Assembly (NCBI GenBank): GCA_902587085.1
Contig: CACIJX010000001.1
Coordinates: forward strand, 1-64,000
DNA: 64,000 nt
Source: an uncultured Pelagibacteraceae bacterium
GTDB lineage: Bacteria > Pseudomonadota > Alphaproteobacteria > Pelagibacterales > Pelagibacteraceae
Reading direction: 5' to 3'
The stretch's first letter is position 1; each line of letters opens with the position of its first letter. Positions 1 to 64,000 of this stretch are shown here, one piece after another. The notes beneath the pieces are model-generated. The model had not been told where the DNA came from. It searched no databases and was given only the letters and a program-made list of their open reading frames with translations. Both the position numbers and the translations under genes were made by a program.

Positions 1-705
1 ATGACAAATATTAATCAATCTAAATTAAAAAAGGCAAACAAAGTTTTTAATGATGTTTTTAACAAATATGACATCATGAACGACATAATGTCTCTAGGAA
101 CACACCGTTTTTGGAAAAAAAGACTTATTGATTGGATGAACCCACAACAAGGACAACATTTAATTGATATGGCATCAGGTACAGGTGATGTAGCCAAAGC
201 TTTTTTAGAAAAAACGAAAAATTTGGGTAAAGTTACATGTGTGGAACCAAATAATTTAATGATGAATGAGGGCAAAAAAAAACTTGTAAATTTTAGAAAT
301 ATTTCTTGGCATTCATCTATCGCTGAAAAATTACCTTTCAAAAATGAAACGTTTGACACATATTCCGTTAGTTTTGGTATAAGAAATTTTTCAAATATAG
401 ATATGGCAATTAAAGAGGCTCAAAGAGTTCTTAAATATGGCGGTAGGATAATTTGTCTCGAATTTTCCAAAATTGACAATGAAATACTTAATAAGTTTTA
501 TAAGATATATTCTAAGTCAATACCTACTATTGGAAAATATGTTGTGGGAAGTTCAGAGCCATATGAATATTTAATTAAAACTATTGAAGATTTTTATAAT
601 CAGGATGAACTTGCTTCAATTTTTAAAAAAAATGGTTTTAGCAGTGTAGAATATAGAAATTTGACTGGCGGAATAGTTGCTATCCATTCGGGTTGGAAAA
701 TTTAA
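1..705 (+). CDS. ubiE: Ubiquinone biosynthesis C-methyltransferase UbiE
   Basis: This is a class I SAM-dependent methyltransferase of 234 residues that C-methylates the benzoquinol ring in ubiquinone synthesis. The family N-terminus (KYDIMNDIMSLGTHRFWK) leads into the SAM-binding motif I, DMASGTGD, at residues 56-63. The motif SFGIRNF and an EFSK segment further on are typical of UbiE/COQ5. The ATG is the first base of the window, so an upstream extension cannot be excluded, but the length and N-terminus match the family. The stop lies one base before the ubiB ATG, so the two are probably one transcript. Confidence 0.95.
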   Translation: MTNINQSKLKKANKVFNDVFNKYDIMNDIMSLGTHRFWKKRLIDWMNPQQGQHLIDMASGTGDVAKAFLEKTKNLGKVTCVEPNNLMMNEGKKKLVNFRNISWHSSIAEKLPFKNETFDTYSVSFGIRNFSNIDMAIKEAQRVLKYGGRIICLEFSKIDNEILNKFYKIYSKSIPTIGKYVVGSSEPYEYLIKTIEDFYNQDELASIFKKNGFSSVEYRNLTGGIVAIHSGWKI

Positions 706-706
706 T

Positions 707-2272
707 ATGTTAAAAAAAATTTTCAATTTATTTACAATGTTAAGAAAACTAGCTTGCTCAGGGGCTATTGATACTATTCATGAAATCAAACCAATACCAA
801 AATTTTTAAGAGTATTATTTTATTTATTTTCTTTTGGATCATCCAAAAAAAGTGAAAATTTAAATAAGACTTCGGGAGAAAAATTGTGCCAATCTTTAGA
901 GGATATGGGTACAACATTTATAAAGCTCGGACAATTTTTAGCAACTAGACCTGATATCATAGGGGAAGATATCGCAAAAAAATTAGAAAAACTTCAAGAT
1001 AAACTACCAGCTTTTGGTACTCATGAAGCAAAAAATATTATTAGAAGGGAAATAGGTGATAAATTTTATAAAGATATAATTTTTTTAAGTGACCCTGTAG
1101 CTGCAGCATCTATAGCTCAAGTCCATTTCGCCAAAATTAAATTTGAAGCTGAAGAGAAAGAATTAGCAATCAAAATTTTGAGACCAAATATATATAAAAC
1201 TGTTAATGATGAATTAGACGCTTTGATGTTTCTTGCTTACTTAATAGAAAATATTTTTTTAAAAACTAAAAGACTTAAATTAGTAGAGGTTATTAATTTT
1301 TTGAAAGAAATAACCAATTTAGAGATGGATTTAAGATTTGAAGCAGCGGCGGCAAGTGAACTTAGAGAAAATACTATTAATGATAAAGGAATTAAGGTTC
1401 CTAAAATTTATTGGAACTATACCTCGAAGGAAATATTAACTCTCGATAGAATTAAGGGAATCTCAATAAGAGATGTTGAAATGCTTAAACAGTCTAATAT
1501 TAACCTAAAAAATCTATCAGAGAACTTAATACAATCTTTTCTTAAACAATCAGTGAGGGATGGTTTTTTTCACGCAGATATGCATCAGGGTAATTTGTTT
1601 GTTAATGAAGATGGTCAGATAATGCCAGTAGATTTTGGCATAATGGGAAGATTAGATAAAAATAATAGAAAATATCTTGCTGAAATTCTTTATGGTTTTA
1701 TTGAGAGGGATTATACAAAAGTAGCTGAAATGCATTTTTTAGCTGGATTAGTTCCAGCTAATACTTCTAAAGATGAGTTTGCGCAAGCTCTGAGGTCTAT
1801 TGGTGAACCAATTTTTGGTCAGTCAATTAAAGATATTTCCGGTGGAAATCTTTTGGGACAATTATTTGAGATAACGGAAAAATTTAATATGCAAACTCAA
1901 ACGCAGCTATTGTTGCTGCAAAAAACTATGGTGGTAGTCGAGGGTGTAGCACGAAAATTAGATCCTGAAACTAATATTTGGGAAGTTTCACGTCCAGTTT
2001 TAGAGACTTGGATCAAGAACATGAGAGGCCCCAAATCAACTATTAATAAAACAATCGAGTTTTCTAAGGATCTGATTGAGAGAATCCCTGATTTACCCAA
2101 TGTAATGGACAATGCCAATACTGCACTTCAAATGATAGCTGAGGGAAAATTAAATTTAAATTCACTTAGTGGAAAAAACTTTGAAATTGAGGAGTTAAAA
2201 TTAAAAAATTTAAGAAACAAAATGATTATAATTTTTTTAGGTGTTGTAATAGGTTTATTTATAGTATTTTAA
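707..2272 (+). CDS. ubiB: Ubiquinone biosynthesis protein kinase-like UbiB
   Basis: An atypical kinase/ATPase of the ABC1/ADCK/UbiB family (521 residues) needed for ubiquinone synthesis at the inner membrane. The diagnostic KxGQ motif is in FIKLGQFLATRPD. The alanine-rich loop is PVAAASIAQVH, the nucleotide-site lysine is in ELAIKILRP, the catalytic loop is DGFFHADMHQGNLF, and the metal-binding motif is VDFGIMGR. The last 18 residues form a hydrophobic anchor. I chose the ATG at 707; an in-frame TTG at 677 would overlap ubiE and adds residues unlike the family. It is followed by coaBC after 6 bases. Confidence 0.95.
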   Translation: MLKKIFNLFTMLRKLACSGAIDTIHEIKPIPKFLRVLFYLFSFGSSKKSENLNKTSGEKLCQSLEDMGTTFIKLGQFLATRPDIIGEDIAKKLEKLQDKLPAFGTHEAKNIIRREIGDKFYKDIIFLSDPVAAASIAQVHFAKIKFEAEEKELAIKILRPNIYKTVNDELDALMFLAYLIENIFLKTKRLKLVEVINFLKEITNLEMDLRFEAAAASELRENTINDKGIKVPKIYWNYTSKEILTLDRIKGISIRDVEMLKQSNINLKNLSENLIQSFLKQSVRDGFFHADMHQGNLFVNEDGQIMPVDFGIMGRLDKNNRKYLAEILYGFIERDYTKVAEMHFLAGLVPANTSKDEFAQALRSIGEPIFGQSIKDISGGNLLGQLFEITEKFNMQTQTQLLLLQKTMVVVEGVARKLDPETNIWEVSRPVLETWIKNMRGPKSTINKTIEFSKDLIERIPDLPNVMDNANTALQMIAEGKLNLNSLSGKNFEIEELKLKNLRNKMIIIFLGVVIGLFIVF

Positions 2273-2278
2273 TAAGGT

Positions 2279-3505
2279 ATGAGTTTAGAAAATAAAAAAA
2301 TTCTTATTATTATTGGTGGGGGAATCTCTGCGTATAAGTCTCTAGATTTAATTAGACTTTTGCAAAGAAAAGGGTCTGTTGTAAAAGTTGTTTTAACAAA
2401 AAGTGGTAAAAAGTTTGTTACGTCTTTATCTATCTCATCTCTTTCAAAAAATAAAGTATTTGAGGAAATGTTCGATGAAAAAAATAATGGAAAGATAGAT
2501 CATATTTCACTATCTAGATGGGCTGATTTAATCTTAGTTGTTCCTGCTACCGCAAACTTTATGTCAAAGCTTAGCAGGGGTGGAGCCGATGATCTTGCTT
2601 CTACAATAGTTTTAGCATCAAATAAGGAGATATTTTTGGTACCAGCAATGAATGTTAGAATGTGGAACCATAAAGCTACTCAAAAAAATCTACAAAATCT
2701 CAGCGATTATGGATACAAATTTATAGGTCCAGAAAATGGTGAAATGGCTTGCGGTGAATACGGCAAAGGTAAAATGTCAAGCCCAAGGCAAATCCTATCC
2801 TTTATAAAAAATTTTTTTGAAAAAAAAGATTTATTAAGAAAGAAAAAAATTAAAGCAATAATAACTTCTGGACCAACTAAAGAATACTTAGATCCTGTAA
2901 GATTTATTTCAAATGAGTCAAGTGGAAAACAAGGATACGAACTGGCATTGGAATTATCAAGACTTGGTGTGAAAACAACTTTGATTTCAGGACCAACTAA
3001 AATTAATTTCAGTAATGATTTGAAGGTAAAAAAAGTAATCTCTGCAAATGAAATGCTACAAGAAGTTAAAAAAAAATTACCCACTGATATTGCTATTTGT
3101 GCAGCGGCAGTTTCAGACTTTAAACCAATAATTATAAAAAAGAGTAAAATAAAGAAAGATATCAAAATAAGCGAAATCAAGATTGAAAAAACTCCAGATA
3201 TTCTAAGTTTTCTTGGTCAAAATAATAGATATAGACCAAAACTGCTGGTTGGTTTTTCTGCAGAAACTGAGAATGTAGTAAAAAATTCTTATAAGAAAAT
3301 GCATGGTAAATATTGTGATATAATGGTTGCTAATGATATTTCAAAAAAAGATATAGGTTTTAATAGTGATCTAAATGAAGTTACAATAATAGAAAAAAAT
3401 GGAAAAACACAAAAAATTAAAAAAAGTTCCAAAAAGTTTATTGCTTCAGTTATCGCCAAAAAAATTGTAGAAAAATTTCTGATAAATGAAAAAAAGATTA
3501 ATTAA
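2279..3505 (+). CDS. coaBC: Bifunctional phosphopantothenoylcysteine decarboxylase/synthetase CoaBC
   Basis: This 408-residue protein joins cysteine to 4-phosphopantothenate and decarboxylates the product, two steps of coenzyme A synthesis. The N-terminal CoaC flavoprotein half shows the GGGISAYKS flavin loop, the catalytic His in DHISLSRWAD, the PAMNVRMW motif and a Cys-bearing flap, MACGEYGKGKM. The CoaB half begins near residue 190 with TSGPTKEYLDPVRFISN and carries AAVSDF. Both domains look intact. The gene overlaps the next by 20 bases, which suggests translational coupling. A dut gene that often follows coaBC in related bacteria is not present here. Confidence 0.96.
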   Translation: MSLENKKILIIIGGGISAYKSLDLIRLLQRKGSVVKVVLTKSGKKFVTSLSISSLSKNKVFEEMFDEKNNGKIDHISLSRWADLILVVPATANFMSKLSRGGADDLASTIVLASNKEIFLVPAMNVRMWNHKATQKNLQNLSDYGYKFIGPENGEMACGEYGKGKMSSPRQILSFIKNFFEKKDLLRKKKIKAIITSGPTKEYLDPVRFISNESSGKQGYELALELSRLGVKTTLISGPTKINFSNDLKVKKVISANEMLQEVKKKLPTDIAICAAAVSDFKPIIIKKSKIKKDIKISEIKIEKTPDILSFLGQNNRYRPKLLVGFSAETENVVKNSYKKMHGKYCDIMVANDISKKDIGFNSDLNEVTIIEKNGKTQKIKKSSKKFIASVIAKKIVEKFLINEKKIN

Positions 3506-4247
3506 AAGTGAAGATTTCAAAAAATATTACAAACAATTAATACTAAAAAAAATTGGCGTTTCTGGACAAAAAAAAATTTTTCAATCTAAAGTATTAATCA
3601 TAGGCGCTGGAGGCCTTGGATGTCCATTAATTCTTTATCTAGCATACTCCGGGGTTGGAAATTTAGGAATTGTCGACCATGATAAAGTAGAACTTTCAAA
3701 TTTGAGTAGACAAATACTTTTTACAAAAAAAGATATAGGAAAATTTAAAGCTAATATTTCTGGAAATAGAGTAAAAAAAATAAATAGAAAAATAAATATA
3801 AAGATTTTCAAACAACGAATCGAAAAAAATAATATAGACAAGATAGCAAGAAAATACAAAATAATATGTGATGGAACTGATAATTTTAAATCTAGATTTT
3901 TGATAAATGATTACTGTATGAAAAATAAGAAGGTACTAATTTCTTCTGCAATAAATAAATATGATGGGCAATTATTCACATTTGATTTTAGAAAAAAAAC
4001 TCCTTGTTATAGGTGTTTTATGCCAAAAGCTCCGAATGAGGAATTAAATTGTGACTCTGACGGTGTTATGACAACGCTTGCTGGTATTGCAGGTTCTTTG
4101 CAAGCAAATGAGGTTATAAAATCAATATTGAATTTAAAAAGTGGTTTCGATGGCAATATAATGGTTTTTAACGCTTTAAGTTCAAAATTTAGAAAAATAA
4201 AACTATTAAAAGATCCAAAATGTAAAAATGGTAATCTTCATGCTTAA
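3486..4247 (+). CDS. ThiF/MoeB/HesA-family E1-like adenylyltransferase
   Basis: An E1-like enzyme (253 residues) that would adenylate the C-terminus of a ubiquitin-fold sulfur carrier such as MoaD or ThiS. The ATP site is IIGAGGLGCP. The conserved arginine is in SNLSRQILFTKKDIG and the metal/ATP aspartate is in CDGTDNFKSR. The first zinc cysteine pair is CYRC, and a further Cys in NCDSDGV sits where ThiF carries its reactive Cys. The second zinc pair is incomplete: the C-terminus ends DPKCKNG with one Cys only. MoeB and ThiF cannot be told apart from sequence alone. The start overlaps coaBC by 20 bases. Confidence 0.85.
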   Translation: MKKRLIKSEDFKKYYKQLILKKIGVSGQKKIFQSKVLIIGAGGLGCPLILYLAYSGVGNLGIVDHDKVELSNLSRQILFTKKDIGKFKANISGNRVKKINRKINIKIFKQRIEKNNIDKIARKYKIICDGTDNFKSRFLINDYCMKNKKVLISSAINKYDGQLFTFDFRKKTPCYRCFMPKAPNEELNCDSDGVMTTLAGIAGSLQANEVIKSILNLKSGFDGNIMVFNALSSKFRKIKLLKDPKCKNGNLHA

Positions 4248-4686
4248 AATTAAACTTTTCTTAATATTTTCTTTTTTCTTTTTAAATACTCTTAATGCTG
4301 ATTCACAATATTACTTAACTCTAAGAAATGAGAAAGTTAATCTTAGACAGGGGCCCTCTCTTGATCACCCAATTAAATTGGTTTATAAAAAAAAATTTTT
4401 ACCTATTCTTGTAATTGATAATTCATATAATTTTAGAAAAGTAATGGATCATGAAAATAACTCTGGTTGGATACATATTTCTCAATTGTCAAAAAAGAAA
4501 GCAGCTTTAAATAATGAAGATAATTCTACCATTTTTAAAAAACCTTCTAACTTTTCAAAACCATTAGCAACTTTAGAAAAAGGAAGACTGTGCTTGGTTA
4601 AGAAGTGTAAAAGTGACTGGTGTAAAATTGAAACCGGAGATTATATCGGATGGGTCAAAAGGAAAAGTTTGACCGGAAGACTATAA
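4240..4686 (+). CDS. Secreted SH3-domain protein
   Basis: A predicted periplasmic protein of 148 residues. The first 21 residues are a signal peptide (MLKIKLFLIFSFFFLNTLNA). Two bacterial SH3-like repeats follow: the first contains VNLRQGPSLDHPIKLV and ends in SGWIHISQL, the second ends in CKIETGDYIGWVKRKSL. Such domains usually bind peptidoglycan, but the partner is unknown. An in-frame ATG at 4228 is possible; 4240 gives a cleaner signal peptide. The start overlaps the preceding gene, and the stop overlaps the convergent DUF2061 gene by 6 bases. Confidence 0.8.
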   Translation: MLKIKLFLIFSFFFLNTLNADSQYYLTLRNEKVNLRQGPSLDHPIKLVYKKKFLPILVIDNSYNFRKVMDHENNSGWIHISQLSKKKAALNNEDNSTIFKKPSNFSKPLATLEKGRLCLVKKCKSDWCKIETGDYIGWVKRKSLTGRL

Positions 4687-4935
4687 TTTTCTTTTTGAAA
4701 TTACTCTAGAAGCCCAGAATTTATCTAAAAGAAAATACCAAACCGAATTTGCTAATGGCTCCACAATTGCATCTGTTAATGCTATGTAGAAAGATACGTC
4801 TGCAACTAACATTAATACGGTAATGGCAATTACAAAGTGACCAATTGTGTAAACAATTGTTCTTAATATTGATCCTTTATTTGTATAGTAGATTTTTTTT
4901 GAGGCATTAAATATACCAGATGTTAATTCTGTCAT
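4681..4935 (-). CDS. DUF2061-like small membrane protein
   Basis: A small protein of 84 residues with two hydrophobic segments (roughly residues 24-45 and 47-70). It resembles DUF2061: a basic SILRTIVYTIGHFVIAIT start to the first segment, then an ALTDAIVEPLANSVWYFLLDKFW segment ending in an aromatic and basic tail. No biochemical function is known for the family. It starts one base after the katG stop and runs in the same direction, so it is almost certainly co-transcribed with katG, suggesting a link to the same iron or oxidative response. The 3-prime end overlaps the convergent SH3 gene. Confidence 0.8.
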   Translation of the reverse strand: MTELTSGIFNASKKIYYTNKGSILRTIVYTIGHFVIAITVLMLVADVSFYIALTDAIVEPLANSVWYFLLDKFWASRVISKRKL

Positions 4936-4936
4936 T

Positions 4937-7123
<2,187 letters not shown>

Positions 7124-7138
7124 TTATTTTATAACTAC

Positions 7139-7155
7139 TTTATAATTATTCTAAA
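7139..7155. promoter_or_regulatory. Irr/ICE operator upstream of katG
   Basis: The 17 bases TTTATAATTATTCTAAA form a near-perfect inverted repeat: the right half ATTCTAAA would pair with TTTAGAAT, and the left half TTTATAAT differs by one base. This matches the alphaproteobacterial iron control element (TTTAGAA, 3 bases, TTCTAAA) bound by Irr. It lies 30 bases before the katG ATG and just after irr itself. Repression of a heme enzyme by Irr under iron limitation is the inferred role; binding is not shown. Confidence 0.7.
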
Positions 7156-7189
7156 GTACGTGTCAATACAACAAGATCTGATTTTGAGA

Positions 7190-7612
7190 TTAATTATTAT
7201 TTTCTAATCTTATTACAACTTCAACGTTTTTAATTTTCTTGCCTTTCGGGGCCTCAGGAAGTTTTTGAAAGGTAATTTTGTCGCTCTTAATATCGATCAC
7301 TCTACCATTATCAAAGAAGTGATGATGGGATGTGATATTTGTGTCATAGCATGATGTGTTGTTTTCTAAAGAGAATTCTTTTAAATACCCTGCGCTTTTA
7401 AGCGCATGCACAGTATTATAAAAAGTTGCTGTGGAAATTTTATTAGATCTTTTTAAATTCATAGAGTTTTTTAATGCCTCAACTGTAAAATGAAATGTTT
7501 TTTTTCTGTTAAAGAGAAATCTGGTTATTTCTACTCTTTGCTTAGTAGGTCTTAGGCCTGAAGATCTAAGTTTATCAATAAAAATCTTGTTTTTATTATT
7601 CATTTTTTGCAT
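7190..7612 (-). CDS. irr: Iron response regulator Irr (Fur family)
   Basis: A Fur-superfamily DNA-binding regulator of 140 residues. The N-terminal winged helix runs from LRSSGLRPTKQRVEITRFLF to STATFYNTVHALKSAGYLKE. The dimerisation part contains the histidine cluster SHHHFF and the strand DIKSDKITFQKLPEAPKGKK, which is the signature of Irr rather than of Fur, Zur or PerR. In alphaproteobacteria Irr senses heme and acts at ICE boxes when iron is low. It is upstream of katG on the same strand and divergent from fabA, the usual irr-fabABI arrangement. A second ATG at codon 4 is also plausible. Confidence 0.88.
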   Translation of the reverse strand: MQKMNNKNKIFIDKLRSSGLRPTKQRVEITRFLFNRKKTFHFTVEALKNSMNLKRSNKISTATFYNTVHALKSAGYLKEFSLENNTSCYDTNITSHHHFFDNGRVIDIKSDKITFQKLPEAPKGKKIKNVEVVIRLENNN

Positions 7613-7685
7613 TAACTTACTGTATAATTTAATTCAACTTTATATATGATATTGCTAAAAACTCAAGCAATTGTTAACTTTCAAA

Positions 7686-8192
7686 ATGAAACAAAAAAAC
7701 AGTTACAACTATAATGAACTAATTGAATGTGCGAACGGTAACCTCTTTGGTGAAGGGAATGCACGTTTACCGCTACCACCTATGCTTATGTTTGACAGAA
7801 TTACAGAAATAAAAACAAGTGTAGGTAAATATAAAAAAGGAATCATTAAAGCCGAACTGGATGTAAAGGATAAAATGTGGTTTTTTGATTGTCATTTTAA
7901 GGAAGACCCTGTTATGCCAGGATGTTTAGGACTAGATGCTATGTGGCAGATGGTTGGATTTTTTTTGGGATGGATTGGGGAACCGGGTAAAGGACGTGCT
8001 TTAGGTGTAAATTCTGTTAGATTTACTGGAGAAGTTCTTAAAAAAGTCAAAATGGCAACATATGAAGTTGATATGAAAAAAGTTTTAAAAACAGAGGGTG
8101 GAACAGTTGGTTTTGCAGATGGGATTTTAAAGGCAGATGGAAAACAAATATACACTGCAGAAAATTTAAAAGTAGGAGTTTACAAACAATGA
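7686..8192 (+). CDS. fabA: 3-hydroxydecanoyl-ACP dehydratase/isomerase FabA
   Basis: FabA (168 residues) dehydrates 3-hydroxydecanoyl-ACP and isomerises the product to the cis-3 enoyl form, the branch point for unsaturated fatty acids. The catalytic His70 is in WFFDCHF and Asp84 in [11 protein letters not shown], the same numbering as in Escherichia coli. I use the ATG at 7686; a TTG five codons upstream is in frame but not needed. It overlaps fabB by 4 bases (ATGA), so translation is probably coupled. The gene lies divergent from irr, with 73 bases between the starts for both promoters. Confidence 0.96.
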
Positions 8193-9400
8193 AAAGAGTC
8201 GTGGTAACAGGCATAGGAATAATTTCGTGTTTAGGAAATAATCAAAAAGAAGTTTATAATTCTCTTGAAAATACAAAGTCAGGTATTTCTTTTGCAGAGG
8301 AATATAAAGAGCATAATTTGAAAAGTAATGTTCATGGAAAACCAAATATTAAACTTGAAGATCATGTTGATAGAAAGCCGCTAAGATTTATGGGCAATGG
8401 ATCTGCTTACAATTTTGTGGCTATGAAAGAAGCTTTGCAAGACTCAGGTTTAAAAGAAAATGAAGTCAGTAATATCTCAACTGGAATGGTAATGGGTTCA
8501 GGAGGGCCTTCAATTGAAAATGTAATCTTAGCAGCTGATAAAACACGGCAAAAAAATCCAAAAAAAATGGGGCCATTTATAGTTCCCAGAACAATGGCAA
8601 GTACAGCATCTGCAACTTTAGCGGTACCTTTTAAAATAAAAGGAGTAAACTATACCATAAGTTCTGCATGTGCTACTAGCGGCCACTGCATAGGTAACGC
8701 AATGGAACTTATTCAATTTGGAAAACAAAAAATTGTTTTTGCAGGTGGAAGTGATGAGATTCATTGGGCAATGACTGCTATGTTTGATGCAATGACTGCA
8801 CTTTCCTCAAAATATAATGATACACCAGAAAAAGCATCTAGACCTTATGATAAAACGAGAGATGGATTTGTAATTGCAGGTGGGGCAGGAGTTTTGGTTT
8901 TAGAGGAAATGGAATATGCTAAATCTAGAGGGGCAAAAATTTATGCCGAATTAACAGGATATGGAGCAACTTCGGATGGATATGACATGGTCGCGCCCTC
9001 AGGTGAAGGAGCAACTCGATGTATGAATTTAGCGTTAAAAACGGCTCGAAATAAAATTGATTATATAAATGCTCATGGAACATCAACTCCCGTTGGAGAT
9101 ATAACTGAATTGCAAGCTATTGCAGGTGCTTTTAAAGATAAAATTCCAAAAATTAGTTCAACAAAATCATTATCTGGTCATCCACTGGGTGCGGCTTCTG
9201 TACATGAAGCAATATACTCTTTAATAATGATGAAAAATAATTTTATTGCTGCATCTGCCAATGTAAATGAAATGGATGAAGAAGCGAAAAAATTTCCAAT
9301 AGTAACTAAGGTTGAGAAAAACATTGCGCTAAATTCAGTAATGTCTAACAGTTTTGGTTTTGGTGGAACAAATGCAACTTTAGTTTTTGAGAAGGTTTAA
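8189..9400 (+). CDS. fabB: 3-oxoacyl-ACP synthase I FabB
   Basis: A beta-ketoacyl-ACP synthase (403 residues) that elongates the cis-unsaturated chain made by FabA. The Cys-His-His triad is Cys161 in SSACATSGH, His296 in [11 protein letters not shown] and His331 in [12 protein letters not shown]. The C-terminal [14 protein letters not shown] is typical of condensing enzymes. Its position between fabA and fabI favours FabB over FabF. It overlaps fabA by 4 bases, and fabI follows after 2 bases. Confidence 0.95.
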
Positions 9401-9402
9401 TA

Positions 9403-10188
9403 ATGAGCTTAGTTAAAGGTAAAAAAGGTTTAATAATGGGCGTAGCTAATGACAGATCAATTGCATGGGGTATTGCAAAAAAACTCTCAGAAAATGGTGC
9501 AGAACTAGCTTTCACTTATCTAGGTGACGCTTTAAAAAAAAGGGTTACACCGCTGGCTGAGTCTGTAAATTCTAAATTTTTGTTAAATTGTAATGTTGAA
9601 AATAAAGATGATATTAAAAAAACATTTAATGAAATCAAAAGTAAATGGAACCAGCTAGATTTTGTAGTACATGCAATCGCTTTTTCTGACAGATCTGAGT
9701 TATCTGGTGAATATATAAATACATCTCGTGAAAATTTTTTAAAAAGCATGTTGGTATCTTGTTTTTCATTCACTGAAATTGCAAAAGAGGCATCAAAAAT
9801 CATGAAAGATGGTGCGAGTATTTTAACTTTATCTTACGAGTCCACAAGGGCTATACCTAATTATAATGTAATGGGAGTTTGTAAAGCTGCGCTAGAGTCA
9901 AGCGTAAAGTATATAGCTCGTGATTTAGGTCCAAGAGGTATAAGAGTAAACGCAATTAGCGCAGGTCCAATTAAAACATTGGCTGCCTCAGCTATTGGAG
10001 ATGCAAAATTTTTGTATAAATGGAGCGCGGATCACTCTTTTTTAAAAAGAAATATAGATATACATGATGTTGGAAAATCTGCCTTATATTTATTAAGTGA
10101 TCTTGCTGCAGGTGTCACAGGAGAGATTCATTATGTAGACGCAGGTTTTAATAAGGTAGGTATGCCTGATCCCAAAAATATATCTTAA
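9403..10188 (+). CDS. fabI: Enoyl-ACP reductase (NADH) FabI
   Basis: A short-chain dehydrogenase-type enoyl-ACP reductase (261 residues) that performs the last reduction of each fatty acid elongation cycle. The NADH-binding loop is MGVANDRSIAWGIA. The FabI catalytic pair Tyr-x6-Lys is Tyr154 and Lys161 in NYNVMGVCKAALES. The C-terminal segment AAGVTGEIHYVDAG also fits FabI. It ends the three-gene fab operon. About 85 bases of AT-rich sequence without a clear terminator follow before the next gene. Confidence 0.95.
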   Translation: MSLVKGKKGLIMGVANDRSIAWGIAKKLSENGAELAFTYLGDALKKRVTPLAESVNSKFLLNCNVENKDDIKKTFNEIKSKWNQLDFVVHAIAFSDRSELSGEYINTSRENFLKSMLVSCFSFTEIAKEASKIMKDGASILTLSYESTRAIPNYNVMGVCKAALESSVKYIARDLGPRGIRVNAISAGPIKTLAASAIGDAKFLYKWSADHSFLKRNIDIHDVGKSALYLLSDLAAGVTGEIHYVDAGFNKVGMPDPKNIS

Positions 10189-10273
10189 CTTGCAAATTAA
10201 GCATGGCTAAATCTCAATTATAACATAATAAAAAAAACTTTTAACATCTAAAAAGTCATAAATAAAAAATTAA

Positions 10274-10789
10274 ATGAAAAAATTTAACAAAGTAGTAAAA
10301 GAAAAATTTGGGAACTTTTTTGACTGGATAAAAGGAGCTGAATTGGTCGAACTTGACACTTGTGATATCAGTGAAGATCCTATCAGACCTGAATTAGATG
10401 TAAAATTTAGAACGAGTTACGGACGTAAAATTTTCGGGGTTAAATATAAAAAAGAAATTTGTGCCATAATGTGCTTTGGCTTCACAAATGAAATTCCAAA
10501 AAACATTAAAGAGTTTGATTTAATGACTAAAGATGCACATTTACAAAGTGCGTGGAGAAATAAAACAGTAGGAAAAATTGCTATCGCCTATACAGTTTGG
10601 TCAAAAAAAAGGGGTGGGGGAAAATTAATAGTCAAAGAAATTTTTAAAAAGATTAAAAAATCTAATCATTTAAATAGACTAATTACGCTATCTCCATTAA
10701 CAGAAATGGCAAGAAGCTTTCACTTGCGTAATGGAGCTATCGAGCTCCAAGTAAATAAAGAGACTCAAAATTTTGAATATAAGATTTGA
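10274..10789 (+). CDS. Putative GNAT-like acetyltransferase
   Basis: A 171-residue soluble protein that I assign only tentatively. The central AIAYTVWSKKRGGGKLIVKEIF resembles the acetyl-CoA-binding motif of GNAT enzymes (R/Q-x-x-G-x-G), and the later TLSPLTEMARSFHLRNGAIE fits the last GNAT strands; similar segments occur in uncharacterised proteins of marine bacteria and phages. No signal peptide or membrane segment is seen and the substrate is unknown. It stands alone between fabI and the convergent pnp gene, whose stop is 4 bases away. Confidence 0.5.
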   Translation: MKKFNKVVKEKFGNFFDWIKGAELVELDTCDISEDPIRPELDVKFRTSYGRKIFGVKYKKEICAIMCFGFTNEIPKNIKEFDLMTKDAHLQSAWRNKTVGKIAIAYTVWSKKRGGGKLIVKEIFKKIKKSNHLNRLITLSPLTEMARSFHLRNGAIELQVNKETQNFEYKI

Positions 10790-10793
10790 ATTA

Positions 10794-12866
10794 TTAGGCT
10801 ACGGCTTGTTTTATAGATAATTTTACTTTTCCCCTGTCAAAACCTACAACTTTAACTTTAACTTCATCGCCCTCTTTAACTACATCAGTTACTTTGGCAA
10901 CTCTTTTTTTCGCAAGTTCAGATATATGAACCAAACCATCTTGCTTTCCTAAGAAATTAACAAATGCACCAAATTCCATTATTTTCACAACTTTACCTTT
11001 ATATATTTTACCAACCTCGGGTTTAGCAGTTAAACTATTGATAAAATCTTTAGCTTTTTTTCTAGACTCCTCGTCTGGTGCAGCTATTGTGACTTCGCCA
11101 TTATCTTTTACGTCCACTTTTGCTCCAGATGTTTCTACTATTTCTCTTATGGTTGCACCACCCTTACCAATAACGGTTGCTATATCTTTTTTATCCACTT
11201 TTATAGTTTCCATTTTTGGTGTGTATTTTCCAACTTCCTTTCTTGATGATTTTATAGTTTTATTCATTTCATTTAGGATGCTAATTCTTCCCTCTTTTGC
11301 TTGCGCCAATGCTTGCTCCATTATGTCAAAAGTAATTCCTGTAATTTTAATATCCATTTGTAAAGATGTAATTCCATCTTTTGTACCCGCTACTTTAAAA
11401 TCCATATCACCAAGATGATCTTCGTCTCCCAAAATATCTGAAAGAATTGAAAATTTATCCTTTTCTTTAATTAAACCCATTGCTATTCCTGCTACAGGTT
11501 CAGATATAGGAACGGCTGCATCCATCAACGAAAGAGACGAACCACAAACTGTTGCCATAGATGAGGATCCATTAGACTCTGTTATCTCAGATACAATTCT
11601 CAGCGTGTAAGGGAAATTTTCTTTTTTAGGAAGGGATGAGTTAAGAGCTCTCCAAGCTAATTTTCCGTGTCCAACCTCTCTTCTTCCTGTTCCAATTCTT
11701 CCTGTTTCTCCTACCGAGAAAGGTGGAAAATTATAATGCAGCATAAATCTTTCCCTTCTTAAACCTTCTAAACTTTCAATTCTTTGCTCATCATCGGTTG
11801 TTCCTAATGTAGTTGTTACTAAGGCCTGAGTTTCTCCTCTTGTGAATAAAGCTGAACCATGTGCTCTTGGTAAAATCCCAACTTCACACTTTATAGGTCT
11901 TACATCTGATAAGCCTCTGCCATCAATTCTTTTTTTACTTTTTAAGATTCTAGTTCTAACAATATCTTTTTCTAAGTTTTTAAGTTGAAGCATTATCTCA
12001 TGTTCTAAAAGGGTTTCGTCTCCTTCAAATAATTTCTTACATTTCTCTCCTGCTAAACTAATCAATTCTGATCTTTTCTTTTTATCTTTTTCTGAGAATG
12101 CTTTTTCTAGGTCTTTAGTAAGTTCTTTTTCTATTTTTTTTGAAATCTTGCTGAAATCCTTTTCTTCAACTTTCCAGGTTTCTTTGGAACACTTTTTAGC
12201 TAATTTTTCAATACCCTTTATCACCGGTACAAAACTTTCATGGCCAAACTTAACTGCATCTAACATTTCTTTTTCAGTTAAACCCGAAGCTTCTGACTCA
12301 ACCATAAGGACAGCATCTTTTGTTCCAGCTACAACTAAGTCTAATTTTGAATTCTCTAATTGTTTTTTAGTTGGATTTATTACACAGTTACCGTCTATGT
12401 ATCCAACTCTAGATGCTCCTACTGGCCCATTGAATGGTAATCCCGAAATTGATAACGCTGCTGAAGATGCAATTATTGAAAGTACATCTGCCTCGTGTTC
12501 GTTATCGTAAGAGAGCACTGTTGGCAAAATTTGTACTTCATTTCTAAAATTTTCAGGGAACAAAGGTCTAATAGGCCTATCAATTAATCTGGATATTAAT
12601 GTTTCTGACTCTGTTGGTCTTGCCTCTCTTTTAAAATAACCGCCTGGTATTTTTCCAGCTGCATAGTACTTTTCTTGATAATTTACAGATAATGGAAAAT
12701 AGTCTGTTTCTGGATTTACTTTTTTTGCACCAACTACTGTAGCAATAACAACTGTTTCACCCATAGTAGCTATTATCGCTCCATCAGATTGACGAGCTAT
12801 TTTTCCAGTTTCTAAAGTAATTTTTTTTCCAGCAAAATCAATTTGTTCTTTAAATTCTTTAAACAT
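10794..12866 (-). CDS. pnp: Polyribonucleotide nucleotidyltransferase PNPase
   Basis: PNPase (690 residues) is a phosphorolytic 3-to-5 exoribonuclease of RNA decay. Two RNase PH domains flank an alpha-helical linker; the active-site aspartates lie in [18 protein letters not shown]. The KH domain ([12 protein letters not shown], about residues 560-580) and the S1 domain ([17 protein letters not shown], from about 625) are both present, so the enzyme is full length. It lies directly after rpsO, a conserved pair in bacteria, without any gap between the two genes. Confidence 0.97.
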
Positions 12867-13124
12867 TTATTTTCTTAAATTTAATTTTTTTATTATAACT
12901 TCGTAAGCTTTCGGATCATTCCTGCTTAAATAAGTTAATAGTCTTTTTCTCTGATTTACAGATTTTGTGAGCCCTACTGTAGAATGTTTGTCTTTTTTAA
13001 ATTTTTTAAAATGACCTGAAAGTTTCTCAATTTTTTGACTTAATAATCCAATCTGGACTACTGTGGATCCTACATCTTTATCATGTGTAGCTAGAGATTT
13101 AATTATGTCTTTTTTTATTTTCAT
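12867..13124 (-). CDS. rpsO: 30S ribosomal protein S15
   Basis: A small protein (85 residues) of the S15 family that binds 16S rRNA early in 30S assembly. Family features are DVGSTVVQIGLLSQKIEKL, the HFKKFKKDKHS loop and LTKSVNQRKRLLTYLSRNDP. The start lies 26 bases inside the end of rbfA, so this ribosomal protein depends on translation through rbfA or re-initiation. In many relatives truB sits between rbfA and rpsO; here it does not. S15 often represses its own mRNA, but I did not identify that site. Confidence 0.96.
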   Translation of the reverse strand: MKIKKDIIKSLATHDKDVGSTVVQIGLLSQKIEKLSGHFKKFKKDKHSTVGLTKSVNQRKRLLTYLSRNDPKAYEVIIKKLNLRK

Positions 13125-13494
13125 ATTTTTTATTCTCTTTTATCAATTCTTCAATTCTTTCAGCATAATCAAAGGACTTATCTTCTACAAAATACAATCT
13201 AGGAAGAAATTTTATATCAAGTTTCTTTGATAAAGCTCTTCTAACAAGGTGTGAAAATTCGGTCAAGATATTTACTGTCTTTTTTGTCTCTTTACCGCCC
13301 AAAGGAAGCACATACGCCCTTGCAGATTTTAAATCTGAGCTCATTCTAACCTCTGTAACTGTAACGAGTCTAGTATTCAATGAAGGAATTTTTGCTTCAT
13401 TTCTTAAAAAAATCTGACCTAAGTTTTGTTTAACCAGTTCTCCGACTCTTAGGTGTCTTAGATTTGTAGAGCCATGTATTGAATTTTTAATCAT
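13099..13494 (-). CDS. rbfA: Ribosome-binding factor A
   Basis: RbfA (131 residues) is a KH-like cold-shock and assembly factor needed for 16S rRNA 5-prime end maturation. The N-terminal RHLRVGELVKQNLGQIFL, the central VTVTEVRMSSDLKSARAYV and the later HLVRRALSKKLDIKFLPRL are family hallmarks. It overlaps infB by 8 bases and rpsO by 26, part of the tight nusA-infB-rbfA-rpsO-pnp transcription unit. Confidence 0.92.
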   Translation of the reverse strand: MIKNSIHGSTNLRHLRVGELVKQNLGQIFLRNEAKIPSLNTRLVTVTEVRMSSDLKSARAYVLPLGGKETKKTVNILTEFSHLVRRALSKKLDIKFLPRLYFVEDKSFDYAERIEELIKENKKYENKKRHN

Positions 13495-15688
13495 TAATTT
13501 GTCTTTGAATCATATCAATTTTATAGGACTCTATCATGTCTTTTTCTTTAAAGTCCAAAAAGTTTTTGAAAGTTATACCGCATTCAAGACCACTTTTAAC
13601 CTCCTTGGCAGCATTCTTTTCTCTAAATATACTTGCAATTTCACCATCGTAAATAACTTTTCCATCTCTAATTATTCTTGCTTTTGAATTATTAATAATT
13701 TCTCCCTCTGTAACTTTTGAACCTGCAACTTTTCCAGATTTAGAGAGTTTAAAAATTTTTAAAATTTCAGCAGTACCTTGGATCTTTTCAATTTTTTCTG
13801 GCTCTAAAAGACCAGATAAGGAATTTTCTACAAACTCTAAGGCTTTATAAATTATATTAAAAAATTCAATTTTGACTTTTTGCGATTCAGCCAATTTTTT
13901 TGCTTCACGATTGGGTTTAACATTAAAACCAATTACTATTGCATTAGATGCTTTTGCAAGAGATATATCCGTTTCGTTTATCATACCAATATCAGATAAA
14001 ATAATTTTTGGTTTAACCTCTGAGTGAGAAATCTTTTTTACTGAATTAGTAAGTGCTTCATTTGATCCCTGAACATCTGACTTTAAAATAATATTAAACT
14101 CTTTTTTATTATCTATTTTTTCAAAAATTTTTGCTTTATCTGCTGATATAATATTTGTATTATTGAGAGAGTTAGATTTCCAAAAATCACTAACTTTTTT
14201 TGCTTCATCTTCATTGCCTACAACTTGAAAATCATCACCAGCTTTCGATGCTTCGTTCATTCCAAGTATTTCTACTGGCATTGAAGGATAAGCATTTTCT
14301 ACGTTTTTACCTTCAAAAGTTAACATTGCTCTGATCTTGCCGTGAGTTTTTCCACAAACAAAATAGTCTCCTTTTTTTAAATCTCCCTCTGTAACTAAAA
14401 TAGTTGAAACTGGTCCTTTTCCTTTATCAATTTTAGACTCCAAAACTACACCCTTGGCATTGCCTTTTTTTGAAGCCTTAAGATCTAAAATTTCAGCTTG
14501 CAAAACTATGGTTGCTTTTAACTTGTCCAAGTTCGTTTTTTTTGTTGCTGAAACTTCAACAAATAAAGTGTCTCCGCTTAGATCTTCAGAAACTAATTCA
14601 TATCGCATCAAATCGTTTTTTATTTTTGATATATTAGAACCTGGTAAATCACATTTATTAATTGCAACAATTATCGGAACTTTTGCAGCCTTTGCGTGTT
14701 GAATTGCTTCCACGGTTTGTGGTTTTACACCATCATCGGCAGCTATAACTAAAATAACTATATCAGTAACTTTTGATCCTCTAGCTCTCATTTCTGTAAA
14801 TGCAGCGTGTCCTGGGGTATCAATAAAAGTTATAAGCTTTTTATCTTTAGTGCCAACTTGATAGGCTCCAATATGCTGTGTAATACCTCCATGCTCACCT
14901 GAAACAACATCTGAACTTCTCAGTGAGTCTAGCAATGATGTTTTACCGTGATCAACGTGTCCCATTATTGTAACTATTGGAGGTCTATTTTCTAAATCAC
15001 TTTCGTCTTTTGATTGTTTTTTTCCTAAAATTACATTTGGAGTATCGTCAACCTTAGCAACATGACCGAATTCTTTTACTATATACTCAGCCGTATCTTT
15101 ATCTATGGTATGATTTATCGTCGCCTTAACACCCATGTTTAGTAAAAATTTAATTATATTTCCAGATTGTTCAGCCATTCTGTTTGATAATTCTTGAATT
15201 GTTATTTGTTTGGAGATTTTAACTTCTCTAATAACCTTCTTAAATTCTTTTTTGATATCATCTTTATTAACTTTTTTTTCTTTAAGTCTTGCTCTTTTTA
15301 CAGAAGCTAAACTTCTTTGTTTAATTTCAAATTCTTCTACATTCATAGCTCTAGAAATTGTAAGTTTTGACTGTCTTTTATTTTGAAAATCCTTATTTTT
15401 ACTGGCGTTTTTATCTTTTGATTTATCTGTCTCTTTTTTTTCAGAATGAATAAATCTTTTAGTAGCTTGTTGTTCGACAAACTTCCTATTAAACTTTCTC
15501 TTTACGGAGACATCCCTATTTTGTTGTTGGTTTGTCCAAATTTTAGGTTTGGCAGGAAATTTGGAATTTTTATTTTTTGGAACAATAAATGTTTTTTTTT
15601 GTGATCTTACTGGCGTATCCAAATTAATTTTCTTATTAAATGTACTAGATATCGTTAGTGTTTTTTTTTTATTTTTTTTATTATCCAT
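13487..15688 (-). CDS. infB: Translation initiation factor IF-2
   Basis: IF-2 (733 residues) places initiator tRNA on the ribosome. A basic, Lys- and Asn-rich N-terminal region (about 1-150) leads into the IF2_N segment [20 protein letters not shown]. The GTPase domain shows [13 protein letters not shown] (G1), [15 protein letters not shown] (G3) and NKCDLPGS (G4). Domains II to IV follow, including [20 protein letters not shown] near the end. The protein is shorter than in most relatives owing to a reduced N-terminus. It is 3 bases after nusA; no ylxR gene lies between them. Confidence 0.97.
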
Positions 15689-15691
15689 AGA

Positions 15692-17245
15692 TTAGTCTTT
15701 AAATATAATTTCTCTCGCGCTCATTATTAAATTGTCTGCCTCTTCCCTCGTCAAATTGAAATCTTCGAGATACCCGTTGATTTTTATTCTTTTGCCTTTT
15801 ATTTCATCCATCCCACCGATTAATTCATCTGATGACAAATCAGCAAAATCTTTTAATTTTTTAATATTTTTTTCTCCAAGAACTACTAACATCCCCTGTG
15901 TCATACCACTAAGTTTTATTAAAGAGTCCTCAACACCCAATTTTTTTAATTTTTCTGAAATCTCTTTTTTTTCTTTTTCTAAATATTCTTTTCCTCTTTC
16001 AATTAGCTCTTGTGCAGTAGTTTCTTCTATTCCATCAATTTTTGAAATATTTTCTACACTTGATTGTGCGATTTCTTCAATATTCTGAAAATTTTCAGAG
16101 ACTAAAAGTTGACCTAGTGTTTCATCAACTTCTAAGCCTTTTATAAAAAGTTCCGTTCTCTCTTTGAATTCTGCTTGTCTTCTTTCAGAGTCCTCTTTGT
16201 CTGTTAAAATATCAATTTCATAATTAATTAACTTTGAAGCTAGCCTGACGTTTTGTCCTCTTCTTCCAATCGCCTTACTAAGATTTTCTTCAGTTAAAAT
16301 AACTTCAATTCTTTTATTTTGTTCATCAATTAAAACTTTTTGTATCTCAGCTGGTGAAAGTGACTCTGCTACTAATGTTGGTAAATCTTCTGTCCATTTT
16401 ATAATGTCAATTTTTTCTCCCTGTAGCTCATTTACAATGGTCTGAACACGACTTCCTCGCATTCCTACACATGCTCCTACTGGGTCTAATGAAGAGTCCT
16501 TAGAATGTACGCAAATTTTAGCTCTACTCCCTGGATCTCTTGCTACTGACTTAACTTCGATTACTCCTTCATAGATTTCAGGCACTTCCTGAAAAAATAA
16601 TTTGGATAAAAATTGTGGATGCGCACGTGATAAAAAAATTTGATGACCTTTTGTATCTTGCCTAACTTCATAGCAATAAGACTTTACTCTGTCACCGTTT
16701 TTCAAAATTTCCCTCTGCATCAACTCTTCTTTTCTTATAATTGCTTCTGCTCTTCCTAAGTCTACAATCACATTGCCATATTCAGCTCTTTTTATAATTC
16801 CGCTGATTATTTGACCTTGTTTATCTTTAAAATCTTCAAATTGCCTATTTTTTTCTGCTTCTCTGACTTTTTGCGAGATGACTTGTTTTGCACTTTGAGC
16901 TGCAATTCTTCCAAAATCGATTTGAGGAAGTTCTTCGTAGATCTTTTCACCTAGTTTTAAGTTTTTATTTTTTTTGTCAATACTTAAAGCATCTTTTAAT
17001 GTTATTTGTTTGTCAGGATCTTCTACCGTTTCCACAATTTCAAGAACTTTATGAATTTTTATACTTCCATTCTCCCTGTCAATGCTTGCTTCAATAGCAT
17101 TTTCAAAACCAAACTTGCTATGTGCTGCTCTTTGTATCGCAACTTCCATAGATGTAAGTATCAGCTCTTTGTCTATAGATTTTTCGTTCGCAACAGAATC
17201 AACTATTCTTAAAAGTTCCTGCTTATCTAGACTTCTGTTTAACAT
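15692..17245 (-). CDS. nusA: Transcription elongation/termination factor NusA
   Basis: NusA (517 residues) binds RNA polymerase and RNA during pausing, termination and antitermination. The N-terminal domain starts at LLRIVDSVANEKSID. It is followed by the S1 domain (GIIKRAEYGNVIVDLGRAEA) and two KH domains (GACVGMRGSRVQTI and KAIGRRGQNVRLASK). The C-terminal part holds helix-hairpin-helix repeats (VENISKIDGIEETTAQELIERG). A strong Shine-Dalgarno AGGTGA lies 9 bases before the ATG, and a terminator-like hairpin ends immediately upstream of it. rimP, normally the previous gene, is absent; metK is there instead. Confidence 0.96.
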   Translation of the reverse strand: MLNRSLDKQELLRIVDSVANEKSIDKELILTSMEVAIQRAAHSKFGFENAIEASIDRENGSIKIHKVLEIVETVEDPDKQITLKDALSIDKKNKNLKLGEKIYEELPQIDFGRIAAQSAKQVISQKVREAEKNRQFEDFKDKQGQIISGIIKRAEYGNVIVDLGRAEAIIRKEELMQREILKNGDRVKSYCYEVRQDTKGHQIFLSRAHPQFLSKLFFQEVPEIYEGVIEVKSVARDPGSRAKICVHSKDSSLDPVGACVGMRGSRVQTIVNELQGEKIDIIKWTEDLPTLVAESLSPAEIQKVLIDEQNKRIEVILTEENLSKAIGRRGQNVRLASKLINYEIDILTDKEDSERRQAEFKERTELFIKGLEVDETLGQLLVSENFQNIEEIAQSSVENISKIDGIEETTAQELIERGKEYLEKEKKEISEKLKKLGVEDSLIKLSGMTQGMLVVLGEKNIKKLKDFADLSSDELIGGMDEIKGKRIKINGYLEDFNLTREEADNLIMSAREIIFKD

Positions 17246-17260
17246 AATTTTTGTTCACCT

Positions 17261-17287
17261 AAAAAAAAATGGGCAAAAGCCCATTTT
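17261..17287 (-). terminator. Intrinsic terminator between metK and nusA
   Basis: A 9-bp stem AAAATGGGC/GCCCATTTT with a 4-base loop is followed, on the minus strand, by a run of T residues (17261-17269). It lies 56 bases beyond the metK stop and its T tract touches the nusA Shine-Dalgarno at 17255-17260. It probably ends the upstream operon, and may also act as an attenuator in the nusA leader because no promoter fits between it and nusA. Confidence 0.8.
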
Positions 17288-17342
17288 GATATTCCAGGTA
17301 ACTTATGTATTTTTTAATTTAAATTTTTCTATTTTTCAAGAA

Positions 17343-18506
17343 CTACTTTTTAAAAATATCTATTTTATCAGTTTTTTCCCATGAAAAAGAGCCTTTGGAA
17401 TCTGGTTTTCTGCCAAAATGACCGTATGCTGCTGTGCATTCATAAATTGGTTTGTTTAAAGATAACATTTCTCTTATCCCTCTGGGGCTCAAATCAAAAT
17501 TATTTTTTATTAATTTTTCAACGTGTTTTGACTTATCTTCATCACCATCAAAAAGATTTACATATATGGACAATGGTTTGGAAACTCCAATTGCATAAGA
17601 CAATTGGATTAAACATTTATCTGCAATTTTTGAAGCAACAATATTTTTTGCGACGTATCGTGCCGCATAGGCAGCAGATCTATCCACTTTGCTTGGGTCT
17701 TTGCCTGAAAATGCTCCACCGCCATGGGGTGCTGCTCCTCCATACGTATCTACAATAATTTTTCGACCGGTAAGTCCTGTATCACCATCAGGACCTCCAA
17801 TTATGAATTGTCCAGTAGGATTTACATAAAATTCCTCTTCTTTTAACTGTGACAATAAACTTTTAGGTATAGATTTTTCCAAATAAGGTCTGACAATTTC
17901 TTTTACTTGAGATTGATTTACATCTGGTGAATGTTGTGTAGATATCACAACTGATGTTACTTTCGTGGGCTTGCCATTCTCATACATCATGGTTATTTGG
18001 CTTTTAGAGTCTGGCTCAAGTTTTTTTGCTAACCCTTTCTTTCTGTCAATTGCCATTAATTCTAGAATTTTATGTGAATAATAAATTGGGGCTGGCATTA
18101 ATACTTCAGTCTCATTACAAGCATAACCAAACATTATGCCTTGATCTCCTGCGCCCTCATCTTTATTTCCTTTTGGGTCTACTCCCATAGCAATGTCTGA
18201 AGATTGTGAGTGAAGATGAAGACTTATGTCACAATTTTGCCAATGAAAACCTTTTTGTTCATAGCCTATATCTTTTATACATTTTCTTACTTTTTCAGTT
18301 AAATCATCTTTTTTAATTTCAGGCCCTCTGGTTTCACCTGCAAGAACTACTTTGTTGGTTGTTGTAAGCGTCTCACAAGCTACTCTAGAGTGTGGGTCTT
18401 TTGATAGATAACTGTCAACAACCATGTCTGATATACGATCACAAACTTTATCGGGATGACCTTCTGACACTGACTCGCTTGTAAAATAATAATTTTTTGA
18501 TTTCAT
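17343..18506 (-). CDS. metK: S-adenosylmethionine synthetase MetK
   Basis: MetK (387 residues) makes S-adenosylmethionine from methionine and ATP. Diagnostic motifs are [20 protein letters not shown], the [12 protein letters not shown] hexapeptide region and [19 protein letters not shown]. The size is normal. Its first base overlaps the last base of lnt, so it is the final gene of a minus-strand operon that begins at tsaB. I see no SAM riboswitch directly upstream; expression should follow the operon promoter or one inside lnt. A terminator lies downstream. Confidence 0.97.
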
Positions 18507-20059
18507 CAGATTTTAAATTTACGTAATACGAAAAATATCGAAATATATGTAAATAAAAGTAGCAAAAATATCAAATCTTTTCTAAGAGTTTTTTTGCTTT
18601 TTTCAACAATTGGTACCTCTAATTCTATATTTCCCATTTCATTTGCTGATAAAATTTTTAAAATTTTTCCTTTAGGACTTATAAATGCACTAATACCTTT
18701 GTTTGCTGATCTCAAAATGTAGGTTCTAGACTCAATCGATCTAAAAATGGCTTTTGCGAAATGTTGGTGCGGTCCGATACTTTTCCCAAACCAAGCGTCC
18801 TCAGATATATTAATTATAAAATTGAAATCAGGGTTTTTTTGTACTAAATCTGGAAAAATAATTTCATAACAAATTAAAGGAAGAAAATTTACGTCAAATG
18901 AATCAATTTTCAACTTCATAATAGATTTGCTATCACCGCTTGAAAAAGAAGCATAACCTGGTGTTATTTTTTTAAGACCAAAAGAATTTAGAATGTTTTC
19001 GAGGGGTAAAAACTCCCCAAAGGGGACAAGTTTTTTTTTATCGTAACTATTGATAATGTTTAAATTTTTATCAACAACTAGCATGCTATTAAAATATTTT
19101 TCTCCCTGTGATGTTAGCTTTTTGGTATTTGCACCAAATATAATCAAATGATTATCGGAAAAATTTTGAGAGAATAAATTTTTGATTTCATTTCTTTTAA
19201 TAAAATCATTATTTAAAAATACTCCCTCTGGCCAAATGAAGATGGTTTTTTTTTGTTTATTTGGTTCACTATATCTTATTAATTTTGAGGCTACTTCATA
19301 TTCATTTTTAAAATCTGATAAATCTACACTTGCCGATACAATTTTAAAATTAATACTATTAAAATTATTTTCTTTTAGGTTTGTATTAACTTTATAAGAG
19401 CCATAAATGTAATTTGAGAAAAATAATATTATAAAAAAACTAAAAAAAAGGTATTTTGATTTGTTTTTAAAAAATAGAACCGAAGGAATAAAAAAAATTG
19501 TAATAAATAATAGATTTAATGAAAAAAAACCAACCGATGAGAGTATTTGCAAGCTTTCTTCGGACCAGGAAAAACTATAGCTCCAGAGATTCCATGGGAA
19601 TCCAGTCAAAATTTTACTTCTTAAAAAATCAGAAATCGAAAAAATTCCGCTAATTAAGAAAATTGAAGAGATATCTCTATTACAAAGATTTCCAATAAAT
19701 AGAATTGGAATAGAAAAAAATAAAGAAAGAAATAATGGTATTAAAAATAAACCAATCGGAATAAAAATTTTAAAAGAATCGTCGAAGGTTAAAGAGTGTG
19801 TTATCCAATATATTCCAAAAAAAAAGAAGCCAAAACCAAAAGAGGTTCCTAGTATAAAAAAATTAGAAAGATAGGGTTTTTTTCGATAAATATTTTTAGA
19901 TTTTCTTTTTACATACGTTATAGAGATAAATAATAAAGAAAGAGAAATAAAATTTATAAAAAAAAAATTAAATGGTTCAAAACTTAGTGAGGTTAGGCCT
20001 CCTAACAAAAGTGGAAATAAAAAAATAATAAAAAATCTTTTATTAAAGAAATTAAGCAT
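18506..20059 (-). CDS. lnt: Apolipoprotein N-acyltransferase Lnt
   Basis: Lnt (517 residues) adds the third acyl chain to lipoproteins in the inner membrane. The N-terminal half carries about six hydrophobic segments ([20 protein letters not shown] onward). The periplasmic nitrilase-like domain holds the catalytic Glu in IFIWPEGV, Lys in [12 protein letters not shown] and Cys in [13 protein letters not shown] final membrane helix ends the protein. It lies one base after ybeY and overlaps metK by one base. The corC gene often found before lnt is missing. Confidence 0.93.
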
Positions 20060-20060
20060 T

Positions 20061-20513
20061 TTAATTTTTTCTTATTTTCTTAAGTATTGAAATTTCCATT
20101 TTATTCATCTTTTTATAATCTTTATTTGTAAAATGTTTATATCCCATCAAATGTAAAAAACCATGAACCCATAGTCTATCAAAATCATTTTTGAAGTCCT
20201 TCTTGTTTATCTTATTAAAATTTAAAATTACATCACCTAAATAAATGATCCCTTTTTTTTGTTTTTTAAATTCTTTAATATTATAAAACGGGAATGATAA
20301 AACATCTGTAGATTTATTTTTTTTTCTAAACTTTTTGTTCAACTTTTTAATTTCTTTATCTCCTCCCAAAAGGATTGAAAATTTAAACTTTTGCTTCTTA
20401 AAAAAGTACGATGTGTTATCAATAATTTTTAATTTATTATTTAAATATTTTTTTGGATTGGATATGTATTTTTTCCAAGTATCATTTTGCAAAAAAACAT
20501 CAACTTTTATCAT
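20061..20513 (-). CDS. ybeY: Endoribonuclease YbeY
   Basis: YbeY (150 residues) is a zinc-dependent RNase for 16S rRNA 3-prime processing and ribosome quality control. The metal site is HGFLHLMGYKH, matching the family H-G-x-L-H-L-x-G-Y-x-H pattern. The upstream strand KSTDVLSFPFYN is also typical. It overlaps ybeZ by 14 bases, and the pair is conserved across bacteria. The protein is unusually basic, as are many proteins in this AT-rich genome. Confidence 0.93.
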   Translation of the reverse strand: MIKVDVFLQNDTWKKYISNPKKYLNNKLKIIDNTSYFFKKQKFKFSILLGGDKEIKKLNKKFRKKNKSTDVLSFPFYNIKEFKKQKKGIIYLGDVILNFNKINKKDFKNDFDRLWVHGFLHLMGYKHFTNKDYKKMNKMEISILKKIRKN

Positions 20514-21513
20514 CAGTTTTTTGCTGATAGGCTTGAATTATTTTAGAAACCAGGGGATGCCTTACAACATCTTCATGAGTAAATTCTATAAATTTTATCT
20601 CTTTAATATTTTTCAAAATTTTTTTTGATTTTATTAAACCTGACTGATCCTTGTTAATAAGATCGATTTGAGATGGATCGCCATTAACAACTAATTTGGA
20701 ATTTTCACCTATTCTAGTTAAAAACATTTTAATTTGAGTTAAAGTTGCATTTTGAGCTTCGTCTAAAATTGCAAAAGAATTTTTTAATGTTCTACCTCTC
20801 ATAAAAGCAAGTGGCGCTATTTCGATTTCACCTGTTTCAATTTTTTTTTGAATTTTTTCATAACCAAACAAATCATATAATGCGTCATACAAAGGTCTTA
20901 AATATGGATCTACCTTCTCCTTCATGTCTCCAGGTAAAAAACCTAATCTTTCACCAGCCTCTACTGCAGGACGCGATAAAATTACTTTTTCAATTTTTTT
21001 TTCCAATAACATTTTAACAGCTACAGATACTGCCAAGTAACTTTTCCCAGTTCCTGCTGGACCAAGGGATATAATTATTTCCTCTTGGATTAAAGCATTC
21101 AAATAATCTGACTGTCTCTTAGATCTAGGTATGACTGATCTTCTTGGAGTTTTAATAATTTGGTCTAAAGACCTAACATTGTTTTTATTTTTTTCCATAT
21201 TTTCTAAATTATTATTTTTTATTGAGTAAATTATATCATTATCTTCAATAGAATTTGTTACAAGAAATTTATTAACTAAAAACATGAACAAATTCGATAC
21301 ACTGGAAATTGATTTTTTGTCCCCCTTGGCAGTTATTGAGTTGCCCCTAAAAAATATGTTGGTATTAGTTAGTTTTTCAATTTCTATCAAATTTTTATTA
21401 AATTCACCAACAATTGCCATAAGGGTATTATTGTTAAAAATCTTAATATTTATTGTCTGATTATCAATTTTTTTAATCGAAATTTCTTTACTCAAATTTT
21501 TTGCTTCCAGCAT
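20500..21513 (-). CDS. ybeZ: PhoH-like ATPase YbeZ
   Basis: A PhoH-family P-loop ATPase (337 residues) that partners YbeY in rRNA maturation. Walker A is SLGPAGTGKSYLA and Walker B is FAILDEAQNAT. The N-terminal 120 residues are a KH-like domain carrying the segment TNIFFRGNSITAKG. The first base overlaps the last base of miaB, and the gene overlaps ybeY by 14 bases, so this block is translated as a coupled series. Confidence 0.92.
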   Translation of the reverse strand: MLEAKNLSKEISIKKIDNQTINIKIFNNNTLMAIVGEFNKNLIEIEKLTNTNIFFRGNSITAKGDKKSISSVSNLFMFLVNKFLVTNSIEDNDIIYSIKNNNLENMEKNKNNVRSLDQIIKTPRRSVIPRSKRQSDYLNALIQEEIIISLGPAGTGKSYLAVSVAVKMLLEKKIEKVILSRPAVEAGERLGFLPGDMKEKVDPYLRPLYDALYDLFGYEKIQKKIETGEIEIAPLAFMRGRTLKNSFAILDEAQNATLTQIKMFLTRIGENSKLVVNGDPSQIDLINKDQSGLIKSKKILKNIKEIKFIEFTHEDVVRHPLVSKIIQAYQQKTDDKS

Positions 21514-22856
21514 TAAGCAGCTTCTCCTACTTTATTTGACCTAATAACTGTTCCAAATAAAGAATTCCTGTTATATTTTTTAATTTTAACATTTACTAAT
21601 TTCCCAACGTCAGTCTCACTAGCTTCTTCTATAATCACTGGAGTAGAACTCTTGTTTCTACTAAAATAATTATTTTGATTCTTCATTTTATTCTCAACTA
21701 AAACTTCATTGATTTTTCCAACTTCATTTTTATTTTTATAATTCTTTATTTTTTCAAGTAAGTCCTGGAGAATAATGAGTCTTTTCTGTTGAATTTTTTT
21801 GTTAAGTATTTTCATTTTTGCAGCTGGTGTACCTGGCCTTGGACTAAAAATAAATGAGTATGAGTTAATAAATTTAACTTCATTAATCAGTGAAATAGTT
21901 TCATCAAAATCTCTACTAGTTTCCTCTGGATATCCTACAATAAAATCGCTTGAAAAGGACATTTTTGGATTTACTTCCATTAAATTTTGTATGACATCTA
22001 AATATTCTTCTCGTGTATGTCTGCGATTCATTTTCTTCAGAATAATATTTGAACCACTTTGTACTGGTAAGTGAAGAAATGGCATTAATTTCTTAGAATA
22101 TTTATAGCAATCAATTAAATCTTTTGTCATATCATTTGGATGTGAGGTGGTATATCTAACTCTTTTTAAGTTTCTAATTTCATCAAGTTCAAAAATTAAA
22201 TCTGATAATCTAGATTTTTTTTTATTCTCGGTAAAATTATATGCATTTACATTTTGTCCTAATAAAGTAATTTCTCTTACTCCATTTTTTACTAGTTCTT
22301 TTGCTTCCCTTATAATATCTTTAGGGTTACGTGAAAACTCCTGTCCTCTAGTATAGGGAACAACACAAAAACTACAAAATTTATCACAACCCTCTTGAAT
22401 AGTTACAAAAGAAGATACTTTTGAAATAGAGTTTTTAATTTTGTTGAGGGTATCAAATTTTTTAACAACATCAAAATCTGTAAAATTATTTTTTTTTCTT
22501 TTTTCGAAACTTGAGAATATTTGAGAGAGCTCTTGATAAGACTGTGGTCCAACCACTGCATCGATGTATGGCTCTCTTTTAAGCATTACCTCGTTTTCAG
22601 CTTGTGCCACACAACCTGTAACAAGGACATATGGTTTTTTTTTATTTAAAAAATTTTTTTTTAATCTACCTATATCTGAATATACTTTTTCGGTAGATTT
22701 TTCTCTTATGTGACATGTGTTGAGAACATAACAATCAGTCTCTTCAAAATTATTAGTTTTTTCAAAACCTTTTTTCGATGCTAAATCATAAATACGATTA
22801 CTATCGTATTCATTCATTTGACATCCAAAAGTTTTGATAAAAATTTTTTTTGACAA
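21513..22856 (-). CDS. miaB: tRNA-2-methylthio-N6-dimethylallyladenosine synthase MiaB
   Basis: A radical SAM methylthiotransferase (447 residues) acting on A37 of tRNAs that read UNN codons. The N-terminal UPF0004 domain carries the three cluster cysteines in FGCQMNEYDS, NTCHIREKS and VTGCVAQAE. The radical SAM CxxxCxxC is CDKFCSFC in IQEGCDKFCSFCVVPYTRG. A TRAM domain closes the protein (about residues 370-440). It lies 3 bases after fur and overlaps ybeZ. Confidence 0.95.
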   Translation of the reverse strand: MSKKIFIKTFGCQMNEYDSNRIYDLASKKGFEKTNNFEETDCYVLNTCHIREKSTEKVYSDIGRLKKNFLNKKKPYVLVTGCVAQAENEVMLKREPYIDAVVGPQSYQELSQIFSSFEKRKKNNFTDFDVVKKFDTLNKIKNSISKVSSFVTIQEGCDKFCSFCVVPYTRGQEFSRNPKDIIREAKELVKNGVREITLLGQNVNAYNFTENKKKSRLSDLIFELDEIRNLKRVRYTTSHPNDMTKDLIDCYKYSKKLMPFLHLPVQSGSNIILKKMNRRHTREEYLDVIQNLMEVNPKMSFSSDFIVGYPEETSRDFDETISLINEVKFINSYSFIFSPRPGTPAAKMKILNKKIQQKRLIILQDLLEKIKNYKNKNEVGKINEVLVENKMKNQNNYFSRNKSSTPVIIEEASETDVGKLVNVKIKKYNRNSLFGTVIRSNKVGEAA

Positions 22857-22859
22857 AAT

Positions 22860-23291
22860 TTAATTCTTTTTATTTAATTTCTGAGCATAAAGTTCTAGTT
22901 TATGATCTACCAGTTTGTATCCTAACCTTTGAGCAATTTTGTTTTTTAATTCCTCAATATCTTTGTCAACAAACTCTACTATTTCTCCGCTATTTATATC
23001 TATTAAATGATCATGGTGTTCTTCAGTAAGAGGTTCATACCTTGACTTACCTTCTTTAAAATCATGTCGTTCAATAATTCCAGCTTCTTCAAATAATTTT
23101 ACTGTTCTGTAGACAGTAGCAATGCTTATTTTGTCGTCGACTTTGGAAACACGTTTGTGCAGTTCATCCACATCTGGGTGATCTTTGGAGCCATAAGTCT
23201 CTTTTGAGTCAGACATAACCTTTGCAATAACTTTTCTTTGCTCAGTAAGCCTTACACCCTTTTGTTTACATTTTTCTTCAATTTTACTCAT
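22860..23291 (-). CDS. fur: Fur-family transcriptional regulator (Fur/Mur)
   Basis: A Fur-type metalloregulator of 143 residues. The winged helix includes GVRLTEQRKVIAKVM and ISIATVYRTVKLFEEAGII. Metal-ligand residues lie in EEHHDHLIDINSGEIVEF. No C-terminal CxxC zinc site is present, which is usual for alphaproteobacterial Fur/Mur proteins. In this class the orthologue may sense manganese as well as iron, so the metal is uncertain. The location between tsaB and miaB matches other alphaproteobacteria, although rimI, normally between tsaB and fur, is absent. Confidence 0.9.
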   Translation of the reverse strand: MSKIEEKCKQKGVRLTEQRKVIAKVMSDSKETYGSKDHPDVDELHKRVSKVDDKISIATVYRTVKLFEEAGIIERHDFKEGKSRYEPLTEEHHDHLIDINSGEIVEFVDKDIEELKNKIAQRLGYKLVDHKLELYAQKLNKKN

Positions 23292-23306
23292 AATTATTAT
23301 TTTTAT

Positions 23307-23693
23307 TTAACTTGAATATACTGGTTTAATCAAATTCTTTTCAAGTAGATTTTTTTTTATCAAGATATTTATGTTTTCAAGGTTAAAATCAGATAAGCTT
23401 GTATCTTTGTACCCATAAAGTTGAGCCCCTTTTGCTATTTTCATTCCTTTAGCCACAGAGAGAGAAATTCTTAAACCTGTGAAACTTCCCGGCCCAAGAT
23501 TAACAATTATTGAGAAAGTTTCATTAATTATAGCTTTTTTTTCATTAACAAAGTCAAATATTTTGTTCACAAGCAAATTATTATTTCTTATATTAGTGGC
23601 TTGTAATTTTTTTATAAAAAATTTTTTGTTAACTCGTAAGGCTATTAAATCATTTTTACCAGTGAAACTAATTATTAAAAAATCATTTACCAT
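23307..23693 (-). CDS. tsaB: Shortened TsaB-like tRNA t6A modification protein
   Basis: The segment NLGPGSFTGLRISLSVAKGM is the signature of TsaB (YeaZ), a partner of TsaD in making t6A at tRNA position 37. Only 128 residues are encoded against about 200-230 in most bacteria. After ALGYKDTS-like sequence (GYKDTSLSDF) the protein jumps to a short tail ending KPVYSS, which resembles the extreme C-terminus of full-length TsaB, so the second subdomain seems deleted. I use the ATG at 23693. The start overlaps the divergent deacetylase gene by 32 bases. Function is likely but reduced in size. Confidence 0.75.
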   Translation of the reverse strand: MVNDFLIISFTGKNDLIALRVNKKFFIKKLQATNIRNNNLLVNKIFDFVNEKKAIINETFSIIVNLGPGSFTGLRISLSVAKGMKIAKGAQLYGYKDTSLSDFNLENINILIKKNLLEKNLIKPVYSS

Positions 23694-24711
23694 ATTGTTA
23701 TTTATACTTTTTTTATCAAGTACAAACAAATCATATTCTCAAAAGAGTGACGCATACGACAATGGGATTATTTCTTTAATGTATCATCGTTTTGAAGAAA
23801 ATAAGTATCCATCTACTAATATTAAGATTAAAGACTTTAAATCTCATATAAATTTAATAAAGGAGTCTAATTTCGACTTTATATCTCATGAGGATTTTGA
23901 AAATTCAGTAGATATTAAAAATATTGATAGAAAAATTTTACTTACAGTAGATGATGGGTTTTCATCATTTTATCAAAATGCATGGCCAATTTTAAAAAAA
24001 GAAAAAATACCATTTATTATTTTTATAAATACCGAAACCATTGGTTCAAGAGGTTATATGAACTGGGAAGAAATTAAAGAAATATCAAAGTATGAATTCG
24101 TGCATATCGGCAACCATAGTCACTCTCATGACTACCTAGTAGATAAGACTGATGAAGAAATAAAAAAAGATATACAAACTTCAATAAATTTATTCAAAAA
24201 AAATTTGAACTATCAAACTAAGTTTTTTGCCTATCCCTTTGGTGAATACAAACAGTCTTATAAAGAAATTGTTAAGGACCTTGGGTTCTCTTACGCGTTT
24301 GGTCAACACTCTGGGGTAATAGATAAAACAAAAAATAAATATGAATTACCAAGATTTCCTATTAATGAAAAATATGGGAAAATGAAAAGATTTAAAAATT
24401 TAATTAATACAATTCCATTCCCTTATAAAAAAATTTTTCCTGAGGAGAGATATATAAAAGATGAAAATAATCCACCAAATGTAAAAATTGTCTTTTTTGA
24501 AAATATAAATAATTTAAATAATATTAGCTGTTATTCTAATGAAGAAAATACATGGAGGAAATCAGAAATACGTTTTGTAAAAAAAAATGAAATAGAAATT
24601 AATCTTAAAGGAAAATTTACCACTGAAAGAGGAAGAATAAATTGCTCTCTTAGAGAGAAAGATGGAAGATGGAGATGGTTAGGTGTCCAATTTGTTATTG
24701 CAAATCTTTAA
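23662..24711 (+). CDS. Secreted polysaccharide deacetylase
   Basis: A NodB-fold deacetylase (about 349 residues) acting on an N- or O-acetylated glycan in the periplasm. The catalytic motifs are TVDDGF (acid/base Asp and metal Asp), HSHSHDYL (metal histidines) and YPFGEYKQSY. An unrelated C-terminal region from about residue 240 ends KDGRWRWLGVQF. I chose a GTG start at 23662 because it yields a clear signal peptide (KLIIKKSFTILLFILFLSS then SYSQ); there is no good ATG or Shine-Dalgarno nearby. Its 5-prime end overlaps tsaB. The target polymer is unknown. Confidence 0.8.
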   Translation: MKLIIKKSFTILLFILFLSSTNKSYSQKSDAYDNGIISLMYHRFEENKYPSTNIKIKDFKSHINLIKESNFDFISHEDFENSVDIKNIDRKILLTVDDGFSSFYQNAWPILKKEKIPFIIFINTETIGSRGYMNWEEIKEISKYEFVHIGNHSHSHDYLVDKTDEEIKKDIQTSINLFKKNLNYQTKFFAYPFGEYKQSYKEIVKDLGFSYAFGQHSGVIDKTKNKYELPRFPINEKYGKMKRFKNLINTIPFPYKKIFPEERYIKDENNPPNVKIVFFENINNLNNISCYSNEENTWRKSEIRFVKKNEIEINLKGKFTTERGRINCSLREKDGRWRWLGVQFVIANL

Positions 24712-24712
24712 A

Positions 24713-25903
24713 CTACAATGTTAAAGAAGAATTTTTATTTCTATTCATCAAAAAGGATTTATCAAAATCTGTTAGCTTGTTCTGTGTAATTATTTTTCTC
24801 AAAACCTTTACATATTCAGAGCCAGTTGCTGCGTAGTTATAAAGATAATCTACCAAATCCAATCCTGAGATGTTCTTGTTTTGTGATCTAAGCTTTGCCC
24901 TTGTTTGTCTTAGCTCCTTGTATCCTCTATGAGTATTCAAATTTCTCAGATAAGCTTTAACTGAAGATTGTAACATAGGAAATTTCAAAATTTTATGACT
25001 TTGATTGTTGCTTTTTTCACTTGGCTCAATACCATTTTCACTCCAAGTCCATTGACCAAACATTGCGTTCCCGTCTAATGCAAATCTAGAGGTGCCCCAA
25101 CCACTTTCTTTAGCTGCCTGGGCTATTGCAAGAGATGTTGGGATTATATCCATTCTTAATTTTAATTCCGTAATTTCCTCATTTTCAACTTGATATTCTT
25201 TAAATCTTCTTTTTAACCATACTTTTTCACCTCTAGAATTCGAAGGTTTATTTAAAATTTTAAATAATTTTTTTCTATCCTCTAAGATTTTTTCATTTTC
25301 ATCCAAAATAAGTGGCATAACTATCTTTATAAAAGTATTCTTCTTTTTTTGTGTACTTTTCATTTTGTTCAAATCTTTTGGAAGTTTCGACAGATATACA
25401 GGTTTAACGGCTTGCCCTAGTCTAATACTATTTAAATCATATTTGAAATCTTCAAACATTTTCAAAGTTATTTGTAAATCCAAACTTATATAATCATCTT
25501 CATTTTTTTTATTTTTTGATTTATCGGCACTAAAAGTTCTATCTTCAGAAAAGTCCTTTTTAATATTTTGCTTATAGTCTTTAGCCACATGAGTGAATTT
25601 AATTTCGCTAGTTACTAATTTTATAAAAGGTCTAATCGTTAACAAACTAACTACGAAGATAATTAAGCATAAAGTTATTGCAATATTAGTTGTTACTTGC
25701 TCTTTAAATTTAATTTCAGCTATTTTTTTTTTGTTATAGCTTTGTTCTGGTAGCCTAACTTTATTCTTGATAAGAATTAGTTCTATTTGTGAAACAGTTA
25801 AATCTTTTTTTGACTTTGCGTAAATTTTAAGCTCATTTATTTTGTAAAGCTTTCCAAGTTCGAGAAGTTGATCTCTGTAAGGTAATTGAGAATTTTTTTT
25901 CAT
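24713..25903 (-). CDS. Bax-like membrane-anchored glucosaminidase
   Basis: A 396-residue protein with one N-terminal membrane helix (about residues 72-92) and a C-terminal glucosaminidase domain of the Bax type. The likely catalytic Glu lies in AIAQAAKESGWGTSRFA, followed by GNAMFGQWTW and the YLRNLNTHRGYKELR segment. It would cut peptidoglycan glycan strands. The middle region (130-250) is lysine-rich and not recognised. The stop is one base from that of the convergent deacetylase gene, placing two glycan-acting proteins end to end. Confidence 0.85.
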   Translation of the reverse strand: MKKNSQLPYRDQLLELGKLYKINELKIYAKSKKDLTVSQIELILIKNKVRLPEQSYNKKKIAEIKFKEQVTTNIAITLCLIIFVVSLLTIRPFIKLVTSEIKFTHVAKDYKQNIKKDFSEDRTFSADKSKNKKNEDDYISLDLQITLKMFEDFKYDLNSIRLGQAVKPVYLSKLPKDLNKMKSTQKKKNTFIKIVMPLILDENEKILEDRKKLFKILNKPSNSRGEKVWLKRRFKEYQVENEEITELKLRMDIIPTSLAIAQAAKESGWGTSRFALDGNAMFGQWTWSENGIEPSEKSNNQSHKILKFPMLQSSVKAYLRNLNTHRGYKELRQTRAKLRSQNKNISGLDLVDYLYNYAATGSEYVKVLRKIITQNKLTDFDKSFLMNRNKNSSLTL

Positions 25904-25907
25904 TTAA

Positions 25908-26462
25908 TTAGTTTGCTTCTACGTTTTTAACCTCAGAAACATAATGGCAAAGTAAATTTTGAACTCCTTTCTTCAAAGTAACTAATGAACTAGGACATCC
26001 AGAACAGCTTCCTCTTAATTCAACTTTTACAGTACCTTTATCGAAGGAAACAAATTTTATATCGCCACCATCCCTTGAAACAGCTGGTCTAATTTTACTA
26101 TCCAAAACCTCTTTTATTTTTGTTACAATCAAGTCATCATTTTCATCTTTAGTCTTATTATCTATTTTATTTTTTTTTATTAATATTGGATTTTTATTTC
26201 TTTCAAAGTAATCGTTTATTGAAGATATAATGGCCGGTTTTAATGTATCCCATTTTACATCATCATTTTTCTTAACACTGATAAAATCTTCGGAAATTAA
26301 AATTAAATCTATTCCTTCAAAATCAAACAAGCTTTTAATAAAGTGGTTATCAGTATTTTTAATATCTTTTTTTTGAAATTCTTGAGCCCCTATTTCTGAA
26401 AATTTTCTCTTAGAAAGAAATTTTAAAGCATTTGGATTTGGTGTATTTTCAGTATAAATCAT
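25908..26462 (-). CDS. nfuA: NfuA-type Fe-S cluster scaffold protein
   Basis: A two-domain protein of 184 residues. The N-terminal Nfu_N domain starts IYTENTPNPNALKFL and the C-terminal NifU-like domain holds the cluster cysteines in GSCSGCPSSLVTLKKG. It carries or delivers iron-sulfur clusters to client enzymes; possible clients in this window are MiaB, Nth and the radical SAM protein. It follows trpS on the same strand after 24 bases and precedes the Bax-like gene by 4 bases. Confidence 0.93.
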   Translation of the reverse strand: MIYTENTPNPNALKFLSKRKFSEIGAQEFQKKDIKNTDNHFIKSLFDFEGIDLILISEDFISVKKNDDVKWDTLKPAIISSINDYFERNKNPILIKKNKIDNKTKDENDDLIVTKIKEVLDSKIRPAVSRDGGDIKFVSFDKGTVKVELRGSCSGCPSSLVTLKKGVQNLLCHYVSEVKNVEAN

Positions 26463-26486
26463 AAAAATATTATTAACACATAAAAG

Positions 26487-27500
26487 CTAATTTATAAATC
26501 CTACAATTTCTTTTATTTTCTTTAAGTTTTCATTAGATATTTTTTTGGCCTTATTTGAACCCTCATTTAAAATATTTACTAGGTGCGACCTATTGCTTTT
26601 TAAGTCTTTTATTTTTCTACCGATTGGACAAACAACGGAGACTAGAACATCCGAAAGTTGTTTTTTAAATTTTGAGAAATCTTTTCCAACCATTTCTTCT
26701 AATGTTTTTTCAACTTTTAAATTAGTTATTGAAGAATAAATATTTAGTAAATTTAATGCTTCTGGCCTATTTTTTAAATCTTGAATCTTTTCTGGTATTG
26801 GCAAGGAGTCTGTTTTAGCTTTTTTTATTTTTTTAATTATTTCATCTTCAGTATCGGTTAAGTTAATTCTTGAATAATCAGAGTCCTCTGATTTACTCAT
26901 TTTCTTTTTTCCATCTCTTAAACTCATAACTCTAGAAAAATTTTTTTGTATTAATGGCTCAGGAACTGGAAAAAAATTTTTGCATTTAAAATCATGATTA
27001 AACTTTTGAGCTATATCTCTCGATAATTCTAAATGCTGTTTCTGATCATCTCCAACCGGGACATGAGTTGCTTTGTATAATAATATATCTGCTGCCATTA
27101 AGTTGGGGTAAACATAAAGACCCACGCTTGCGTTTTCTTTATTCGAGCCTGCTTTCTCTTTAAATTGAGTCATTCTATTCATCCAACCCAATCTTGAAAC
27201 GCAATTAAAGATCCAAGCTAATTCAGCGTGTCCACTAACTGAAGATTGATTAAAAATTATACTCTTTTTGAAGTCAAGGCCACAGGCAATAAAGGTTGCT
27301 AACGTTTCAAGACTATTATTTTTGAGTTGATTTGGATCTTGAAAAACAGTTATTGCATGAAGATCAACAACACAGTAAATACAATTCATTTTTTTTTGAA
27401 GTTCTACAAAATTTTTAATCGCACCTAGATAATTTCCTAAATGGAGATTGCCAGTTGGTTGAACACCAGAAAAAACTACTTCATTGAAGTTTTTGTTCAT
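26487..27500 (-). CDS. trpS: Tryptophanyl-tRNA synthetase
   Basis: A class I aminoacyl-tRNA synthetase (337 residues) charging tRNA-Trp. The HIGH-like motif is [13 protein letters not shown] near the N-terminus and the KMSKS motif is [14 protein letters not shown] near residue 200. Between them DLHAIT and [21 protein letters not shown] are typical of TrpS. It overlaps murJ by 4 bases (ATGA), a pairing also found in other alphaproteobacteria. Confidence 0.96.
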
Positions 27501-29023
27501 TTTAATTTATAACTTTTCAGATTTAGCACTCCTAAAAGTTTAATAATCAATAGATATATTGTTGCTGATAAGCCTATCACAAATAACAGATAAATTAATT
27601 TAAATTTATAATAGTATTCAAACTTATCCTCAAAATAATCTAAACCAAAATAAAGGAAAAAACACATAAGGGTTGTCGCAAGTAAAATTTTCAAAAAATT
27701 TAATGTATATTTATTTTCAAAATTAATCAGATTTTTTCTACTTAAAAGAATAAAATAAATTATCACAGCTACCCAGGTTGAGATAGATGTTGCAATTGGT
27801 ATTATAATGAAACCATATTTTTTAAATAATGAAATGCTTATCAAAATATTTAGAATCATACTAATTAACGAGATGTAGAAAGGAAACTTTGTATTATCCC
27901 TAGCAAAATAAAAATTGGATAAAACTTTAATTAAAGAAAATGCAGGAACTCCAAACGCAAAAAACGTTAGTGCTAAAGATGTGTATACAACATCTACACT
28001 ATCAAAAGAACCATATCCAAAAAGACAATTAACTATTTCTTTAGAGGCAATTAGAAGTCCAAAAGCTGCAGGTATTGAAAGTAATAAAGATAATTCTATA
28101 GATTTGTTTTGTATTAAATTAATAGATTTTAAATTATTTAATTTTATATTTTTTGCAAGACTAGGTAAAGTAACCGTACCAACTGCGATACCTGCTATTG
28201 CTAAGTTAATTTGATATATTCTGTCAGCGTAATATAAATATGATACAGCACCAGTTTGGAAAGATGCGATAATAGTGCCTACTAATATATTAATCTGAGT
28301 TATTCCTGAAGAAAAAATACTTGGTAAGAGTTTTTTAAAAAAAATTTTAATTCTATCGTTAAATTTAAAATTGATTTTTATTGATGGAAAATAAAATTTT
28401 TTAGCAAAGTATATTAAAATTATAAATTGTAAGATACCAGCTAGTGTAACACCAATAGACAAACTTTTTGCAAGATTATGATCATAATAAAATGAAATCA
28501 AAAGAAATAAAATTAGTACTAAATTTAATACTATAGGAGCAGCTGCAGCTGCAGCAAATTTATTATTAGTATTTAAAATTCCTGATAATAACGATGATAA
28601 ACTAACGAATAGTAAAAATGGGAATGTGATTCTTGTAAATTCGACAGCTAAATTAAATTTTTCAGAGTCTTCATAAAAACCAGGTGCTATTAGGTAAACT
28701 AAAAATGGTGTAAATATCTCAATAATTAAAACTAAAAAAATTAAAAAAAACAAAAGTAAGCTGAAAACTTCATCAGCAAATTTTTTTCCAATATTTTGTC
28801 CTTTTAATTTAGCTCCAGCATAACTGGGTATAAATGCAGCATTGAATGTCCCTTCAGCGAATAATCGCCTAAAAGTATTCGGAAGTCTAAGGGCAACAAA
28901 AAAAGCGTCTGCGTATATACTCGTACCCAAGAAAAATGCGATTAAAATGTCTCTTAAGTAGCCTAAAACTCTACTTAACAAGGTATAAAAACTAAAAACT
29001 GATGTTGAGGACAATAAATTCAT
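27497..29023 (-). CDS. murJ: Lipid II flippase MurJ
   Basis: A polytopic membrane protein (508 residues) with about 14 hydrophobic segments, of the MurJ/MviN MOP superfamily, which flips lipid II across the inner membrane. The N-terminal [22 protein letters not shown] and [27 protein letters not shown] are diagnostic. It begins 56 bases from the divergent maeB start and is followed directly by trpS. Confidence 0.95.
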
Positions 29024-29079
29024 AATTAAGACAAATTATTAGTGATTTAATCTCATTTATATTACATACTTAAATTTTA

Positions 29080-31374
29080 ATGACAAAAAAATCAAAAATT
29101 GACCATTACACTGATAAAGAAGCATTAGACTTTCATAATAAGGGAAAGTCTGGCAAAATTGAGATTATTTCATCAAAATCTTTAACAACTAAAAGAGACC
29201 TATCTTTGGCATATTCACCTGGAGTTGCTATCCCGGTCAAGGAAATTTCAAAAAATCCAGATGCTGCCTATGAATATACAAGTAAAGGAAATTTAGTAGC
29301 CGTAATAAGTAATGGATCTGCAATTTTAGGATTGGGAGATTTAGGAGCTTTGGCTTCAAAACCAGTTATGGAAGGTAAAGCTGTGTTATTTAAAAGATTT
29401 GCGGATATAGATGCAATTGACATAGAAATAGATAATAAAAATTCTGAAGAAATAATTAAGTGTATTCAAAATATCGGAAATAGCTTTGGTGGTATAAATT
29501 TGGAAGATATAGCTGCACCGGATTGTTTTATTATTGAAAGAAAATTAAGAGATACTTTAGACATACCAATTTTCCACGATGATCAACATGGTACAGCAAT
29601 TATTACCTCTGCAGCACTAATAAATGCTCTTGATATTTCTAATAAAAAACCAGGTGAGGTAAAAATTGTTGTTAATGGTGCTGGAGCTTCTGCTTTAGCA
29701 TGCGCTAATCTTTTTAAAAACATCGGGATCAAAACCCAAAATATAATTATGCTTGATAGAAAAGGTGTTATTTACAAAGGTAGAGACAATGTGGATCAAT
29801 TTAAATCAGCATATGCGTGTGAAACAAAGCTAAGAACTCTTAAGGATGCGATAAAGGGGGCAGATGTTTTTTTAGGTTTGTCAGCAAAAAATGTATTAAC
29901 TCAAGAGATGGTTAAATCTATGGCTAAAAATCCCATTATATTTGCGTGTGCTAATCCAGATCCTGAAATAAAACCTGAATTAGTAGACGAAGTAAGATCA
30001 GATGCAATAGTAGCTACGGGAAGATCGGACTATCCAAATCAAGTGAATAATTTAATCGGATTTCCATATATATTTAGAGGAGCTCTTGACGTCAGAGCCA
30101 AAGAAATCAATGAAGAAATGAAAATAGCTGCAGCAAAAGCAATTGCAGCCCTAGCTAGAGAGGAAGTTCCTGATGAAGTTGTAAATGCTTATGGTGGAGA
30201 AAGACCTCGTTATGGAAAAGAATATATTATTCCATCAACTTTTGATCCAAGATTAATCAGCCGGATACCTGCTGCTGTTGCCGATGCAGCAATGAAAACT
30301 GGGGTTGCAAGAAAAAAAATCTCAGATATCGAAACATATAAAGACCAATTAGCTAACAGGCTGGATCCTTCTATGTCCGTCATGCAAGGTATAAATGCAC
30401 AAGTTAAGAAAAGCCCAAAGACAGTTGTTTTTGCTGAAGGTGAAGATCAAAATATGTTAAAAGCGGCAGTTGCATACAAAAATAGTCGTTTAGGAACCCC
30501 AATACTTATCGGGAATGAAAAAAGGGTAAAGGAACAATTAAAAGAAATTGGATTAGACGAAAATTATAAAATTAAAATTGTAAATTCTACTGACAAAGAA
30601 AAAAGAGAATTATATACAAAGAAACTATATGGCAAATTACAAAGGCAAGGTCTTTTGGAAAGGGACGCTGACAGATTGATCAGAAATGATAGGATTATCT
30701 GGGGGGCTTCTATGGTCGATTGTGGAGATGCAGATGCAATGGTAACAGGAAATATCAGACACTACGCTGCGTCGATTGAAAGTCTTAAAAAAGTTGTTGA
30801 TGCAAGACCTGGTGAAATTTTATTTGGTCTAAATATGGTCATTACCCCTAAAAAGACTATTTTCATTGCTGATACTCAAGTTAATGATTTTCCATCTGCA
30901 GAAAAATTAACAAAAATTGCAATGTCAAGTGTTAGAGTTGCTAAATTATTTGGTTTTGAGCCAAAGGTTGCTTTTTTATCTCATTCGACTTTTGGAAAAC
31001 CAAAGTCCAGAAATACAAAACATGTAATAGAAGCTATTGAAATTTTAAAAGATAAAAAGGTAGATTTTGATTTTGATGGCGAAATGCAGCCAGACGTAGC
31101 TTTAAATCCTAAGTATAAAGAAACATATCCATTTTCTAAAATAGTTGGTAATGCTAATATTCTAATAATGCCTGCTCTTCATAGTGCAGCGATATCAACT
31201 AAACTAATGAAAACTATTGGTGGAGCAAAAACAATTGGTCCACTTTTAATTGGATTGGGGTTACCAATTGAAATTGCTCCTCTTAGATCCTCTCCGAATG
31301 ATATATTAAATCTTGCATCGGTGGCGGCTTACTCTGCAAATGTGATTGACTACAAAAATAAAAAAAGTAATTAA
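29080..31374 (+). CDS. maeB: NADP-type malic enzyme with phosphotransacetylase-like domain
   Basis: A hybrid malic enzyme (764 residues) converting malate to pyruvate and CO2. The malic enzyme half includes [15 protein letters not shown], the metal region FHDDQHGTA and the nucleotide fold [13 protein letters not shown]. The C-terminal half, from about residue 430 ([14 protein letters not shown]), is a PTA/PTB-like domain that is usually regulatory rather than catalytic. The length is typical of MaeB. It is a single gene whose 3-prime end overlaps the convergent BON lipoprotein gene by 4 bases. Confidence 0.94.
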
Positions 31375-31967
31375 TTTTTATTTCTACTTAAATCTTCAAC
31401 TAATATAATGCTTGGAACAACTTCTTTTACACCATAAATTTCATTAGCTTCCTTGATGACTTCTTTTTTTTCATCCGCATTCATTGAAATTCCAAATATA
31501 TAAATTTTTCCATTAATTGTATCTAATGAGTAATTCGTAGCTTTGGTGAGTTTATTAAAAACTAAGGCTGTTTTTAATTGGGAAGTAATAAGCATATCTT
31601 TGGCGGTATTTTTAAAATTTCTTTGACCTTTTATTATAATTGCACTTTTTACAGACCTAGTGCCTTTAGTCTCCCACGCCATTTTTATTACTTTTAATTT
31701 TTCTTCAGCTTGATTAACCTTTCCAGACAGAAATATATTACCATCTAAAACTTTAACGTTTATTGCAAGCAGATATTTTTTTTCTGTTAATGCTAGTCTG
31801 CCTAAAAGGTTTTTTTGCATTATAGAGTCATCAATTTGCATTCCTACAGTTCTTGGATCAAACGCTACGCTCACTCCTGATCCGAAAACTCCTACAGATG
31901 AAGATCCGACACAAGAAGTCAATAAAAATAATAACAAAAAAATTGTGGAAATTATTTTTTTACTCAT
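31371..31967 (-). CDS. BON-domain outer-membrane lipoprotein (DolP-like)
   Basis: A 198-residue lipoprotein: the signal peptide ends in the lipobox LLTSC, so Cys18 or so would be acylated. Two BON repeats follow, one around LLAINVKVLDGNIFLSGKV and one around TNYSLDTINGKIYIFGIS. The arrangement after rsmI resembles that of DolP (YraP) in Enterobacteria, which supports outer-membrane integrity. The yraN gene often in between is absent. It overlaps rsmI by 8 bases and the convergent maeB by 4. Confidence 0.8.
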   Translation of the reverse strand: MSKKIISTIFLLLFLLTSCVGSSSVGVFGSGVSVAFDPRTVGMQIDDSIMQKNLLGRLALTEKKYLLAINVKVLDGNIFLSGKVNQAEEKLKVIKMAWETKGTRSVKSAIIIKGQRNFKNTAKDMLITSQLKTALVFNKLTKATNYSLDTINGKIYIFGISMNADEKKEVIKEANEIYGVKEVVPSIILVEDLSRNKN

Positions 31968-32802
31968 TTTTAGCTTTTAGACATAAATCATAAACTTTCT
32001 TTTTTGACAAATTATTTTTTTCTACAATTAATTTTACAACGTCTTTTAAACTATATCTTTTCAAATATTTTTTTGCTTCTTTGATTAATCTTCTTTTATC
32101 AAAATTTACCTCTTTAGGATACTGAACATTATCAGGTTTTGACAAAACAATAGTTAATTCGCCTTTTAATTTATTTTTGAACTCTTCTATATCTTCTACA
32201 TTTTCTCTATAGAAAGTCTCATGTAACTTAGTCATTTCTTTTGCTATAAAAATTTTTCTTTTAAAAAAATATTTTTTAAAAAATCTAATATAGAAATTAA
32301 TTTTAATAGCGGGAATAAAGAAAACAATATTGAAATTGTAATTTATCATATCTTTTACAACTTTTTTTAATTCATTTTCCTTTTTTGGAAGAAATCCGTA
32401 AAAAAAATATTTTTCGTTAAAGCCTGAAATACTTGTGGCTGTAGTAATAGCTGAAACACCTGGTATTGGAAAAATTTTAATTTTTTTGTTAATACATTCT
32501 TTTAATAATAATAAGCCTGGATCAGAAAGAATTGGGGTGCCTGCGTCTGATATAAGTGATATTACTTCTCCTTTTTTTATACTTTCAATAATTAAAGGCG
32601 AATTTTTTTTTTCATTAAATTTATGATATGAAAAAAGTTTGTTTTTAATATTGTAGTGATTAAGTAATTTTAAAGATCTTCTGGTATCTTCACATAAAAT
32701 TTTGTTTGAATTTTTCAATACCCTTAAAGCTCTTAATGTAATATCTTCTAGATTACCTATGGGTGTTGAAACTATATATAAACCTGGTAAGAAATTAGTC
32801 AT
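31960..32802 (-). CDS. rsmI: 16S rRNA (cytidine-1402-2-O)-methyltransferase RsmI
   Basis: A tetrapyrrole-methylase-fold rRNA methyltransferase (280 residues) acting on C1402. The N-terminal GLYIVSTPIGNLEDITLRAL, then LISDAGTPILSDPG and FPIPGVSAITTATSISG are family signatures. A short C-terminal domain (RLIKEAKKYLKRYSLKDVVK) matches RsmI. Its ATG is only 3 bases from the ATG of the divergent LpoA-like gene. Confidence 0.94.
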   Translation of the reverse strand: MTNFLPGLYIVSTPIGNLEDITLRALRVLKNSNKILCEDTRRSLKLLNHYNIKNKLFSYHKFNEKKNSPLIIESIKKGEVISLISDAGTPILSDPGLLLLKECINKKIKIFPIPGVSAITTATSISGFNEKYFFYGFLPKKENELKKVVKDMINYNFNIVFFIPAIKINFYIRFFKKYFFKRKIFIAKEMTKLHETFYRENVEDIEEFKNKLKGELTIVLSKPDNVQYPKEVNFDKRRLIKEAKKYLKRYSLKDVVKLIVEKNNLSKKKVYDLCLKAKNE

Positions 32803-32805
32803 AAT

Positions 32806-33969
32806 ATGAAAAGATTTTTAAAATTAATTTTATATTATTTACTAATAACTTTTAATACTTTTGTTTTTGCTGCTGAGGATAAAGGAACTAATGATCTTAA
32901 AATTGGGGTTTTAGTGCCCCTATCAGGTGAGTTCAAGAGCCTTGGTGAAGAGGTTATATATTCTATTAATTTGGGTTTGCACGATATTGGAAATCCAAAC
33001 GTAAGAATATATCCGAAAGACCACGGGTCTAATAAAGAGAAATTAATTGCATCTTGTGAAGAATTTAGAGACGAAGGGATAAAAATAATTTTAGGGCCAG
33101 TAGAATCAAAATATCTTAATGAATTAAAACAATTTGATGATCTTATTTTTATTTCATTGTCTAATATTTTTTCAAAAAATCATGAAAATATTATTATGAC
33201 AGGAATAAATTTAGAGTCACAGCTGATTGCTATTAAAAAATTTTTGAAGAAGAGCAAAAAAAATAAAACGGCGATCCTTTTTCCCAAGAATGAGTATTCG
33301 ACTCATATAAATGAAAGTATTAAAATGGTTAATCTTCAGAATACAAAAATCTTCAAATACGAAGTGAGTCCAGAAAAAATTACAAAGCAGATAGAAAAGT
33401 TAACGAATTATAGACAAAGAAAGATTAATTTGGAGTCAAGAATTAAAAAATTGGAAAAATCAGAAGAACCTAAAGACATAAGAGAGCTAAATGATTTAAA
33501 ACAGAAATATACACTTGGAAAAATAAATTATGACTCTTTCATAATAATAGATTTTGGGGATAGCTTAAAAAGTGTTTTAACCTCATTAGTTTATACTGAT
33601 GTTGCAGAAAAAGATGTTTTGATTATTTCTGGGAACCAATGGTTCGATGAAAGTATTTTGAGCGAGACTTCAATTAAAAATTTTTATTTTCCATCAATTA
33701 ACTACAAAAATTTTACTGAATTTAATGAGAGATTTTTAAAAATATACAATTATAAACCTAATGAAATATCTATATTGGCTTATGATTCTATTGGCTTAAT
33801 TTACTATACTTGGAAAAATAATGGAAATATCAATTCAATTAAGAACTTTAATTTTGACAGAAAAATAAAAGCAAAAATAGGAAATTTTAGTATCTCGGAA
33901 AATAAAGTTATTCAAGATTTAAACATGTATAAAGTTGAGGAAAATAAATTTATTTTAGAAAAGTTTTAA
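32806..33969 (+). CDS. Periplasmic LpoA-like/penicillin-binding protein activator
   Basis: A 387-residue exported protein (signal peptide about 1-22, ending FVFAAED) with a type 1 periplasmic-binding fold, starting LKIGVLVPLSGEFKSLGEEV. Its place divergent from rsmI is that of LpoA/YraM, an activator of penicillin-binding protein 1A, and alphaproteobacterial homologues are annotated as such. No lipobox is seen, unlike Escherichia coli LpoA. A coiled, lysine-rich insert lies near residues 200-230. A ligand-binding role cannot be excluded. Confidence 0.72.
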   Translation: MKRFLKLILYYLLITFNTFVFAAEDKGTNDLKIGVLVPLSGEFKSLGEEVIYSINLGLHDIGNPNVRIYPKDHGSNKEKLIASCEEFRDEGIKIILGPVESKYLNELKQFDDLIFISLSNIFSKNHENIIMTGINLESQLIAIKKFLKKSKKNKTAILFPKNEYSTHINESIKMVNLQNTKIFKYEVSPEKITKQIEKLTNYRQRKINLESRIKKLEKSEEPKDIRELNDLKQKYTLGKINYDSFIIIDFGDSLKSVLTSLVYTDVAEKDVLIISGNQWFDESILSETSIKNFYFPSINYKNFTEFNERFLKIYNYKPNEISILAYDSIGLIYYTWKNNGNINSIKNFNFDRKIKAKIGNFSISENKVIQDLNMYKVEENKFILEKF

Positions 33970-34546
33970 TTTTTTTTTCTAATTTTTTATAGGCAATGAA
34001 CCTGTGATCTAAAAGAAGTTTTTCTTTGTACTTCATTTCTGCAAATGTCTTATCGTACCCTTTTGGAATAAATATTGGATCATAACCAAAACCATTTTTA
34101 CCCCTTTTATTCGATGAGATATTTCCTTTTATTATACCAATTTCGGTAATTATTTTACCACTAGGCCATTTAATAGATAAGCTACAAACAAACTGAGCAC
34201 GACTACCCTTGTCTTTTTTCTTTATTTTTTTTAAAATTTTAGACATAGCTTTATCAAAACTTCCATAATTTTTTGCCCATCTTGCAGAAAAAATTCCAGG
34301 TTTTTTATTCAAGGACTCTACTTCCAATCCAGAATCGTCGGATATGGTAATTAAATTAGATTTTTTACAAAAAAAATTAGCTTTAATTTCAGAATTCTCT
34401 TTGAAAGTCTTTCCGTATTCAACTGGACTTTTAATTTTTAGTTTAAGAGGAGAAATTTTTTCTATTTTTGAGGGTAGTAGATCGCTTATTTCCCTGAATT
34501 TACCTGTGTTATGAGTTCCAATTAATATTTTTTTAATTTTTTTCAT
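33950..34546 (-). CDS. rdgB: XTP/dITP diphosphohydrolase RdgB
   Basis: A Ham1-family nucleotide house-cleaning enzyme (198 residues) that hydrolyses dITP and XTP. Motifs include IGTHNTGKFREISDLL, the catalytic ISDDSGLEVESLNKKPGIFS and GKNGFGYDPIFIPKG. The size is normal. It is convergent with the LpoA-like gene (20-base overlap) and divergent from grpE, in line with its usual place next to the heat-shock genes in alphaproteobacteria. Confidence 0.95.
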   Translation of the reverse strand: MKKIKKILIGTHNTGKFREISDLLPSKIEKISPLKLKIKSPVEYGKTFKENSEIKANFFCKKSNLITISDDSGLEVESLNKKPGIFSARWAKNYGSFDKAMSKILKKIKKKDKGSRAQFVCSLSIKWPSGKIITEIGIIKGNISSNKRGKNGFGYDPIFIPKGYDKTFAEMKYKEKLLLDHRFIAYKKLEKKIKTFLK

Positions 34547-34587
34547 AAAGACCTGGTATTGAAAGACTTTATAACTATATAATATCT

Positions 34588-35184
34588 ATGGCTAATTTAA
34601 ACGATGATGATAAGTCACAAGAAAATCCAATAGAAAATCCAATAAATGATGAGGATTCAAAGAATATTAAGAAAGATGCAAGCATTGAGGAAGAGTTAAA
34701 AAACACGGAAGACAAACTATTGAGAGCACTTGCAGAGATCGAAAATCAAAGAAATAGATTTGAAAAAGAGATAAAAGAGGCAATAGATTTTGGTGGATTT
34801 AATTTTGCAAGAGAAAATTTAGCTATTTTGGATAATCTTCAAAGAGCACACCAGTCAATAAAAACTGATCCAAGCCTAAAAAATAGTAAAGATTTAGATA
34901 AATTTCTTAAAAATCTTGAAATAATTGAGAAAGATTTATTGTCTATATTTAAAAGAAATAAAATTGATAGAATTGATACCAAAGGTAAAAAATTTGATCC
35001 TAATTTTCACCAGGCGATGACAGAGGTAAAAAATGACAAAGAATTACCTGGCACAATTGTTCAAGAGATACAGGCAGGCTACATGTTTGGTTCTAGGCTT
35101 TTAAGACCCTCTTTGGTCTCTGTATCTAAAAAAAGTGAGAATATTGAGGAAAAAAATGAGACTAAAAATAAGAAAAAAGATTAA
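34588..35184 (+). CDS. grpE: Nucleotide exchange factor GrpE
   Basis: GrpE (198 residues) is the ADP-release factor of DnaK. An acidic and disordered N-terminus leads into a long coiled coil (ELKNTEDKLLRALAEIENQRNRFEKE). The C-terminal beta domain contains GKKFDPNFHQAMTEV and IVQEIQAGYMFGSRLLRPSLV, the family signature. It is first in grpE-dnaK-dnaJ, with 45 bases before dnaK. A convincing heat-shock promoter was not identified in the 41-base gap to rdgB. Confidence 0.94.
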   Translation: MANLNDDDKSQENPIENPINDEDSKNIKKDASIEEELKNTEDKLLRALAEIENQRNRFEKEIKEAIDFGGFNFARENLAILDNLQRAHQSIKTDPSLKNSKDLDKFLKNLEIIEKDLLSIFKRNKIDRIDTKGKKFDPNFHQAMTEVKNDKELPGTIVQEIQAGYMFGSRLLRPSLVSVSKKSENIEEKNETKNKKKD

Positions 35185-35229
35185 ATGTAACCTTGCAGAA
35201 ATGCAAAAAGCACCCATATAAGAGTTATT

Positions 35230-37149
35230 ATGAGTAGAGTAATCGGAATAGACTTAGGAACAACAAATTCTTGTGTTGCCATTATGGATGGCAAACAAAC
35301 AAAAGTGATCGAAAACGCAGAGGGTCAAAGAACCACTCCATCGGTTGTTGGTTTTTTAGAAAAAGATGAAAAATTAGTTGGTCAGCCTGCTAAAAGACAA
35401 GCAGTCACAAATCCAGAAAATACAATTTTTGCGGCAAAAAGATTAATAGGTAGAACCTTTGATGATAAATCTGTAAAGCATGATATTGAAAAAGCACCAT
35501 TTAAAATTGTCAAATCAGATAAGAATGATGCATGGATTGAGGCTAGAGGTCAAAAATATTCTCCCTCTCAAATTTCTGCCTTTATTCTTCAAAAAATGAA
35601 AGAGACAGCTGAAAAACATTTGGGTCAACCGGTTACAAAAGCCGTAATTACTGTTCCAGCATATTTCAACGATGCTCAAAGACAAGCAACAAAAGACGCT
35701 GGAAAAATTGCAGGATTAGAAGTTTTGAGAATAATTAACGAACCAACAGCTGCCTCTTTGGCTTATGGTTTAGATAAAAAAGGAGGAAAAAAAATTGCGG
35801 TTTACGATTTAGGAGGAGGAACATTTGATGTGTCAATTCTGGAAATTGGTGATGGTGTTTTCGAAGTAAAATCCACAAATGGGGACACTTTTCTAGGAGG
35901 AGAAGACTTTGATGATGCAATAGTAGAATATTTGGTTTCCGAATTTAAAAAAGATAATGGCATTGATCTTAAAACTGATAAATTGGCTCTACAAAGACTT
36001 AAAGAGGGAGCGGAGAAGGCTAAGATAGAATTGTCTGCAGCTACTCAAACTGAAATTAATCTACCTTTTATTACTGCTGATAAAACAGGTCCAAAACATA
36101 TTAATCTTAAGTTCACAAGAGCTAAACTTGAGGCGCTAGTAGAAAATTTAGTTGAGAGAACATTAGAACCATGTAAAACTGCACTGAAAGACTCTGGTTT
36201 TTCTGCAGCTGAAATTAATGAGGTAGTGCTTGTTGGTGGAATGACAAGAATGCCGAAAATTGTAGAGACAGTTAAAAACTTTTTTGGAAAAGATCCAAAC
36301 AAAAGTGTTAACCCAGATGAGGTTGTTGCAATGGGTGCGGCTATTCAGGCAGGAGTGTTACAGGGTGACGTCAAAGATGTATTGTTGTTAGATGTAACTC
36401 CATTATCGCTTGGTATTGAAACTTTGGGTGGTGTATCAACAAAATTAATCGACAAAAATACAACAATACCAACAAAGAAAAGTCAGGTTTTTTCGACTGC
36501 TGAGGATAATCAACCGGCTGTTTCTATAAGAGTTCTTCAAGGGGAAAGAGAAATGGCAGCTGATAACAAAATCTTAGGTAATTTTGAATTAGTAGGAATT
36601 GCGCCAGCACCAAGAGGTATACCTCAAATTGAAGTGACTTTTGACATAGATGCAAATGGAATTGTAAATGTTTCTGCTAAAGATAAGGGAACGGGTAAAG
36701 AACAAAAAATTCAAATTCAAGCATCTGGTGGTTTGTCAGATGAAGAAATAAAAAAAATGGTTAAAGATGCTGAGGCTAATAAGGAAACAGATAAGAAAAA
36801 AAGAGAGTCGGTTGACGCTAGAAATCAAGCAGACACTATAGTTCATGCTACCGAAAAAAATCTTAAGGAACACGGCTCCAAAATTAGTGAAACAGAGAAA
36901 AAAGCAATTGAAACGGCTATTTCTGACCTTAGAAATGCATTAAAAGGAACGGACACTGAGGAAGTAAAGAAAAAAACTCAAGCTTTAATTCAAGCATCAA
37001 TGAAATTAGGAGAGGCAGTTTATAAAAGCCAACAAAAAACTGAAAATAAATCCCCTAATAATAAAGATGCAAAAGAAGGTAAAGAAAAAGACAATGTTGT
37101 TGATGCAGAAGTTGTAGACCCAAAAGAAGATAAAGAAAAAAGAGCCTAA
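35230..37149 (+). CDS. dnaK: Chaperone DnaK (Hsp70)
   Basis: Hsp70 of 639 residues. The ATPase domain carries [25 protein letters not shown] and [13 protein letters not shown]. The linker [16 protein letters not shown] leads into the substrate-binding domain and helical lid, and the acidic C-terminus ends [15 protein letters not shown]. All regions are intact. Between grpE and dnaK (35185-35229) a short stretch with TTGCAGAAATGCAA symmetry is visible but not interpreted. Confidence 0.98.
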
Positions 37150-37176
37150 GACTAATTAGTAGGAGTAAAACTTCTT

Positions 37177-38307
37177 ATGTCAAAAAGAGATTATTACGAT
37201 GTCTTAGGTGTAGACAAATCCGCCAAAAAAGAAGAAATCAAGAAAGCCTATAGAAAATTAGCGATTAAATTTCACCCAGATAAAAATAAAGGTGACAAAG
37301 GCGCAGAGGAAAAATTTAAGGAAGCAAGCGAAGCCTATCACGTACTTTCTGATGATAAAAGAAAAGCAAATTATGATCAGTTTGGACATGCTGCTTTTCA
37401 AGGAGCAGGCGGCCAGGGAGGTTTTGGTAACTACGACTTTTCTTCTTCCTTTACCGACATTTTCGAAGATGTTTTTGGAGATCTAGGAGATTTTGGTTTT
37501 GGCGGTGGAAGAACTAGAAGAAGATCTACTAGGGGGAATGATCTTAGATACGACATATCGATTAAACTGAATGACGCTTTTACCGGATCAGAAAAAAAAA
37601 TAAGTTATACTACTTATAAAAAATGTAAAAATTGTTCTGGAAGTGGTGCTAAGCCTGGAACAAAACCATCAACTTGCGGGTATTGTTCAGGACAAGGAAA
37701 AATTAGATCTAATCAGGGATTTTTTACAATACAACAGACTTGCCCACAATGTAATGGTGATGGAGAAAAAATAACAAATCCTTGTAATACTTGTAATGGT
37801 GCTGGAAAAATGCAGTCGAATGAAACAGTTTCAGTAAAAATTCCAAAGGGGGTAGATGATGGAACGAGAATAAGATTAGCCGGAAAAGGTGAGGCAGGTA
37901 GTAAGGGTGCTGCAAACGGTGATTTGTATTTATTTATATCAGTGGATTCTCATAATATTTTTAAGAGAGCTGAGGAAAACCTCTACTATGAGTTACCAAT
38001 ATCTATAGCTGACGCAGCTTTGGGCACAACTGTCGAGGTACCCTCAATCGACGGTGGAAAAACAAAAATAAAAATTCCTTCTGGAACACAAAGCGGAAAA
38101 CAGTTAAGACTTAAAGGAAAAGGGATGCCAATATTAAGAAGAAATATATCTGGAGATTTATACATTAGAATTATAACAGAAGTACCAACTTCCTTGACTA
38201 AAAGACAAAAGGAATTATTGTCAGAATTTAAAACCCTTGAGGATACTAAATCAAATCCTTTAATTAAAACTTTTTTTGATAAAGCAAAAAAATTCTGGAA
38301 AAACTAG
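37177..38307 (+). CDS. dnaJ: Chaperone DnaJ (Hsp40)
   Basis: A full type I DnaJ (376 residues). The J domain holds the HPD tripeptide in [13 protein letters not shown] Gly/Phe-rich linker (about 75-115) is followed by four zinc-binding CxxCxGxG repeats: [24 protein letters not shown] and CNTCNGAG. The C-terminal substrate domains follow. It stimulates DnaK ATPase. The stop codon is directly followed by the dapB ATG. Confidence 0.97.
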
Positions 38308-39084
38308 ATGGCAAAAATAAATTTAACTATTACAGGATGTTTGGGTAGAATGGGTCAACAACTAATCAGGTCCTCTAAAAATACGAGGAATTTCAAACTT
38401 GTATCTGTTACTGAAAACAAAAAAACCCATAGAAAAATTTCAGGCTTAGTTCCTCAATTAAATTCAAAAAAGGCATTCAAAAATACAAATGTAATTATAG
38501 ATTTTACAAACCCAAAGTGCACTCTAGAAGTACTCAATATAGCATCCAAAATGAGAAAAAGAGTTGTTATTGGTACAACTGGTTTTTCAAAAAGAGAAGA
38601 AGAAATTATAAAAAAATACTCCAAAAAAATACCTATACTTAAAGCAGGAAATATGAGCTTAGGCGTAAATTTACTGGTTTATTTGACTGAATTAGCGTCG
38701 AAATCACTTGGAAATAATTTTTTAGCAAAAATTTTTGAGGTGCATCATAAAAAAAAGAAAGACCATCCCTCTGGAACAGCCTTGATGCTCGGAAAAGGTA
38801 TTGCTGAGGGGAAAAATAAAGATTTATCTAAAATTATTGGAAAAAAATATTTTAACAAGAAATCCTTTCCTTATGCTAAAAAAATAAATTTTAATTCAAT
38901 TAGAAAAGGTAAAGTTATTGGTGAACATGAAGTTAAATTTTCAAGTGGAAAAGAAATAATAACCTTGAATCATGAGTCTTTTGATAGGGCTCTGTATTCT
39001 GAGGGAGCTTTAAGAGCTGCAAAATGGTTAATAAATAAAAAACCTGGTTTATACTCAATGAAAAATGTTTTAAATTTTAAATAA
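38308..39084 (+). CDS. dapB: 4-hydroxy-tetrahydrodipicolinate reductase DapB
   Basis: DapB (258 residues) is a lysine and diaminopimelate biosynthesis enzyme. The nucleotide-binding start is ITGCLGRMGQQLI. The family motif with catalytic residues is FEVHHKKKKDHPSGTALMLG, and the C-terminal NHESFDRALYSEGALRAAKWL is standard. It begins at the base after the dnaJ stop and is probably read from the same transcript, as in related genomes. Confidence 0.95.
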   Translation: MAKINLTITGCLGRMGQQLIRSSKNTRNFKLVSVTENKKTHRKISGLVPQLNSKKAFKNTNVIIDFTNPKCTLEVLNIASKMRKRVVIGTTGFSKREEEIIKKYSKKIPILKAGNMSLGVNLLVYLTELASKSLGNNFLAKIFEVHHKKKKDHPSGTALMLGKGIAEGKNKDLSKIIGKKYFNKKSFPYAKKINFNSIRKGKVIGEHEVKFSSGKEIITLNHESFDRALYSEGALRAAKWLINKKPGLYSMKNVLNFK

Positions 39085-39094
39085 ATTTAAAATA

Positions 39095-39748
39095 ATGAAT
39101 CAGAATGAAAGAGCCAAATTAATATTAAAAATTTTAAATCAAATTTACCCCAAAACTCCAATACCCTTAAAACATAAAAATACATTTACATTATTAATTT
39201 CTGTTGCCCTATCAGCACAAACGACTGATGTTAATGTAAATAATGTAACAAAAAATATTTATACGAAATACTATAGACCAGAACATTTTGTTAAATTAGG
39301 AAGAAAAAAAATAGAAAAACTAATCAAAAGTATAGGTTTATTTAGAAATAAAGCTAAAAGTGTTTATTTGCTCTCAAAACAAATAATAAAAAAACATAAT
39401 GGAAAAGTTCCTAAAAATTTTAAAGATCTTGAAAGTCTTCAGGGTGTTGGACACAAAACGGCTAGCGTAATCATGTCACAGAAATTTGGAATTCCAGCTT
39501 TTCCTGTAGATACACATATTCATCGCTTAGCACAAAGATGGGGTTTAACAAATGGTAAAAATGTAATTCAAACTGAAAATGACTTAAAAAGGTTATTTCC
39601 CAGGAAGAATTGGAATAAACTTCATCTGCAAATAATTTACTACGGAAGAGAATATTGTAAAGCGAGAGAATGCTATGGTGTAACTTGTAAAATCTGTACT
39701 TCTTGTTATCCTGATCGAAAAAAACCAATTAAAACTAAGAAAGCTTAA
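39095..39748 (+). CDS. nth: Endonuclease III (DNA glycosylase/AP lyase)
   Basis: Nth (217 residues) removes oxidised pyrimidines and nicks abasic sites. The helix-hairpin-helix is LQGVGHKTASVIM with the Schiff-base lysine Lys121, and the catalytic Asp139 is in FPVDTHIHR. The C-terminal Fe-S cluster region has Cys188, 193, 198, 201 and 204. Canonical spacing is C-x6-C-x2-C-x5-C; here only the x2 interval fits, so ligand arrangement may differ. It is followed by a PfkB kinase after one base. Confidence 0.92.
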   Translation: MNQNERAKLILKILNQIYPKTPIPLKHKNTFTLLISVALSAQTTDVNVNNVTKNIYTKYYRPEHFVKLGRKKIEKLIKSIGLFRNKAKSVYLLSKQIIKKHNGKVPKNFKDLESLQGVGHKTASVIMSQKFGIPAFPVDTHIHRLAQRWGLTNGKNVIQTENDLKRLFPRKNWNKLHLQIIYYGREYCKARECYGVTCKICTSCYPDRKKPIKTKKA

Positions 39749-39749
39749 T

Positions 39750-40679
39750 ATGAAAGTTATAGGAATCGGAAATGCAATTGTTGATGTTATTTGTAAAATA
39801 AGTGAGGATTTCTTAACTAAAAATAATCTTACCAAAAGCACTATGAAACTAGTTGGTGAAGAAGAATTTAAAAAATTATTATCAAATTTAAAAATCGAGG
39901 AAACAGTTTCTGGTGGATCTATCGCAAATTCAATTGTAGGACTTGCTCAACTTAGTAACGAAGTTGGTTTTATTGGAAAAATTAATGACGACGAATTAGG
40001 AAATAGCTATGAACAAGGCTTAAAAAAAGAAAAGGTGAACTATTTTTATTCAAAAAAAAAAGAGAGCCTTCCGACTGGAACATGTTTGATTTTAATAACA
40101 CCTGATTCAGAGAGAACTATGTGTACGTTTTTGGGTATTGCAGGAAATATCAATGAAAAGGATATTGATATTAGCGCTATTAAAAGTAGCCAAATAACTT
40201 TTTTAGAAGGTTACTTATGGGACGATGGTGATCCCCAAAAAGCTTTCGAAGAAGCTATCCAAAGTTCGAATAAAGTGGCAATGTCATTGTCTGATAAATT
40301 CTGTGTCGATAGACATAAGTCAAACTTTTTTAACTTAGTTAAAAATAAATTAGATGTCACATTCGCAAATGAACAAGAAATCTTATCACTGATTGATGCA
40401 AAAAATTTTAAAGATGTTATTTTATTTGGTAAAAATCTTGGAAAATTATTGGTTATAACTCGCGGAGAAAAAGGTAGTGTAGCAATTTACAAAAATGATG
40501 TGATTGAATATGGGATACAAAAAAATTTAAATATTGTTGATTTAACCGGAGCAGGTGATCTTTTTGCTGCAGGTTTTTTACATGGATATATAAATAATTT
40601 ATCTTTGAAAGAGTGCCTTGGAAAAGGGACTGAGCTATCCTCAAAAATAATTCAAAAAATCGGCGCTAGACTCTCTTGA
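39750..40679 (+). CDS. PfkB-family (adenosine kinase-like) carbohydrate kinase
   Basis: A ribokinase-fold kinase of 309 residues. The N-terminus VIGIGNAIVDVICKISEDFL and the SGGSIANSI motif resemble adenosine kinases of alphaproteobacteria. The PfkB signature with the catalytic Asp and anion hole is DLTGAGDLFAAGFLHGY near residue 270. The substrate (adenosine or a sugar) is not certain. Its last 39 bases overlap the convergent arfA-like gene. Confidence 0.85.
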   Translation: MKVIGIGNAIVDVICKISEDFLTKNNLTKSTMKLVGEEEFKKLLSNLKIEETVSGGSIANSIVGLAQLSNEVGFIGKINDDELGNSYEQGLKKEKVNYFYSKKKESLPTGTCLILITPDSERTMCTFLGIAGNINEKDIDISAIKSSQITFLEGYLWDDGDPQKAFEEAIQSSNKVAMSLSDKFCVDRHKSNFFNLVKNKLDVTFANEQEILSLIDAKNFKDVILFGKNLGKLLVITRGEKGSVAIYKNDVIEYGIQKNLNIVDLTGAGDLFAAGFLHGYINNLSLKECLGKGTELSSKIIQKIGARLS

Positions 40680-40787
40680 TTTTTTTCTATTATAACTTCC
40701 CTTTCCTTTTTTTGCTTTAACAACTCTTTTCCTGTACTTTTTGGTATGTAAATCTTTTGCAATTTTATTTCTATTTTTATTCTTCAT
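40641..40787 (-). CDS. arfA: ArfA-like alternative ribosome-rescue factor
   Basis: A very short gene of 48 codons. Residues 18-34 (YRKRVVKAKKGKGSYNR) match the core of ArfA, whose Escherichia coli form reads FRQRVEKNKKGKGSYMR. ArfA recruits RF2 to ribosomes stalled on mRNAs without a stop codon. The whole protein is basic. The ATG overlaps the stop of the upstream winged-helix gene (ATGA), so translation is probably coupled. A stem of 8 bp with a T run lies inside the reading frame at codons 35-45, before the stop, as expected for arfA genes that produce stop-less mRNA. The 3-prime end overlaps the convergent PfkB gene. Confidence 0.8.
   Translation of the reverse strand: MKNKNRNKIAKDLHTKKYRKRVVKAKKGKGSYNRKKSRESSADFLNYF
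40654..40686 (-). terminator. Hairpin inside the arfA reading frame
   Basis: The arms AAAAAATC (40654-40661) and GATTTTTT (40678-40685) are perfect complements around a 16-base loop. Read on the minus strand the hairpin ends in T residues before the arfA stop; on the plus strand it covers the PfkB stop. It is AT-rich, so termination or RNase cleavage is only inferred, by analogy with known arfA mRNAs. Confidence 0.4.
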
Positions 40788-41416
40788 ATAAAATATCCAT
40801 TTTTATTATTTTTTATGAAATCATTATCATTAAAACTTTCTTTTATTTTTTGTCTTAATCTATAGATGTGTGTTTCAATAGTGTGTGTATCCACTCCAGT
40901 TGAGTATTTCCATATATTTTTTAATATAAAATCTTTAACTAGTGGTTTTTTACTTTGATTTAATGTTTCAATAAAATGAATTTCTTTTTCAGTAATTTTA
41001 AGAGTTAGGTGACCTTTTTTAAGAACTCTCTCATTTTTATCCAAAATGTAGCTTTTTATTTTTATTTCAGAGTTTATTTTAAATTCATTTTTTTTACACA
41101 AATCTATAATAGCCTGATTCAATCTCGCAGCTTTAATTGGAAAACTAAGAACTTGTTCGAAAATATTATTTGATAGGTTTTTTTTATCCCTTTTTTTGAT
41201 TAAAATTTTCGGCGCTTTTATTTTATTTAAAGGTATTTTATTACCAAAATCACTTTCAATTATTATTGCGTCAAAGTCTTTTTTTTCAATGTTTTTTTCA
41301 TTGTGATTGATAAAAAAAAATTTAAAAGAAAAAAAAGATTTAATTTCCTCAATAGACTTGATAAAATTTTCACTGGAACAACAAGCTATATTAAGTATAT
41401 AGGTTTTATTATGCAT
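40784..41416 (-). CDS. OmpR/PhoB-type winged-helix regulator with degenerate receiver
   Basis: A 210-residue protein. The C-terminal part, from about 130 (LKITEKEIHFIETL) through VDTHTIETHIYRLRQKI to NNKNGYFI, is a Trans_reg_C winged helix. The N-terminal 110 residues have receiver-like strands, but the usual phospho-acceptor Asp position reads IIIESDFG, with no clear acidic pocket, so phosphorylation is doubtful. It is coupled by ATGA to the arfA-like gene. Its ATG overlaps that of the divergent YkuD gene in the palindrome ATGCAT. The targets are unknown. Confidence 0.75.
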   Translation of the reverse strand: MHNKTYILNIACCSSENFIKSIEEIKSFFSFKFFFINHNEKNIEKKDFDAIIIESDFGNKIPLNKIKAPKILIKKRDKKNLSNNIFEQVLSFPIKAARLNQAIIDLCKKNEFKINSEIKIKSYILDKNERVLKKGHLTLKITEKEIHFIETLNQSKKPLVKDFILKNIWKYSTGVDTHTIETHIYRLRQKIKESFNDNDFIKNNKNGYFI

Positions 41417-41902
41417 ATTTATTTAAGAAATAAACAATTATACTTTTATAACTTTAAGATTAAATGCTCAATAGGAAAAAAAGGTCTTAGTTCTAACAAA
41501 AAAGAAGGTGACTTAAGAACACCAAGAGGAATTTTTAAATTTACTTTTTTGATGTATAGAGAAGATAAGATTAAAAAAATTTCGTCTAAATTAAAAAAAA
41601 TTAAAATTAAAAAAAATATGGGGTGGTGTGATGATCCAGCATCAAAGTATTATAATAAAATGATAAAATTTCCATTTAAAGAAAGTGCTGAAAAACTTTA
41701 TTTGAGCAAAAATATTTATGATTTAATTTTAGCAATTAATTTTAATACAAACCCGGTTGTAAAAGGTAAAGGAAGCGCCATTTTTCTTCACATTGCCGAA
41801 AAGAAGTTCAAACCGACTAAGGGGTGCCTTGCAATAAAAAGGAGTGATTTTATTAAAATCTTACCTTTTATTACAAAAAAAACTTCACTGATTATTTATT
41901 GA
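41411..41902 (+). CDS. YkuD-family L,D-transpeptidase-like protein
   Basis: A 163-residue YkuD-domain protein. The start region SIGKKGLSSNKKEGDLRTPRG is typical, and the active site is FLHIAEKKFKPTKGCLAIKR, with His and Cys of the P-T-x-G-C subgroup common in alphaproteobacteria. Such enzymes form 3-3 or protein cross-links in peptidoglycan. No signal peptide is present, which is usual in this short subgroup. I chose the ATG at 41411; an upstream in-frame start would run deep into the divergent regulator. It overlaps the convergent yggS by 11 bases. Confidence 0.82.
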   Translation: MHIYLRNKQLYFYNFKIKCSIGKKGLSSNKKEGDLRTPRGIFKFTFLMYREDKIKKISSKLKKIKIKKNMGWCDDPASKYYNKMIKFPFKESAEKLYLSKNIYDLILAINFNTNPVVKGKGSAIFLHIAEKKFKPTKGCLAIKRSDFIKILPFITKKTSLIIY

Positions 41903-42560
41903 TATTTCTTGGTCCAAAAATGGCTGATCCGATCCTTAAGAAAGTTGATTTAAATTTAATTGCTAATTTATAATCTTCCGACATGCCCATGCTTAAATGC
42001 TTAAATCCTAATTTTGTATTAAGCAAAGAAATTTCGGAAAAATATTTTTCTACATCAGTATCAAAAGGAGGTATAACCATTAAACCTATAATGTTTAATT
42101 TAGTATTTGTTTTACAATATTTTAAAAAACTCTCAACCTCATGGAGTTGAACACCTCCTTTTTGGGGTTCATTTCCAATATTAACCTGAATGAAATAAGA
42201 TAATTTTTTTTTAATTTCGTTTTCCCTTTTTTGCAGATTGTCCGCTAATTTAGTACTATCTAATGAATGAATGAAATCAAATAATTCTACTGCTTTTTTT
42301 GCTTTATTAGATTGCAACTTGCCAACTAAATGCAATTTTATAGAATCATTTTTATATCTTATTTCATTCCATTTTTTTTCTGTCTCTTGAACTTTATTTT
42401 CACCAAAATGTCTATGGCCAGAATTAATCAGGGGCAAGATTTTATCCATACCAAAAGTCTTTGAAATACAAATAACCTCAGGAATTATTGAATTATCAAA
42501 GCTTAAATTTTTTATATTTTCTTGTATAACTTTTAATTTATTTATACTTTCCTGAGTCAT
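41892..42560 (-). CDS. yggS: PLP homeostasis protein (YggS/PROSC family)
   Basis: A pyridoxal-phosphate-binding, catalytically silent barrel protein (222 residues) that buffers free PLP. The PLP lysine is in VICISKTFGMDKI, and HRHFGENKVQETEKKW, HLVGKLQSNKAKKAV and LSMGMSEDYKLAI are family motifs. Its ATG overlaps the ATG of the divergent ThiE-like gene by 2 bases in CATG. It belongs to the yggS to leuS neighbourhood typical of alphaproteobacteria. Confidence 0.94.
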   Translation of the reverse strand: MTQESINKLKVIQENIKNLSFDNSIIPEVICISKTFGMDKILPLINSGHRHFGENKVQETEKKWNEIRYKNDSIKLHLVGKLQSNKAKKAVELFDFIHSLDSTKLADNLQKRENEIKKKLSYFIQVNIGNEPQKGGVQLHEVESFLKYCKTNTKLNIIGLMVIPPFDTDVEKYFSEISLLNTKLGFKHLSMGMSEDYKLAIKFKSTFLRIGSAIFGPRNINK

Positions 42561-43146
42561 GGCGTCAAAAAAAAAATGTTTGTACTTTATTATTAATAAT
42601 TTAAATGAACTTAACCTAGATTATGTTAAAAAAACAGGTGCAATATTGATTTTAAGAAATCCAGAGAGATTTAAGATATTGAAACTTAAAGAATTTAAAA
42701 AGAACTGTTCAAGAAGAAATATCCAGCTTTATATAGCTAATAACATAAAAATACTTTTTTTACTGAAAACTAATAATTTTTATATATCTGCCTACAATCA
42801 TAAACCTTATAATTATTTAAAAAATATAAATAGAAATATTAATATTATTGGCAGTGCACATAATGTGTTAGAGATAAAAATGAAAATGCAACAAGGTTGC
42901 AAACAAATTTTTTTATCAAGACTTTTCGAAACTAATTACAAAAATAAAATTGGTTTTTTAGGAACTATGAAATTCAATTTATTAACTAGGTTTTTTTCGT
43001 GGAAATTTATAGCCCTTGGAGGCATTAAAGAGAGCAATTTTTCAAGTATAAAAAATTTAAACGTGGAAGGTTGTGCAATTTCTTCAGACAAAAAAAAAGC
43101 CGGTAAATACATACCGGCTTTTTTTAAATCAAGTATTAAAACTTAA
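42559..43146 (+). CDS. Degenerate ThiE/TenI-like protein
   Basis: A 195-residue protein with the outline of the thiamine phosphate synthase/TenI barrel: IIGSAHNVLEIKMKMQQGCK, then FIALGGIKESNFSSI and a Gly/Ser-rich end (EGCAISSD). The catalytic features of ThiE are lost: the NDR motif reads IANNIKI and the GQxD motif is missing. It may have a non-thiamine role, as TenI does. Its last codons contain a strong bidirectional terminator (43092-43125), and its stop overlaps the porin stop by 4 bases. Confidence 0.65.
   Translation: MASKKKCLYFIINNLNELNLDYVKKTGAILILRNPERFKILKLKEFKKNCSRRNIQLYIANNIKILFLLKTNNFYISAYNHKPYNYLKNINRNINIIGSAHNVLEIKMKMQQGCKQIFLSRLFETNYKNKIGFLGTMKFNLLTRFFSWKFIALGGIKESNFSSIKNLNVEGCAISSDKKKAGKYIPAFFKSSIKT
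43092..43125. terminator. Bidirectional terminator within the ThiE-like gene end
   Basis: A stem of 14 bp (A7-GCCGGTA paired with TACCGGC-T7) with loop AATACA. T runs flank the stem on both strands. On the minus strand it starts 18 bases after the porin stop; on the plus strand it lies within the last codons of the ThiE-like gene. It probably ends the porin mRNA and could cut the ThiE-like message short. Confidence 0.9.
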
Positions 43147-44150
43147 AAAGCAACCGTCATTTGAATTGAACGAGCTGATTGAGTTCTACCTGAGCTGTAA
43201 GATGCGTTATCAGCATCAGCATCTAATACACCGATAGTCATTCCACCAGATGTATAAGATAAACTTATAGATTCGAAGTCTTGTTCTACGTTAACACCAT
43301 CAGCATTTTTTACACCTTCTATTTCATTGTATGAAATAGATAAGTTGTCTGATATTGCGTACGATATACCTAGATATTCGTTATCATAAGTTGTTGAACT
43401 TAAACCACCTTCATCTCTTACACCTCTTTGAGCACCTACTTTTAGGCCTCCGATTGCGTAAGTAGCATAAGCAGTACCTTCAACTACGTCTCTGTCGTTA
43501 GCTGTTGTTGTATCAGTGTTGTTCTGTTTAGAACCACCTAATCCAATGTCTAAGCCTTCAACTCCAGGAATAGCTCCAGAAAGTACTATATCATAACCGT
43601 CTTTACCGTCAGGATTAGTATTTCCAGATACTCCTTTTTCAGCTGCCGCGTCGCCTGTACCATGATTTGGTGTGTACATTGCGTCTAATTTGAAGCCAGA
43701 TCCAAAAGCATCAGCAAGAGTATATCTAATACCATAAGTACCGTTTACTCCACCTACATCTCTTAAAGATCCAACTGCTGCGTTAGCTTCTTCAAACGCG
43801 ATTGGCGTTTTGTCATCGATAGCATCTAATGGCGAACCAGTTGATGTCATCGCGATTGTAGCATCACCCATCATCGGTACACCTGTAAATACAAGTTCCG
43901 AGTCGTTGTATGCCATTGCGTTAGTGATCGTTTGTTTGTATGCAACACCGACACCGTTATCTAACTCACCTGAGGCAGTAACAGTTAATTCTTTGTTCAT
44001 ACCAAGAGGGTTACCAGTTGTGTTGTAACCACCTTGTTTTGTATAAGAGGCAATCATACTACCTGAAAGACTAACATCACCTGCTTGTGCAGACGTGAAT
44101 GCTAGAGCTCCAGCTAATGCTGATAAACCTACTTTTTTTATGTTTTTCAT
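43143..44150 (-). CDS. Gram-negative outer-membrane porin
   Basis: A 335-residue beta-barrel porin. The signal peptide is KKVGLSALAGALAFTSAQA, after which the mature protein starts GDVSLSGSMIASY. The many alternating strands and final aromatic RSIQMTVAF are typical of trimeric porins. Base composition is clearly richer in G and C than neighbouring genes, as often seen for highly expressed genes. I use the ATG at 44150, preceded by the Shine-Dalgarno GGAG (44157-44160). The leader carries two symmetric elements, and a strong terminator follows, so this is a stand-alone gene. Confidence 0.92.
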   Translation of the reverse strand: MKNIKKVGLSALAGALAFTSAQAGDVSLSGSMIASYTKQGGYNTTGNPLGMNKELTVTASGELDNGVGVAYKQTITNAMAYNDSELVFTGVPMMGDATIAMTSTGSPLDAIDDKTPIAFEEANAAVGSLRDVGGVNGTYGIRYTLADAFGSGFKLDAMYTPNHGTGDAAAEKGVSGNTNPDGKDGYDIVLSGAIPGVEGLDIGLGGSKQNNTDTTTANDRDVVEGTAYATYAIGGLKVGAQRGVRDEGGLSSTTYDNEYLGISYAISDNLSISYNEIEGVKNADGVNVEQDFESISLSYTSGGMTIGVLDADADNASYSSGRTQSARSIQMTVAF

Positions 44151-44167
44151 GTTTATCTCCATGTTTT

Positions 44168-44183
44168 GTTTATTTAAATAAAC
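44168..44183. promoter_or_regulatory. Perfect 16-bp palindrome in the porin leader
   Basis: GTTTATTTAAATAAAC reads the same on both strands and lies 17 bases upstream of the porin ATG, just before its Shine-Dalgarno. It could be an operator or form an RNA duplex that limits ribosome access. Chance occurrence in AT-rich DNA is possible. Confidence 0.4.
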
Positions 44184-44190
44184 TAGTAGG

Positions 44191-44238
44191 AAATTAGACA
44201 AATAAACCCTATTTTTCACCGATTTTGTTGTCTAATTT
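44191..44238. promoter_or_regulatory. Inverted repeat in the porin leader
   Basis: Two perfect 11-base arms, AAATTAGACAA (44191-44201) and TTGTCTAATTT (44228-44238), are separated by 26 bases. They lie 40-90 bases upstream of the porin start, in the promoter or 5-prime untranslated region. They may bind a dimeric regulator at two half-sites or form a leader stem-loop. Nothing else is recognised in the 44239-44340 part of this gap. Confidence 0.5.
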
Positions 44239-44340
44239 ACGAATTTTTTATAGGTTGTTGTAAAAATACCACATAAAAACCCTTGTTTTTTAATGTAAAT
44301 TCAGAGTCTTTAAGATTATAAAAATTACTGGCGTAATTAA

Positions 44341-44880
44341 ATGAAAATTGAAATTTTATCAAAAATACTAATTATCTTATTCATATCCATTTTTCTTAAA
44401 AGTTGTGGTGGTTTACCAAAAGCAGGTGACGCGAGAACTATGGAAATGGAAGGTGAAGAAAGGGCCAGAAAAAACATTGAGGAAGGAAAAGGCTGGTCCT
44501 TAAGAGGTGCCACAAATGCTATGGGGAAAACCACATACGAATTTAGCACTTCAAATCCAATGTGGAGGGCAACTTTCGATGTTATTGAATTCATGCCATT
44601 AGTAAATGTTGATTACTCAGGTGGATTAATCATAACCGATTGGTATACAGATCCGAATACTGCAAATGACTCTTTAAAATTTACAATAAGATTTTTGTCA
44701 AATGAAATTCGTGCTGACAGTCTTAAGATAATTATTCACAAAAAAACATGTAAAAATCAATCAAACTGTCTTGTGGAGAGATTTGCCTCAGCTAAAATTG
44801 AAGATGCTATTAGGGGAGATATTTTGAGAAAAGCTGCAATATTAGATGCAGAGTCAAAAGAAAAGAAGAAAAAAAGATAA
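44341..44880 (+). CDS. DUF3576-like lipoprotein
   Basis: A 179-residue predicted lipoprotein; the hydrophobic signal ends FLKSCGG with the lipobox Cys at about residue 22. The rest, including [23 protein letters not shown] and [13 protein letters not shown], matches the DUF3576 family, found in alphaproteobacteria directly before leuS. Its biochemical role is unknown; the neighbour lptE suggests envelope work. The C-terminus is a charged Lys-rich tail. Confidence 0.85.
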
Positions 44881-44897
44881 TAAATTTCAATTTTTTG

Positions 44898-47432
44898 ATG
44901 AATACAATCAATATAAAAGAAATAGACAAAAAATGGCAAGTGTTCTGGTCTAAAAAAAAGAACCAGTTTAAAAATACTGATAAGAAAAAAAAATTTTATT
45001 GCCTTGAAATGTTTCCCTACCCTTCAGGAAAAATACATATGGGCCATGTAAGAAACTATGCAATTGGTGATGTTATAGCTCGTTATAAAATGATGCGAGG
45101 ATTTAATGTTCTTCATCCAATGGGATGGGACTCTTTTGGACTGCCTGCAGAAAATGCAGCGAGAGAAAATAATTTAAATCCAAGAGAGTGGACAAAAAAG
45201 AATGTCTCAACAATGAAGCATCAATTACAGCTCTTAGGCTTATCTATTGACTGGGATTTAGAAATTTCAACTTGTGAAGAAGAATATTATAAACATCAAC
45301 AGGAGTTATTTATTGATTTTTATAATAAGGGCTTGGTAATCAGAAAAGAAACTTATGTAAATTGGGATCCTGTTGAAAAAACAGTATTAGCTAATGAGCA
45401 AGTAATCGATGGAAAAGGTTGGAGATCAAATGCAATTGTTGAAAGAAAAAAATTATATCAATGGTTTTTTAATATTACAAAATTTTCTAATGAATTATTA
45501 GAAGACCTAAAAATCCTCAACGAATGGCCAGAAAAAGTGAAATTGATGCAAAAAAATTGGATAGGAAAATCTTTTGGTTGTGAGATTAATTTTAAAATAT
45601 CGAAAAAAGAGGAAATGATAAGAGTATATACAACAAGACCAGATACAATTTTTGGAGCCACATTTATAGCGGTATCTGTAGATCACCCAATTTGTGAGAG
45701 CTTTAAAAATACAAAAGATTTCATAGATTTCAAAAATAAATGTTCTCAGGTTGGAACAACGGAAGAAGCAATTGCCAGCGCAGAAAAAATTGGCTTTAAT
45801 ACTAGTCTAACTTCTGATCATCCATTTATAAAAGGAAAAAAAATACCCATTTATGTGGCAAATTTTATCCTAATGGATTATGGAACGGGTGCTATTTTCG
45901 GCTGTCCTGCACATGATCAAAGAGACTTTGATTTTGCAAAAAAATATAAGTTAGAAATTATTCCAGTAGTAAAACCAGATGAAGGCTCAGGGGAGGTAAT
46001 AGACAAAGCTTACACTGGAGAAGGAAAAATGATAAATTCTGAATTTCTCAACAAATTAGATATATTGAGCGCAAAAGAAAAAATTATTGGTGAAATTGAA
46101 AAGAATAATATTGGAAAAAAAAAAATTACTTTTAGATTGAAAGACTGGGGGGTTTCAAGACAAAGATATTGGGGATGTCCGATCCCTATGATTTATCTAA
46201 AAAGCGGAGAAGTTGTTCCAGTAGATAAAAGTGAATTACCTATCAAACTTCCAGAAGATGTAGATCTTAATTTTAAAGGTAATCCTCTGGATAATCATCC
46301 AACATGGAAAAAAACTGTGTACAAAAAAACCGGGGAAGAAGCTACAAGGGAAACCGATACTTTGGATACTTTTGTTGACTCCTCTTGGTATTTTGCAAGA
46401 TTTTGTTCGCCTAAATTAAAGGATAAACCTTTTGACGAAAAATCTTTGAGCTATTGGATGCCAGTCGATCAGTATATTGGGGGCATCGAACATGCAATTT
46501 TACATCTTTTATATTCTAGATTTTTTATGAGAGCGATTGAACTGAGCAATGATAATGTAAAAATTAAAGAACCATTTAAAGGCCTTTTCACACAAGGAAT
46601 GGTTTGTCATGAAACTTACAAGAATAAATTAGGTAAATGGTTAAGTCCAGATGAAGTTAAAAAAGATAAAAATGGATTTGTTTCAAAAATTGATGGTTCA
46701 CAAGTTAAAGTTGGACCATCTGAGGCAATGTCCAAATCAAAGAAAAATATAGTCGATCCCGAAAGTATGATTAAAATTTACGGTGCTGATGCGGTTAGAT
46801 GGTTTATTCTTTCGGATAGCCCTCCAGAGAGAGATGTACAATGGTCAACCGAGGGTGTTTCCGCAGCACACAAATTCATACAAAGAATTTGGAATTTAAG
46901 TAACAATTTAAAAAACAAAAAAAATGATAAGCCAGACTTTATTGAACAAAGAAAATTTTTGTCAAAATTTAATGAATATATATTTAAATTATCAGAATTG
47001 ATTGAAAATTTTCAATTAAATGTTGCTATAGCAAAAATACATGAGATGACAAATCTTTTAGAAAGCAATGTTAATAAAAAAATAGACAATAAAATTCTTT
47101 TGGAATCTCTTGTTAAATTTCTAAAAATTATGATGCCTTTTAGCCCGCATTTATCTTGTGAATGCCTCTCTAAAATAGAAGGCAATAATTTCTTTGAAAA
47201 TATTAAGTGGCCCGAAGGAGATGAGTCTTTATTAGAAGATCAGGAAGTAACCTTAGTTGTTCAAATTAATGGAAAAAAAAGAGGTTTGATCGTTGCAAAA
47301 AAAAATCTATCTGAAAAAGATGTTTTAAATAAAGCTAAAAAAATGGATAATATAAAAAAGAACCTTAAAGACAAAAAAGTTATAAAAAATATTTTTGTTA
47401 AAAATAAAATAATTAATTTTATTACTACTTAA
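44898..47432 (+). CDS. leuS: Leucyl-tRNA synthetase
   Basis: A class I aminoacyl-tRNA synthetase (844 residues). The HIGH motif is [15 protein letters not shown] and the KMSKS motif is [12 protein letters not shown]. The CP1 editing domain is present ([15 protein letters not shown] and [22 protein letters not shown]). The C-terminal tail [12 protein letters not shown] is normal. The start is the ATG at 44898, 17 bases after the DUF3576 gene. lptE begins directly after the stop. Confidence 0.98.
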
Positions 47433-47891
47433 ATGAATTTAAAATTTTTACCTTTTTTTATTATTTTTATTTTCTTTGAAGGTTGTGGATATCAACCCAT
47501 ATTATCTGAAAAAAATCAGAAATTTAGTATAAACAATTTTTTAATAACTGGGGACAAGAAACTGGGTCAGACGTTGGCAAATAAAATTTACAGGGTTGAA
47601 GGTGCGGAGAATATTCTTGAAGTAGGAATTTTTGCTACTAAAAAAAGAGAGGTTTCTGCCAAAAGTGCTAAGGGGTCCGTAAAAGAGTATAACTTAGCAA
47701 TTAAGTTTCAAATAGATGTATTTACAGAGGCAAATGAAAAGGTTTTTTCAAAATTATTTTCTCAACATCAAACGCTAAAAGCATCTACACTTCATGTGGA
47801 TACTTTAAATCGTGAGAAAAAAATTATAAATGATATGGTTAATGAAATTAGAGAAGAGTTACTTTTACAACTTAACCTAATTTACAGTTAA
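47433..47891 (+). CDS. lptE: LPS-assembly lipoprotein LptE
   Basis: A small lipoprotein (152 residues) with a signal peptide ending in GCGYQPIL, the typical LptE start. The body includes LAIKFQIDVFTEANEKVFSKLF. LptE plugs the LptD channel and helps insert lipopolysaccharide in the outer membrane. Similarity is weak outside the start, so the call depends also on the conserved leuS-lptE-holA order. Confidence 0.85.
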   Translation: MNLKFLPFFIIFIFFEGCGYQPILSEKNQKFSINNFLITGDKKLGQTLANKIYRVEGAENILEVGIFATKKREVSAKSAKGSVKEYNLAIKFQIDVFTEANEKVFSKLFSQHQTLKASTLHVDTLNREKKIINDMVNEIREELLLQLNLIYS

Positions 47892-47892
47892 A

Positions 47893-48891
47893 ATGATATT
47901 AAAAAGTTTTTTAGTCGAAAAAAATTTAAGCCTTCTGGACAAATATTCAGTTATTTTATTTTATGGAGAAAATATCGGCTTGATAGACGATATAAAAGAA
48001 GACATAAAAAATAAGTATAAAGAATTTGAAAAAATTAACCTTTATCAAGATGAAATAATTAAAAATGAAAATTTATTTGATGAGCAAGCTAATAATTCAT
48101 CTCTATTTAATATAAACAAATTAATTTTTATAAATGAAGTTTCAGATAAAATCGAAAAAAGAATTTCAAAATACAAGGAAAATAAAAGCAATAAAATTAT
48201 TTTGTTCTCTCAGAGCCTAGATAAAAAATCCAAGTTAAGAACTTTTTTTGAAAAAGGAAAGCATGTAGCTATAATACCCTGCTATCAGGACAATCACAGG
48301 ACCCTTTCTGAATATATCAGAATTAAATTAAAAAACTTTGAGGGTTTAAATCAAGAATTAGTGAATATTTTAATTGAGAATTCAGATTATGATAGAAAAG
48401 TTCTAGCTGGTGAACTTCACAAGATTAGATCTCTTTTTATAAACAAGAAAATTAATACAGAGAAAATTATTGACCTGCTGAATAATCCCTACAATATTGA
48501 TTTTAATAAATTAAGAGATTCATGCTTTGATGGTGATAAATTGAAACTAAATTTTTACTTAGGAAATATTTCATTAAAGAATGAAGATGCGTATCTTTTT
48601 TTAGCAAGCTTAAATCAAAGAATTTTAAGATTGTCACAATTACAAGATCAAATTCATATCGATAAAAACTTAGAAAAGGCAATGGAAAATCTAAAACCTA
48701 GAATTTTTTGGAGAGATAAAGGAATTTTTTTACGCCAAATTAAGAAGTGGAACCAAAAAAAACTTAAAATTGCTAAAGAAATCGTTAATGAAACAGAGAT
48801 TGGGATTAAAACTAAATTTAATAACTATAGTAGCATTATAATTAAAAATTTATTACTTAAAATCTTTAATCTTGCCAATTCTACTTTCTAA
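47893..48891 (+). CDS. holA: DNA polymerase III subunit delta
   Basis: HolA (332 residues) is the clamp-loader subunit that opens the beta clamp. Features include ILFYGENIGLIDDIKE in the first strands, KIILFSQSLDKKSKLR and the helical C-terminal domain DAYLFLASLNQRILRLSQLQ. Sequence conservation in this family is low; order after lptE supports it. The 3-prime end overlaps the convergent parB gene by 11 bases. Confidence 0.88.
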   Translation: MILKSFLVEKNLSLLDKYSVILFYGENIGLIDDIKEDIKNKYKEFEKINLYQDEIIKNENLFDEQANNSSLFNINKLIFINEVSDKIEKRISKYKENKSNKIILFSQSLDKKSKLRTFFEKGKHVAIIPCYQDNHRTLSEYIRIKLKNFEGLNQELVNILIENSDYDRKVLAGELHKIRSLFINKKINTEKIIDLLNNPYNIDFNKLRDSCFDGDKLKLNFYLGNISLKNEDAYLFLASLNQRILRLSQLQDQIHIDKNLEKAMENLKPRIFWRDKGIFLRQIKKWNQKKLKIAKEIVNETEIGIKTKFNNYSSIIIKNLLLKIFNLANSTF

Positions 48892-49729
48892 GTAATTTGG
48901 AAATTAATTCAAATTGATCGAGTGATTTATATTTTATTACGATTTTCCCTGAATTATTTTTTTTATTTGAGATATCAACAGCCATGCCAAGTCTACTCTC
49001 AATTTCATTTTTAATAAATGTAATGTTTGGGTCCTCAATTTTACTAGTTTTATTTTTCCCCTTTGTTTTCTTTGCCATTAACTCTACATCTCTAGCTGCA
49101 ACTTTCTTTTTTACAATGTTTTCAGCAATTTCAGAGGAATTAGGCATGCCAATTAGTGGCCTAGCTTGACCAGCTGTTAATTTGCCTTCTTCTATCAATC
49201 CAATTACATCCTCGGGCAAACTAAGCAACCTTAAGGTATTACTCACATGACTCCTACTTTTAGACATGAATTCTGAAATTTTTTCGTGATCATAGCCAAA
49301 CTCCTTAACTAATCTTTGATAACCTTTGGCCTCTTCAATAATATTTAAATCCTGCCTTTGGACGTTTTCAACGATAGCAATTTCCAAGCTTTTTTGGTCA
49401 TTAATGTTGAGTACTACAACTGGAACATCGTTTAGACCGGCTTTTTGCGCTGCAAGCCATCTTCTTTCACCAGCGACGATTTCGAATTTGCCAGGGTTAT
49501 ACCTATCTGGACGCACTGCTATTGGCTGAATAATTCCATTTTGTTTTATCGAAGAAGACAACTCGGTTAATTTTTCTTCATCAAAAATTATACGAGGTTG
49601 GTATTTGCTACGGTTAATATCAGAAATAGGTAGCTTAGTTACTTCCATTTTTTGCGAATCTGATTTTTTTTCGATATCACCAAATAGAGCCGATAAGCCC
49701 CTACCTAGCCCTTTTTTAGCTGGATTCAT
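48881..49729 (-). CDS. parB: Chromosome partitioning protein ParB
   Basis: ParB (282 residues) loads at parS sites and spreads as a CTP-dependent clamp. Motifs are [14 protein letters not shown] at the N-terminus, the CTP-binding region [17 protein letters not shown] and [18 protein letters not shown], and the [21 protein letters not shown]. The C-terminal dimerisation domain is complete. It overlaps parA by 4 bases. Two parS palindromes lie about 1 kb upstream in rsmG. Confidence 0.97.
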
Positions 49730-50526
49730 GCTGCACTCCCCATTGGTTGATTACCTTGATTAATAAATTCCTCAGCTAATTTAATATAAGACTTGCTACC
49801 CGAACAATTTTTATCGTAAATCAGACATGGCATCCCATGCGATGGAGCTTCGGATAATCTAACGTTTCTTGGAACAACGGTTTTATAAACCTTTTCTTTA
49901 AAATGTTTTCTAGCTTCAGCATCTACTTGTGAAGATAATTTATTTCTTTTATCGAACATGGTTAGTAAAACTCCTCTGATACCAAGTCTCGGATTTAAAT
50001 TAATTTTAATTCTATCTATCGTTTTAACTAGCTGAGTAATCCCTTCTAATGCAAAAAATTCCGATTGAAGAGGTATTAATAGCTCATGTGCTGAAACCAA
50101 AGACATCACTGTTAACAAACTTAATGAGGGCGGACAATCTATAAAGATATTTTCATATTTATTAAAATAAGTCTCGCCTTCTTTGTTTAAAATCTCTTTT
50201 AGTAAAAAGGCTCTGTTAGCATCATTAGCCGTCTCAACTTCTAGGCCAGATAAATTTACATTTGAACCAATAATATCTAATCCAGACACACTACTTTCTT
50301 GAATTGCGCTTTGAGGGGATGTTCTACCTATAACAACATTGTAGATGCTTTTTTCCTCATCATTGTTTGACTTACCCAAACCAGTCGTAGCATTGCCCTG
50401 GGGGTCCAGATCAATTACTAAGATTTTTTTTCCTTTTTTGGCTAAAGCTGTTGCTAAGTTTATAACAGTCGTAGTTTTACCTACTCCACCTTTTTGATTT
50501 ATTACTGATATTATAGATCTAGCCAC
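49726..50526 (-). CDS. parA: Chromosome partitioning ATPase ParA
   Basis: ParA (266 residues) is a deviant Walker ATPase that moves ParB-parS complexes. The P-loop is [16 protein letters not shown] with the signature lysine, followed by [14 protein letters not shown] and [13 protein letters not shown]. No extra N-terminal DNA-binding domain is present, as usual for chromosomal ParA. It is 3 bases after rsmG and overlaps parB by 4. Confidence 0.97.
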
Positions 50527-50529
50527 AAT

Positions 50530-51168
50530 TTATTTTGTTGCATCAACTAAAAGTATTTTTGAATCACTTTCGGTGATACTGGATACTAGCTTATACTTAT
50601 AAATCATACCCTTTGAAGCTTTATTTAATTCATCCTGTGCACTCTTTCCCAGCATAACAATAAGTTTATGGGGTTTTTTCATAGTTTCACGTGAAATTCT
50701 TAATATTTCAGGTAGCTTTTTGAATGCTCTACAAACTATATAGTCGGTATCTATAATATGAGATTGATAATCATTATTATATACATCTACATTCGATAAT
50801 CCTAATTTACCTATAACAAAATTAATAAATTTAACTTTGACTTGAGATTTTTCATAAAGTTTCACGTGAAACGTGAGAATATCATTATAAAAAATAGATA
50901 GCAAAATTCCAGGAAAACCGGCCCCTGTGCCTAAATCAGCTAAACTATTATAATTTTTATGATCTATATGCTTAACTAGTTGAGCAGAATCAAGAACATG
51001 TCTGTTCCAAATGTCTTTTTCAGAGCTACGTGAGATTAAATTATATTTTTGGTTATAATTAAGAACCTCCTGTGTAAATAATTCGACAAGCTCTAATTTT
51101 TTATCATTAAAATTGAGATTTTTAGCTAAAACTAGCTTTGATTTTACCTTAGAATCACTCGAATTCAT
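50530..51168 (-). CDS. rsmG: 16S rRNA (guanine-527-N7)-methyltransferase RsmG
   Basis: RsmG (212 residues) methylates G527 of 16S rRNA. The SAM-binding motif is LADLGTGAGFPGILLSI, and KYNLISRSSEKDIWNRHVLDSAQL is the family N-terminal signature. The gene contains both parS sites of the window (50685-50696 and 50859-50872), so its coding sequence also carries a centromere function. It lies 7 bases after mnmG. Confidence 0.94.
   Translation of the reverse strand: MNSSDSKVKSKLVLAKNLNFNDKKLELVELFTQEVLNYNQKYNLISRSSEKDIWNRHVLDSAQLVKHIDHKNYNSLADLGTGAGFPGILLSIFYNDILTFHVKLYEKSQVKVKFINFVIGKLGLSNVDVYNNDYQSHIIDTDYIVCRAFKKLPEILRISRETMKKPHKLIVMLGKSAQDELNKASKGMIYKYKLVSSITESDSKILLVDATK
50685..50696. other. 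parS centromere-like site 1 (in rsmG)
   Basis: The perfect 12-bp palindrome TTTCACGTGAAA matches the core of the bacterial parS consensus TGTTTCACGTGAAACA. Flanking bases (AG and TT) do not match the outermost positions. It lies inside rsmG, about 160 bases from parA. Confidence 0.8.
50859..50872. other. parS centromere-like site 2 (in rsmG)
   Basis: GTTTCACGTGAAAC is a perfect 14-bp palindrome and matches the central 14 of 16 bases of consensus parS. It lies 174 bases from site 1, in the same gene. The pair next to parAB marks this region as origin-proximal. Confidence 0.88.
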
Positions 51169-51175
51169 GAGGATT

Positions 51176-53047
51176 CTAGGCTGGGACCCTGTGTTTTGCC
51201 TTTTTAATAGCTCCTAATAGAATTATTGCTGCGGCTGGGGTCACTCCATCGATTCTCAGAGCCTGTCCTAAGGTCTTTGGTTTAATCAATTTTAATTTTG
51301 ACTTAACCTCATTAGAGAGTCCACTGAAAGAGTCATAATCAATCTCATTAGGTATAACCAGGCCCTCGTCTTTTTTGAAAGTTTTAATATCGCTTTCTTG
51401 CTTAGGTAAGTAGCCAGAATAGTGGGCATTTATTTCAACTTGCTGATCAATTGAATGTCCATAATGGGGTATGTCAGCCCAAATCCTCCTTAAATGGCTT
51501 AAGTTAACATTTTTTATTCCCAAAATATCAAGTCCAGATCTTTTGACTCCATCCATCGCAATCTTAATTGAGTGCTTCGCAGCAGCGTTTGGTGTTATAA
51601 ATTTTTTCGATAAAGAGATTTCTAGACTATTTATTTTTTTTCTTTTCTCATTAAATAATTTTTTTCTTTCATCTTTTACTAAATTCATTTTTATACCAAT
51701 AGGCGTAAGCCTTTGATCTGCATTATCTGCTCTTAATGACAATCGGTATTCAGCTCGAGACGTAAACATCCTGTAAGGTTCTGAAACACCCTTCGTGATA
51801 AGATCATCTATCATCACACCAATATATGAACTCGATCTGTCTAAAATAAACTCATCTCCTTTTTTAATTTTTAGAGCAGCATTAATTCCGGCTATCAATC
51901 CTTGGGCTGCTGCTTCCTCATAACCTGTTGTGCCGTTAATTTGACCGGCTAAGAAAAGAGAGCCTATTTTTTTGGCTTCTAGAGTCGCTTTTAGCTCCCT
52001 TGGATCCACATAATCATACTCTATGGCATATCCTGCTCTTACCATTTTGACGTCTTCCAGACCCTTAATTTTAGCTAATATTTGAAGCTGAACGTCCTCT
52101 GGTAGGGAGGTCGAAATGCCATTTGGATAAACTGTATGATCCTCTAGACCTTCAGGCTCTAAAAAAATTTGATGTTTTTGTTTTTCCTTAAATTTAACAA
52201 TTTTATCTTCGATGGACGGGCAGTATCTTGGACCTACCCCTTTGATGTTACCAGAGTACATCGCGCTTCTTGAAATGTTATCACTTATAATTTTATGTAC
52301 GGTGTCGTTAGTATAAGTCATACCACAACTAATTTGTTTATTGATAGCTTTAACAGTTAGAAATGAAAAAAAATACGGTTCCTCATCGGCTGGCTGCATT
52401 TCAAGATTTTTATAATTAATAGTTCTACCGTCTAACCGTGGAGGTGTGCCGGTTTTAAGTCTTCCGATTTTGATGCTAAATTTTTCCAATTGTTCACTTA
52501 ATCCTGTAGAGGGTTTTTCATCATACCTGCCAGCTGGTATCTGTTTTTCCCCTATGTGTATTAAACCATTTAAAAAAGTTCCTGTGGTAAGAATTAGCTG
52601 ACTACACTCTACCTCTTTTCCGCTTTGACAAATGAAGCCTTTAATTTTGTCTTTCTCGAAGATGAACTTCACAACAGGATCAGCTATCACGTCTAAATTT
52701 TCATAGTTGAGCAATAGCTCCTGCATATATTTCTTGTAAAGCTTTCTGTCTGATTGAGTTCGAGGTCCTCGGACTGCAGGGCCTCTACTTCTATTCAACA
52801 ATCTAAACTGAATGCCTGATTTGTCAGCTACATCACCCATGACACCATCCAAGGCATCAATTTCACGAACCAAGTGACCCTTGCCTAGTCCTCCGATGGC
52901 CGGATTGCACGACATTTCGCCTATAGTCTCTATTTTATGTGTAAAAAGACCAGTATTTACGCCCATTCTGGCCGATGCTGCTGCAGCCTCACATCCAGCG
53001 TGTCCACCACCTATTACAGCCACATCAAAGGTCATTTTATTGTTCAT
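51176..53047 (-). CDS. mnmG: tRNA uridine 5-carboxymethylaminomethyl modification enzyme MnmG
   Basis: MnmG/GidA (623 residues) is an FAD enzyme that acts with MnmE on wobble U34. The FAD fold is [19 protein letters not shown], and the family signatures [16 protein letters not shown] and the C-terminal region [18 protein letters not shown] are present. Its functional partner mnmE lies 47 bases upstream on the same strand. Confidence 0.97.
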
Positions 53048-53094
53048 TTATAGAATGTATCGATGAAATATGATTTTACAAGCTCAAAGATGAG

Positions 53095-54429
53095 TTATTT
53101 ACCGATACAAAAGTCCTGGAATATAGATCCCAGTATTTCTTCCACATCAACCTTGCCTACTATGCTTCCAAGATGTCTTGTGGCAAGTCTAAGGTCTTCT
53201 GCGGCTGTCTCTATCTCTTTTTTTTGATCTTTCTTTAAAAATTTTTCTATTTCCTTTAATGCTGCATTAAGTTTTGCTCGATGCCTCTCTCTTGTAACTA
53301 AAATATTGTTCGCTTTCATAAATTTTTTACTTAGCTTCTCTTTTATTGTCTTTATGAGTCTGTCGATGTTTTTACTATTTTTAACCGATATTAAAATTTG
53401 ATCATTCTTCTTAAATTCATTTTTTGGGGTTTTTTTGCTTAAATCGGATTTATTAAAAACTAATATACAGTCTTTATTAATTAATTTTTTGACATCCTTA
53501 TTAATTGTTTTTTTTGATACATCAACCATGACTAAGGTCAAATCAGCCTCTTTTGCTTTTTTAATAGCTCTTTTAATACCCTCTTTTTCGACCTTATTTT
53601 TGGCCTTTCTTATACCCGCCGTGTCAGCCAAAATAACAGGATATCCATCTATATTTAAATAGGTTTCAACCACATCTCTTGTAGTACCTTCCTCCTCCGA
53701 GACGATTGCAGCATCCCTTTTTGCAAGAAGATTTAATAAAGATGACTTCCCAGCGTTAACGTCTCCTATTATAGATATTCTAAAACCATCTCTAATTTTT
53801 TCCCCAACTTTTTGGTCCTCCAGAATTTGTTTAATATCAGTGTGGACTTGTTTAATTGATTTCTGAACTTCCTTTAAAACACTTCCAGGAAGGTCATCTT
53901 CTGCAAAGTCTATTTTAGCCTCTATATAGGATAATGATTTTACTAGTTTTTCTCTTAAGTTTTCATAATATTTGGATGCATGTCCTTGAACTAAATTTGC
54001 TGCTTGTTCCCTTTGAAGCTCAGTTTCAGCATGAATTAAATCTCCTATACTTTCTGCCTTAACTAAATCTATCTTATTATTTTGAAAAGCAATTTTAGTG
54101 AACTCTCCAGGTTCAGCTAATCTACAGTTTTTCTGATCTGATAATACTTTTAAAAGATAACTTATTACAGCATTACTTCCATGGATATGTAACTCCGCCA
54201 AATCATCACCTGTAAAGCTATTAGGCTTGGGGAACCACAATAGTATTGCTTCTGGATCAATAATTTTTTTACTTTTTGGATCAATAAATTTGCATAAATT
54301 TATCTCTTTTGACTTTATATTTCTTTGATCTGTAATAGTTTTGCATATATCTAAGGTTTGCGATCCTGATATTCTAATAATGGCTATGCCACTCGGGCCT
54401 TTTCCTGTTGATAGAGCATATATATTCAT
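53095..54429 (-). CDS. mnmE: tRNA modification GTPase MnmE
   Basis: MnmE (444 residues) pairs with MnmG to modify U34. The N-terminal tetrahydrofolate-binding domain starts IYALSTGKGPSGIAIIRISG. The G domain contains GDVNAGKSSLLN, DTAGIRKAKNKVEKEG and NKSD. The family C-terminal motif ending in a Cys is present as FCIGK, preceded by VEEILGSIFQD. It is divergent from the ogt gene, with 35 bases between the starts. Confidence 0.97.
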   Translation of the reverse strand: MNIYALSTGKGPSGIAIIRISGSQTLDICKTITDQRNIKSKEINLCKFIDPKSKKIIDPEAILLWFPKPNSFTGDDLAELHIHGSNAVISYLLKVLSDQKNCRLAEPGEFTKIAFQNNKIDLVKAESIGDLIHAETELQREQAANLVQGHASKYYENLREKLVKSLSYIEAKIDFAEDDLPGSVLKEVQKSIKQVHTDIKQILEDQKVGEKIRDGFRISIIGDVNAGKSSLLNLLAKRDAAIVSEEEGTTRDVVETYLNIDGYPVILADTAGIRKAKNKVEKEGIKRAIKKAKEADLTLVMVDVSKKTINKDVKKLINKDCILVFNKSDLSKKTPKNEFKKNDQILISVKNSKNIDRLIKTIKEKLSKKFMKANNILVTRERHRAKLNAALKEIEKFLKKDQKKEIETAAEDLRLATRHLGSIVGKVDVEEILGSIFQDFCIGK

Positions 54430-54464
54430 TTGTATTTTTTCTGTTTTTTCATAACATAAAATAT

Positions 54465-54929
54465 ATGGAAAATACTATTTCTTTTAATACTAAGTTTGGC
54501 TGGATTTCTGCAACTGAAATAGACAATAAAATAACAAAAATTCAGTTTAATAAGGAAAAAAATAAGGGCAAAAACAGCAAAAATCTTAGGATTCTAAAAA
54601 AAAGCGTAATCTCTTATTTTAAATCAAAGAAACAAATTAAAATTCCAATTAAAATTAATGGAAATAAAATGCAAAAGAAGATTTGGAACGAATTAAAAAA
54701 AATTAGAACAGGTAAAACAAAAACTTATGGTGAGATTGCTAGAAAGTTAGGGATTTCACCAAGATATGTTGGGCGAGTATGTGGAGAAAACAAACACATT
54801 TTAATAATACCCTGCCACCGAGTGATTAGATCCGACGGCTACTTAGGTGGTTTTTCTGCAGAGGGAGGGTTAAAACTAAAGGAAAAACTACTTAAATTTG
54901 AAAGATCTGTAAAAGACTATTTGTTCTGA
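54465..54929 (+). CDS. ogt: Methylated-DNA-protein cysteine methyltransferase
   Basis: An O6-alkylguanine DNA repair protein of 154 residues that accepts the alkyl group on its own Cys. The active site is IIPCHRVIRSDG, and the helix-turn-helix region TKTYGEIARKLGISPRYVGRVCG is typical. The N-terminal domain is short and varied. I use the ATG at 54465; an in-frame start upstream would overlap mnmE. The end overlaps the convergent radical SAM gene by 13 bases. It lies in an insertion between rho and mnmE. Confidence 0.92.
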   Translation: MENTISFNTKFGWISATEIDNKITKIQFNKEKNKGKNSKNLRILKKSVISYFKSKKQIKIPIKINGNKMQKKIWNELKKIRTGKTKTYGEIARKLGISPRYVGRVCGENKHILIIPCHRVIRSDGYLGGFSAEGGLKLKEKLLKFERSVKDYLF

Positions 54930-56281
54930 AGACTGTCAACCATATCCATCCACTTTTTATTACCATCAGTATGCCTATGATATCCTTTTCCAATTTTAGC
55001 TTCAGGATAAACTTGAAGATTTTTTTTATTTAAAGTGTGAAGTGGAGCACCTTCTATTTCGGCTGTCCCGGACTCTTGGATTGTAGTAAAACCGACGTCA
55101 GAAATATATTTTTTAGTTTCAAGCATGTTCTCTTTAGTTTCACCAGGCAAACCGTATGTAAATGTTCCATGTACTGTCATGCCTAAAGATTGGATATATT
55201 GAACTATTTCTTTTGTATAATTTAAATCTAAATGTTTGTTTACTATTTTGTCGACGACATATTGACTGCCGGACTCCACTCCTATTTTTACTCCTTTACA
55301 TCCACTCTCACTCATAATTTTCCAGGTATCTTTTCTAATGGTGTCAGCTCTACACATTGCATACCAGGGTATTTTAAACTCGCTCATTATTTCACACATA
55401 TCAGTAGTATGCTTGTTTCCAATATTAAAAGTATCATCATCAAAATATATGGTTTTAAATTTAAATTTTTCTAACAATTGCCCAATAAAATTTCTCATAT
55501 AACTTTTCGAATATTGTCTCACAGTTCTTGATTTGGTACCCTCGGGATCATTTCCTGTCATTGAGGCCGGCCAAACACAAAAAATACATTTAAATGGGCA
55601 TCCTCTACTACTCCAGATATGCGCTTGCGGAAAAAAAGCCCCCATGGTTGCAGGATTTCCATCAAAATAATTATCGTAATTTAATTCGTCAAAGTAAGGA
55701 AATGGAGAATTATTCATTTCCTCAAGAGTTAGAAGGTCATGTTCTAAAATTCCTTTTTGACCATTGAGAACCTTAATTGTATTTTTTTCATATTCTCCCT
55801 TTAAAGCAGCGTAAATTTCTTTACAATTTTTAAATTTTTCTGGTTCTGAACTTATGGGCCCAGCTACTATTATTTTTAAATGAGGATATTTAGATTTTAT
55901 TTCTTGTATTAAACTATAATCGTGTTTCCAGCTTGGAGTTGCAGTTTCAATTAATAAGTATTCAATTTTATTTTTTATCTTATCCAAATAATTAAAATAA
56001 CTTTTATAAGACTCAGATATTCCAATACTGTCTCTAAAAAAAACATTATTTTTTCCAATTTTTTCTTGAGCATAGGTAGTGGCGTAACCTAAAAAATAAG
56101 GGTAGGGTGTATAATCTTTAGGATGTCTTTTATCTGGTCTAGATTTATTGACCATTGTAAGTGGCCACCTTGAACCTGCTCTTACTCCTCTTCTCCATCT
56201 TTTTCTTTTAAAAAGCTTCTTCCAGCCTGGACGACTTTCTTTCCCTTCCCACCAAGGTGGGTTACTAAAAAATATACTCAT
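54917..56281 (-). CDS. B12-binding-type radical SAM protein of unknown substrate
   Basis: A 454-residue protein. The N-terminal 180 residues have a B12-binding-like fold (after RAGSRWPLTMV and FRDSIGISESYKSYF), but the usual DxHxxG cobalamin His motif is not visible. The radical SAM cluster is CPFKCIFC in SSRGCPFKCIFCVWPASMTG. Downstream IYFDDDTFNIG, KIGVESGSQYVVDKIVNK and TFTYGLPGETKENM are typical of this class. The substrate is unknown; methylation, thiolation or a lipid/sugar reaction are possible. It follows rho after 54 bases in the same direction and is not part of the conserved block. Confidence 0.82.
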   Translation of the reverse strand: MSIFFSNPPWWEGKESRPGWKKLFKRKRWRRGVRAGSRWPLTMVNKSRPDKRHPKDYTPYPYFLGYATTYAQEKIGKNNVFFRDSIGISESYKSYFNYLDKIKNKIEYLLIETATPSWKHDYSLIQEIKSKYPHLKIIVAGPISSEPEKFKNCKEIYAALKGEYEKNTIKVLNGQKGILEHDLLTLEEMNNSPFPYFDELNYDNYFDGNPATMGAFFPQAHIWSSRGCPFKCIFCVWPASMTGNDPEGTKSRTVRQYSKSYMRNFIGQLLEKFKFKTIYFDDDTFNIGNKHTTDMCEIMSEFKIPWYAMCRADTIRKDTWKIMSESGCKGVKIGVESGSQYVVDKIVNKHLDLNYTKEIVQYIQSLGMTVHGTFTYGLPGETKENMLETKKYISDVGFTTIQESGTAEIEGAPLHTLNKKNLQVYPEAKIGKGYHRHTDGNKKWMDMVDSLQNK

Positions 56282-56335
56282 AAGAATTAACTATATTACA
56301 ATAATTAGAACTTAAAAATTGATTATTTCTTTTGT

Positions 56336-57607
56336 TTAGCCTGGTTTGTTCATTGAAACAAAGAAGTCGGCGTTATTTTTCGTGTTTTTAAGCTTAGACA
56401 TTAAAAATTCAATTCCATCCATGGTCCCCATTGGACTTACTATTCTTCTTAGAACATTTACTTTTGCTAAATCTTCTTTTTTGAATAATAGCTCCTCTCT
56501 TCTTGTGCCTGAACGTGTAATATCAATTGCCGGGTAAATTCTTTTATCAGCAATTTTTCTATCTAAAATTAATTCAGAATTTCCTGTTCCTTTAAATTCC
56601 TCGAATATAACTTCATCCATTCTGCTACCTGTATCAATTAGAGCTGTAGAAATTATTGTGAGAGAACCTCCTTGCTCGACATTTCTGGCAGCTCCAAAAA
56701 ATCTTTTTGGACGTTGAAGTGCATTTGCATCTACACCTCCAGTTAATACTTTGCCTGAGCTTGGAACAACCGCATTGTATGCCCTGCCTAATCTAGTGAT
56801 TGAGTCCAGTAAAATTACTACATGTTTTTTATGTTCAACTAATCTTTTTGCTTTTTCAATTACCATTTCTGCAACAGCAACGTGTCTCGATGCAGGTTCA
56901 TCAAAAGTAGAACTTATAACTTCACCTTTAACTGTTCTCTGCATGTCAGTAACTTCTTCGGGTCTTTCGTCTATAAGCAATACCATTAGATAACATTCTG
57001 GATGATTTGTTGCGAGGGAATGAGCAATGTTTTGAAGTATAATTGTTTTTCCTGCTTTAGGAGGAGAAATTATTAAAGACCGTTGACCCTTTCCTATCGG
57101 GCTAACTAAATCAATAAGTCTAGCAGTCTGATCGGGTTTTTTCTCTGTTGTATTTTTTTCAACTTCCATTTGAAGTTGTTTATCAGGATACAGTGGAGTT
57201 AAATTGTCAAAGGCAATTTTATTTCTAACCTTTTCGGGACTTTCAAAATTGATTTGACCAACTTTCAATAAAGCAAAATATCTTTCTGCATCTTTTGGTG
57301 CTCTAATTTCTCCTTCAACTGAGTCGCCAGTTCTTAATCCAAATTTCCTAATTTGGCTTGGACTAACATATATATCATCCGGACCTGGAAGATAGTTAGA
57401 CTCTATAGCTCTCAGGAAACCAAAGCCGTCCTGCAGTACTTCGAGAACTCCTCCTCCGGTAATTTGCTCATTTTTTTCTGCTAATTTTTTAAGTATTGAA
57501 AAAAGTATTTCTTGCTTTCTTAAAGTGCTTGGATTCTCTATACCAAGCTTCTCAGCTTTCGAGATAAGCTCTGATGGCGAATTTTGCTTGAGTTCTTGTA
57601 AATTCAT
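56336..57607 (-). CDS. rho: Transcription termination factor Rho
   Basis: Rho (423 residues) is a hexameric RNA-dependent ATPase. The RNA-binding part includes [17 protein letters not shown]. The ATPase shows [15 protein letters not shown] (P-loop), [13 protein letters not shown] and [13 protein letters not shown]. The Q- and R-loops are also intact ([20 protein letters not shown]). It lies after hemJ with 62 bases between. Confidence 0.98.
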
Positions 57608-57665
57608 ATAGATTATTTGTAATTAAGGAATGTCCTATTAATATAGTGATTATAATAAAAATTTC

Positions 57666-57681
57666 AAGCCTAAATAGGCTT
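57666..57681. terminator. Possible weak terminator at the hemJ end
   Basis: AAGCCTAAATAGGCTT folds into a 6-7 bp stem overlapping the hemJ stop. On the minus strand it is followed by GAAATTTTTATTATAA. It may partly separate hemH-hemJ from rho. The T run is offset by four bases, so the call is weak. Confidence 0.4.
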
Positions 57682-58104
57682 AAAAACAACAATAAATATT
57701 ATCGCTATTAGTAAAACTGTTGGGACTTCATTAATGATTCTAAAAAACCTGGGTGAATGATTATTATTATTTTCATTAAACCTTCTTAAGCATGAAAAAA
57801 GATAAAAATGGTAAAAAGTGAGAGAGATTACTAATACAAATTTTATTATCAACCAAAATTCCCCTAAGGTTGAAAGACCAATTGAGTGCAAAAGTAGTAA
57901 CCCAAAAATCCAAGAAAGAATCATTGCCGGATTCATTATGTAAAAAAAAAGTCTTTTTTCCATAATTTTAAAAGTATTATTTTGATCCTCATTTTTCGAA
58001 TTTTCAGAATGATAAACAAAAATTCTTGGCAAATATAATAAGCCTGCCATCCAGGAAATAACTGCTATTAAGTGAAGTGCTTTAAAAGTTAAATATGTAT
58101 TCAT
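57670..58104 (-). CDS. hemJ: Protoporphyrinogen oxidase HemJ
   Basis: A small heme-binding membrane protein (144 residues, four hydrophobic helices) that oxidises protoporphyrinogen IX to protoporphyrin IX in many alphaproteobacteria. The N-terminal FKALHLIAVISWMAGLLYLPR holds the conserved His and Arg, and the second region ILSWIFGLLLL is typical. It lies 2 bases after hemH, so the last two heme steps are coupled. Confidence 0.92.
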   Translation of the reverse strand: MNTYLTFKALHLIAVISWMAGLLYLPRIFVYHSENSKNEDQNNTFKIMEKRLFFYIMNPAMILSWIFGLLLLHSIGLSTLGEFWLIIKFVLVISLTFYHFYLFSCLRRFNENNNNHSPRFFRIINEVPTVLLIAIIFIVVFKPI

Positions 58105-58106
58105 TG

Positions 58107-59105
58107 TTAAATTAAATATTTCTTAACTAAATGTAATAAAAGATCGATATGTTCCTCGTTATCATTTAGACAAGATACGGTTTCAAAATTTTTTCCACCG
58201 TGCTTTATAAAGGTTTCTTTTCCTTGAATAGAAATTTCTTCTAAAGTTTCCACACAATCAGATGAAAAACCGGGACAAATTACCAAAATATTTTTTTTAC
58301 CTTCATCTGGAAGTTTTTCTAAAGTTTTATCGGTATAGGGTTGTAACCATTCTTGAGGTCCAAATCTAGATTGAAAAGTTGTTTTTATAGGTATATCACT
58401 CTGGAAGCTCTCGGATAAAAGCCTTGTAGTTTTTTGACAATAACAGTGATAAGGGTCGCCTTTTTCAAAATATTTTTTTGGAATTCCATGATACGATGCT
58501 AATATTAAGTCTGGTTTCCAATTTAATTCATCTATCTTTTTTTTTAGTACAATATTTAAAGCTTTTATATAAAGGGGCTCAGACTCATAATGTGGGATTA
58601 CTTGTAAACTTGGTTGCCATCTCATTTGCATTAAACATCTATAAACTTCATCACAAACAGTAGCGGTGGTTGCAGCTGCATACTGTGGATACAAAGGAAG
58701 TACGATTATATTTTCGCAACCTACTTTTTGAAGTTTGTTTAATTTACTTTTGATACTAGGGTTGCCGTACCTCATTGCGTAGTCGACAATTATTTTTTCA
58801 TTTGATAATTTCTTATCAAGTTTTTTTGTCTGCATAATTGTGTAATATCTTAATGGCGACATATTTTCTTTTTTCATCCAAATTTGTTTATATGCCTTCG
58901 CAGTTTTTGAGGGTCGTAGATTTAGGATAAATAAATTTAAAATAATTTGCCAAATTATTGGGTTAAGCTCAATTACTCTTCTGTCAGATAAAAATTCTTT
59001 TAAATACTTTCTAATATCTAGCCATTTTGTTGAATCCGGGGTTCCCAAGTTTATAATCAGTATACCTGTTTTTCCAAAATTTACTTTGGGATGATTTTTA
59101 TCCAT
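58107..59105 (-). CDS. hemH: Ferrochelatase HemH
   Basis: HemH (332 residues) inserts ferrous iron into protoporphyrin IX. The N-terminal GILIINLGTPDS and the catalytic His region ILASYHGIPKKYFEKGDPYH with the following CYCQKT are family marks. FVSC-like C-terminal text (CPGFSSDCVETLEEI) contains the conserved Glu. It begins 45 bases from the divergent ftsK start. hemE, normally nearby in this lineage, is not present. Confidence 0.96.
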   Translation of the reverse strand: MDKNHPKVNFGKTGILIINLGTPDSTKWLDIRKYLKEFLSDRRVIELNPIIWQIILNLFILNLRPSKTAKAYKQIWMKKENMSPLRYYTIMQTKKLDKKLSNEKIIVDYAMRYGNPSIKSKLNKLQKVGCENIIVLPLYPQYAAATTATVCDEVYRCLMQMRWQPSLQVIPHYESEPLYIKALNIVLKKKIDELNWKPDLILASYHGIPKKYFEKGDPYHCYCQKTTRLLSESFQSDIPIKTTFQSRFGPQEWLQPYTDKTLEKLPDEGKKNILVICPGFSSDCVETLEEISIQGKETFIKHGGKNFETVSCLNDNEEHIDLLLHLVKKYLI

Positions 59106-59150
59106 TTAAAAACTTTATCAATTTTTTATAAATGATACAAAGTAAAGTAA

Positions 59151-61220
59151 ATGATTCGTAAAATGAAAATTGACAGAAATATTTACAACGGTATGCTTAA
59201 TTTTTTTAAAAGAAGATTTATCGAGCTTTTTGGCCTTATATTGGTAAGTATTTGTTTGGTTTTTTCATACTCCTTATTTAAATACTCACCTGAAAATGCG
59301 ACTTTAATATACAGTAATAGCTCTATAAGCAATCAGGGATTTTTTAACACTTATACAAATACCGTTGCTGATTTTTTCTTGCAATCTTTTGGCCTGGTTT
59401 CTTTTATGGTTGGGGTTAGTTTTTTTTCGTGGGGAATAAATTTAATTATAAACAAAAAAATTAATAGTTTTTTAAATAAAATTTTTTTTACTGTTATTTA
59501 TGTAAATTTGGGATGTATTTTCATATATCTAACTTATAATAATTCTTTTTGGTTAATTGACAACGGAAATTCAGGGTTTGTTGGAGAACGTGGGTTTACA
59601 ATCATAAATAATATCTTTCCTTTGTTCGAAAATAATATTTCAAAGGTTTTACTTCTTTTACTAACAATAATTTTTTTTAGTCTAGGATCAGGAATAAATG
59701 CAAGTTACATATTAAAAAAAATTTTTATACGAAATAAAAAAGATTTGGAGATAAAAGAAAGAACTGAAACAGAAGTTTACACTTCTTCTGAAGAACAGTC
59801 TGTTGAAACAAAACAACAATCTTTTTCTTTCAAAAACCCTAGGCATGAAAGAAAAGGAAAGTATGAGTTACCAACTATTAACTTGCTTGAAAAAAAACTA
59901 GCCTCAAAAAGCTCAACATCAAAAAATCCTAGCCCAGAGTTTATTGAAAAAATTCTACTTGACTATGGAGTTAAAGGAAAAATAAATAAAGTGAGTAATG
60001 GTCCAGTTGTAAGTTTGTATGAGTTTGAACCTGCTCCGGGTATTAAAGTTTCTAAGATAATTAATTTATCAGATGATATTGCTAGAAATACAAGTTCAGT
60101 ATCAACTAGAGTATCCGTAATACCAGGAAAAAATACAATTGGAATAGAAATTCCAAATACAAAAAGAGAAGGAGTAGTTTTATCTGAAATTATAAAATCT
60201 GATTCTTTTGATAAAAAAGAGATTAAACTCCCTATAGCACTTGGTAAAAGCATTTCCGGGTCTCCAATAATTGCAGATTTAACTTCTATGCCCCATTTAT
60301 TAATAGCTGGAACAACAGGATCAGGAAAATCTGTTTGTATAAACACTATTATATCATCCCTACTTTTCAAACATGGTCCAGAAAATTGTAAGTTTATTAT
60401 GATAGATCCTAAAATGTTAGAGCTCTCATCATATGAAGGAATTCCACACTTATTATCTCCTGTAATAACAGATGCAAAAAAAGCAACTTCAGCTCTTAGT
60501 TGGACTGTTAAAGAAATGGAAAACAGATATAAACTTATGAGCTCTGAGGGTGTAAGAAATATTGATGGTTACAACCAAAAACATAAATTAAAGATGCCTT
60601 ATATTGTTGTAGTGGTCGATGAGATGTCAGACTTAATGTTAATTTCAAGTAGGGAAATTGAAAATTATGTTCAGAAACTTTCTGCTATGGCGCGAGCGGC
60701 AGGTATACACATTATCATGGCTACGCAAAGACCAAGTGTAGATGTAATTACAGGAACAATTAAGGCGAATTTCCCAACTAGGATATCTTTTCAGGTAAGT
60801 TCTAAAATAGATAGTAAAACTATTTTAGGAGAGCAAGGAGCAGAACAATTACTTGGAAAAGGGGATATGTTGTTTATGTCCTCAGCTAATAAAATCTTCA
60901 GAATTCACGGTCCTTTTATATCTGAAGCAGAAATTGAAAAAATTTCTAATTTTTTAAGATCTCAAGGAAATCCAGATTATATCGATGAAATAACTGAATT
61001 TAATGATAGCCAATCTAACAAAGAAGATAATAATGGAAACCAAGATGAATTATATGATGAGGCTCTTAAAATTGTAAAAACTGAGAAAAAAGCATCTACT
61101 AGTTTTCTGCAAAGAAAATTACAGATCGGGTATAATAGAGCAGCAAGAATAATAGATCAAATGGAGAGCAATGGTGCGGTAAGTAGCGCCAACCATACAG
61201 GAAAAAGAGAGGTTTTATAA
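59151..61220 (+). CDS. ftsK: DNA translocase FtsK
   Basis: FtsK (689 residues) couples chromosome dimer resolution to division. The N-terminal third has about four membrane segments, then a charged linker (about 200-255). The motor domain holds Walker A in AGTTGSGKSVCINTI, Walker B in IVVVVDEMSDLML, and IIMATQRPSVDVITG. The C-terminal gamma winged helix YNRAARIIDQMESNGAV recognises polar motifs. An ATG at 59163 (codon 5) is an equally possible start. Confidence 0.96.
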   Translation: MIRKMKIDRNIYNGMLNFFKRRFIELFGLILVSICLVFSYSLFKYSPENATLIYSNSSISNQGFFNTYTNTVADFFLQSFGLVSFMVGVSFFSWGINLIINKKINSFLNKIFFTVIYVNLGCIFIYLTYNNSFWLIDNGNSGFVGERGFTIINNIFPLFENNISKVLLLLLTIIFFSLGSGINASYILKKIFIRNKKDLEIKERTETEVYTSSEEQSVETKQQSFSFKNPRHERKGKYELPTINLLEKKLASKSSTSKNPSPEFIEKILLDYGVKGKINKVSNGPVVSLYEFEPAPGIKVSKIINLSDDIARNTSSVSTRVSVIPGKNTIGIEIPNTKREGVVLSEIIKSDSFDKKEIKLPIALGKSISGSPIIADLTSMPHLLIAGTTGSGKSVCINTIISSLLFKHGPENCKFIMIDPKMLELSSYEGIPHLLSPVITDAKKATSALSWTVKEMENRYKLMSSEGVRNIDGYNQKHKLKMPYIVVVVDEMSDLMLISSREIENYVQKLSAMARAAGIHIIMATQRPSVDVITGTIKANFPTRISFQVSSKIDSKTILGEQGAEQLLGKGDMLFMSSANKIFRIHGPFISEAEIEKISNFLRSQGNPDYIDEITEFNDSQSNKEDNNGNQDELYDEALKIVKTEKKASTSFLQRKLQIGYNRAARIIDQMESNGAVSSANHTGKREVL

Positions 61221-61223
61221 TTT

Positions 61224-61787
61224 TTGACTAAAAAAAATTATATACTTTTTACTATACTTTTTTCTTTTTTTGTTTCTTCAAATTTAAATGCTAATGTTCA
61301 ATTAAAAATTATTGAAAGTTTTAATAATTTAGAAACCCTAAAATTTAATTTTGAACAGATGTCTTATAATAAAAAAGAAAGGGGGTTTTGCTTTCTTAAA
61401 AGGCCACATTTTTTAAAGTGTATATATACGGACGATAAACAAAAAGAACTGATAATAAATAGAAAAAATCTTGTTATTTATCATAAAAAATTCAATAAAG
61501 TATATTATTACCCTGTCTCAAATTCATATTTTGCAGATGTTTTAGATAAAAAAAAATTTAAAAATTTGATTAATAAAGGTCAAGTAATATTTAAAACTGG
61601 AAAATTCCAAATAAAATATTTTGATAATAGTAAAGGTGAAATAATTTTACTTTTTGATGAGAATTTTGATCTTGAAGGTTGGGTGGTTAAAGATTTGAGT
61701 GGTAATTATACTGAATTCAAAATAAATAGTATTGAAGAAAATCTTAATTTAGATAAAAAAATTTTTTTTATTCCAGAAACTAATTAG
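61224..61787 (+). CDS. lolA: Outer-membrane lipoprotein carrier LolA
   Basis: A periplasmic protein of 187 residues with a signal peptide (KKNYILFTILFSFFVSSNLNA). The rest has the LolA/LppC pattern: LKFNFEQMSYNKKERGFCFLKRP, then a YTDDKQKELIINRKNLVIY strand pair and a C-terminal GWVVKDLSGNYTEFKI. LolA carries lipoproteins to the outer membrane. The start is a TTG; no ATG fits, and GAGAGG about 12 bases before may serve as ribosome-binding site. It directly follows ftsK, a known alphaproteobacterial pair, and overlaps the convergent HIT gene by 8 bases. Confidence 0.87.
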   Translation: MTKKNYILFTILFSFFVSSNLNANVQLKIIESFNNLETLKFNFEQMSYNKKERGFCFLKRPHFLKCIYTDDKQKELIINRKNLVIYHKKFNKVYYYPVSNSYFADVLDKKKFKNLINKGQVIFKTGKFQIKYFDNSKGEIILLFDENFDLEGWVVKDLSGNYTEFKINSIEENLNLDKKIFFIPETN

Positions 61788-62145
61788 AAACCATTTTTCC
61801 AATTTTTTCTCCACCAAAAATATGAAAATGTAAATGAGGGACTTCTTGACCACCATTTGTGCCAATATTTGATAATGTCCTGTATCCTCCCTCTACATTT
61901 GATACCTTTAGTAATCTAGCAACATGGGAGATAGCTTTAAAAAATTCTGTAATTTCTATTTCTTTTGCGTTTTGAATAAAATCATCTAAATCCACATATG
62001 ACCCTTTAGGAATTATAAGAGCATGTATTTTTTTTTGAGGTTGAATATCGTAAAATGAAAGCACAAAATCATTCTCAAAAATTTTTTTGCAGGGGATCTC
62101 ATTTCTTAAGATTTTGGCAAAAATATTATTTTTGTCGTATTTCAC
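61780..62145 (-). CDS. HIT-family purine nucleotide hydrolase (HinT-like)
   Basis: A histidine-triad protein (121 residues). The active site is VPHLHFHIFGGEK (His-x-His-x-His), and the N-terminal NIFAKILRNEIPCKKIFEND and FYDIQPQKKIHALIIPK are typical. HinT-type proteins hydrolyse AMP-linked amines. The gene sits directly after hisE, the usual place in alphaproteobacteria. Its exact substrate is not known. Confidence 0.92.
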   Translation of the reverse strand: MKYDKNNIFAKILRNEIPCKKIFENDFVLSFYDIQPQKKIHALIIPKGSYVDLDDFIQNAKEIEITEFFKAISHVARLLKVSNVEGGYRTLSNIGTNGGQEVPHLHFHIFGGEKIGKMVSN

Positions 62146-62146
62146 T

Positions 62147-62422
62147 TTATTTCTTCTGCCTCTTTTTTAACTCATCCATAACATCTTCAATTTTAATGCC
62201 ATTAGCTTCTAAAAGTACCACTAGATGATAAAAAACATCTGCTGCCTCGTGAATTTTATTTGAATTTTTTTCAATTGCACTGATTAGCTCTGATATTTCT
62301 TCTTTTACTTTCTCAATATTTAATTTTTTATCATTTAATAATTTAACTGTGTAAGATTTATCTGAAGGAGTCTCCTTTCGTTGACGAATAATAGAAATTA
62401 ATTCTTCCAAAGTTTTGAACAT
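62147..62422 (-). CDS. hisE: Phosphoribosyl-ATP pyrophosphatase HisE
   Basis: HisE (91 residues) removes pyrophosphate from phosphoribosyl-ATP, step 2 of histidine synthesis. The MazG-like fold shows EEISELISAIEKNSNKIHEAADVFYHLVVLL with the metal-binding acidic residues. HisI is not fused. It follows hisF after 2 bases and precedes the HIT gene by one. Confidence 0.94.
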   Translation of the reverse strand: MFKTLEELISIIRQRKETPSDKSYTVKLLNDKKLNIEKVKEEISELISAIEKNSNKIHEAADVFYHLVVLLEANGIKIEDVMDELKKRQKK

Positions 62423-62424
62423 TT

Positions 62425-63180
62425 TTAAATTCTTACAGGAATTCCCTTTAAGTCTAAATATTTTTTTGCATCTTGTATTGAAAACTTACCAAAATGAAAT
62501 ATTGAAGCCGCTAATGCTGCACTAGCTTTGCCTATACTAAATCCATCATATAAATGATCAAGATTTCCAACTCCGCCAGATGCTATAACAGGAATATTAA
62601 CTGAATTAGTAATTTTTGAAGTTAATTCTAGATCATATCCTGTTTTTGTACCGTCTTTATCCATCGAAGTTAGAAGGATTTCACCCGCACCAAGCTCTTC
62701 CACTTGCTTAGCATAGGCAATCGCGTCTTTTCCTGATGGGTTTCTTCCTCCATTTGTAAAAACCTCCCATTTATTTTCTCCTGTTTTCTTTGCATCAATA
62801 GCTACAACAGTACATTGGGATCCAAAATTTTCTGCTGATTCTTTTACGATACTTTTATTGTTTACAGCTGCTGTATTAATTGAAACTTTATCCGCACCAG
62901 AACTTAAAAGATTTGAAATATCGTTAAGATTTCTTACACCTCCGCCAACGGTTAAAGGAACGAAACATTTTTCAGAAGTTTTCTTCACTACATCTAAAAT
63001 AATATTTCTATTTTCATTTGATGCAGTAATATCTAAAAAACAAATTTCATCAGCGCCACTTTCACTGTAAAATTTAGCTTGTTCTATTGGGTCGCCCGCA
63101 TCGATTAGGTTGACAAAATTTATTCCCTTAACCACTCTTCCGTTTTTAACATCTAAGCATGGTATAATTCTCTTAAACAC
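62425..63180 (-). CDS. hisF: Imidazole glycerol phosphate synthase cyclase subunit HisF
   Basis: HisF (251 residues) is a TIM barrel that makes imidazole glycerol phosphate and AICAR. The catalytic Asp is in [14 protein letters not shown] and the second Asp in [15 protein letters not shown]. Phosphate loops VGGGVRN and SGGVGN are present. It needs ammonia from the HisH glutaminase, whose gene is not in the usual place here. It starts directly after hisA. Confidence 0.97.
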
Positions 63181-63900
63181 TTAGGTTATCCTTGATAGTT
63201 CTTTGAGATCAATACTTTCATCGTAAATTGCTTTTCCAACTATTATTCCCTCAATTTTTTCTGATTTTTTTTGCTTTATATTTATCACATCTTGAAGAGA
63301 AGATATACCGCCAGAAATAATCATTGGTATATCGACTGAGTTTGAAAATTTAATAGTTCCTTCGATATTAGCTCCTGATTTAGTTCCGTCCCTATCTATA
63401 TCAGTATAGATAATTCTTGAAATTTCAAATCCATATACTTTTTTTATAAAATCAGAAGCCAGAATATTAGTTTGTTTTTTCCATCCTGAAAGGGCTATAA
63501 AACCATTTCGTACATCTATAGCAAGCGCTATTTTTCCAGTAAATTTTTCACATGCATTTTTCAAGAAATTTATATTCTCAATACCTTTTGTGCCAATTAT
63601 AACTTTATCTACACCGAGATTTAATAGTTCTTCTATTTGAGCTAAAGATCTAACTCCACCACCAACTTGAATTTTTATGTTATTTATTTTTGCTATATTT
63701 TGAATGATACTTTTATTAACAAGCTTTCCCTCTAAAGCACCGTCCAAATCAATTAGGTGCAGGTTTTTAAAGCCAAAATTTGCAAAAGTATTAGCCTGTT
63801 CTAATGGAGAATTATTATATTGTGTTAGATTTTCAAAGTTACCTTTGAGGAGCCGGACACACTTCCCCCCTTTAATATCAATAGCAGGAAATATTTTCAT
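63181..63900 (-). CDS. hisA: Phosphoribosylformimino-5-aminoimidazole carboxamide ribotide isomerase HisA
   Basis: HisA (239 residues) is the TIM-barrel Amadori isomerase of histidine synthesis. The N-terminal catalytic Asp is in FPAIDIKGGKCVRL, the second in YTDIDRDGTKSG, with phosphate-binding VGGGVRS and SGGISS. It begins 7 bases after hisB, where hisH is normally found, and adjoins hisF without a gap. Confidence 0.96.
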   Translation of the reverse strand: MKIFPAIDIKGGKCVRLLKGNFENLTQYNNSPLEQANTFANFGFKNLHLIDLDGALEGKLVNKSIIQNIAKINNIKIQVGGGVRSLAQIEELLNLGVDKVIIGTKGIENINFLKNACEKFTGKIALAIDVRNGFIALSGWKKQTNILASDFIKKVYGFEISRIIYTDIDRDGTKSGANIEGTIKFSNSVDIPMIISGGISSLQDVINIKQKKSEKIEGIIVGKAIYDESIDLKELSRIT

Positions 63901-63907
63901 TAATTAT

Positions 63908-64000
63908 TTATATTTTTCCTTTTGTAGAAGGAATAATATTTTTAATTCTTTTGTCTATTTCTAAGGCTTCTCTTAAAGATCTGGCCAAAGCCTTAAAACA
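63908..64000 (-). CDS. hisB: Imidazoleglycerol-phosphate dehydratase HisB, C-terminus only (cut by window end)
   Basis: Thirty codons and a stop are visible. The residues [20 protein letters not shown] and then a terminal IPSTKGKI match the C-terminus of HisB. The gene continues past base 64000. It is upstream of hisA on the same strand, with 7 bases between them. Confidence 0.85.

Follow-up and report, generated by a model that had tools for sequence, protein, structure and literature searches.

To our knowledge, few radical SAM enzymes have sugar substrates, and most of these come from the biosynthesis of antibiotics and hopanoids. AprD4, a radical SAM 1,2-diol dehydratase of apramycin biosynthesis, deoxygenates paromamine together with the NADPH-dependent reductase AprD3 (PMC5461906). 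HpnJ converts a glucosamine derivative to bacteriohopanetetrol cyclitol ether (PMC12583986) and is counted among the non-methylating cobalamin-dependent enzymes (PMC13142503). Hypervariable regions of surface-glycan genes are known in SAR11 (PMC2217521, PMC7318151). SAR11 myophages carry cassettes of glycosyltransferase and radical SAM genes in a host-recognition cluster (PMC7029224), and a virulence-linked radical SAM/glycosyltransferase/epimerase block in Brachyspira has a similar gene set (PMC4267127), a likeness by gene content only.

We analyzed a stretch of 64,000 nucleotides (the window) from a SAR11 genome (G000; 700,770 bases in 44 contigs, 58.55% complete), in which a radical SAM gene lies between rho and mnmE. 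The features of this part of the window are as follows.

53095 to 54429, minus strand: mnmE, the other border of the variable slot (window ORFs, junctions of relatives).
54465 to 54929, plus strand: MGMT (methylated-DNA--protein-cysteine methyltransferase), 154 aa, the ancestral neighbor of mnmE (ORF, Pfam/NCBIfam, relatives).
54810 to 54824, plus strand: PCHRV active-site motif of MGMT, with Cys117 (sequence).
54917 to 56281, minus strand: radical SAM protein, 454 aa, with an N-terminal B12-binding-like (Rossmann) domain (ORF, Pfam, family search).
55352 to 55354, minus strand: Cys310 of the radical SAM protein, a candidate catalytic residue (alignment).
55577 to 55600, minus strand: CxxxCxxC motif C228-C232-C235 (CPFKCIFC), the predicted [4Fe-4S] cluster site (family alignment).
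55682 to 56281, minus strand: N-terminal domain of the radical SAM protein, about residues 1-200 (alignment, model, PF02310 scan).
56336 to 57607, minus strand: rho, which the radical SAM gene follows after 54 bases in the same direction.

The order of rho, the radical SAM gene, MGMT and mnmE is as the first-pass annotation described it, flanked by hemJ and hemH on the upstream side and by mnmG on the downstream side. Both ORFs are real and intact, and the two genes are convergent, with a tail-to-tail overlap of 13 bases (54917-54929). The radical SAM protein belongs to its superfamily by a PF04055 match at residues 225-392 (55.7 bits; cut-off, 29.5) and by the CxxxCxxC motif. MGMT, which had been read as an alkyl-DNA repair protein, proved to be an ordinary member of that family, since it exceeds the cut-offs of PF01035 (90.5 bits against 27) and of TIGR00589, the Ogt/Ada C-terminal domain model (81.9 bits against 46.4), and keeps the PCHRV motif.

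The two genes had been taken for a pair inserted into a conserved rho-mnmE run. We found that neither the pair nor the run holds up in relatives. Of the 19 genus genomes in which a flank of mnmE could be read, 15 have MGMT next to mnmE, with a 281-aa ORF in between in one of them, and 12 of these 15 have no radical SAM gene at that place. No relative with a readable junction has rho directly adjacent to mnmE, so the order as such no longer keeps the run intact; in another family of the order, several genes separate rho from mnmE, and in G037 MGMT is one of them and lies near mnmE. Among 31 genus genomes, only G000, G002 and G004 have a close orthologue of the radical SAM gene (100, 88 and 79% identity; next best match 38%, partial); it lies directly after rho in all three, with MGMT also in the slot. 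Presence at this place in relatives is thus the rule for MGMT but not for the radical SAM gene, which is the accessory element of the site.

Other genomes of the genus fill the slot differently. Among those with rho and mnmE close together on a single stretch, five (G007, G012, G016, G018 and G019) have a glycosyltransferase/membrane cassette of a 126-aa and a roughly 400-aa ORF, neither with a Pfam match in a scan of the L165 copies, plus a GT2 glycosyltransferase; MGMT is also present in G018 and G019. Two methyltransferase-like genes lie between rho and mnmE in G024. In ten genomes (G001, G003, G006, G008, G010, G013, G017, G021, G022 and G023), MGMT beside mnmE is followed by a UbiH-like gene and ftsK, an order to which G006 adds the GT2 cassette and G001 and G021 add a pterin dehydratase gene. 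Since slot contents differ in this way across the genus, MGMT is an old resident beside mnmE, outside the accessory gene. The slot itself is variable and mostly given to surface-glycan genes, and the radical SAM gene is one alternative among several in it. A functional link between MGMT and the radical SAM gene was considered and ruled out, as most genus genomes have MGMT without the radical SAM gene.

Taken over the junctions (53095-57607 in the window; L157-L174), the slot shows at least three alternative gene contents and a rearranged MGMT-UbiH-FtsK form. Hypervariable region 2 of SAR11, where surface polysaccharide genes lie between the 23S and 5S rRNA genes (PMC2217521), likewise varies in surface-glycan gene content; the mnmE-rho slot, however, lies elsewhere and contains just one to four genes.

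The description of the radical SAM enzyme as unassigned stands: it passes no curated NCBIfam cut-off, RefSeq names its Azospirillum relatives only 'radical SAM protein', and we found no paper in the open-access literature that assigns a function to the family. The enzyme is no orphan: its family is large and strongly conserved, and the genes around it point consistently to surface glycans. In GTDB genomes, a scan gave 45 relatives at 50-88% identity and three more at 32-34%, while 12 IMG/VR contigs carry members at 51-55% and Azospirillum plasmids carry members at 49%. The family is found in SAR11, Rhodospirillales, Azospirillum plasmids, Magnetococcia, cyanobacteria, Opitutaceae and phages, and the nearest named relatives by this gene are the Pelagibacteraceae single-cell genome AG-439-O05 (L091) and the metagenome-assembled genome IIa.A_ETNP2013_S06_SV43_300m_MAG_01 (L092). 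An alignment of 36 members shows a tight, unnamed family (about 50-88% identity at full length) with about 100 invariant residues, and C228, C232 and C235 are unchanged in all 36. Its signature stretches are NPPWWE, GVRAGSRWP, FRDSIALRESY, TPSWxHD and KGEYEKG in the N-terminal part, and further SSRGCPFKCIFCVWPAxMTGNDPDG, YFDDDTFNxGN, PWxAMCRADT, VHGTFTYGLPGET and QESGTAEIEGTPL.

In the tree, a branch of 3.6 changes per site separates the family from its Nitrospirota relatives (support 100/100). Copies from SAR11 cluster in a single clade (100/100) joined to cyanobacteria (96/90), and Alphaproteobacteria and Magnetococcia form a separate group with Geomonas (97/99). Since the SAR11 copies group with cyanobacteria and not with Alphaproteobacteria, the tree points to a horizontal gain of the gene by a SAR11 ancestor. 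The three rho-adjacent copies are under purifying selection (NG86 dN 0.07-0.14; dS above 2, saturated), and the GC content of the gene, 32.7% against 30.5% for the window, is roughly that of the genome. A recent foreign insertion of odd composition was ruled out, as GC content and tree mark an old SAR11 gene. A remnant of a phage or mobile element was likewise rejected for this site; the best PHROG match of the radical SAM protein is a weak one to a dehydrogenase (E 0.0011). One alphaproteobacterial glycan region (L128) holds two diverged copies of the family, at 454-1839 and 8001-9350.

Among NCBIfam models, HpnJ ranks best for the window protein, followed by PhpK, Sden_1168, ApyD and AprD4. 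The HpnJ model (TIGR03471) gives 148.6 bits against a cut-off of 577.6 (E 2.6e-43), and the two proteins have the two-domain layout and the AGSR and HGTF motifs in common; however, HpnJ, which acts on a glucosamine unit, is about 27% identical over residues 102-421 only, has other gene neighbors, and in its Paraburkholderia form branches far away from the family in the tree. The cobalamin-dependent P-methyltransferases PhpK and Sden_1168 are alike in the radical SAM core (103 and 77 bits), but their cut-offs of 600 and 575 are far from reached and no phosphinate genes occur among the neighbors examined. AprD4 scores 67.4 bits against a cut-off of 500 with its model NF033070, yet profile and fold searches both give it as the closest solved structure, and its substrate is a sugar. 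Its entry 6fd2 is the best PDB match in a profile search (E 4.2e-20), and Foldseek with an AlphaFold2 model of the radical SAM protein (pLDDT 87.4, pTM 0.89) returned AprD4 first (E 2.8e-18, TM 0.66, 17% identity) and then MgmA, MiaB and OxsB, so that the predicted model has the overall fold of AprD4. AprD4 works with the reductase AprD3, and the two partner SDRs in SAR11, SDR_A and SDR_B, match CDP-tyvelose 2-epimerase best in the PDB (1orr, 9rl0). The best explanation places the family as a sister group to sugar-acting enzymes of the HpnJ/AprD4 type.

The neighbor survey proposed with the first annotation gave a consistent surface-glycan context around the family. We compared 73 proteins encoded within two genes of a family member with 71 encoded five or more genes away, all from non-SAR11 cellular genomes and with genes called by a simple codon-bias script, which limits precision. 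Epimerase matches were found in 12 of the 73 near and 3 of the 71 far proteins, and GT2 matches in 8 and 2, respectively; the near set also held nine GT1_4 and four Flagellin_C matches. In the other SAR11 clade, a GT2 gene lies directly downstream of the radical SAM gene in all 19 loci, and SDR_A and SDR_B are both present in 15 of them. Both also occur in L119, L122, L124, L126, L128, L133 and L134, and L131 and L135 have SDR_A only. The SDR pair is again found beside the radical SAM gene in Rhodospirillales, Magnetococcia and Azospirillum plasmids. The Azospirillum brasilense Sp7 plasmid and two other Azospirillum plasmids have a pair of epimerase-family SDRs beside the radical SAM gene, while Calothrix, Eremiobacterota and Geomonas carry a cassette of nucleotide-sugar dehydrogenase and SDR_D.

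On the Sp7 plasmid ABSP7_p5 (L207), the SDR-SDR-radical SAM genes, whose order is the same in the two other Azospirillum plasmids, adjoin large glycosyltransferase genes and a gene for a carbohydrate-binding-domain protein, and genes annotated 'uridine kinase' and 'molybdenum storage protein subunit alpha' also lie near the radical SAM gene.

In tailed phages (L139-L150), the cassette directly follows the major head protein and includes glycosyltransferase-like, methyltransferase-like and radical SAM genes, with an SDR in some and none in others. A 212-aa GT-A-like protein is encoded near the radical SAM gene in 12 of 12 phage contigs, and a 212-aa GT-A-like protein is also encoded directly downstream of the radical SAM gene in three Opitutaceae loci (L117, L120 and L123), in two of which (L117 and L120) flagellin genes lie upstream. 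Sequence search gave no solved relative of the 212-aa partner, and by fold it resembles a GT-A type glycosyltransferase (E 2.7e-4, with a weak model of pLDDT 69). The Opitutaceae protein is a homologue of the phage one at 44-45% identity, and its gene and the radical SAM gene form a bacterial version of the phage gene pair.

The window's own genus departs from this pattern, as the radical SAM gene stands alone after rho. SDR_B of the genus is 64-80% identical to that of other genus members and the SAR11 reference, and it lies near UppP or gltBD in most carriers. Two radical SAM carriers, G002 and G004, have SDR_B on contigs other than that of the radical SAM gene, and SDR_A is partial at a contig end in G002 and was not found in G004. 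G000 yielded no close copy of either SDR, in an assembly that is missing the gltB/SDR_B region. SDR_B was also found in nine genus genomes that gave no radical SAM orthologue; the SDRs are thus independent of the radical SAM gene. Since the SDRs sit elsewhere in the genus and occur without the orthologue, the radical SAM gene in this lineage is detached from its usual partners and optional. Across phyla the partner SDR types differ while the radical SAM enzyme is nearly uniform, and a common glycan substrate therefore fits better than one fixed SDR intermediate.

A glycan role is well supported by AprD4 and HpnJ as the closest matches, by the epimerase, GT2 and flagellin neighbors, by the phage cassettes, and by the GT2/membrane or methyltransferase genes in sister slots. 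The radical SAM gene is very probably an accessory surface-glycan gene. Since close relatives sit in surface polysaccharide and flagellin clusters and in phages, the best explanation, in our view (probability roughly 0.6), is that the enzyme modifies a surface-glycan sugar by radical chemistry of the HpnJ/AprD4 kind. We infer the sugar substrate, the type of reaction and the order of steps as follows. The enzyme would combine the B12-binding-like Rossmann domain with a radical SAM barrel, in which the cluster held by C228, C232 and C235 would cleave SAM. The resulting 5'-deoxyadenosyl radical would abstract a hydrogen from a hexose or hexosamine unit, which may be linked to a nucleotide, a lipid or a glycan, and the sugar radical would then rearrange, by dehydration or deoxygenation as in AprD4 or by ring contraction as in HpnJ. 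Before or after the radical step, a CDP-tyvelose-2-epimerase-type SDR may act and set the final sugar, which a glycosyltransferase would add to surface polysaccharide, LPS or flagellin. The probable reaction is a radical sugar rearrangement, for example a deoxygenation or ring contraction.

The similarity to HpnJ might be taken to mean a true HpnJ-like enzyme of hopanoid ring contraction, given the best NCBIfam model and the common motifs. We strongly disfavor this reading: the score is far below the HpnJ cut-off, Paraburkholderia HpnJ lies far outside the family tree, no hpnI/hpnK-type neighbors occur at the window junction or were recognized in family loci, and the family is carried by phages and flagellin loci. 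The one organism that might speak for it is Skermanella aerolata (L124), which has a family member and is reported to make cyclitol-ether hopanoids although no hpnJ was detected (PMC12583986), probably a coincidence. A radical sugar epimerase, which would invert one hexose carbon in a glycan with Cys310 returning the hydrogen atom, is a minor possibility. Cysteine serves as the hydrogen donor in known radical SAM epimerases, and Cys310 is invariant in the 36 tight-family members and present in the L128 paralogue and in Azospirillum, while the position is Ala or Val in the Nitrospirota, Omnitrophota and Lawsonia relatives and in HpnJ, and Thr in AprD4. This invariance within the family and not in outgroups is a lead only, with Cys310 a candidate from alignment, and the enzyme shows no above-cut-off similarity to a known epimerase family.

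The N-terminal domain bears on a further reading, in which the enzyme would be a cobalamin-dependent methyltransferase and form a C-methyl sugar of the surface glycan. The enzyme had been called B12-domain-like without an obvious cobalamin His. PF02310 (B12-binding) matches 27 of 36 family members (E ≤ 1; best E 2.2e-8) but not the window protein, whose sequence has no DxHxxG motif. All tight-family members keep His120, which the Nitrospirota and Omnitrophota relatives lack. On its own, the missing cobalamin His counts for little, since the protein has a Rossmann-like domain and some cobalamin-dependent radical SAM enzymes do without a His ligand. Methyl transfer is favored by the PF02310 matches, by PhpK-type methylases as the second-best NCBIfam match, and by the cobalamin-dependent OxsB, TsrM, CysS and TokK among the fold matches. 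The lack of DxHxxG and the closeness of AprD4 in structure count against it, as does a doubtful cobalamin supply, since 19 genus genomes searched gave no MetH or BtuB above cut-off, with sub-threshold TonB receptors in several. SAR11 has been reported to lack MetE and MetH (PMC12478193) and has been termed B12-auxotrophic (PMC9296465). Overall, we regard the methyltransferase reading as another minor possibility and prefer the HpnJ/AprD4-like modification of a surface sugar.

More tentatively, the family, which SAR11 has in common with cyanobacteria, tailed phages and Alphaproteobacteria of soil and plants, may carry out an undescribed radical reaction (deoxygenation, ring contraction or epimerization) on a surface-glycan sugar. 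The SDR-SDR-radical SAM member on plasmid ABSP7_p5 of A. brasilense Sp7 (AMK58_RS29225) is tractable, and the reaction is therefore directly testable. If the proposal is true, phages and hosts would alike alter their surface sugars by radical chemistry.
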